IMG/VR virus record: IMGVR_UViG_3300025010_000181
Span: 1 to 31,215 of that record
Reading direction: 5' to 3' (one strand)
DNA: 31,215 bases
Source of the DNA: a virus
The notes beneath the pieces were generated by a model. That model was not told where the DNA came from. It was given only the letters and a program-made list of their open reading frames with translations, and made no database searches. Below, in pieces: positions 1 through 31,215 of the stretch; within the stretch, counting starts at the first letter, position 1; every line of letters begins with the position of its first letter. The translations under genes and the position numbers were made by a program.

Positions 1-111
1 GGCTCACGCCTTCGGGTAGGCTGGTGAGGCTCCCGAGGTACAGGTAGCCCCCGGCGGACAGGCTCACGCCTTCGGGTAGGCTGGTGAGGCTCCCGAGGTC
101 CAGGTTGCCCT
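1..111. repeat. 60-bp tandem repeat encoding LRR units
   Basis: Bases 1-39 and 61-99 are identical (both begin GGCTCACGCCTTCGGG), and similarity continues with a few substitutions to about 111. The period of 60 bp equals one 20-residue leucine-rich unit of the minus-strand protein. Near-identical DNA copies can expand or contract by slippage or recombination. They are also a likely reason for the sequence to break here. Confidence 0.9.
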
Positions 112-178
112 GTATTAATTCACCATTAATTTGGGCCTCTGTTAGTCCTTTTTTTTTCATAAAAGCTTGCTTAGTCAT
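1..178 (-). CDS. Leucine-rich-repeat protein, N-terminal part (cut by window edge)
   Basis: Reading on the minus strand from ATG at 178 gives MTKQAFMKKKGLTEAQ and then 20-residue units containing LTSLPEGVS and YLYLGS, a leucine-rich repeat of the short bacterial type. A Shine-Dalgarno GGAG lies at 186-190. About 59 codons are visible before the frame runs off the left edge; no stop is seen. LRR domains usually bind proteins, and I cannot say which partner. The gene follows the 78-residue gene at 191-427 by 12 bases and probably shares its promoter at 446-473. The start is well supported; the length and function of the whole protein are unknown. Confidence 0.8.
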   Translation of the reverse strand, partial: MTKQAFMKKKGLTEAQINGELIQGNLDLGSLTSLPEGVSLSAGGYLYLGSLTSLPEGVS

Positions 179-190
179 CTTAATTTCTCC

Positions 191-427
191 TTATATTTCC
201 GTCAGCGCTTTAAAAAAGTTTTCAGCGTCTTCCATGTTCTCGGCACCAATCCAAAAGGTACTAGCCACGGAATTTATAGTCACCGTTAACATCCCGCCAT
301 GGTATCGTAGCTTTAAACCTGTGAAACACTCGCAATCGATTTCCAGTATCTCCCTAGTTGGTTCTTTTTGATCCAAAGCGGTTAGTCCCGGATCTTCCAT
401 TAAGTCGTATTCTTTTTGTGTTGTCAT
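191..427 (-). CDS. Small acidic phage protein of unknown function (78 aa)
   Basis: I chose the ATG at 427 (MTTQKEYDLMEDPG) because AGGAG sits just upstream at 432-436. The longer frame to 457 would begin inside the promoter. The protein is acidic, has no membrane segment and no motif I recognise; the second half (DCECFTGLKLRYHGG, then FWIGAENMEDAENFF) looks like a small alpha/beta fold. It is the first gene behind the promoter at 446-473 and is followed closely by the leucine-rich-repeat gene. A role in host takeover would fit early phage genes of this size, but that is only context. Confidence 0.75.
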   Translation of the reverse strand: MTTQKEYDLMEDPGLTALDQKEPTREILEIDCECFTGLKLRYHGGMLTVTINSVASTFWIGAENMEDAENFFKALTEI

Positions 428-445
428 AAATTCTCCTATAAACCA

Positions 446-473
446 AGTATAAACCATTCCTAGGTTTTGTCAA
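446..473 (-). promoter_or_regulatory. sigma70-type promoter for the 427 gene
   Basis: On the minus strand TTGACA (473-468) is followed after 16 bases by TATACT (451-446). Predicted +1 is near 439, giving a leader of about 12 bases with a Shine-Dalgarno. The -35 box lies in the last codons of the upstream gene (460-762). The -10 is embedded in a doubled box, GGTTTATA-CTT-GGTTTATA, shared with the promoter at 30070-30098. Confidence 0.8.
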
Positions 474-762
474 GTAACGTGTTTTTAAATGTTTCTGTCA
501 AAATTAAAACAGCTTCCGCCTTCTCAAAAAAGTCTGGATATTTTATTCCGTACTTTTTTATGAGTTCTTTTTCTATTAAAAAAAGAATGTTTTGCAATTC
601 AGAACTTCCATGTTTTGATAGGTATTCATTGAATATTACTAAAGATCCTAATAATCTATCTTTTTCTTTTTTTAGATTTATTATTTCTTCGTCTCGATCG
701 TTTATTGTTTCTTGACTAGCTTCAAAAGCGTCTTCAAGAGCGATTATTTCTTCTTTTTTCAT
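460..762 (-). CDS. Coiled-coil small protein, unknown function (100 aa)
   Basis: The start at 762 is supported by AAGGAG seven bases upstream. Residues about 1-45 (MKKEEIIALEDAFEASQ, then EEIINLKKEKDRLLG) show heptad spacing of hydrophobic residues among Glu and Lys, so an N-terminal coiled coil is likely. The rest is also predicted mostly helical. There is no catalytic motif or signal sequence. It lies ten bases downstream of the primase-helicase gene in the same operon, so a replication accessory role is possible but not shown. Confidence 0.75.
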   Translation of the reverse strand: MKKEEIIALEDAFEASQETINDRDEEIINLKKEKDRLLGSLVIFNEYLSKHGSSELQNILFLIEKELIKKYGIKYPDFFEKAEAVLILTETFKNTLLDKT

Positions 763-772
763 GTTCTACTCC

Positions 773-3364
773 TTAAAATGGTGTTTCATTCAGCAATTCA
801 TCAAAATCTAAAACATAGTACCTTTTCTGGACCCCTCCAAAACGTCCACCTGATTTTATATCTGGATTGCAGTAAGTCAGCCTTGGAAGGATCTGGCTAT
901 AAGTCTTAGCCCATGGTGTCTTAGCTAACATTTTAGAAATTTCTGGATGCGCTATGGCAAAATGGATTTCTCCCCTTACTGGCTTAATGCCGATATCAAT
1001 TAAAGCCGCCTTCAAGGCTTCCATCTTAATTTCAGAATCAATATAGTCCTCTTGAGTTGATCCACCGTTTTTTATAGCCTTCAAAGCCCGTCCTATTTTA
1101 ACGTTAAATCTATCGATCCTTATATCGCTGGTTAGGATCATATCTATCATCACATCCTGGTCTGATTTATATTCCGTGTCATCCTTAGCAATATCTTCCA
1201 TGGCAGTTTTTATATATTCGTACGCTTCTGACGCCGTAGGAGCTTCGTTATTCTCTACCATCCAAGCCCCTGCCAAAAGCGATCCTATCTGGTCAGCTTC
1301 ACGCCTAGACCTAACATGCTCGACGCAAACCATCACCATAATATCGATTGCTTCCTGTACCTTGTGGATATTACGAAGGGTTCTAGCGTGGAATCCATCG
1401 ATCCATGATTGTGTCAAATTCAAAGATTCTTTCTCTAGTTCTCTAAAATTTTCATCCCTTTTCAACTTGTTCATTATTTTAGGGTCTTCCAGGGAAATAA
1501 CTGTAAACCTGGACTTGTCCGCACTGTCTTCAATAGCCGCACCAATTGACCCAAATAAAACCATGGAATTGACAATCCATTGTTTACCCTCCCCACCCCC
1601 AGACGTGCCGTGCATGGTAACTGCCTTAGACCCGAGACCAGAATTAGACTCTCGGAACATTGTCAAAATTTGGCTATGCCTATCTGCTATCGTTTGATCC
1701 CTACTTTCCATCTCATCCATCACTAATGGGACTGAAGAATTTTCCAGGCTTGAACGAATACCTGCGGCCGTTGATGTTAACCCTTTGGGGAAGATCGCAA
1801 TTTCACCAAGTATTCTTTCTACGATATTCGAAAATATCCAGCTTTTCCCAGATCCAGCCTCACCAGTTAGCCAAACGTTAGGCTTCCACTTTAAAACACC
1901 ACCAAAAGGAGACAGTAGCAACCATCCCATTAGGAATTTTGAATGGCTAATTCTGCTGAATCTTAAATATTTGAAAACGGAAATCAAAGTTTTGCAATCT
2001 TTTATTGGATTATCAAAAGAATACCCTCTAAAAGATGACTTCACATAGACATAGTTTGATTCAAATTCCCTGAATCTATATTTTTTATCTTCAGTTAAAA
2101 TTTCGTCCCCCGTGGAGATTACTATTTTACCATCGTCAATCCATGCCCCAGAAGTCCTAACCATCGATCCTTTAAAAAATGGTGCGCTGGCCACTTGCTC
2201 ATTTATTTCAGAAAGAATTAAATCCCAATCAACGACACCCGATTCTTTTTTGAACGATATAGCCCATTTGTTTACGTGTAACCATCGTAATAAATTCTGC
2301 TTCGTTAGCCCTGGCCATGGATCGTGAAACACTTTTTCATGCTCTTTAGAATAAACATGAATTTTATTTTCGCTTGTACCAAGAAAGACAAATGGAACCG
2401 TACTCCAAAAATCATCAACGACTGTCGGTTGCGTTTCAGATTTATTTATGTAATCCAAATATCCTTGTTTATCTAAATTTTCATCTGCTAAACTCCACCC
2501 CTTTTTACATCCTAATGGAGGCCTTATGAGGTGCAATTTTATATCTAATTCTTTCAAGATGGAAATAACTTTCCGACCGACATCATCGGCATCGGGACAA
2601 TACCAAACCTCACGACCAATGAGAGGTTCCAAGTCTGTTTTTTTTATATTGGCAGCTCCGCCGTAATAACCCGTGACTACAAATTCATCCCTTAAAACCT
2701 GTTCTAATTTGTCGGCATCCTTCTGTCCTTCAAACATTAAAACGGCATCAGTCTGCCTAGTAGCCAATTCGTCGCAGTTCCAAAGAGGAATTTTATTGTC
2801 TTTAAAGCCTATATTTCTCCACTTGTGGGAGGCTCCCTTACCCCACAATGTAAAAGGTCGATCATCCTTTTTTCCGTCTTTTTCAAACCGAACAACCCAC
2901 ATCACAATTTGATTTTTTTTAAAGAAAGGCCATCGCCCTATTTCTTTTCCAAATTTTTTCTGAAACCAGTTAGTATCAAGTTCTGGAGGTTCCTTAACCC
3001 CTTTCGTCTGTATGTAGTAACCTTCCCATATACCCCCTGAGTTGTTCGGAATAATAAACTCGTCGTCTTTTTTTGGGTAATAATCCTGGTCATATTTGCA
3101 CAGGATTTCCTTCGCCGCCTCACCTTGACGCAGTGAGTTAAGATAAGCGTAAAGACTGACAGAATCGCCTCCTGATGCCTCTGGACCATCAGCCCAATCA
3201 GCCCATTTCCCATTTTTAGTATTAACTTTAAAACTGCCAAGTCCAGAGTCTTCCCTGGTTGGATTCTTGGCTACCCATTCATCGCCCTGCTGGATACCAT
3301 CCGGTAGCCACGATCTAACATTCTGTAAACCTACCCTTGCGGCGCGTTCAAATAGCTCACTCAT
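773..3364 (-). CDS. Phage primase-helicase (TOPRIM-like plus P-loop ATPase)
   Basis: Large replication protein of 863 aa. The N-terminal 90 residues resemble the entry domain of phage primases (WLPDGIQQGDEW, then GKWADWADGP). A TOPRIM-like segment follows, with VLMFEGQKDAD (Glu212) and WYCPDADDVG (Asp258, Asp260), as expected for a metal-binding primase site. The C-terminal half carries Walker A GEAGSGKS at 501-508, Walker B PLVMDE ending at Glu551, and a probable arginine-finger segment KSRFTV near 617-622. By family knowledge such proteins synthesise primers and unwind the fork. The start is preceded by AGGAA and overlaps the end of the AbrB-like gene by eight bases (ATGAGTGA), so the two are translationally coupled. 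Confidence 0.88.
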   Translation of the reverse strand: MSELFERAARVGLQNVRSWLPDGIQQGDEWVAKNPTREDSGLGSFKVNTKNGKWADWADGPEASGGDSVSLYAYLNSLRQGEAAKEILCKYDQDYYPKKDDEFIIPNNSGGIWEGYYIQTKGVKEPPELDTNWFQKKFGKEIGRWPFFKKNQIVMWVVRFEKDGKKDDRPFTLWGKGASHKWRNIGFKDNKIPLWNCDELATRQTDAVLMFEGQKDADKLEQVLRDEFVVTGYYGGAANIKKTDLEPLIGREVWYCPDADDVGRKVISILKELDIKLHLIRPPLGCKKGWSLADENLDKQGYLDYINKSETQPTVVDDFWSTVPFVFLGTSENKIHVYSKEHEKVFHDPWPGLTKQNLLRWLHVNKWAISFKKESGVVDWDLILSEINEQVASAPFFKGSMVRTSGAWIDDGKIVISTGDEILTEDKKYRFREFESNYVYVKSSFRGYSFDNPIKDCKTLISVFKYLRFSRISHSKFLMGWLLLSPFGGVLKWKPNVWLTGEAGSGKSWIFSNIVERILGEIAIFPKGLTSTAAGIRSSLENSSVPLVMDEMESRDQTIADRHSQILTMFRESNSGLGSKAVTMHGTSGGGEGKQWIVNSMVLFGSIGAAIEDSADKSRFTVISLEDPKIMNKLKRDENFRELEKESLNLTQSWIDGFHARTLRNIHKVQEAIDIMVMVCVEHVRSRREADQIGSLLAGAWMVENNEAPTASEAYEYIKTAMEDIAKDDTEYKSDQDVMIDMILTSDIRIDRFNVKIGRALKAIKNGGSTQEDYIDSEIKMEALKAALIDIGIKPVRGEIHFAIAHPEISKMLAKTPWAKTYSQILPRLTYCNPDIKSGGRFGGVQKRYYVLDFDELLNETPF

Positions 3365-3833
3365 ATCGGTTCCTGAATGTTAAAATTTCACCTTTCAGTG
3401 GGAAATCCTCTGGCTCCGAACCAATGTAATCAGGATCGTTTTTGATCAAAGATAATGTTTGTTTATCACAAAGATTCTTAAAAAACTGTCCTGAGGTATG
3501 AATTTTAATAAATCCATAATCAACATAAACGCCAAATACCTCGCTATAAATATCCTTAGCCAAGTTATAGGCTTTATATTTTTTAGTTTTCCAGTACCCT
3601 GGCTGTGAATGGATGAATCCCCAATGGAAATCAACTTCAGTCAATAAAATCCTGTCCAAATGTATGGATGTTTTCGGCTGATCGTTCTCGGGAATCACCT
3701 CAATATTCCCGTTGTCCAGGATTTTTATGTTGACAGAATCCTTGTCGCTTAGCTTTTTTGACCTCACCCAATCCGCCGGAAGGGTCAAAGTCAAACTATA
3801 TTTGTTTGTCGAGTACAGTTTTCTTTTAATCAT
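3357..3833 (-). CDS. AbrB/SpoVT-like DNA-binding protein (158 aa)
   Basis: The N-terminus (RKLYSTNKYSLTLTLP, then ADWVRSKKLSDKDSVNI) matches the swapped-hairpin AbrB/SpoVT fold: a short strand, LPADWV, a KLSDKDSV turn, then NGNIEVIPE. The C-terminal about 100 residues are unassigned. I chose ATG 3833 because an upstream ATG would lie before the predicted transcription start. No Shine-Dalgarno is visible and +1 is predicted near 3835, so the message may be leaderless. AbrB-type proteins bind AT-rich or dyad DNA near promoters. This gene borders the divergent control region with TGCGCA and TTAAGC boxes, which are natural candidate targets. It is the first gene of the early operon and is coupled to the primase-helicase. 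Confidence 0.75.
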   Translation of the reverse strand: MIKRKLYSTNKYSLTLTLPADWVRSKKLSDKDSVNIKILDNGNIEVIPENDQPKTSIHLDRILLTEVDFHWGFIHSQPGYWKTKKYKAYNLAKDIYSEVFGVYVDYGFIKIHTSGQFFKNLCDKQTLSLIKNDPDYIGSEPEDFPLKGEILTFRNRYE

Positions 3834-3841
3834 AATTAAGT

Positions 3842-3869
3842 AGTATATAGCAATAAAAAGTTTTGTCAA
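3842..3869 (-). promoter_or_regulatory. Leftward early promoter, near-leaderless
   Basis: Minus-strand TTGACA (3869-3864), a 16-base spacer and TATACT (3847-3842). The +1 expected seven bases past the -10 is 3835, two bases before the ATG at 3833. A copy of the TGCGCA box lies 12 bases upstream of the -35 at 3882-3887. Confidence 0.8.
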
Positions 3870-4213
3870 GAAAAATAAGATTGCGCATTTAAGCAGATTT
3901 TACACAACATTAAGCATGGCATTGCGCACTTTAATTCTATATAATAAAACAAGTTACGACGAAAAAAATCAAAATGCGCAAATGCGCAATGTTTCAAAAA
4001 CGTATTTATATATGTGTGTGTGTGTGTGTGTGTGTACGTATAGTATTATTCTATTTTATTAAGCATTTTATATAATATAAGAGATAACTCTATATCCTGT
4101 ATAAAATTATGGTGCGCAATCGACTGCTTATGGGTGCTTAATTTGGCCAAATTCTGCTTAATTTCAGCTTAAATGCGCAATCTGGGCCGTTTTTTAGGCT
4201 AAAATGCGCAATA
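3870..4213. promoter_or_regulatory. Divergent control region / candidate replication origin
   Basis: This non-coding stretch separates the leftward early and rightward late genes. It holds TGCGCA at 3882, 3923, 3975, 3983, 4113, 4174 and 4205. Taken as the asymmetric box RTGCGCAAT, the first two point left and the other five mostly point right. TTAAGC occurs at 3889, 3910 and 4059, and GCTTAA at 4136, 4156 and 4167. Bases 3880-3894 (ATTGCGCATTTAAGC) and 4167-4181 are perfect reverse complements. Between them lie (TG)11 and an AT-rich segment (4041-4110). Repeated short boxes beside an AT-rich core are typical of iteron origins and of multi-site operators; sequence alone does not decide between them. 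I see no open reading frame here. Confidence 0.65.
4013..4034. repeat. (TG)11 dinucleotide repeat
   Basis: Eleven uninterrupted TG units, preceded by TATATA and followed by TACGTATA. Alternating purine-pyrimidine tracts can take the Z form under negative supercoiling and change length by slippage. Its place at the centre of the divergent control region suggests a structural role, which is inference. Confidence 0.9.
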
Positions 4214-4242
4214 TTGCTAAATTTCGGCCTTAAGGCTATAAT
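4214..4242 (+). promoter_or_regulatory. Rightward late promoter, predicted leaderless
   Basis: TTGCTA (4214-4219), a 17-base spacer and a perfect TATAAT (4237-4242). The expected +1 is 4249, the A of the small-terminase ATG. The palindrome GCCTTAAGGC (4227-4236) directly abuts the -10, and a TGCGCAAT box ends one base before the -35. Both could serve as regulator sites. Confidence 0.75.
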
Positions 4243-4248
4243 TACTCC

Positions 4249-4746
4249 ATGGCTAAACACCCTGGGGGTAGACCCACTAAGTACAATCCTAAATTCCATC
4301 CTAAAATGGGAAAGCTTGCGGCCGCAACTGGAAAAAGTGATGAGGAAATCGCTAAGGAATTGGAGATAACAACATCAACACTTTACCTGTGGAAAAACAA
4401 ATATCCAGAGTTTTCGGAGGCTATAAAGGTTGCCAAGGAAGACCCTAACGACCTTGTAGAGGCCGCACTGTTCAAAAGGGCTATTGGATACACCTTGACC
4501 CTAAAGAAGGAAATAGCGGTATCTTTGGGAGCTGGTATGGGGTCAGAACTACAGACCGCTAAAGTTCAAACCCACATTCCCCCCGATACCACCGCGCAAA
4601 TATTTTTTCTTACTCATCGTCGTCCTGAAAAATGGCCAAATAAACAAAACGTAAACCACTCCGGGGAACTCACCATCAACAACCTCACCCCAGAAGAACG
4701 TAGGGCAAGGATTAACGCGTTAAAGGCCAAAGATGGCGCTAACTGA
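4249..4746 (+). CDS. terS: Terminase small subunit (165 aa)
   Basis: Recognises the packaging site and loads the large terminase, by family knowledge. The N-terminus carries GGRPTKYNPKF and a helix-turn-helix segment near residues 24-52 (AATGKSDEEIAKELEI, then STLYLWKNKYPEF), typical of phage small terminases. The middle is helical (VEAALFKRAIGYT), and the C-terminus has PEKWPNK and a basic tail. The next gene is the large terminase, overlapping by 14 bases, which confirms the call. The start has no properly placed Shine-Dalgarno and coincides with the predicted transcription start. It is the first gene of the late operon. Confidence 0.88.
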   Translation: MAKHPGGRPTKYNPKFHPKMGKLAAATGKSDEEIAKELEITTSTLYLWKNKYPEFSEAIKVAKEDPNDLVEAALFKRAIGYTLTLKKEIAVSLGAGMGSELQTAKVQTHIPPDTTAQIFFLTHRRPEKWPNKQNVNHSGELTINNLTPEERRARINALKAKDGAN

Positions 4747-6271
4747 CGCGGAAGAAATCGAACTGCTAAACCTCCTGGAGGAAGAAGACCGGGACCATGC
4801 TAGAAATAGCCACCTGGAATTCATGAACTACACCTGGATGAAAGGCGACACAGATCCGTTTATCCCAGGATTCCACACCAAGACAATCTGCGCCCGCATC
4901 GACAAAGCTTTTCAAGATTTCCGTGAAGGAAAATCAACATACCTAAAAATCGTAGTCCATCACCGTTCCGGGAAAACTGACATTCTTTCCCGGTATCTTC
5001 CCCCTCACTTCCTGGGGGAATTCCCCGACTGTGAGGTCCTGGCGACCACGTTTAAAAGTGATCTCACTCAAAAATTCACAAGCTTTGCCCGTAACATTTT
5101 TAGGTCACAAAAGTATAGAGAACTGTACCCGGGCCTGGGGCTTTCTACCGAGTCGAATGCTAAGGCATACTGGGAGATTATCGACGAGAAAACAAAACAG
5201 CCAACACAGGGAAAGCTTTACGGATCTGGGCTATCATCAGGAATAACTGGATCTGGTGGACACTTGGTCCTTGTGGATGATCCTATATCAGGGAGAAGGG
5301 CTGCGGAATCTCTAACCGTGCGAGATGGTGTCTGGGACACGATGACAAACGACTTACTTACCAGGTTAGCTCCGGTTCATATCGTAATCATCCTGGCGAC
5401 CCAATGGCACTGGGATGACCCCCACGGGAGAATTGAAAAAGAGGCCAAGGTAGATCCTAATTTTGCAAAATTTGAAACAATGAGATTCCCGGCAAAGGCT
5501 AAGGATTACCGGGGAGAAGGTCAATATCCTGGGAAATATCTTTTCCTTGAGAGGTTTCAGGAAAGTTGGTACGAAAGCCAATATTCTTTTCTTGGCCGAT
5601 ACGGTGCCGCTGCCTTATTGGACTGCTCTCCTATGCTTCGAACTGGGTCTATATTTTCAATTGATGGGATTGTATACCACAAGCCCGAAGATATGCCAGG
5701 GGAACTGGCTATCAGGTGGGCCAGAATCTGGGACTTGGCGCACACAGCCAAACAGCGATCTAAGGATGACCCGGACTATACCTCCGGGACGCTCCTAGGC
5801 TTCCAGACTGTACCAGGTGACCCAATCCCTCACCTGTGGATCAAGAACGTGATACGAGTCCAGAAGGGCGCGGCTGAACGAGACGACGTGATACGGGAAG
5901 TAATCCATGCCGACGGGAAGTTCGTCCGCCAGGCTGTCGAGAACTCTATCGAGTCCAAGGACGCTTATGAATACATCTGCCGTGCCATGCCTGAATTCGT
6001 GATCGACAAGGTGTTAATCATGGGGAAAGGTGATAAGCTGACCAGGGCGACACCGCTAGAACCAATCTTCGAGGCCAAGGGCCACGTCCACGTCCAGGAA
6101 GGCGAGTGGAACGATGAATGGCTGGAAGAGATTATCCGCTTTGACGGCCTGGGGAAATCACACGATGACCAAGTGGACAACTTGACGGCGGGCTATATTT
6201 TTCTTGGTGGGGGCGTTATGATTACCAGTGAAAAAACAAAGGCGGCCTTAGCTGCCAGACGGAGTAGATAA
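4733..6271 (+). CDS. terL: Terminase large subunit (512 aa)
   Basis: Packaging motor with ATPase and nuclease parts. The Walker A-like loop is VHHRSGKT (about 75-82), Walker B is LVLVDD (178-183), and LATQWHWDD (about 221-229) matches the coupling motif. The C-terminal RNase H-like nuclease shows IWDLA (Asp334) and HDDQVDN (477-483), carrying the acidic residues of the terminase nuclease family. Length is normal. The ATG lies inside the last codons of the small subunit and the stop overlaps the portal start (ATAATGG), so translation is probably coupled. I am confident in the function; the packaging mode (cos or headful) is not determined. Confidence 0.95.
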   Translation: MALTDAEEIELLNLLEEEDRDHARNSHLEFMNYTWMKGDTDPFIPGFHTKTICARIDKAFQDFREGKSTYLKIVVHHRSGKTDILSRYLPPHFLGEFPDCEVLATTFKSDLTQKFTSFARNIFRSQKYRELYPGLGLSTESNAKAYWEIIDEKTKQPTQGKLYGSGLSSGITGSGGHLVLVDDPISGRRAAESLTVRDGVWDTMTNDLLTRLAPVHIVIILATQWHWDDPHGRIEKEAKVDPNFAKFETMRFPAKAKDYRGEGQYPGKYLFLERFQESWYESQYSFLGRYGAAALLDCSPMLRTGSIFSIDGIVYHKPEDMPGELAIRWARIWDLAHTAKQRSKDDPDYTSGTLLGFQTVPGDPIPHLWIKNVIRVQKGAAERDDVIREVIHADGKFVRQAVENSIESKDAYEYICRAMPEFVIDKVLIMGKGDKLTRATPLEPIFEAKGHVHVQEGEWNDEWLEEIIRFDGLGKSHDDQVDNLTAGYIFLGGGVMITSEKTKAALAARRSR

Positions 6272-7665
6272 TGGCTTCAATATTCGATTGGTTTAAGAAG
6301 AAAGAAACGCAGGACGCGGACAGTAAAAGCCGCCAAAAGGTCCAAAGGCCGATCACCCGTAACATGACCGAGGAAATGACGGTCAATGGAGACTTGACTC
6401 GCGGTCTTTACCACAACCAGTACCCGGGGCTTAAGCTGGCGGGATCGCTGGCTTTCGCTCCCATCTTCGTTCCTGTATCGCTTATGGGGTTGCCTGTGCC
6501 GATATCCAAGGATGAACGCACCCAGGAGGCATTGCGGGGCCTTGTCCAGCATTTCAGCCAGACCATGCAACAGATTCACCTTCAGGCTCACCGTGAGGGG
6601 ACTGTGTGGGTATTCCCTTTTTGGTCGGCTAAAATGGGACGGCTTTCCTGGGAGTTAATTCCGGATGATACGGTTTCCGACGTGATCAAGGATATTGACA
6701 CCGGGGAGATAATCCAGGTCATCACGACCGAACAGATCAAGATTCAGACTGGGGAAAATCTCCAGGCCAGCGTTGGGCGTGTCCGGTATTTCACCAAGGA
6801 CAGCCTGCGGGTCGTATACTCCGGGGGCATGAATGAAACCAGGGTCACTCCTAACAGGTTCAAGATCATGCCGATACCGTTCGCCAATAACGCCGACGGT
6901 GACGAGATCCGAGGTCACTCGGACTATGAACGCATTCTTTCCGACCTGAAAAACTACCATGACATCGATGTGGCATGGACTCAATTGCTGGCGAAATTCA
7001 GTGTGAAAATGATCCAAGAAGTGAGCTTGAATGTGGATACTTGGGTGGATCAGAACGGGATTGACCTGAACGCTTTCGATATTTCCACCGTGGACGTAAT
7101 TTTCAATAAGTTTAATCAGGAAAAAACCACGTTTGTCTTTCCCGAAGGAGCTCACACAGCCTATGAGAAAAAACTGAACCAGTCATTCTATAAAATCGTG
7201 GAAGGATCCGGTATACCTGAAATCGCCTGGGGGCTTAAGACCGAGGGGAACCACGCATCCGCTGAAGAGCAAATGGGCAGTCTGATTAAGTTCGTCGAAT
7301 CCAAGCGCGAACAAAAAGATGGTCCCTATGACACCCTATTCGAAAATTCCCTTACTCTCCTAGGCTCTGCCACCATGCAAACTTTCCAGCCCGTGGACTC
7401 TCTCGAGTGGGACAACATGGACGCTGTATCCGAGGACGTGAAGAGTCAGATTTTCCAGCGCTTCAGCGACGGGATGAGCAAGTTGATCGCATCCGGGTCC
7501 GTAACCCTGGAGCAAGCCCATAAACTCTGGCTGGCAATGTACCCCAGGGCGACGGAGAAAGATTTCGAGACATGGAAAATAAGCCTGAACAAAGCGGCCA
7601 AATACACTCAGTTCGCCAAGGCGTCGTTCATTGACGCTCTCCAGGCCACAGGGGCAGACGAGTGA
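6271..7665 (+). CDS. Portal protein (464 aa)
   Basis: Forms the dodecameric ring at the capsid vertex through which DNA enters and leaves, by family knowledge. The call rests on position directly after the large terminase, on size, and on a portal-like layout: an N-terminal segment with GSLAFAPIFVPV, a central mixed region (REGTVWVFPFWS, then LSWELIPDD), and the C-terminal GIPEIAWGL-EGNHASAEEQM segment followed by long helices. That last motif is common in portals of the SPP1/HK97 type. The stop overlaps the next start by four bases (GTGA). I see no membrane segment or frameshift. Confidence 0.88.
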   Translation: MASIFDWFKKKETQDADSKSRQKVQRPITRNMTEEMTVNGDLTRGLYHNQYPGLKLAGSLAFAPIFVPVSLMGLPVPISKDERTQEALRGLVQHFSQTMQQIHLQAHREGTVWVFPFWSAKMGRLSWELIPDDTVSDVIKDIDTGEIIQVITTEQIKIQTGENLQASVGRVRYFTKDSLRVVYSGGMNETRVTPNRFKIMPIPFANNADGDEIRGHSDYERILSDLKNYHDIDVAWTQLLAKFSVKMIQEVSLNVDTWVDQNGIDLNAFDISTVDVIFNKFNQEKTTFVFPEGAHTAYEKKLNQSFYKIVEGSGIPEIAWGLKTEGNHASAEEQMGSLIKFVESKREQKDGPYDTLFENSLTLLGSATMQTFQPVDSLEWDNMDAVSEDVKSQIFQRFSDGMSKLIASGSVTLEQAHKLWLAMYPRATEKDFETWKISLNKAAKYTQFAKASFIDALQATGADE

Positions 7666-8621
7666 CCAGGGAAGAGTACGTCGCCATCTACAAGGCTTCT
7701 CGTGATTCATGGCCAAGGCTCACAGCCAAGGTCATGAAGGACGTTAAAAAGGCCTATGTAACCGCGACTAAGCAGGTGACGGACGCAATCGCTAGGGCTG
7801 AGTTACGGGGCTTGTCTGAGCTAACTACCGGAAGCCTGATCGACATTCAACTCCAACTCCAGAAGGCTACCTGGGCCATAAACGACGCCATAGGAGAAGC
7901 TACCACGGACGTAGTACAGGACGGGTTAAAAGCTCAAGTGAAAGCCGATACCGGATTTCTGCTTTCCGCCGTGGGATCCGCTGAGGCCGGGGCTAAGATT
8001 ACCGCGTCCGGCGTATCGCGCATGGTGGTTAAACTGAATGATCGCATGGTGGTAGACCTGGTATCTAGAATGGGATCCGGTGGATACGCGCTGAAGACCG
8101 CCATGGGATATGAATCCACAATCAAAGACCTAATCTCCGCAGGCCTAGCCCAAGGCCTGGACCCTTCCCAGATAGCAAAACAGGTGACACGCTATGTCAG
8201 CCTGGGGAAAGACGGGATCAAGGAGGGTGTTTGGGGTGAACTGAAACCAGGTGCTAGGGATTACTACGCACGGTTACCAAAGGAAATCGACTGGCGCGCG
8301 CTCAGGATAGTCCGGACGGAGCTCACTGCATCGATGCACTCCACAGCGATCCAGCAAGCACGCATGAACCCGGGGGCCTCTGGTATGGTTGACTGGGTTA
8401 GGACCAATGATATTGACTGGGGGTGTAACTGCCCCGCGAACGCCGCCGGGAGCCCATACAAGTTGGATCAAGTGCCATCCGTGGACCATCCGAATGATAT
8501 GTGTTACCTTCGGCCTCATACGAGGAATTTTGACTCTTTCGTTGACGACCTGGCCAAATGGGCGGGCGGTGAGAGTGTGGATTATCTTGATACGTGGTAT
8601 GCTACTCAGTATCAGGGTTGA
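7662..8621 (+). CDS. MuF-like head morphogenesis protein (319 aa)
   Basis: Starts at GTG 7662, overlapping the portal stop by four bases. The N-terminal half is helical. The C-terminal part contains LRIVRTELTASMHSTAI followed by WVRTNDIDWGCNCPANA, PSVDHPNDMCYLRPH; Cys and His residues in this arrangement are typical of the MuF/gp7 minor head domain. Members are injected or help capsid assembly, and some carry toxin domains, but no extra domain is seen here. Position between portal and protease fits the family. The gene ends 32 bases before the next start, and its last codons contain the -35 region of the 8654 promoter. Confidence 0.82.
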   Translation: MTREEYVAIYKASRDSWPRLTAKVMKDVKKAYVTATKQVTDAIARAELRGLSELTTGSLIDIQLQLQKATWAINDAIGEATTDVVQDGLKAQVKADTGFLLSAVGSAEAGAKITASGVSRMVVKLNDRMVVDLVSRMGSGGYALKTAMGYESTIKDLISAGLAQGLDPSQIAKQVTRYVSLGKDGIKEGVWGELKPGARDYYARLPKEIDWRALRIVRTELTASMHSTAIQQARMNPGASGMVDWVRTNDIDWGCNCPANAAGSPYKLDQVPSVDHPNDMCYLRPHTRNFDSFVDDLAKWAGGESVDYLDTWYATQYQG

Positions 8622-8647
8622 CAACAGGGAAACCGGGGGGATAAAAT
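8618..8647 (+). promoter_or_regulatory. Internal head-operon promoter, predicted leaderless
   Basis: Perfect TTGACA (8618-8623) overlaps the MuF stop codon, followed by 18 bases and TAAAAT (8642-8647). The expected +1 is 8654, exactly the A of ATG. A G-run (8635-8640) lies in the spacer but is 13 bases from the start, too far for a good Shine-Dalgarno. Confidence 0.7.
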
Positions 8648-8653
8648 ACGATT

Positions 8654-9832
8654 ATGAAACGATATAAGGTTTTAAATTACGCTGTCGATGAGAAAATCAG
8701 AGTCCTGGGAGAAAATGAGGTGCCTACATTGATCCCCTCTGAAAAACTTCTTGTGTTGACGAACGGAGATGGTAACCCGTATTTTAAAATTCAGGCTATC
8801 AAGTATCCTATCCGTGGCTCAGGCGGAATTTACGAGGAGTCTTTCTTTCAATCTTTCGTCGATGTTACAAATTCCCGTCCTATCCCTGGGGCCAAACGTG
8901 GACACTGGAGAGCGAACCGTCCAGAATCTGATTTTTACATGATCGGCGGGAAGTTAGAACCGAACGGTGACGGGACTGGAACTGTGTATTTTAAAAACTA
9001 CATTCCCCCACTGGGTGACGGGAGCGATAACGCCCGTTTTATCCAGGACGCAAAGGCCGGAATCGTTAATTTTTCCCTTGTCTCCGCCCCTTCCTACACT
9101 GTGGACGAGAACGGAATTTATCATTTCACCGGGACTGAAGGATACGAAAGAAACGACGCTGTGGAGTTTGGAACCGGGGCCATGAAACAGCAGACGAACA
9201 GCGAGGAAGAAACTGAAATCCTAGATCTGCTGAAAAACGGAAACGTCGATAAAACCTCACCTTGGATCGAATGTGAGAATGAGGACGACGCAATTTATTA
9301 TCGTGAGAATCAAATCGGGAAATCCGGGAAAATTTACCGCTCTGCGCTCCGCTCTTTAGCGGCCCGTGGCCCGGAAACAGGAGCTACCGAACTGCTGGCC
9401 ATAATGGACAGCAAAGGAGAAAAGATGAACAAAGAAGAAATGTTGCTCAAGCTGACCAACATGAGAACCAATGGCGAACTGACCAACGTGGAACTGGCTA
9501 AGGCTTTCGGGCTGGTGCTGGAAAACGCTGAAGAGGTGACCCGCCTGAAAACTGAAAATTCGGCACTGACTGCCAAGCTGGCTCAGACCGAAACCATCAG
9601 GGTCAACGCATTCATGGATAAGGAATTCGGGACCGAGGGACTGCTTCGAGACTATGCCGGGAAACAGCTTAACAGCATGGACCCCGCCAAGGTTGAAGAG
9701 TTCAAGAAAGACCCCGTGGCTTTACAGCTCGCCGGGAACCATACTGATATCACTTTCTTCGGAAAGGTTGATAATTCGAAACAAACCCCTCCCGCTAAGA
9801 CCGTGGGTGGTGTGAAGATCGTGGAGGTTTAA
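8654..9832 (+). CDS. Prohead protease fused to scaffold (392 aa)
   Basis: The N-terminal about 160 residues look like a prohead maturation protease: RPIPGAKRGHWRANRP places a candidate catalytic His at 84, and KAGIVNFSLVSAP a candidate Ser at 141. The C-terminal third (from about 258) is a scaffold-like helical region with a coiled coil (EEVTRLKTENSALTAKL), followed by a Pro-rich tail. The protease would cut the scaffold and capsid protein during maturation. The place between MuF and capsid genes fits. Residues about 185-250 (KSGKIYRSALRSLAARG) form a linker. A strong internal ribosome site at 9412-9425 suggests the scaffold is also made alone. Confidence 0.82.
   Translation: MKRYKVLNYAVDEKIRVLGENEVPTLIPSEKLLVLTNGDGNPYFKIQAIKYPIRGSGGIYEESFFQSFVDVTNSRPIPGAKRGHWRANRPESDFYMIGGKLEPNGDGTGTVYFKNYIPPLGDGSDNARFIQDAKAGIVNFSLVSAPSYTVDENGIYHFTGTEGYERNDAVEFGTGAMKQQTNSEEETEILDLLKNGNVDKTSPWIECENEDDAIYYRENQIGKSGKIYRSALRSLAARGPETGATELLAIMDSKGEKMNKEEMLLKLTNMRTNGELTNVELAKAFGLVLENAEEVTRLKTENSALTAKLAQTETIRVNAFMDKEFGTEGLLRDYAGKQLNSMDPAKVEEFKKDPVALQLAGNHTDITFFGKVDNSKQTPPAKTVGGVKIVEV
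9425..9832 (+). CDS. Nested scaffold protein from an internal in-frame start (135 aa)
   Basis: Within the protease gene an ATG at 9425 (MNKEEMLLKLTNMRTN) is preceded by AAAGGAG at five-base spacing, one of the best Shine-Dalgarno sites in the window, and is in the same frame. The product would be the coiled-coil scaffold domain without the protease, like Nu3 within lambda C. The full-length start at 8654 lacks such a site, so the short form could be the abundant one. This is inference from the ribosome site and domain boundary. Confidence 0.6.
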   Translation: MNKEEMLLKLTNMRTNGELTNVELAKAFGLVLENAEEVTRLKTENSALTAKLAQTETIRVNAFMDKEFGTEGLLRDYAGKQLNSMDPAKVEEFKKDPVALQLAGNHTDITFFGKVDNSKQTPPAKTVGGVKIVEV

Positions 9833-9835
9833 GCC

Positions 9836-10528
9836 ATGGGATCTACTGTTTACATTCAAAAGGAAAGTGCTGACCACGTCAGTCTGACCAACAACACCGG
9901 CGTGGCGCTGGTGCAATACGAGTTCACCGTCATCGGTGGGATTCCTTGCATAGCTGACGAGGCTATCGGGATCGGTGCCGTGGGATCTTTCCATGTCTCC
10001 GATGTGGTATTCGAGGCTGCTGACTTTAACGTCGGTGGTGACACCTTTGCCACTGTGGACGCTCCTGTATATTGGGATCCTTCCGCCAAGAAGTTCTCCG
10101 ATATCGCCTCCGCCGCTTTCTACCAAGTAGGTATCGTCAAGGAAATCAAGAATTCCGCTGGCATGGTTTTGGTCCTGAAGAACAACGCCACTGCACTGAA
10201 TTCTGAGTCCGGTGGTAACACTGTCCAGTTGACCTACAAGGTGACTGCCGATGCAACCGCTGGTCTGGCCATCACCGTACCTTACCCCATGGAGATCCTG
10301 GACGTAATTGTCCAGTGCCAGGCCGCTAACGCCGGGGGAACTCTCCAGCTTAAGAACGGTGCGACCGCTATCAATGACGCTCAAGTTTGCGCCGTTGACA
10401 AGGTAATCACTCGGGCCGGGACCATCGACGATGCCGTGTCCAGTCTCACCACTGCTACAGTTCTCAAGGTGTTCTCCAATGGAGCCGCCGACCGGGGATT
10501 GATCACCATAATCGGAAGAAGGGTTTAA
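9836..10528 (+). CDS. Capsid decoration/cement protein (DUF2190-like, 230 aa)
   Basis: The first about 110 residues (ESADHVSLTNNTG, then VDAPVYWDPSAKKFS and VGIVKEIKNSAG) match the small beta-rich DUF2190 type found beside major capsid genes and thought to stabilise the shell. A second domain of about 105 residues (VQLTYKVTADATAG to the end) is added, so the protein is about twice the usual length. GGAGG lies eight bases before the ATG. It stands four bases after the protease/scaffold gene and immediately before the capsid gene. The extra domain could be an exposed lobe. Confidence 0.75.
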   Translation: MGSTVYIQKESADHVSLTNNTGVALVQYEFTVIGGIPCIADEAIGIGAVGSFHVSDVVFEAADFNVGGDTFATVDAPVYWDPSAKKFSDIASAAFYQVGIVKEIKNSAGMVLVLKNNATALNSESGGNTVQLTYKVTADATAGLAITVPYPMEILDVIVQCQAANAGGTLQLKNGATAINDAQVCAVDKVITRAGTIDDAVSSLTTATVLKVFSNGAADRGLITIIGRRV

Positions 10529-10531
10529 ACT

Positions 10532-11698
10532 ATGCTTAAGATTTACAACACCGAAAACTTGATCGCTGAGCGGAAAGCTCGGATCAAAACCGTGTCGGCT
10601 CCTCTTTTCGCCGGGACGATGTTTGCCAACAAACAAGACCAGTCCGGCCCTGTCCAGGTCTACAACAGCGCCAAACAAGCGTCTGAAATTGTGACCGAGA
10701 TGGAAGAGATCCGGCATTCCGTGGTTTCCAACGCCGCTCAGGCTCCCAGTTCCGCCGTGGTGGATGCTTTCTTCGGGAAGTTCTTCATCGACGTGACCCG
10801 CCGGGCTATGGAAGCTCCTGACGTGACCAGTTTGATCGCTCAAGAAGCGACTAACTTCGAATTCCCTGAGACTGTGAACCTCAGGGACCTGATTCCTTTC
10901 CGTGGGAAAATGGGCGTTGTGTCCGGAGCTAACGACGGGGTCAACCTGATCGAACAGAACACCGGGAACGTCGAGACTGTGACCATGGGGATCAAAGCTG
11001 TCGGCTGGAAAGACTCCATCAAGAATCTGTTGTTTAACAAGTTCTTCACCATGGATAAAGTGGTCCAAGCCGCTGTGGATGCTGATACCGACGCTCGGAA
11101 CGCCGCTACCGTGGGGCTGATCGTGGCCGCCACTTATGTGGCCAGTCAACAGCAAGCCGCCATCGCTACCGCTGGTTTAACCTACGATGAGAAGATGTAC
11201 GAAACACTTCTCGCCGCATGGAAGAAGTTGGTAGCCTTGAAGGACCCCAAGACAAGCCGGAAGATCGCCGCTCCCCGCGTGGCCATCCTGTGTAACTCTG
11301 CGGATTCCTGGTCCATCCAGAACGTTATGGCTGGACAGCTTAACGGTAACGGATCCAGTGCCAGAACCAACAACCGCCCCGGATTGCCTATCGGTACTTT
11401 AATTGAATACGACCATGGCATCAACGATGGATTCACTATTGGTAAAGAGATCGTTTCTTTCCCTGGCGTTACCGCTGGCAAGGCCTACATTTTTGTCCCT
11501 GGCGTCATGATCGTGGCTAATAAAAGGCCTTTGACCATGGAGACGGGCCGAGGGTCCGTTCTTGAGTTATCCACCGAGGAAAGAGCCTGGTATCGTATCC
11601 AGGGCGAATACTCCAAAGATTTCTTGGGATCTAGCTACCCTGGGACTGCTTTGGGTGCATCGTTTGGGTATATCATAGAGGTGACCCTCCCAACTTAA
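10532..11698 (+). CDS. Major capsid protein (388 aa)
   Basis: Called by position after decoration and scaffold genes and before a terminator, by length, and by a HK97-like layout: a helical N-terminal part up to about residue 105, then NFEFPETVNLRDLIPFRGK, a central mixed region, and a C-terminal beta-rich part (GRGSVLELSTEERAWYRIQGEYSKDF). AGAAGG lies about nine bases before the ATG. Codon use is biased to GCC, ACC and GGA, as expected for a highly expressed gene. The cleavage site of the maturation protease, if any, cannot be placed. Confidence 0.85.
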   Translation: MLKIYNTENLIAERKARIKTVSAPLFAGTMFANKQDQSGPVQVYNSAKQASEIVTEMEEIRHSVVSNAAQAPSSAVVDAFFGKFFIDVTRRAMEAPDVTSLIAQEATNFEFPETVNLRDLIPFRGKMGVVSGANDGVNLIEQNTGNVETVTMGIKAVGWKDSIKNLLFNKFFTMDKVVQAAVDADTDARNAATVGLIVAATYVASQQQAAIATAGLTYDEKMYETLLAAWKKLVALKDPKTSRKIAAPRVAILCNSADSWSIQNVMAGQLNGNGSSARTNNRPGLPIGTLIEYDHGINDGFTIGKEIVSFPGVTAGKAYIFVPGVMIVANKRPLTMETGRGSVLELSTEERAWYRIQGEYSKDFLGSSYPGTALGASFGYIIEVTLPT

Positions 11699-11716
11699 TA
11701 TTTAGTTTAGACGCTT

Positions 11717-11748
11717 TGAAAGCTCCCAGAAATGGGAGCTTTTTTTAT
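11717..11748 (+). terminator. Intrinsic terminator after the capsid gene
   Basis: AGCTCCC (11721-11727), loop AGAAAT, GGGAGCT (11734-11740), then six T. The stem is 7 bp and perfect. It lies 23 bases past the capsid stop and closes the head operon. Confidence 0.93.
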
Positions 11749-11762
11749 TCCATAGCGAAAAA

Positions 11763-11791
11763 GTGCTATAAGTCGACCGTTTTGTGCTATA
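11763..11791. repeat. GTGCTATA direct repeat, 21-bp period
   Basis: GTGCTATA occurs at 11763-11770 and 11784-11791, two helical turns apart, the second copy overlapping the -35 of the next promoter. The arrangement suits a regulator binding one face of the DNA. Confidence 0.55.
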
Positions 11792-11818
11792 GACAAAGGT
11801 TTATATATGGTTTATATT
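11790..11818 (+). promoter_or_regulatory. Promoter after the head operon, predicted leaderless
   Basis: TAGACA (11790-11795), a 17-base spacer, TATATT (11813-11818). The expected +1 is 11825, the A of an ATG. The spacer and -10 contain GGTTTATA-TAT-GGTTTATA, the doubled box also seen at the minus-strand promoters at 446 and 30070. It probably drives the small genes, tRNA and structured RNA that follow. Confidence 0.78.
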
Positions 11819-11824
11819 TAAATC

Positions 11825-12019
11825 ATGGAAGGGCGGAAAGCCCTAAGGAGATCCAAGATGAAAGGTTTTTTTGAAGTATTTGCTGATGATGGACAAAGCC
11901 AGGTTTTCACAGCTGAAGAACTTGGCCTTGATCCTGAGTTCGATTACAATTTCGATCAGGTTGTAGAAGCTCTTGAGAAGATTGGATACAGTCGGTCTGG
12001 AGTTGTAAGTATCGAATAA
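11825..12019 (+). CDS. Small acidic protein with two possible starts (64 or 53 aa)
   Basis: The frame opens at ATG 11825, where transcription is predicted to begin. A second ATG at 11858 (MKGFFEVFADDG) has AAGGAG seven bases upstream. The short form is a compact acidic protein (EELGLDPEFDYNFDQVVEALEKIGYS). The long form adds a basic 11-residue head (MEGRKALRRSK). If the message is leaderless both could be made. Between the starts lies the hairpin AGGGC-GGAAA-GCCCT just before the ribosome site. No family is recognised. I regard 11858 as the main start and list the longer frame. Confidence 0.6.
   Translation: MEGRKALRRSKMKGFFEVFADDGQSQVFTAEELGLDPEFDYNFDQVVEALEKIGYSRSGVVSIE
11833..11847 (+). 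promoter_or_regulatory. Leader hairpin (GGCGGAAAGCC) before ribosome site
   Basis: AGGGC-GGAAA-GCCCT forms a 5-bp stem with a GGAAA loop immediately before AAGGAG. Nearly the same string (GGCGGAAAGCC, then AGAAGGAGA) recurs at 12071-12088 before the next gene. Confidence 0.5.
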
Positions 12020-12094
12020 CCCGCCCTGACGATGCCCTGGATGGCCCCAGGGCGAAACCGGAAACGGTCGGCGGAAAGCCAGAAGGAGACGATC

Positions 12095-12262
12095 ATGACC
12101 AGACACGAACAACTGACAAAGAAAATTGCCTTACTACGTGATACCGCCATGAAGTGCGCTGATTACGGCAGTTCTTTCTACGAGGTATGGTTCAGGAAAT
12201 TCCATGAATTGCGTGATCTTAGGGATGGACTTAGCTTGGAGGAAGCTGGTAGAATTGTTTAG
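12095..12262 (+). CDS. Small helical protein, unknown function (55 aa)
   Basis: ATG 12095 (MTRHEQLTKKIALLRD) has AAGGAG six bases upstream. An earlier ATG at 12032 in frame has no such support. The product is basic at the N-terminus and mainly helical (KFHELRDLRDGLSLEEAGRIV), with no membrane segment. Its leader repeats the GGCGGAAAGCC element of the previous gene, suggesting shared control. It ends seven bases before the tRNA gene, so gene and tRNA are probably co-transcribed. Confidence 0.65.
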   Translation: MTRHEQLTKKIALLRDTAMKCADYGSSFYEVWFRKFHELRDLRDGLSLEEAGRIV

Positions 12263-12268
12263 TGGAGT

Positions 12269-12340
12269 GCCGGTATAGCTCAGCGGTAGAGCAACGGTTT
12301 TGTAAACCGTAGGTCGTCAGTTCAATCCTGACATCCGGCT
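12269..12340 (+). tRNA. tRNA-Thr (anticodon UGU)
   Basis: Cloverleaf by eye: D-stem GCTC/GAGC with an AGCGGTA loop; anticodon stem ACGGT/ACCGT with loop TTTGTAA (TGT); variable AGGTC; T-stem GTCAG/CTGAC with loop TTCAATC; discriminator T; no encoded CCA. The acceptor pairs only at positions 1-5 (GCCGG/CCGGC): positions 6-67 are U-U and 7-66 are A-A. It would read ACA codons. Phage tRNAs usually support late translation; the two mismatches may mean decay or a tolerated variant. Confidence 0.88.
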
Positions 12341-12577
12341 TAGCCTCGTATGAGGTGACATACATTGTTTCAAAGGACTCCTAAGGGAGACTCCTCAAGG
12401 TACTGGGTGTCAGGTCCCCTCCTAAGTTTCTGACATCCAACAAGCGAGACTCCCCGGGTGACTCCGGGGAACACTGGGATCGTGGCTGATTGGGAACAAA
12501 GCTAAGTTACGATAGGGAGATGAATGGCAGTAACGCCAATATTCAAATCCTTTCAGGTTCGAGTCCTGACGATTCCA
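12341..12577 (+). ncRNA. Structured RNA stretch ending in a tRNA-like fold
   Basis: No reading frame fills this stretch. It shows a 9-bp stem GGGTGTCAG/CTGACATCC (about 12404-12440), a 7-bp stem TCCCCGG/CCGGGGA (about 12451-12470), and GACTCC four times. Bases 12476-12577 look like a tRNA: acceptor GGGATCG/CGATTCC (7 bp, one G-U), a D-arm with GG, and T-arm TCAGG-TTCGAGT-CCTGA. The part between D- and T-arms is 49 bases. Its only good stem is GTTAC/GTAAC with a 19-base loop, so no anticodon can be assigned. It may be a degenerate tRNA, a tRNA with a small insertion, or a distinct tRNA-like RNA. Confidence 0.5.
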
Positions 12578-12593
12578 TTTAAAGGAGTTTTTT

Positions 12594-12767
12594 ATGAAAG
12601 TTGATTTTATTTTCGAAATCGATCAATTGGTAAAAGTAACTGCTACCGAGGAAATTGGAGTTGTTACAACCGCTTGTTTGGACGACGGCGGTAAGAGGTA
12701 TTATGTCCAAGGGAAAGGGGAAGGGAAGTGGTGGGCTGAACGTTTGTTAGTTCCTGCTTCTGACTAG
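12594..12767 (+). CDS. Small SH3-like protein, unknown function (57 aa)
   Basis: ATG 12594 has AAAGGAG upstream at 12581-12587. The translation (MKVDFIFEIDQLVKV, then TEEIGVVTTACLDDGGKRY and GKWWAERLLVPASD) has the look of small beta-barrel phage proteins: a 'DQLVKV...GVV' opening, a turn, then a Trp-rich strand before the end. It directly follows the tRNA-like element, and its stop codon lies in the -35 box of the next promoter (12765-12767). Function is unknown; such folds often bind nucleic acids or proteins. Confidence 0.65.
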   Translation: MKVDFIFEIDQLVKVTATEEIGVVTTACLDDGGKRYYVQGKGEGKWWAERLLVPASD

Positions 12768-12793
12768 ACAATCCACGCCATGGGGGCTAAACT
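12765..12793 (+). promoter_or_regulatory. Connector/tail operon promoter, predicted leaderless
   Basis: TAGACA (12765-12770), a 17-base spacer, TAAACT (12788-12793; four of six matches). The expected +1 is 12800, the A of the ATG. The -10 lies in the loop of a 9-bp inverted repeat (12777-12804). Confidence 0.6.
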
Positions 12794-12804
12794 ATCCCCA
12801 TGGC
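12777..12804 (+). promoter_or_regulatory. 9-bp perfect dyad over the -10 and start codon
   Basis: GCCATGGGG (12777-12785) and CCCCATGGC (12796-12804) are perfect reverse complements around a 10-base loop. In RNA coming from upstream the start codon at 12800 would be paired. As DNA it is a plausible operator. Confidence 0.6.
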
Positions 12805-13258
12805 AACCTTCGAACAAATTAAGGCCTTGCGCCTCACAGTTGACGACCCTGCGGGATTCCTGAACCTTCTGGAATCCGTAACCTATCCGGCCACTCCAGC
12901 CCATAGGACCGCTTACCTTATCGCAGGGCGCTATGTTTACACCACAAAGACTACTGGGGCCGTCGAGGCTGACTACACGGTAGCAGAATACCGCCTTTCC
13001 GATGCCAGGATTACCGAGTGGATCGACTCCGGCGCTGACGCTGTCCAGTCCGCTTACCGTGCCATCCTGACGAAGTTGGGAAACGAGATGACTGTGGTCC
13101 GAAACCAGGCCGGGGCTGAATCTACGCAGTTCACCGCCCTGAAAGACCTTTATGATTACTACCGTGGTCTTATCGCGGATGAATCTGCCGTTTCCGGGTC
13201 TTCCGCTGGAAAGTGGGCTAGGTCTACGGCTCCCGAAGTGGCCGGGGGGAACGTGTGA
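12800..13258 (+). CDS. Head-tail connector protein (152 aa)
   Basis: A small mainly helical protein with an Ala-rich body (ARITEWIDSGADAVQSAYRAILTKLG, in part), in the usual place of the first head-tail connector (gp6/gp15-like adaptor) after the capsid gene. The N-terminus (FEQIKALRLTVDDPAGFLNLL) resembles the starting helix of that family, but I assign it mainly from position. The ATG has no usable Shine-Dalgarno and matches the predicted transcription start. The stop overlaps the next start by four bases (GTGA). The C-terminus is Gly/Ser-rich and probably flexible. Confidence 0.65.
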   Translation: MATFEQIKALRLTVDDPAGFLNLLESVTYPATPAHRTAYLIAGRYVYTTKTTGAVEADYTVAEYRLSDARITEWIDSGADAVQSAYRAILTKLGNEMTVVRNQAGAESTQFTALKDLYDYYRGLIADESAVSGSSAGKWARSTAPEVAGGNV

Positions 13259-14301
13259 TCGGATCCTATACCATTACAGCTAACGAGTGGACCCCGATTA
13301 CAACATATGGTGCATCAGCAATGGTTTGGAAAAGTGAACTCGACAATGGCATAGTTGGTAAGGCTGATGTGGTAGTAGTCAATTCTTACACCGTTCCAAG
13401 TGATGACTCTCTGCCCTACGGCCGTAAAATTTACAAGCCTAACGGAATGCTGGAAGGTCATGAACTGGTGGCGGATAGCTACCTAGATCGATATTGGGCC
13501 AAGTGCCGGAACGCTGGTGACCAGGCGGTTATCATCGTGTCATCCCCCTACGGGAAAACCGTTGCAATCCATCAGAAACACATTGAACCAGATGGGGCAT
13601 TACGGGTTCAAACGCAGGATAATACCAGCGATTTTGTCGACCTAAAAATATGCAAAAAAATTGCTGATATTACAATTTTTTCAAATGCCATGTTGGGGGC
13701 CAGCTCTATTACCTTTGGCATAGGTCATGGTGTAGTAGTTGGTAACATTATCTGCCTACGGGAATCCCAAAGATTCTACCAGGGGGTAGCTTTAACAGTG
13801 GTCGGGGATGTGGTGACATTGGATAGTCCCTTGGATTATGCCTATACAATCGCCGCCGAAGGGTTTAGATCCTCCGATGCTATGAATGTCGACGGGTCGG
13901 TAACACCGGTTATCTTTTCGGTTTCACCTCCGTTCGGGACATCTTGGGATATTTACGGCATAGCCGGAGCCATGACTGATGACGTGGCTATGGATGATGC
14001 AAAGTTTGGCGGGATAACGGCACTGATAAAAGGTGTTGTTATCCGGAAAAAAAATGGTATTTACAAGAATATTATGAACGCAAAAACAAACTTGGAATTG
14101 TGTTTAAGATCAGATACATTTGATTATTCAACGAAAGCCCCTGCCGGGGTCTATGGCCTGTCGTATGAAAAGAAATTGACCGATAGGTCAGGAGTTGCTA
14201 TGCGCCTAGACTACGGGGATGAATTGCAAGTAATTATTCAGGACAATTTAGCCGGATTGTCATCGTTTGGAAAAATCGTTTTCGGGCATGTGGTAAGCTG
14301 A
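13255..14301 (+). CDS. Probable virion structural protein of unknown role (348 aa)
   Basis: Starts at GTG 13255. Predominantly beta-strand and Gly/Val-rich, with no signal peptide or catalytic motif. The order of segments suggests an N-terminal domain to about residue 125, a middle beta domain (ADITIFSNAMLGASS, then VGNIICLRESQRFY, VVGDVVTLDSPLDY), and a C-terminal domain (IKGVVIRKKNGIYKNIMN, then DYGDELQVIIQDNLAG). It stands between two connector genes where most siphoviruses have none of this size. The middle (about 13620-13870) is AT-richer than its flanks. A head fibre or neck decoration is possible; that is a guess. Confidence 0.55.
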   Translation: MIGSYTITANEWTPITTYGASAMVWKSELDNGIVGKADVVVVNSYTVPSDDSLPYGRKIYKPNGMLEGHELVADSYLDRYWAKCRNAGDQAVIIVSSPYGKTVAIHQKHIEPDGALRVQTQDNTSDFVDLKICKKIADITIFSNAMLGASSITFGIGHGVVVGNIICLRESQRFYQGVALTVVGDVVTLDSPLDYAYTIAAEGFRSSDAMNVDGSVTPVIFSVSPPFGTSWDIYGIAGAMTDDVAMDDAKFGGITALIKGVVIRKKNGIYKNIMNAKTNLELCLRSDTFDYSTKAPAGVYGLSYEKKLTDRSGVAMRLDYGDELQVIIQDNLAGLSSFGKIVFGHVVS

Positions 14302-14302
14302 T

Positions 14303-14674
14303 ATGAACAACATGATGATGCTCCGGCAAGCCCGAAACGGGATCCGGGTACAAATCGATACTGTCCCCGATACAATCACGATCACCCGCCCCACTCAGGT
14401 CGTGGACGGGTTCGGTGGTTACATGCCCGGGACCGGAACTACCACGCTGACGGTAAAAGTGAGAATCAGCCATCGATACGGAACCGTTCAAGAGCTGGTA
14501 GCTTCCCCCAACGGGCTAGATACTGGGTTCGGGCTTTTTCTTCTGACCGACCACAATACCATCCCCGTGGAGGGGGATAAATTCACCGCCCGAGGCCGCA
14601 CATTCCGTGTCGGACCAGTCAACGCGCTGATAGAATTCGGTGGAGTGATAGCTTACGAGGCTCCACTGATATGA
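14303..14674 (+). CDS. Head closure / stopper-like protein (123 aa)
   Basis: A small beta-rich protein (VDGFGGYMPGTGTTTLTVKVRISHR, in part, then EGDKFTARGRTFRVG) with the strand-turn pattern of SPP1 gp16/HK97 stopper proteins, which close the connector after DNA packaging. It begins one base after the preceding stop and its own stop overlaps the next ATG (ATGA). Position between connector and tail completion genes supports the call. There is no enzymatic motif. Confidence 0.6.
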   Translation: MNNMMMLRQARNGIRVQIDTVPDTITITRPTQVVDGFGGYMPGTGTTTLTVKVRISHRYGTVQELVASPNGLDTGFGLFLLTDHNTIPVEGDKFTARGRTFRVGPVNALIEFGGVIAYEAPLI

Positions 14675-15021
14675 GTGCCGCGAACGACGCGAAACAGGTC
14701 GCCAGTATGTACGCTAAAATCTGGACGACAAAGACGCTCCCGGCACTCTATGCCTTAGCCCAGGGGGTGGCATTGGAAGCCTTGAATTCCGCCAAGGAAT
14801 CAGCCCCTTGGAACGACCAGACTACCATGGCAAGGCGGCTCATGTTCGCTGAAGCTTTCCAGGAAGATAAGGCGGTAGGTTTTTTCGTGGCGCATGGGGT
14901 ACAATACGGTGTGTATTTGGAACTGACAAACGACCGTAAGAATGAAATTTTACGACCTACAGTGGAAGAGTACGGAACCAAGTACCTCGTTGGCGTCAGG
15001 AGGATAATCGGTGATAGATAA
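14671..15021 (+). CDS. Tail completion / neck protein (gp10-like, 116 aa)
   Basis: Starts with ATGA overlapping the previous stop. Helical N-terminus (QVASMYAKIWTTKTLPALY), then EALNSAKESAPWNDQT and GVQYGVYLELTNDRKNEILRPTVEE. The phrase 'SAPW...Y..YLE...R..I..P' is typical of the HK97 gp10 type neck protein. It lies between the stopper-like and tail-terminator-like genes, as usual. Its last 11 bases overlap the next gene, which starts at GTG. Confidence 0.7.
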   Translation: MSAANDAKQVASMYAKIWTTKTLPALYALAQGVALEALNSAKESAPWNDQTTMARRLMFAEAFQEDKAVGFFVAHGVQYGVYLELTNDRKNEILRPTVEEYGTKYLVGVRRIIGDR

Positions 15022-15364
15022 AGTAGTCGCACAATTGAAAACAGGGGTAATCAAGGCCGTGGTCCCGTTCGGTGCTAGGGAATTACCTCCAGCTCCTTAT
15101 ATCGTAGTCAAGGAGGAACCAGCCCCCGCTTTAGGGTACACCCGCTTTAGGGTTATCTACCACGCTCTTCTAGGGCAGATATTGCCCATGAGGACATACG
15201 TCCGAAAGGATTTAATGACCCTGTTGGATGACAAGACATTGACCGGGACGGGTGGTAATGTTAATGTAATTGAAAGTCTTGGAGAAATTGGGCCCACGGT
15301 CATGAGCAATGACGATGGGACGATAAGCCAAGAAAGAACATTTAGAATTTGGGATCTATTTTAG
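15011..15364 (+). CDS. Tail terminator protein (117 aa)
   Basis: GTG start at 15011 inside the end of the preceding gene. A small alpha/beta protein (PPAPYIVVKEEPAPAL, then DLMTLLDDKTLTG) in the slot where tail terminators sit, just before the tail tube gene. Pro-rich 'APYIVV' near residue 27 is a common feature of the family. The role by family knowledge is to cap the tail tube at the length set by the tape measure. Assignment is mainly positional. Confidence 0.6.
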   Translation: MIDKVVAQLKTGVIKAVVPFGARELPPAPYIVVKEEPAPALGYTRFRVIYHALLGQILPMRTYVRKDLMTLLDDKTLTGTGGNVNVIESLGEIGPTVMSNDDGTISQERTFRIWDLF

Positions 15365-15373
15365 GAGGATACC

Positions 15374-16294
15374 ATGGCATTAAGAACAAGCGCAGTTTAT
15401 GAGTTCGCCCCGAAGTTTACCCGGGTGATCATAAATAACCCTGACGGGTCCAGTCCCGGAATTTCCACCGTACTCTCCGGAGTCGGTCCTTTCGATTTCT
15501 CAGGTGTGGTAGCGATCGCCGCCGTGCCAGTGACCATAAAGATCGACAACGCCGCCGCTATCGTGACAGCTATTGACCTCACCGCCGCTCTCGATGACGC
15601 CGCTGTCACCGCCGCCGAGTTCGTGACAGCCTGGGGTGCCATCGCTGTGGCTACCGGGACGACCGCTACCGTGGTCAATGGGCGGGTCAACATCGCCAAG
15701 ACCATCCCAGGGACAAGCGTTAAACTCCAGGTCTACGGAGAAGCCGCTGAAGTGGCTGGATTCGGTTACGGTTACGGTGCCAAGATTATCAAGATCGACA
15801 CTCAACAGTCTGTCAGTGATGCTCCCACACAGAAGGAATCCGAAAGGCTTTCGATCAGTGATAGCAACGGAAAAGATACCGCCATTATCACCGACGGTTA
15901 CCGGACAGGTACTACCTACACCCTCGTTGACACCGCCGCCGATCCTGAGCTTCGGGCCGTGATTGAAGGTGGATCCTACAACGCTACCACTAAGGTTTAT
16001 TCTGCTCCCACTTCCGAGAGCGTGAAGCCTACTTTCACTATCGAGGTTTTCACTTCGAAGTATTCCAAGGATGAAAACCACGAGGCTAACCTTGAGGGGT
16101 ATCTCCAAAAAGTTTCCCGAGCATGTAAAGGCACTTTTGGGGAAAGAACCGGGGATCGCAACCTCCAGGCTCAGACCTACAATATCGCTGTGACCGCATA
16201 CCGTGATCCTACCACTTTGGTGATCTACCCCGATACTGTGGAAACCGCCCTGACTGTGGCAGCCTATGCCCTCTTGGACGTGCTGGATGTTTAA
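15374..16294 (+). CDS. Major tail (tube) protein (306 aa)
   Basis: AGGAGG lies five bases before the ATG. The protein is beta-rich with Ala/Thr/Val-rich stretches (ITAALDD-like repeats around residues 50-100) and a C-terminal part with FTIEVFTSKYSKDENHEA. Size and place, between terminator and tail chaperone/tape measure, fit a tail tube subunit. Codon use is GCC/ACC-biased like the capsid gene, which suggests high expression. It is somewhat longer than many tube proteins, so an extra domain may be present (about residues 25-130). Confidence 0.7.
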   Translation: MALRTSAVYEFAPKFTRVIINNPDGSSPGISTVLSGVGPFDFSGVVAIAAVPVTIKIDNAAAIVTAIDLTAALDDAAVTAAEFVTAWGAIAVATGTTATVVNGRVNIAKTIPGTSVKLQVYGEAAEVAGFGYGYGAKIIKIDTQQSVSDAPTQKESERLSISDSNGKDTAIITDGYRTGTTYTLVDTAADPELRAVIEGGSYNATTKVYSAPTSESVKPTFTIEVFTSKYSKDENHEANLEGYLQKVSRACKGTFGERTGDRNLQAQTYNIAVTAYRDPTTLVIYPDTVETALTVAAYALLDVLDV

Positions 16295-16958
16295 TCTTAG
16301 GCGGATTCCGAAACCGGAATTAGACCCGATCTACGAAGCCGCATATCCGCTCCTGATCCTACCGTTCTGGGGAAACCCTGTTCCGGTTAGGGTCCGGGAG
16401 CTTTCCGCCGCTCAGGTGTACTCCGTGGGTGACATCTCTTTGATCGAAACATTCGCCGATAAGGTGAGGGCCAAGAAAGAGCCGACCATGGAAGACCTGA
16501 ATGTCTACACCGAGAGGCAACATCGCCTGTGTGAAATCAGTCTGGTTAAACCTACGCTTCAGGAAATCATGGTTATCGCCGGGACTCATATTAACCTGGA
16601 AGAAATTAAAGCCGGCCTGGCTGAAATTAAATCCAGGTTCAATGATGCCCCGGAAGGATTGGAAAAGACTCAACTGAAACACCAATACGATTGTATGGAG
16701 CTTCAATTTAAGTTTCTTCTTCCACCTGATTTTATGGCCGCAGTGGTGAACTATGCTTTGAAGATTAATGCAACAGATATTAAGGCCGTGACTGAGGAAA
16801 CTTTACTGGATTCCGCGCGCATGGCCGTAATGGGTCACGACAATCCCGCCGATCACCTGACGGGGAATTTTACTGATTTTAACCGGGAAGATATTAACCG
16901 CCGGGCCTGGACCGAATACCACAAATGGAAGGAACAAAATGCCCGAGGACGCAGGTAG
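16287..16958 (+). CDS. Tail assembly chaperone-like protein (223 aa)
   Basis: I prefer ATG 16287 (MFNLRRIPKPELDP) over ATG 16266, since the latter adds an odd MPSWTCW head buried in the tail tube gene. Helical protein with LPFWGNPVPVRVRELSAAQVYS at the N-terminus, typical of proteins that act between tail tube and tape measure genes, where chaperones bind the tape measure during assembly. Many such genes express a second product by -1 frameshift. I see no second frame here. It overlaps the tape measure gene by 20 bases. Confidence 0.6.
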   Translation: MFNLRRIPKPELDPIYEAAYPLLILPFWGNPVPVRVRELSAAQVYSVGDISLIETFADKVRAKKEPTMEDLNVYTERQHRLCEISLVKPTLQEIMVIAGTHINLEEIKAGLAEIKSRFNDAPEGLEKTQLKHQYDCMELQFKFLLPPDFMAAVVNYALKINATDIKAVTEETLLDSARMAVMGHDNPADHLTGNFTDFNREDINRRAWTEYHKWKEQNARGRR

Positions 16959-19851
16959 TATATATAGCGAAATTCGCATAAAGCTTGATAAATTGTCTTC
17001 GGACATTGTTCAGGCTGAATCTCAGATCAAGAAAATGGGCGTTGCTTTGGACGCTCAGACCGGGAAAGACTCGGATAAACTGGCTAAGAATTATACAGAC
17101 TCATTCTCAAAGATTAATATCGGTGCCGCCGCTTTGGCCGCTGGTGCTACCGCCGCATTCAGGAGCCTGGTTTCCACCTTCGCTCAGACGGAACAAAGTT
17201 TGGCCAACGTCAGGGCGGTTACGGGTGCCAGCGCGTCGGAATTCGAGGCCTTACGCGCCGCAGCTGTCCGGGCCGGAGATGAAACTAGGTTCTCTGCTTC
17301 ACGGGCCGCTGACGCTTTGTACTTCTTAGCATCGGGTGGTCTAAGTGCCGCCCAGTCCATAGACGCCCTAGATGGTGTTCTCCTGCTGGCTGGTGCCACT
17401 CGGTCAGACCTCGCATTCACAGCCGAAACAGTGACCGCAGTTCTAAGTCAGTACAGTCTACAGGCCGCTGACGCCGCTAAGGTGTCGAACATCTTCGCCG
17501 CCGCCACTGCTAACTCTCAGGCGACCATGCAGAAGCTGGCCGTATCCCTTCGGACTGTCGGGCCTATCGCTGGGACGCTGGGAATAAGCCTGGAGGAAAC
17601 TACTGCCAGCCTTGAGGCTCTTTTCAATGCTGGTTTTACCGGGGAAACTGCTGGGACCGCCCTCCGGGATATTCTTTTAGACCTGACTAACGCCTCCGGG
17701 CCTGTGGCTGAAAAGCTTAATGCCTTGGGGATTTCCATGGAGTCAGTGAATCCTAAAACCGTAGGGCTGACTAAGGCCATTTCAGCTCTCGGATCTTCCG
17801 GCGCTACCACTGAGCAGTTAATGGCGGCTTTGGGTAAGACCTCCGGCGCGCAATTGGCCGTCCTCCTTAAGACCGGGGAAAAAGGGCTTCTTGACCTGGA
17901 GGCCGCTGTCACTGGGACGCAGGAAGCGGCTAAACAGTACGCTATCCAGAATGATACTTTGGCCGGAAGCTTTGACGAGTTCGCTTCCAAAGCTGAAACC
18001 GCTGGAAATAGTTTGGTCGAGACTTTGACCCCGGCATTCCGGGGGGTTCTCGGGATCGGTGGGGCTGTATTAGGATTCCTTTCCAGTCTTCCGGCTCCAC
18101 TTCTCGGGGTGCTTTCTGGTGCCACTGCCCTGGGGGGTGGTGTCCTGGCACTCAATGCGGCCTTGGGATTGTTCTCTATCACCCTGGGGGCTGTATTAGG
18201 GCCAGTTTCATTAGTTGCGGCTGGTATTGGGGCCGTAGCTATTGGAATTTCAGCAGCATACCAAGAAGCTAGAAAGTTAGAAGCTATAAGAATTGACGAA
18301 GAGTTTGGGGCTATATCAACTCAGGTTAAGGCCGCAGGTGAAAATATTGATAACCTTTCTCCAGCAATTTTAGCACTTGAAGATAGGCTTGATTTTCTTA
18401 GCGTCACCGGAATGGCCTCCGACACTAAAAAGATTTTATTTGATATAAAAAAGGTGTCAGAGCAATTTGGAATTTCAGAAAGAACGCTGGCTAAAATAGC
18501 CGTAAATTCATCAATGGTGGATGCTGAAACAAAAAAAATAGTAGATTCTCAGTTCAAAATCACCGAGGAGCTAAACAAACAGGTTGCCGCCAACAGGTAC
18601 GATGAAATGACCGCAAGGGGGCGGGCTTTACTCGCACAGCAGGAGGCCGAGGCTAGGAAGGAAACTAATCGTCAGATCGGTGATCAAAGCCTCCTGACAA
18701 AGCAACTCGCGGTCCTGGACAAGCTGGTAGCACAAGGATTAATAACCGAGGCGGAAGGGCTAAAAAAGAAAATTCAACTCAGGGAATCCATAGTCGATAC
18801 GGTACAAAAAGAAGTACTGACCACTGGAGCTATTACAGCCTCACAGGCCACACAACTCCGAGCGCAAAATACCAGCCTAGAAATCTATAAAGAAAGGCTA
18901 AAAGTCCTGGAGACTACCGAGGCTACAGAGTTGGAAATTCTCAAGGCAAGAGCGCAGTTGGAAGGAGATGCCTTAGCTCTATTCAAAACCACTCTTGAAG
19001 ATAAAGCGATAGAATTCAGAAAGGCCGGAATAACCGAACTAGAGATAGAAAAGTGGAAACTTGGTGAAATAGAAAAATACCAGAAAGAAGCGGCGGATAA
19101 AGAAAAAGAACGAAAGGATAAAGAGGAGCAGGATCAGAAAGATAGAGCTGCCAAAGAGGTGGAAGACGCAATTAAAAAGTATGAGATCCTTACCGGGTAC
19201 GCTCTGGGCTTTGCCTCCGCAGTGGTGTCTCTTTTTAACGCGATAAACACCAGCCGAACCCAGGATATTAAAGAAGAGGCCACAGCAAGTAAAAAGGCTT
19301 TGGATGCCGAATTTAAAGCACGTGAGCTAGCCGGGGAAGATAAGACCGCCCTGGACGAGGAATACCAGGCACGTAAGGCCAAGATAGACGAGGACGCCGC
19401 CAAAGAGACAGCAGAGCTACAGTATCGGTCGGCTGTGGCCTCATGGTGGCTAAGACAGGCGGAGTTCCTAGCTGGTGCGCCTGTAGCAGTTGTCCGGGCA
19501 ATGGGTGATCTTGGACTCCCAGGGGCTATTTTAGCAGGGGCAACCATAGCACTCCAGGAAGGCGCTTTGATCGCATCCTATCCAAAACCTCCCAAGTTCG
19601 AAACAGGAGGAATGGTGATCGGTCAAGGTGGATCCGGGGGAGCTCTGGTCCAGGTCGCCGAGAATGGAAGCACTGAGGCTATATTCAATTCAGGAGCGGC
19701 AGGGCGTCCAATGATGGAAGCTTTCGCCGATCTCGTGGCAGAAAGAATTCAGGGCCAATCCCAAACTATAAATTTGATGCTAGACAGGAAAATAATTTCC
19801 ACTGCTGTGGTGGATGATATCAACAACGGAAGGGTAAGGGTAACACGGTGA
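16939..19851 (+). CDS. Tail tape measure protein (970 aa)
   Basis: Sets tail length and is ejected with DNA, by family knowledge. N-terminal helices are followed by a PhageMin_Tail-type domain at about 90-250 (VRAGDETRFSASRAADALYFL, in part, then GTLGISLEETTASLEALF). A Gly/Ala/Leu-rich hydrophobic block lies at about 366-437, long coiled coils at about 540-740, and hydrophobic segments near 753-770 and 845-880. At the usual roughly 1.5 Angstrom per residue the tail would be about 145 nm. From about 18200 to 18560 the DNA turns AT-rich, unlike the GC-rich first third, hinting at a recombinational join. The stop overlaps the next GTG start. Confidence 0.93.
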   Translation: MPEDAGSIYSEIRIKLDKLSSDIVQAESQIKKMGVALDAQTGKDSDKLAKNYTDSFSKINIGAAALAAGATAAFRSLVSTFAQTEQSLANVRAVTGASASEFEALRAAAVRAGDETRFSASRAADALYFLASGGLSAAQSIDALDGVLLLAGATRSDLAFTAETVTAVLSQYSLQAADAAKVSNIFAAATANSQATMQKLAVSLRTVGPIAGTLGISLEETTASLEALFNAGFTGETAGTALRDILLDLTNASGPVAEKLNALGISMESVNPKTVGLTKAISALGSSGATTEQLMAALGKTSGAQLAVLLKTGEKGLLDLEAAVTGTQEAAKQYAIQNDTLAGSFDEFASKAETAGNSLVETLTPAFRGVLGIGGAVLGFLSSLPAPLLGVLSGATALGGGVLALNAALGLFSITLGAVLGPVSLVAAGIGAVAIGISAAYQEARKLEAIRIDEEFGAISTQVKAAGENIDNLSPAILALEDRLDFLSVTGMASDTKKILFDIKKVSEQFGISERTLAKIAVNSSMVDAETKKIVDSQFKITEELNKQVAANRYDEMTARGRALLAQQEAEARKETNRQIGDQSLLTKQLAVLDKLVAQGLITEAEGLKKKIQLRESIVDTVQKEVLTTGAITASQATQLRAQNTSLEIYKERLKVLETTEATELEILKARAQLEGDALALFKTTLEDKAIEFRKAGITELEIEKWKLGEIEKYQKEAADKEKERKDKEEQDQKDRAAKEVEDAIKKYEILTGYALGFASAVVSLFNAINTSRTQDIKEEATASKKALDAEFKARELAGEDKTALDEEYQARKAKIDEDAAKETAELQYRSAVASWWLRQAEFLAGAPVAVVRAMGDLGLPGAILAGATIALQEGALIASYPKPPKFETGGMVIGQGGSGGALVQVAENGSTEAIFNSGAAGRPMMEAFADLVAERIQGQSQTINLMLDRKIISTAVVDDINNGRVRVTR

Positions 19852-20639
19852 GAATACTTTTTGACAATATCCTTCGGGACGGGGCTTTATCCTGTGTGAA
19901 CGAAGACCCTAACTACCCACTCGAGAATTTACTTAGCCCGATCCTCAAGAAGAGGTGGCAGTCTACCGTAGCCTCGGATGTGATTACCATCGATTTCGGT
20001 GGACCTGTGCCTATCAACTCATTATTCCTGGGGTGGACGAACGCCGACACTGTAGGAATTGACGTTCTCGGTGCCGCTGACGTTATTCTTTACTCGGTTG
20101 GTCGAACTGTAGTTAGGCTCACAGAGGCCCTGGATGAAAGGATTACCGAGGCCGGAGACACCAGGCTTGTGGTCGGTGCCTATTACGATGTGCAGTATAA
20201 TAACGGGGAATCTTTTTTCTTCACTGAGGTTCAAGCCTATAAGGTTCAGATTCAACTTGACACCACTGATCTAGCTGTCTTCCTTGGTGGTATCGGTGTA
20301 GGCATGACAGAGACTTTGCCAGATCCTTTAGATACGTGGGTGGAGCGGTTCCAAGATAATTCAGCCATATCAGAGGGGCAACATGGGCAAGTCCTCCAAA
20401 GCTATATTAGGCCTTTGGCGCAGTACGCTTTCGAACATAGGAATTTAACCTACGTTCAGAAAAATTATTGGAAAGATTTGTATTTAAACGCCGGGCGTGG
20501 TAAAAATGTTTGGTGTGACTTCTTCGAAGGAAATCACGATTACATGAAACCAGTTTTTTGCACTATACTGAATGCGTTGGAAATTCAGAAGCCACACAGA
20601 ATATTCAGCCTTAAATGGGCTTTCAGGGAGGCTAGATAA
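19848..20639 (+). CDS. Distal tail protein-like (263 aa)
   Basis: GTG start overlapping the tape measure stop by four bases. Contains SDVITIDFGGPVPINSLFLGWTNA, in part, a discoidin/beta-sandwich-like strand pattern seen in phage tail-tip proteins, and a C-terminal part with FEHRNLTYVQKNYWKDLYLNAG and RIFSLKWAFREAR. Position directly after the tape measure is that of the distal tail protein joining tube and baseplate. The function is inferred from position and fold, not from a diagnostic motif. Confidence 0.6.
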   Translation: MRILFDNILRDGALSCVNEDPNYPLENLLSPILKKRWQSTVASDVITIDFGGPVPINSLFLGWTNADTVGIDVLGAADVILYSVGRTVVRLTEALDERITEAGDTRLVVGAYYDVQYNNGESFFFTEVQAYKVQIQLDTTDLAVFLGGIGVGMTETLPDPLDTWVERFQDNSAISEGQHGQVLQSYIRPLAQYAFEHRNLTYVQKNYWKDLYLNAGRGKNVWCDFFEGNHDYMKPVFCTILNALEIQKPHRIFSLKWAFREAR

Positions 20640-21541
20640 TGGCTATCGAAAGAATCACGGGACCGAGTTCACTACCTTTGACAACTGCTGATTACCAGGC
20701 TCAGAATGCCTTGATTGCAGCGGCTATTTTGCCGGGGACATTGCCGTTCCTGGGTACTGATATTAAGCAGGGGACTGTTTTTAATATTGGTGGAGTCTTG
20801 TACAAGGCTACCTCTGATACCGCTATCACAGGGACTGCCAGTCCTTATGTTAAAGTGACCGCCGCAGGTGCTACGGCTTCAGCGGCTTTCGTGGCTTCGC
20901 TGGCTGGAGTCACGTGGAATCCTACGTATAACGGATATTACGATGGGGTGGATTTGGTTGTATTTGATGAGTACTTAGCCGTTAGCACTGGCGTTGTGGC
21001 TACCGCTAGGACTGAGAGAGGTGTTTCATTCACCCGGGGGATGACTCGTCTCACCTCAGGGGCCGGGAATTGGACTGTCCCCGCTGGAGTGACCAAGATT
21101 AGGGTTACCTGTGTTGGGGGTGGTGGTAATGGGGGTGATGGTGGGGCTTCGTTTGGTGGTGGTGGTGGTGGTGGGACAAATATATCTTTAGTTTTGGGGG
21201 ATGTTTTAACAGTTACACCTGGAGATCTTATTGCATACTCTGTCGGTGGACCGGGGGTACAATCAACTTTTACAGGAGCAACAACTGGGCTTCCGGGTCT
21301 AGATGGATCAGATGGATCAACAGCCTTGTCCGGTGGTGCTGGCCCTGCTGGGGGTGCTGGTTCTGCTGGTGGTTGCGCTTCTGGAGTATCTGGTGGCTGT
21401 GGGGGTGGGGCTGGAGGCGCTGGTCACTCTGGTGGTAATGGTGACGCCGGTAATTATGGCGGAGGTGGTGGCGGAGGTGGGTCTACATTTACCGGCGGTG
21501 CCGGAGGATCAGGAATAATCATAATCGAGTATCTCGGATGA
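20639..21541 (+). CDS. Glycine-rich tail adhesin-like protein (300 aa)
   Basis: Start ATG overlaps the previous stop (TAATG). Residues 1-130 form a small beta-rich attachment part (GTVFNIGGVLYKATSD). From about 138 comes LTSGAGNWTVPAGVTKIRV, then runs of glycine (VGGGGNGGDGG, FGGGGGGGT, GGCGGGAGGAG, YGGGGGGGGST) ending GGSGIIIIEYL. This is the glycine-rich domain known from phage tail tips; in T4-like gp38 adhesins similar glycine runs pack as polyglycine II helices and bind the host receptor. A (GGT)6 tract (21155-21172) could change length by slippage. Receptor binding is inferred. Confidence 0.7.
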   Translation: MAIERITGPSSLPLTTADYQAQNALIAAAILPGTLPFLGTDIKQGTVFNIGGVLYKATSDTAITGTASPYVKVTAAGATASAAFVASLAGVTWNPTYNGYYDGVDLVVFDEYLAVSTGVVATARTERGVSFTRGMTRLTSGAGNWTVPAGVTKIRVTCVGGGGNGGDGGASFGGGGGGGTNISLVLGDVLTVTPGDLIAYSVGGPGVQSTFTGATTGLPGLDGSDGSTALSGGAGPAGGAGSAGGCASGVSGGCGGGAGGAGHSGGNGDAGNYGGGGGGGGSTFTGGAGGSGIIIIEYLG

Positions 21542-23235
21542 CAATCCTAGAACTCACCAGGACCATAGAGGTCCCAGGGTGGACGGCATACTCACCATTC
21601 GTCATGCAAGCGAATTTAGGCCGTGCTATCCTGGCCGATTACTGGAAAACATGGACCGGCGAAACAGACCACTTGGCCAGGGTTTTCATTACTCAATTCC
21701 TGGAAGTCTTAGGGCTAGTGAATTATTCCAGCGTGGGAAGCCTTGCCACAGTCCAGGCTCAAGAAGGATCTTTCTGGTGGAATAATGGTGATCAGATTCT
21801 TTATGTTCACCATATCCATGATACTGACACATTGGCGAGTCTTTACCTATACGGACAGGCGCAAGGATTCACCGATGGGGATGTGGTTTATATTGATGAT
21901 ATTTACTACGCGCCACTCCTACGTGGTACTCCGGAATTATCACAGCAGACTGATCTTACCGAGTATTCCAGCCTTCAGTTCAACGGGGGAGAAATTCAAA
22001 TTGATAATACGTCCGGAGAAATGGACGATGTGATTCGGGAGCCTATTTACGGTAACCAGGTGAACCTTTATTATCTAGGCCCGGGACCGTCAAACCGTGT
22101 TCGTGCCGATCTACTCCCCACTGCGTCCTATTACGTCGAGGATTATGATTTCTCTGTATCTAGACTGACTATCCAAGCTATGGACCGCCGGAAAGAGCAA
22201 AACGCCCAGGTGATTACCAGCTATCTCCCGGATGGTACAGCGGTTCCCAGGGCATACGGAACCATAACAAGAGCCAAGGCAATCCCAGTTAATCCAGACG
22301 ATACTGGAAGCATTACTTTTCGAGTAGCTGAATATTTAACTAGTTTCGGGTCAATCCAAGTTGACATAGATGGAATTTGGACTGATGTTCCTTCCGTTGT
22401 CAGCTCTGATTTATCAACTGGTTCTTTCATTCTTTCTGCGGGTATTGGCCGAGTCGGTGGAAGCTCAACTGCTGGTCCGCTGGAGTGCCGGGTTGTGGGA
22501 TGTATCGGAGCCTCTGTGACATACGCATCAGATATAATTAAGGCCTTGAATCTTGATATTCTGGGGACGATTTATGATGGTTCTAATTACGATACAACAG
22601 AGTGGGGACTGGAAGAGGTGAATCTTGCACCCGCTTCAATATTATTCGATTCAGAAATTCTTCTTTTTGATGCTATCGCCATGGTGCAGAACGGGGCCTC
22701 AATAGGATTTAGGTATGATATTAACCCTGAAGGAAAGCGCACTATAAGGGCTGATAAATGGGACCGCACGGTTTCGTTTACTGTGGGGCAGGAATCAATT
22801 TTGAACGGCTTAGAACTACCTGTTGAGTCAGACTCCAGCGTATTGGCTGGCACCGTAGTGGTGAAGTGGGGAAAGGATTACAACTCGGGCCGACATTCGA
22901 TTTTGACAGATTCAACGATGCTTGATTTTGTCACCAGGAATTACCGCCAAAAACCTACCTTGTCAACAGAAACATTACTTCTAAACGCTGTGGATGCTCA
23001 GTTGAAAGCCGACTGGTTATTACAAAGATTGTCCACGGTCCCCAGGTATGTTACACTTCAATTAGCAGGGCTGGAATATATTCAGCTCAGACTTTTTGAT
23101 ATTGGGACTTTAGATTTAGGTGTGAATATCGATAGGCTGTATTTTGGATTATGGAAAGTGTCGGTTATTGGCGTTGCCCCTGATTATGATCTCGGAATTA
23201 ACACGGTCAGAATGGCCTTAATAGAGGAGCTTTAA
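21538..23235 (+). CDS. Tail tip / baseplate hub-like protein (565 aa)
   Basis: Starts with ATGA overlapping the previous stop. A large beta-rich protein in the place of the tail-associated hub (Tal/gp J-type). Visible parts: YFTQ-type N-terminus (NLGRAILADYWKTWTGE), a middle with GEIQIDNTSGEMDD and NVYYLGPG-like strands, and a C-terminal part (KADWLLQRLSTVPRYVTLQLAG, then LFDIGTLDLGVN) typical of hub proteins that thread the tube end. There is no peptidase motif. It may present the glycine-rich adhesin encoded just upstream. The identification is positional. Confidence 0.55.
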   Translation: MTILELTRTIEVPGWTAYSPFVMQANLGRAILADYWKTWTGETDHLARVFITQFLEVLGLVNYSSVGSLATVQAQEGSFWWNNGDQILYVHHIHDTDTLASLYLYGQAQGFTDGDVVYIDDIYYAPLLRGTPELSQQTDLTEYSSLQFNGGEIQIDNTSGEMDDVIREPIYGNQVNLYYLGPGPSNRVRADLLPTASYYVEDYDFSVSRLTIQAMDRRKEQNAQVITSYLPDGTAVPRAYGTITRAKAIPVNPDDTGSITFRVAEYLTSFGSIQVDIDGIWTDVPSVVSSDLSTGSFILSAGIGRVGGSSTAGPLECRVVGCIGASVTYASDIIKALNLDILGTIYDGSNYDTTEWGLEEVNLAPASILFDSEILLFDAIAMVQNGASIGFRYDINPEGKRTIRADKWDRTVSFTVGQESILNGLELPVESDSSVLAGTVVVKWGKDYNSGRHSILTDSTMLDFVTRNYRQKPTLSTETLLLNAVDAQLKADWLLQRLSTVPRYVTLQLAGLEYIQLRLFDIGTLDLGVNIDRLYFGLWKVSVIGVAPDYDLGINTVRMALIEEL

Positions 23236-23237
23236 AA

Positions 23238-24545
23238 ATGGCAACAAAAAGAATTTCAGAACTACCAGCAGTAGCGGCCATAGTCGGGGATGAACTTTTA
23301 GAAGTGACATCTGCTGGTCCAACATCTAAAAAACTTGACATCGGACTGCTTTATGATAGCATAGCTCCTGATACTCTGGCCTTTATAGATAGGACCGGGG
23401 CGACTGACGTTGGGCCAGCTATTCAGGCTATCATTAACGCTTCCGGGGCTGATGTGACGCTTTATTTTCCGCCTGGGGAATACCTCATCGACACGCAGGT
23501 CACCATTATAACCAAGGCCAGGATCAAGATTTATGGTGATAATGCACATATAAAAATTGGACCTACTTTGATGGGAGATAACGGGTTAATAAGAATTCAA
23601 GATGTGCAGTCTATCGATATTAGAGGCCTGGAATTTCATTATGAGTTAAACTCTAATATTTGTGGTGCTATAAATATGATTTATTGTACTGGGTGTGTCA
23701 GAATTGATTCCTGTAGATTCTTAGAATTCCAAAATCTTTCCCAATACGGTATTAGGGCGCGCAGTATAAATAATATTAACGGGTCTCCAACCAGTAACGA
23801 TAACGCTGGGGCGATTTATTCAAACCTACAGTTCAGTGTTGCGGATCCACTGAACTCAGATCTAGATTTCGATTATGCCAACGCATGGCAACGCGGATAT
23901 GGAATAAACGTTCAAGATAATGCAGAATATTTTACTATTATTGGGTGCCACTTTTTTGGTCTTACTTGTGGGGTCTGGCTAACCAATGCCCCCAATGGGA
24001 TGATACTAGGATGCGAATTCCAGCAGATGAATGGATATTCCGGGCTGGCTACAAAAAGAGCCGGTATTTATGAAGATAGCGCCGTTGCAGCTAATAACGG
24101 AAAATTATCTATAACAGGGTGTAAATTTAATCATGGCTGGTATTATAGCATCCTCGATTCATCTCCTGATGGTGACAGGCCGTATTCAATCTCAAATTGT
24201 CAATTCATTGCAAACTCTTTTGATCAAATCGGATTTTCTTACGCTGGCACTAAATCTGGTCTGCATTCAATTACAAATTGTTTTTTCCAAAGGTGTTACA
24301 ATTATTTAGGGCTGGCAAGTTGGCCACATGGCGTCGCCGCACGTCAATTTATAGTAGCAAATCGGTGTACTAGGGTTAGTGTGCAGGGTAATATTTTCGA
24401 TGACAATACTGCAGGTGCTATAATTGTGACCTTGAATACTTCCGACTACTGGTTTGTGATTAATAATCTTTATCGGAATATTTTTGCGGGTCCGTTTACA
24501 TTGGTTGGGGCTAACAATCAAGTCGTCACAAACTATTTAATGTGA
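23238..24545 (+). CDS. Right-handed beta-helix tailspike (pectate-lyase-like, 435 aa)
   Basis: GAGG lies upstream of the ATG. The N-terminal 70 residues (RISELPAVAAIVGDELLEV) are a typical attachment segment. Then IDRTGATDVGPAIQAIINASG and LYFPPGEYLIDTQVTI give the classic start of a pectate-lyase superfamily beta-helix, followed by coils such as IRIQDVQSIDIRGLEFHY and FTIIGCHFFGLTCGVWL. Such spikes usually bind or cut surface polysaccharide; the active residues and sugar cannot be deduced. It is the last tail gene and probably a main host-range determinant. Confidence 0.85.
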   Translation: MATKRISELPAVAAIVGDELLEVTSAGPTSKKLDIGLLYDSIAPDTLAFIDRTGATDVGPAIQAIINASGADVTLYFPPGEYLIDTQVTIITKARIKIYGDNAHIKIGPTLMGDNGLIRIQDVQSIDIRGLEFHYELNSNICGAINMIYCTGCVRIDSCRFLEFQNLSQYGIRARSINNINGSPTSNDNAGAIYSNLQFSVADPLNSDLDFDYANAWQRGYGINVQDNAEYFTIIGCHFFGLTCGVWLTNAPNGMILGCEFQQMNGYSGLATKRAGIYEDSAVAANNGKLSITGCKFNHGWYYSILDSSPDGDRPYSISNCQFIANSFDQIGFSYAGTKSGLHSITNCFFQRCYNYLGLASWPHGVAARQFIVANRCTRVSVQGNIFDDNTAGAIIVTLNTSDYWFVINNLYRNIFAGPFTLVGANNQVVTNYLM

Positions 24546-24546
24546 T

Positions 24547-25062
24547 ATGAAAGATTACACTAATGAATCCCTGGGAGCGATTGTGGAACATCTCGAAAAA
24601 ACATCAATCGAAACAGGGGCTAAGGTGGATAATCTTAATATGGTCATGACAAAGTTTGAAACCACTTTGGTCATGAGTGAAAAAGCCCGAGTAGAAAGAG
24701 AGATTGAAAGCGAAAAGGCTAGGGTTGCAAGGGAATCTGCTATTGATAAAAAACTTGACACCATCTTTAGGATGGTCGATGGAATTACCTGTAACACTGC
24801 CAGTATAAAAGACATCGAAAACCACGAAATCAGAATTCGGAAAATTGAGATTGACGACATGGCGGAAGTTGCACGGAAAAGTGATGTGAAAGATCTTAGC
24901 ACCAGGGTAAGTAAGATTGAAAATGCGGATGCGGTGAAATGGAAAAATGCAACTTGGGCGATAGGATTGATTATAGCCGGGTTCATTCTGAATGAAGGTA
25001 AGGCCGCAATCTTGAATATGTATGAACCAAAACCAATAATTAGTAAGGTGGTGACTCCATGA
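24547..25062 (+). CDS. Coiled-coil protein with C-terminal membrane helix (171 aa)
   Basis: Residues about 1-130 are highly charged and helical (MSEKARVEREIESEKARVARE, in part), and one membrane helix lies near 133-150 (ATWAIGLIIAGFIL), followed by a short tail. This resembles XhlA-like lysis accessory proteins, which have a coiled coil then a membrane anchor and lie beside holin and endolysin. It starts one base after the tailspike stop region and overlaps the endolysin start by four bases (ATGA). A role in lysis timing is inferred. Confidence 0.6.
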   Translation: MKDYTNESLGAIVEHLEKTSIETGAKVDNLNMVMTKFETTLVMSEKARVEREIESEKARVARESAIDKKLDTIFRMVDGITCNTASIKDIENHEIRIRKIEIDDMAEVARKSDVKDLSTRVSKIENADAVKWKNATWAIGLIIAGFILNEGKAAILNMYEPKPIISKVVTP

Positions 25063-25643
25063 TAGTGAACAACGGGGCCAAGTCCCCAAATTATAGTCAG
25101 AGAAATAACAAGTTTGATCCTTCCGGTGCCTGTAACGTTTCGGCTGGCGTTTCGGCTTTGGCCGCTGCCGGGTGGGGAATACCTATCACACCGGGAAACC
25201 AGCCGGAGGACGATCTTTACCAAGTTATCCACACGAATGAGAAAACGCTTAAGCTCTGGAAGTCACTGGATCCTAACGGTCAAATACCTCCTAACCAGTG
25301 GTTTATTGTCCTGTCCCTGGGAATAAATATCTGGATGGGGAAAGAAATTTCAGAATTCCGGGACTCTGTCAGTTTGGTTAGTTTGAGAAAGTGGTTAGGA
25401 GATGGTGGGACGGCTTTAATGTCTGGTAAATTCCCCACTACTAACGGGCATTTCGTGGCGGTTACCGGATACCAGGACGACGATGGAAACGATTGGATGA
25501 TTAAAGATCCTTGGGGTGATTACAGAACGGGGTACAAGATCCAAGTGGGGAATAATATAACCATGCCTTCCCACGACTTCGCGACGATAATGAAGCCTGT
25601 GGATAGCGTGTATAAAAGAGCGATTTTAATTAAAGGGGTTTAA
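25059..25643 (+). CDS. C39-like cysteine peptidase, putative endolysin (194 aa)
   Basis: The pattern NNKFDPSGACNVSAGVSAL (Cys25), NGHFVAVTGYQDDDGN (His131) and MIKDPWGDYRTGY (Asp150) is that of C39-like papain-fold peptidases, with the three catalytic residues in order. There is no signal peptide, so it would need a holin. It lies directly before a two-helix holin candidate, so its likely job is to cut peptidoglycan cross-links at lysis. The substrate is inferred from context; the family also includes bacteriocin-processing enzymes. Confidence 0.8.
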   Translation: MIVNNGAKSPNYSQRNNKFDPSGACNVSAGVSALAAAGWGIPITPGNQPEDDLYQVIHTNEKTLKLWKSLDPNGQIPPNQWFIVLSLGINIWMGKEISEFRDSVSLVSLRKWLGDGGTALMSGKFPTTNGHFVAVTGYQDDDGNDWMIKDPWGDYRTGYKIQVGNNITMPSHDFATIMKPVDSVYKRAILIKGV

Positions 25644-25644
25644 A

Positions 25645-25827
25645 ATGAATAGGCTTAAATTATTTCTGTCAAAGTTGTTGAGCATAAAATTTGTTTTCGC
25701 AATCGTTGGCACGTATTTTTTCTATACTCGGCCAGGGGACGATACTTTAATAGTTTTCCTCGCATCATGGTTTTTATTGGTGTTAGGGCGTGAGGCTATC
25801 AAGTGGATTGAGCTGTGGAAAAAATAG
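25645..25827 (+). CDS. Holin-like protein with two membrane helices (60 aa)
   Basis: AAGGGG lies before the ATG. A basic head (MNRLKLFLSKLLSIK) is followed by helix one (FVFAIVGTYFFYT), a short acidic turn (RPGDDT), helix two (LIVFLASWFLLVLG) and a charged tail (REAIKWIELWKK). This is a small holin layout. It stands between endolysin and spanin-like genes; its last codons overlap the next GTG start at 25815. Confidence 0.75.
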   Translation: MNRLKLFLSKLLSIKFVFAIVGTYFFYTRPGDDTLIVFLASWFLLVLGREAIKWIELWKK

Positions 25828-26177
25828 GCGGTGCGGCACTTCTTTTTTTTATCGGCCTTGCTCTTGGTGTCGGTGGTTCCATTGTCTGGACTTACACCAT
25901 CGGAAAGCCTACGCCTGACGCAAATATTAACGAACTACGAGATAGAAACAGGAGCCTTGAGACAATCGCGGGAGAACTTGAAAGAAGAAATCAGGATCTC
26001 CAAGCTGAACTTGATCGAGAAAGAAGAAATCTTGCAGAGGAAAGAAGCCGAATTGCTATTGAAAGAGCAACGCTTGAAAGAATTGGAATTGTTGATTCAG
26101 AGCTTGAAGGAACAATTAACAGACTCGATGAAAATAATAAACGATTTAGAGAGTTCCTTGGTCTGGGACAGGATTAA
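25815..26177 (+). CDS. Inner-membrane spanin-like protein (120 aa)
   Basis: GTG start overlapping the holin end. One N-terminal membrane helix at about 5-27 (IGGAALLFFIGLALGVGG) is followed by a long charged coiled coil (ERRNQDLQAELDRERRNL, then EGTINRLDENNKRFREFLG). This is the layout of an i-spanin (Rz-like), anchored in the inner membrane with a periplasmic coiled coil. Almost the whole gene is also read in the +1 frame by the next entry. Since purine-rich DNA gives Glu/Lys/Arg in every frame, one of the pair might be fortuitous, but both have sensible membrane segments. Confidence 0.65.
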   Translation: MEKIGGAALLFFIGLALGVGGSIVWTYTIGKPTPDANINELRDRNRSLETIAGELERRNQDLQAELDRERRNLAEERSRIAIERATLERIGIVDSELEGTINRLDENNKRFREFLGLGQD

Positions 26178-26247
26178 ATGGGCCGCTATCGGTATTGGTA
26201 GCGGCCTGGTCGTGGGGTTGGTTATCGGCTTAGTAGCGGCACATTAA
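25831..26247 (+). CDS. Overlapping spanin-like protein with signal peptide and C-terminal membrane helix (138 aa)
   Basis: Begins at GTG 25831, four bases after the holin stop. Residues 1-21 form a signal peptide (MRHFFFLSALLLVSVV, ending PLSGL), then a coiled coil (LKEEIRISKLNLIEKEEI and onwards) to about 105, and a C-terminal helix at about 117-136 (AAIGIGSGLVVGLVIGLV). That order resembles unimolecular spanins, which span both membranes. However, the lipobox cysteine is replaced by Leu (LSGL at 18-21), so lipidation is not expected. The 3' end (26222-26247) overlaps the convergent lipoprotein gene. The ribosome site is weak, perhaps coupled to the holin stop. Confidence 0.6.
   Translation: MRHFFFLSALLLVSVVPLSGLTPSESLRLTQILTNYEIETGALRQSRENLKEEIRISKLNLIEKEEILQRKEAELLLKEQRLKELELLIQSLKEQLTDSMKIINDLESSLVWDRIKWAAIGIGSGLVVGLVIGLVAAH
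26181..26206. repeat. 8-bp inverted repeat at the convergent gene border
   Basis: GGCCGCTA (26181-26188) and TAGCGGCC (26199-26206) are perfect reverse complements with a 10-base loop. It lies inside the coding part of the spanin-like gene near where rightward and leftward transcripts meet. No T-run follows on either strand. Confidence 0.6.
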
Positions 26248-26710
26248 TTGTCAGCGGTTTGTCGGAATAAATATATGTAGCTCCTAGCCCACCCCATTCA
26301 ACCGCAACTCCTGACGCCGTGAAAAACCTTATTCCAGGGTTATTTTCTCCATAGGTTCCATCCAAGTCCTTAGTTGATAAGGTGGCTCCGTTTGAATAAT
26401 ACTCCTCTTCGGGGACCAGATAGGATCTTGTTGATGCTGGTTTCCCTTTACAAACGTAATACCCAATTATAGTCCCGTTTGACACTAGGTAGACATAAGT
26501 TTCACGGTCTGGAATATCCCAGTGAGAGTACCATCTGGCAACAGTCTTTTTTTCCTGAAAGTATGATACCTCCGGGATAGCTACAGCCTCTGCCGATCTT
26601 ACGGCCGCTTCAATTCCGGCTTGAACATCCGTTGATCGTGTTGAACATCCTTCAATGGATACTGACATAAAAATTGCAACTAAGAAAAGTAAAAATCCTA
26701 ACTTCTTCAT
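26222..26710 (-). CDS. Phage-encoded lipoprotein (162 aa)
   Basis: The signal MKKLGFLLFLVAIFMSV ends in the lipobox SIEGC (Cys22), so the mature protein would be lipidated and membrane-anchored. The rest is beta-rich and soluble (TYVYLVSNGTIIGYYVCKG, then GIRFFTASGVAVEWGG), with no enzyme motif. GGGAG precedes the ATG, which overlaps the upstream gene's stop by four bases (ATGA). It forms a pair with the membrane protein upstream. Phage lipoproteins often block superinfection at the receptor; a spanin role is less likely, since the gene lies outside the lysis cassette on the other strand. Confidence 0.75.
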   Translation of the reverse strand: MKKLGFLLFLVAIFMSVSIEGCSTRSTDVQAGIEAAVRSAEAVAIPEVSYFQEKKTVARWYSHWDIPDRETYVYLVSNGTIIGYYVCKGKPASTRSYLVPEEEYYSNGATLSTKDLDGTYGENNPGIRFFTASGVAVEWGGLGATYIYSDKPLTINVPLLSR

Positions 26711-27117
26711 TCTGAAATCTCCCTTGGAAGTTTTTCATTCTTCCACATATTCCTTGTGATCTGACTCGACCGTGAATTATATTCAGCGATCTGGTCAGCC
26801 AAAATCATCTCTAATCCTGAAAGATTAGTTTCAGCGAAAACCTTATCAGAACTTGATAATAGATTCCTCCTTGCTATTTCAATCTTTTTCTTTGTCGATT
26901 TAATAGCCATAAATTGATCTTCAAAATATTCGTAATTTTGGATTATTGCGGTTGGATTAACCACTTTTTTAGCTAATCCAGATACTACGCTAAACGGCCA
27001 AACCCCCCAGAATAAAGCCGCTAGGATATAAGCTAGTAATAGACCGCCACCGATTACAAATCCTTTCCATGCAGTACTCCCGAAGTAGTCTTTAAACTCT
27101 TCCTTAAATTCACTCAT
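26707..27117 (-). CDS. Small membrane protein with helical outer domain (136 aa)
   Basis: One membrane helix near residues 19-40 (GFVIGGGLLLAYILAALFWG) is followed by a charged helical domain (NPTAIIQNYEYFEDQF, then EMILADQIAEYNSRSSQ and NEKLPREI). I recall similar small proteins in bacteria and phages, but with no known function. AAGGAG lies about ten bases before the ATG. It overlaps the lipoprotein gene by four bases, which suggests that the two work together at the envelope. Confidence 0.7.
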   Translation of the reverse strand: MSEFKEEFKDYFGSTAWKGFVIGGGLLLAYILAALFWGVWPFSVVSGLAKKVVNPTAIIQNYEYFEDQFMAIKSTKKKIEIARRNLLSSSDKVFAETNLSGLEMILADQIAEYNSRSSQITRNMWKNEKLPREISE

Positions 27118-27133
27118 CTTAAAATATCTCCTT

Positions 27134-27457
27134 TTATTGATCGTCTGGTTCCACGATAGAGCTTATCATTTTCCGCGTCAGTTCTTTAGCCTCGGAATAA
27201 ACGGAAACCACAGTTTCAAACGTACTCGGATAGAAATTCTGGGACCTTTCAACTAAAGTATAGTCCCCAATTGTTCTTAATGGGTGTACTCCTTCAGCTG
27301 TGAAATTAGAATCCTTTTCCATCAAAGTCCTGGTGATAACGCAAACGCGCCCCTCTTCATCGCATTCGCCAAGGAGGACTATTACCCTGTGTTTCGTTTT
27401 CCCTCCACGACTATTAAATGTCCTAAAATTGTAGGTACTTCTTGATAGTAACGCCAT
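27134..27457 (-). CDS. Hypothetical protein (107 aa)
   Basis: A soluble mixed alpha/beta protein: basic head (MALLSRSTYNFRTFNSRGGKTKHR), a strand (VIVLLGECDEEGRVCVITRTL) and a C-terminal helix (SEAKELTRKMISSIVEP). There is no recognised motif. It lies between the envelope pair and the HTH-like gene in the same leftward operon, two bases downstream of the latter. The ribosome site is weak (GGCGG 7 bases before ATG). Confidence 0.65.
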   Translation of the reverse strand: MALLSRSTYNFRTFNSRGGKTKHRVIVLLGECDEEGRVCVITRTLMEKDSNFTAEGVHPLRTIGDYTLVERSQNFYPSTFETVVSVYSEAKELTRKMISSIVEPDDQ

Positions 27458-27459
27458 GA

Positions 27460-27714
27460 CTACACCGCCCTCCTGTCGACAATTAAATTCCCTTTCAACT
27501 TATGCTTACGGGTCCACAAACTTTGGATACTACTTATCGACACACTGCATAAAGTAGCAAGTTCCCTGGCGAAATACCATTCACCGCAGTACAAATACTG
27601 TCGTCCATGCCTGATAGTAAGTTTTTTACCCTTATTATTTGACGGCCTTTTCACTGCCACTTTCTTAGCCTCCCCATGGCATATCCGAGTCCTGGAGTCT
27701 TCGCTATTCCACAT
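27460..27714 (-). CDS. Small helix-turn-helix protein (84 aa)
   Basis: I prefer ATG 27714 (MWNSEDSRTRICHG) to GTG 27732, because the latter lies inside the preceding gene and offers no better ribosome site. The N-terminus is basic (KKVAVKRPSNNKGKK). The C-terminal half carries EWYFARELATLCSVSISSIQSLWTRK, in the order helix, turn, helix, matching small HTH proteins. It could regulate the leftward block. The target is unknown. Confidence 0.65.
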   Translation of the reverse strand: MWNSEDSRTRICHGEAKKVAVKRPSNNKGKKLTIRHGRQYLYCGEWYFARELATLCSVSISSIQSLWTRKHKLKGNLIVDRRAV

Positions 27715-28051
27715 AATGTAGCACCATTCCACGGTCTTCCGCTTCAGCCTTCTCGATCAGCGCACCACGGGAGAATTCCCATCCGGGGAGAAAGTGGATT
27801 TCATCACACCATCCCAGGGCTACGATATCTAGACCCATGCAGGCCGCCCACCGTTGCTCTTCCGTCATGGTTTTCCATGCCTTGGAGTTAACCAGTTCGT
27901 AGCAAACGTTATGCGGATTCACAGCAAAGTGGCCTTGGCGTGTCAGTTCCAGCTCATAGGCTGAGAATGCATGGATGTTCAGTTCAGGAATCCCGGTAAT
28001 TGGGCCGGAGATGTATATTTTTTTAGGTTTTGGTGTGGTTAGGTCAATCAT
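27704..28051 (-). CDS. DUF4406-like protein (nucleoside deoxyribosyltransferase-like, 115 aa)
   Basis: Start ATG 28051 (MIDLTTPKPKKIYIS) has AAGGA eight bases upstream and overlaps the previous stop (ATGA). The sequence KKIYISGPITGIPELN followed by AYELELTRQGHFAVNPHN, LDIVALGWCDEIHFLPGW and RGALIEKAEAEDRG follows the DUF4406 pattern, related in fold to nucleoside 2-deoxyribosyltransferases. Phage members may act in nucleotide metabolism, or respond to nucleotide-based defences, but no activity is proven for the family, so I give fold only. Confidence 0.8.
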   Translation of the reverse strand: MIDLTTPKPKKIYISGPITGIPELNIHAFSAYELELTRQGHFAVNPHNVCYELVNSKAWKTMTEEQRWAACMGLDIVALGWCDEIHFLPGWEFSRGALIEKAEAEDRGMVLHYVE

Positions 28052-28245
28052 GATTCCATCCTTAGTTTGCATTCGGCATACGCGTAGCCTTGACGGTATG
28101 CCGTGAATTTTAAATTAGTTTCACCATCGCAGTAAAAGAACCCGCATTTCCATAACTGCTTTGGTTCTTTTTCAGGCTTGTTGAGCTTGTAGTCAAGTTC
28201 AAACTGGACCATTAGTTGGTAGTGTTCTTGGCTTGAAACGGTCAT
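28048..28245 (-). CDS. Hypothetical protein (65 aa)
   Basis: Small charged protein (MTVSSQEHYQLMVQFELDYK, then KCGFFYCDGETNLKF and AYAECKLRMES). GGAG lies nine bases before the ATG, and both ends overlap neighbours by four bases. Three Cys residues are present but not in a zinc-finger spacing. No family is recognised. Confidence 0.6.
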   Translation of the reverse strand: MTVSSQEHYQLMVQFELDYKLNKPEKEPKQLWKCGFFYCDGETNLKFTAYRQGYAYAECKLRMES

Positions 28246-28448
28246 CCGAAAAACTCCCCGAACTCTGTAAGTTCTCTATTCTGTAAATACATCCGGGCGG
28301 CAATGGCCTCGGATTGTCCAACTGAAATTCCTTCAAAAGTCTGGCCTTTATTGTTGGATCGGTACAAAAAATAATTACCGTTCTCACACTGCAAAACCTT
28401 GCCGGAGAAATTTCCGTAGGTGTACTGGACCCCGTTGATTTTGGTCAT
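28242..28448 (-). CDS. Hypothetical protein (68 aa)
   Basis: Start chosen at ATG 28448 (MTKINGVQYTYGNFSG) because GGAG lies eight bases upstream and the codon overlaps the previous stop (ATGA). The longer frame to 28487 lies inside the upstream gene. Strand-rich N-terminal half (GKVLQCENGNYFLYRS), then a helix (VGQSEAIAARMYLQN). Function unknown. Confidence 0.62.
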   Translation of the reverse strand: MTKINGVQYTYGNFSGKVLQCENGNYFLYRSNNKGQTFEGISVGQSEAIAARMYLQNRELTEFGEFFG

Positions 28449-28834
28449 CTTTTCAACTCCTCCAATGTTTCCCCAATCTCTTTCCACCTGGGGTGTGACT
28501 CGGTTATCAGTACGGCCAGTTCCAAGGCTTCTATGGCTTCTGTAAGCTTGGCTTGTAGTGATTCGGCAACCTTTAGACCCTTGTTTACCAAACTAGCACC
28601 TTCCATCAGGGTTTCGTATAAAGTATCCCCGTCTTTAACCATGGACTCCAAGGATTCAGTTTCCAGATCTTTACAAGCATTAACGCAGGCCACTATTCGG
28701 CGGGCGTTGGCCGCATGGTCATTAGGTTTGAAATGCTCAAAACACTCCGCTATTTTATCATCATCCATAGTGTTTATTGTTACCTGGTCATTCCCCCAGT
28801 GATAGCGTTTCCAAGGCTCTTTCGTGTGACTCAT
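28445..28834 (-). CDS. Conserved-type phage hypothetical protein (129 aa)
   Basis: The stretch HTKEPWKRYHW near the start and NDHAANARRIVACVNACKDLE in the middle are typical of a widespread small phage protein type of unknown function. The second half is a long helix (AESLQAKLTEAIEALELAV). The start overlaps the stop of the 334-residue gene by four bases, so expression is coupled to it. Confidence 0.7.
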   Translation of the reverse strand: MSHTKEPWKRYHWGNDQVTINTMDDDKIAECFEHFKPNDHAANARRIVACVNACKDLETESLESMVKDGDTLYETLMEGASLVNKGLKVAESLQAKLTEAIEALELAVLITESHPRWKEIGETLEELKR

Positions 28835-29835
28835 ACCCTAAACTCCTCTACTCCAGGAAACCCCTCCTGACCAGCCACAACTTCCGCGTAAAGGTTCACG
28901 CTCTTATCCCAGGAAGACAAGTCATCCACAGGCGCAGACTTAAGCCATCCCAGGCAACCGTCCACTCTGGTCTGGTAAACCTTCGGCACCCCGTCCATGT
29001 TCTTCAAGTCTTCAAATGCCTGGATTAATTTGGCTCTCGGTGTTACTGGATCCGGGGCCACTGGTGGAGCCTGGAACAATGCCGCCGTAGCCTTAGCCCC
29101 TTTGGACATCATGGCGGCCGCTTCAACCTTCAGGCTATCGCTGGACCTGCGGACCCTGGAGAAAATCAGGAACCCCGTCTTAAGATCATCAGGTGCAAAC
29201 CCTGTCATCATCCCGGCAAGTTCCCGGATGGTCTTCAAGTTAGCCTTAGTCTCAGCCTTTGGCTGGGCGAATTTCATCTCAGCGTCAAAGTGGGCCCGGC
29301 GTTTGTACATGGTATCGTACTTGGTAGGGAATTTCCCTTCCTTGGTATAACCGTCGGTGAAAGCCTCTTCCTTGCTCCAAAGTTCCATGCACCTTTCCCA
29401 GACGTTATACTCCGTGGTGCAGAGGCTGGAGTGGCGCTCTGTCCCGTCGTCCTGGATGACAAAGGATTGTTTAGTCACCCGTTTACCGACGACCATCTTC
29501 CTGGTAGTCGGGCTGGCGTCCATGGCCTTCCTGAGCATGGGGTTTATGTCCACCTCTTCCACAATGCTCTCGCTGGAGCCTGAAATTCCGCTGATGCCCT
29601 TAGCCTCGGCGATTTTGTACATTAGCTGGGGGTCTGGCATCCATGATGGAGTGTCCCGGCTCCCCACGTTGGAAAAATCGTTCTCTAATTTGTTTTTATC
29701 GTAGAGAACCTTGGTAATCACCGCCTCGAACTGCTCTGGTAGCTCCCGGATTGCGTCCATGTTCACATAAACTGCCCGGTCGCCTGGCTTTGCAGTGTCC
29801 AGGTATTTTTTGTCTTCTGCGCTTACTTGTATCAT
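28831..29835 (-). CDS. Unrecognised early protein, possible recombination function (334 aa)
   Basis: AGGAG lies seven bases before ATG 29835. An acidic N-terminal segment is followed by MYKIAEAKGISGIS, a middle strand region (GKRVTKQSFVIQDDGTERH), and a helical part with KRRAHFDAEMKFAQPKAETKAN, in part, then TIRELAGMMTGF. The 'iAeakGi' start and the later alanine/arginine helix faintly recall single-strand annealing proteins (RecT/ERF type). I cannot confirm this; there is no Walker motif or nuclease motif. It is the largest gene of the right-hand block and is followed by a run of small coupled genes. Confidence 0.6.
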   Translation of the reverse strand: MIQVSAEDKKYLDTAKPGDRAVYVNMDAIRELPEQFEAVITKVLYDKNKLENDFSNVGSRDTPSWMPDPQLMYKIAEAKGISGISGSSESIVEEVDINPMLRKAMDASPTTRKMVVGKRVTKQSFVIQDDGTERHSSLCTTEYNVWERCMELWSKEEAFTDGYTKEGKFPTKYDTMYKRRAHFDAEMKFAQPKAETKANLKTIRELAGMMTGFAPDDLKTGFLIFSRVRRSSDSLKVEAAAMMSKGAKATAALFQAPPVAPDPVTPRAKLIQAFEDLKNMDGVPKVYQTRVDGCLGWLKSAPVDDLSSWDKSVNLYAEVVAGQEGFPGVEEFRV

Positions 29836-29849
29836 TCATTAGCTCCTAA

Positions 29850-30047
29850 TTATCCGGCATTGAGTGACGAGTGAAGAACCCCACGGTTATTTTTACTCGT
29901 CATTCCAATTTCTTGAAATTTCCAATCTTCAACTTTCCCAGGAAGATTGGCAAAACCGATTGCGTCTTTCTCATCTTCTGCAGCTATTACATGGGAATCA
30001 TATTCATCCCACCCGTACTTGTCCGTAGACACAATAAAAATTTTCAT
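29850..30047 (-). CDS. Small conserved-type phage protein (65 aa)
   Basis: The sequence MKIFIVSTDKYGWDEYDSHVIAAEDEKDAIGF has the strand, acidic loop, helix pattern of a small phage protein seen in many genomes without known function. GGAG lies eight bases before the ATG, in a 15-base leader behind the promoter at 30070-30098. It is the first gene of the leftward operon that includes the 334-residue gene, so it should be expressed early and strongly. Confidence 0.7.
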   Translation of the reverse strand: MKIFIVSTDKYGWDEYDSHVIAAEDEKDAIGFANLPGKVEDWKFQEIGMTSKNNRGVLHSSLNAG

Positions 30048-30069
30048 TGTTGTCGTCTCCTATAAACCA

Positions 30070-30098
30070 AGTATAAACCAATCCTAAGCCAGTGTCAA
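30070..30098 (-). promoter_or_regulatory. sigma70-type promoter for the 30047 gene
   Basis: Perfect TTGACA (30098-30093), a 17-base spacer and TATACT (30075-30070) on the minus strand; +1 near 30063. It lies in the last codons of the 294-residue gene. From the spacer to the leader it repeats the promoter at 446-473 almost base for base (GGTTTATACTTGGTTTATAG). Confidence 0.88.
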
Positions 30099-30968
30099 CA
30101 TAATTTTTTTCACTGCCTTATCCCTATCAAGTTCCAACGGGACCAAGTCCTTCACCACTCCGCCGGATTCCGCGGCCTTCAGGATCACTCCATACCTGTG
30201 GTCATCAATCCCGATCCCCTTCTTCTTGGCGTAACCGAGGACCATATCCCTGGAAGTCATCATGCCCTTGCCAGCCTTCCACGACACCATGGATGCGTCC
30301 CACCAGAATCCGACCAGCGGTTCCCAGTCGATTACCACCCCTTCCACCTTGGGCCACATCTTCATCCCTACCGGGGCCATGAGTGCAAAGAAGACGGAAA
30401 GTAACGTTTGGAGTAAAATTTCAATCCAGTCAGCGGGAACTCCCGACACCCGAGAATAATACTGGTACACCGTTTCCCTGGGAGTCACCGCCACGGTTTC
30501 CAGGCGCATGGCCTCAAGTTTTCCTTGGATCACCGCCAGACGTGCGTCCTGAGCCTGTTTCTCGGCTTCCATAGACTTGGATGCTTCTTGGTATCGGTCC
30601 CGCGCCCAAAGGCTATTGGTGACGGTAACGGGGGCCTTGAGGATGGCGTCACGCTCACGCTCCAGGTCGGCTATCGTTTGCGACTGGCCTTTCGCCCTGA
30701 CTGCCTCGGTAGCCTGTCGTCTCCCCTCTTCACCTAGGGCCGCGTGTTGGCCTGAGCTGGTGTTGATCACCGAGAACACGATCACCAGCAGGTAAAGCCA
30801 TCGGGGGCCTTTCTGGGATAGTCCGATTAGGAATGCGGTCAAGGCTAGGCCGGATATGGCCGCCAAGGCCCATGGGATACCGTCCTGGTTGAACCGCCAG
30901 AAGTAGTAGTAGACCTCTAGGAATGCACCAAGGGCTATCAATGACGTGGGTAGGATGTAGTTTAGCAT
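30084..30968 (-). CDS. Multi-helix membrane protein with coiled coil (294 aa)
   Basis: Three or four membrane helices are likely in the first 75 residues (YILPTSLIALGAFLEVYYYF, ALAAISGLALTAFLIGL, WLYLLVIVFSVINT). A coiled coil follows at about 75-150 (QTIADLERERDAILK, then EAEKQAQDARLAVIQGKLE), another membrane segment near 180-200 (ILLQTLLSVFFALMAPVG), and a soluble C-terminal part. The C-terminus (SRDMVLGYAKKKGIGID, then YGVILKAAESGGVVKDL) looks like a small winged-helix-type unit. No function is known; a membrane sensor with a DNA- or protein-binding tail is a guess. The start overlaps the 64-residue gene. Confidence 0.65.
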   Translation of the reverse strand: MLNYILPTSLIALGAFLEVYYYFWRFNQDGIPWALAAISGLALTAFLIGLSQKGPRWLYLLVIVFSVINTSSGQHAALGEEGRRQATEAVRAKGQSQTIADLERERDAILKAPVTVTNSLWARDRYQEASKSMEAEKQAQDARLAVIQGKLEAMRLETVAVTPRETVYQYYSRVSGVPADWIEILLQTLLSVFFALMAPVGMKMWPKVEGVVIDWEPLVGFWWDASMVSWKAGKGMMTSRDMVLGYAKKKGIGIDDHRYGVILKAAESGGVVKDLVPLELDRDKAVKKIMLTLA

Positions 30969-31156
30969 GGGTCCAGCGCCTCACACCGCGCCAACAAAAC
31001 CCCGCCGAAATCCTCAGCGATCAAACCAGCCTCGCTCTTATTGTCCTCATGGAATACCTGGGCATTATCCCTGTCTTTCGTCCAGTGCGCCCCGAAGATA
31101 TTCCAGGACTGCATATAGAGTTCGCAGTGTGGTATTTTTATTATGTAGCCTGTCAT
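30962..31156 (-). CDS. Small protein, unknown function (64 aa)
   Basis: AGGGGA lies about six bases before ATG 31156. The sequence (MTGYIIKIPHCELYMQSW, then HWTKDRDNAQVFHEDNKSEAGLI) is reminiscent of small phage proteins with a strand, loop, helix order. The stop overlaps the next start by seven bases (ATGCTAA). Function unknown. Confidence 0.62.
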   Translation of the reverse strand: MTGYIIKIPHCELYMQSWNIFGAHWTKDRDNAQVFHEDNKSEAGLIAEDFGGVLLARCEALDPC

Positions 31157-31168
31157 CTTTTTCCCCTA

Positions 31169-31213
31169 TTAAAAAATTACGATCATAGAATCGTGCATTG
31201 GTTTACCTGTTTC
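31169..31213 (-). CDS. Possible C-terminal end of a gene entering from the right edge
   Basis: On the minus strand one frame from the edge stays open for 14 codons (ETGKPMHDSMIVIF) and stops at TAA just before the ribosome site of the next gene. The other two frames stop sooner. If the window is a circular genome opened here, this frame continues exactly from the leucine-rich-repeat gene at 1-178 through one CCG codon. Too short to be sure. Confidence 0.3.
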   Translation of the reverse strand, partial: ETGKPMHDSMIVIF

Positions 31214-31215
31214 CG

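Follow-up and report, generated by a model that had tools for sequence, protein, structure and literature searches.

Promoters spaced for predicted leaderless mRNAs at the heads of structural units in an uncultivated phage lineage

Leaderless translation initiation was first found in bacteriophage lambda (PMC3160421), its cI mRNA being named in PMC9031893, and in Thermus phage phiYS40 the middle and late mRNAs are mostly leaderless (PMC3594737). In the Cluster O mycobacteriophage Corndog, the promoters PL1, PR2 and PL2 are SigA-like and their +1 position is predicted to coincide with the start codon's first base (PMC4351075). Leaderless genes of bacteria carry a TA-like signal about 12 bp upstream (PMC3160421). 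Here we describe the whole IMG/VR virus record IMGVR_UViG_3300025010_000181 (31,215 bases, possibly a genome fragment; hereafter, the window), in which several phage genes show a -10-to-ATG spacing identical to that of leaderless genes of Actinobacteria, Deinococcus-Thermus, Chloroflexi and others, although those examples are cellular genes (PMC3160421, PMC12340547). A -10 motif can be a promoter by itself in Deinococcus, where adding a -35 enhances it; the arrangements counted here all include a -35 box.

As for lambda cI, leaderless mRNAs are predicted here for a phage, but cI is a single regulatory gene and the present cases stand at the heads of structural units. As in phiYS40, several structural genes have predicted leaderless promoters (in the window, those of the terminase small subunit, the protease-position protein and the connector; in relatives, portal, tape-measure and tail genes). 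Unlike phiYS40, for which a shift of IF2 and IF3 levels has been reported, the lineage mixes leaderless and Shine-Dalgarno (SD)-leadered genes under one promoter class. Corndog is an actinobacterial phage with three such promoters, while here many structural-unit heads are involved and the arrangement is conserved across diverged phages. A preliminary description of the window had called such starts unusual for a phage, which is not supported in view of the mRNAs of phiYS40 (PMC3594737) and those predicted in Corndog (PMC4351075). Leaderless phage mRNAs are thus already known, and what appears to be new is a spacing conserved across a diverged uncultivated lineage, with orthologous starts differing in their predicted mode.

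The gene for the terminase small subunit (TerS; positions 4249–4746, plus strand), which matches PHROG family phrog_309 (E = 6e-46) and heads the structural block, is preceded by the promoter TTGCTA-17-TATAAT (boxes at 4214–4242; 4214–4251 including the ATG). Between the MuF and decoration genes lies a plus-strand gene at 8654–9832, with orthologues in L007, L008 and L009 and no match among PHROG families; its promoter, TTGACA-18-TAAAAT (boxes at 8618–8647; 8618–8656 with the ATG), has a -35 box overlapping the stop codon of the MuF-like gene. The gene at 12800–13258 (plus strand; 152 aa, MATFEQIK...), whose start is backed by orthologues and whose product has no relative in PDB or PHROG, follows TAGACA-17-TAAACT (12765–12802 with the ATG). 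The names "protease" or "scaffold" for the 8654 gene and "connector" for the 12800 gene are guesses from gene position. A fourth plus-strand promoter, TAGACA-17-TATATT (11790–11827 with the ATG), is located after an intrinsic terminator (11718–11743) and ahead of ATG 11825. At all four sites, exactly six bases separate the -10 box from the ATG (gap 6), and each of these ATGs is the most upstream start possible in its own reading frame. A divergent minus-strand promoter, TTGACA-16-TATACT (3833–3869), stands at gap 8 from ATG 3833 of an AbrB/MazE-domain gene (Pfam score slightly under the curated cut-off); a transcript leader of 0–3 nt is predicted for this borderline case. Because -35/-10 pairs with 16–18-base spacers are present, we rejected the idea that the spacing derives from archaeal TATA boxes.

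The hexamers, spacers and gaps given for these five sites in the preliminary description, including the two-base offset at 3833, were all found in place. None of the five starts has an SD at 4–12 nt before it, whereas about half of the other window starts possess one. Many of the other starts lacking an SD overlap the preceding gene.

Chance look-alikes in AT-rich upstream sequence could be suspected, since a generic promoter scan of the region returned many promoter-like sites (19 versus 10 expected) and -35 boxes in the window are imperfect, that of the 4249 promoter being weak (4/6). The significance therefore rests on the spacing to the ATG and not on the hexamers alone. Among 41 curated starts, a -35/-10 pair was found at gap 6 before three (4249, 8654 and 12800), at gaps 0–5 or 7 before none, and at gaps 8 and 22 before one each; 11825 was not included, as its frame contains another start that is led by an SD. 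After first-order (dinucleotide) shuffling, these upstream sequences had on average 0.024 starts at gap 6, and 0 of 3000 trials reached three. The shuffles, together with the gap profiles, control phages and orthologue conservation considered below, all oppose chance resemblance, which is extremely improbable; it is refuted for the set and possible for single sites such as 11825.

The 11825 site belongs to a plus-strand gene of 53–64 aa (11825/11858–12019), the first in a block with tRNA-Thr (12269–12340), and here the claim of a firm leaderless start made earlier could not be upheld. The in-frame ATG 11858 (53-aa frame, 11858–12019) has a good SD, AAGGAG, 7 nt upstream and is the likely start; the adjacent gene at 12095 is likewise preceded by GGCGGAAAGCC-AAGGAG. 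Two features argue for the leaderless alternative: the gap to ATG 11825 is exactly 6, like that of the other sites, and the frame is open from that codon. We consider it probable that the mRNA from this promoter is not leaderless but has 33 nt ahead of ATG 11858, with a small hairpin and the SD of that start. The GGCGGAAAGCC stem-loop occurs just ahead of AAGGAG and an ATG in two adjacent small genes (11832–11860 and 12070–12097). Further downstream, positions 12476–12577 (102 nt) resemble a second tRNA gene (Rfam tRNA model, 30.7 bits) that was not found by ARAGORN. GTTAC and GTAAC may pair there as an anticodon stem enclosing a loop of 19 nt, and the element could be either a decayed tRNA or one that contains an insert.

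About 65 related viral loci were gathered using capsid and terminase profiles. In the near lineage, comprising the window and the long contigs G001–G004 read whole (five contigs, 213 kb), 17 or 23 promoters, depending on the threshold, stood at gap 6 from the ATG of a gene; the mean for other gaps was 1.2 or 1.6. The Poisson probability of this excess across the five contigs is about 1e-14 to 1e-19 when promoters are treated as independent, and such values overstate the surprise because the contigs share ancestry; the orthologue and operator comparisons described below do not depend on them. No gap-6 peak was seen in five control phages (lambda, phiAO1, Aaphi23, Dp-1 and vir515), nor in high-GC SD-type relatives or other low-GC relatives. 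When the profile is taken over all loci rather than the near lineage, only a weak peak is found, since most distant relatives use SDs. The start codons at gap 6 comprise 23 ATG, one GTG and no TTG, while the SD-led starts of the same contigs number 64, 15 and 13, respectively; a near-exclusive use of ATG is expected if the AUG itself is the signal for the ribosome.

The start sites of sigma-70 promoters wobble, and transcripts could begin slightly upstream of the ATG, with leaders of 1–5 nt, instead of strictly at the A. Some members of the set do stand at gap 5 or 8, and a start 1–3 nt upstream of the ATG would look identical in sequence; on the other hand, the near lineage shows a sharp peak at gap 6 and none at gap 7, and we regard such short leaders as somewhat unlikely. 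In a sub-group consisting of G004, G006, G007, L028 and L107, the gap is 5 rather than 6, and the host polymerase of these phages may have a different start preference.

The preliminary description had proposed loss of the -10/ATG spacing in related phages as the observation that would speak against its leaderless reading; the comparison was made, the spacing proved to be retained, and that reading is strongly supported. Orthologues of the TerS, portal, protease-position, connector, tape-measure and tail genes have -35/-10 promoters, mostly at gap 5–6, and the sequence between the -10 box and the ATG varies among them while the gap is kept. For TerS the gap is 6 in all three near relatives (for example, TAAAAT AGCATT ATG in L005 and TATAAT TAGGGC ATG in L026), the tape-measure gene has gap 6 in G001, G002 and G003, and the portal gene has gaps of 5–8 in G001, G002, G003, G006 and L028. 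The orthologue of the 8654 gene in G007/L040 (position 15868) is preceded by TAGACA-17-TATCAT-5-ATG.

The start of the connector gene is certain because the first residues align across the family. Promoters at gap 5–6 were found before its orthologues in G001, G002, G003, G004, G007, L094, L100 and L107, with gap sequences such as ATCCCC, AATTTC, AACCAC, AAAAGT, AAGAAT and others, the length being held. Classification of 22 distinct orthologues plus that of G007 gave nine starts that lack an SD and stand at gap 5 or 6 from a promoter, 12 with an SD and no promoter there, two with neither and none with both; three of the nine promoter-type starts (L094, L100 and L107) were found in scans after the pattern had been stated. 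SD and promoter are mutually exclusive at orthologous starts. Control starts, those of the capsid and decoration genes, mostly have SDs. On the connector gene tree the two modes are somewhat clustered (four changes versus seven when shuffled); because support in this tree is weak, we claim no number of mode switches.

These data also bear on the possibility that the promoters are real but translation proceeds mostly from longer read-through mRNAs, with internal leaderless mRNAs acting as minor boosters. Genes of the window are densely packed on one strand, no convincing intrinsic terminator was detected just before 8654 or 12800, and read-through from upstream genes could provide a leadered mRNA for both. 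However, such an mRNA would have no initiation signal at these starts, which have neither an SD nor an overlap with the upstream gene, and the exact spacing is conserved, with the SD missing precisely where the promoter is present. A predominantly read-through origin of translation is thus unlikely.

Contigs G001–G003 (L072–L080) have in common a promoter-operator element, TTGACA(Y)NNtCCGCA..gATAAT, often in back-to-back promoters. It occurs in 7, 8 and 12 copies in G001, G002 and G003, respectively, versus 0.3–0.5 expected, and probably marks a phage regulon. This allowed 27 promoters to be picked by operator sequence, ignoring gene starts. Ten of them had an ATG at a gap of exactly 6 and one at gap 7, all 11 without an SD; for 14, the first start was at a gap of about 12–44, and 12 of these 14 had an SD (the SD-led ones at 17–44); two had no clear gene. 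The gene for a 1064–1101-aa protein is of the leaderless type in G002 and SD-led in G001 and G003, with the same promoter type. The operator-defined set provides the cleanest evidence that predicted leaderless and leadered starts are discrete alternatives.

At the starts assigned to the leaderless type, a -10 box ending 5–7 nt before the start, no SD and, almost always, an AUG start codon were found together, and the promoters at gap 6 very probably give rise to leaderless mRNAs that begin on the A of the AUG and are made by a host polymerase of the sigma-70 type. The host sigma-70 holoenzyme would bind the -35 and -10 boxes, and RNA polymerase would begin transcription 7 nt past the -10 box, at the A of the ATG that opens the first gene. 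The resulting mRNA would have no 5' leader and no SD, and its 5'-terminal AUG would recruit the ribosome, as it does in other leaderless mRNAs of bacteria. Genes further along the unit would be translated via their own SDs or start/stop overlaps. The RNA 5' ends, the recognition by host RNA polymerase and 70S-type initiation are deduced from the spacing combined with established knowledge of leaderless mRNAs (PMC3160421, PMC9031893). The gene content suggests late timing of these transcripts; the timing device considered in the preliminary description finds no support.

More tentatively, one could hypothesise that, where structural units begin and under a single promoter class that carries an operator, the lineage uses leaderless initiation as a regular and evolvable alternative to SDs. 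Genes such as that of the 1064–1101-aa protein may then switch mode between close relatives, possibly tuning expression as ribosomes or initiation factors change in the course of infection. The lineage offers a natural set of variants in which the predicted mode of the same gene, sometimes with the same promoter type, differs from phage to phage between leaderless and SD-led. With this set, the cost and benefit of leaderless initiation could be tested directly. For this unannotated group of phages, the arrangement further settles where genes start.

A further prediction, that the host translates leaderless mRNAs well, could help the search for it; capsid and terminase profiles revealed no relative in 84,980 species genomes. 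The search for close annotated phages found none: relatives of the terminase and portal appeared only at about 22–28% identity, and the capsid and the 1088-aa gene had no relative. Pfam searches assigned no function to the relatives' leaderless genes.

The divergent intergenic region between the 3833 and 4249 starts (3834–4248, 415 bp) contains TGCTTAA repeats and all seven TGCGCA sites of the window, about five being expected over its whole 31 kb. Located beside a primase/helicase-like gene, these sites are probable operators or origin iterons. In the MuF-like head protein of L004 (1597–3435) and L008 (2979–4853), an in-frame insert of about 300 aa is present at the same site, while the window copy has none. 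In both loci the insert begins at a Cys and ends with ...FASHN before a Cys, and it looks like an intein at a conserved His/Cys site. At its two ends (1–1778 and 46516–48293), contig G001 seems to have the same sequence of about 1.8 kb, which suggests that the genome is circular or permuted, with a size of about 46.5 kb.
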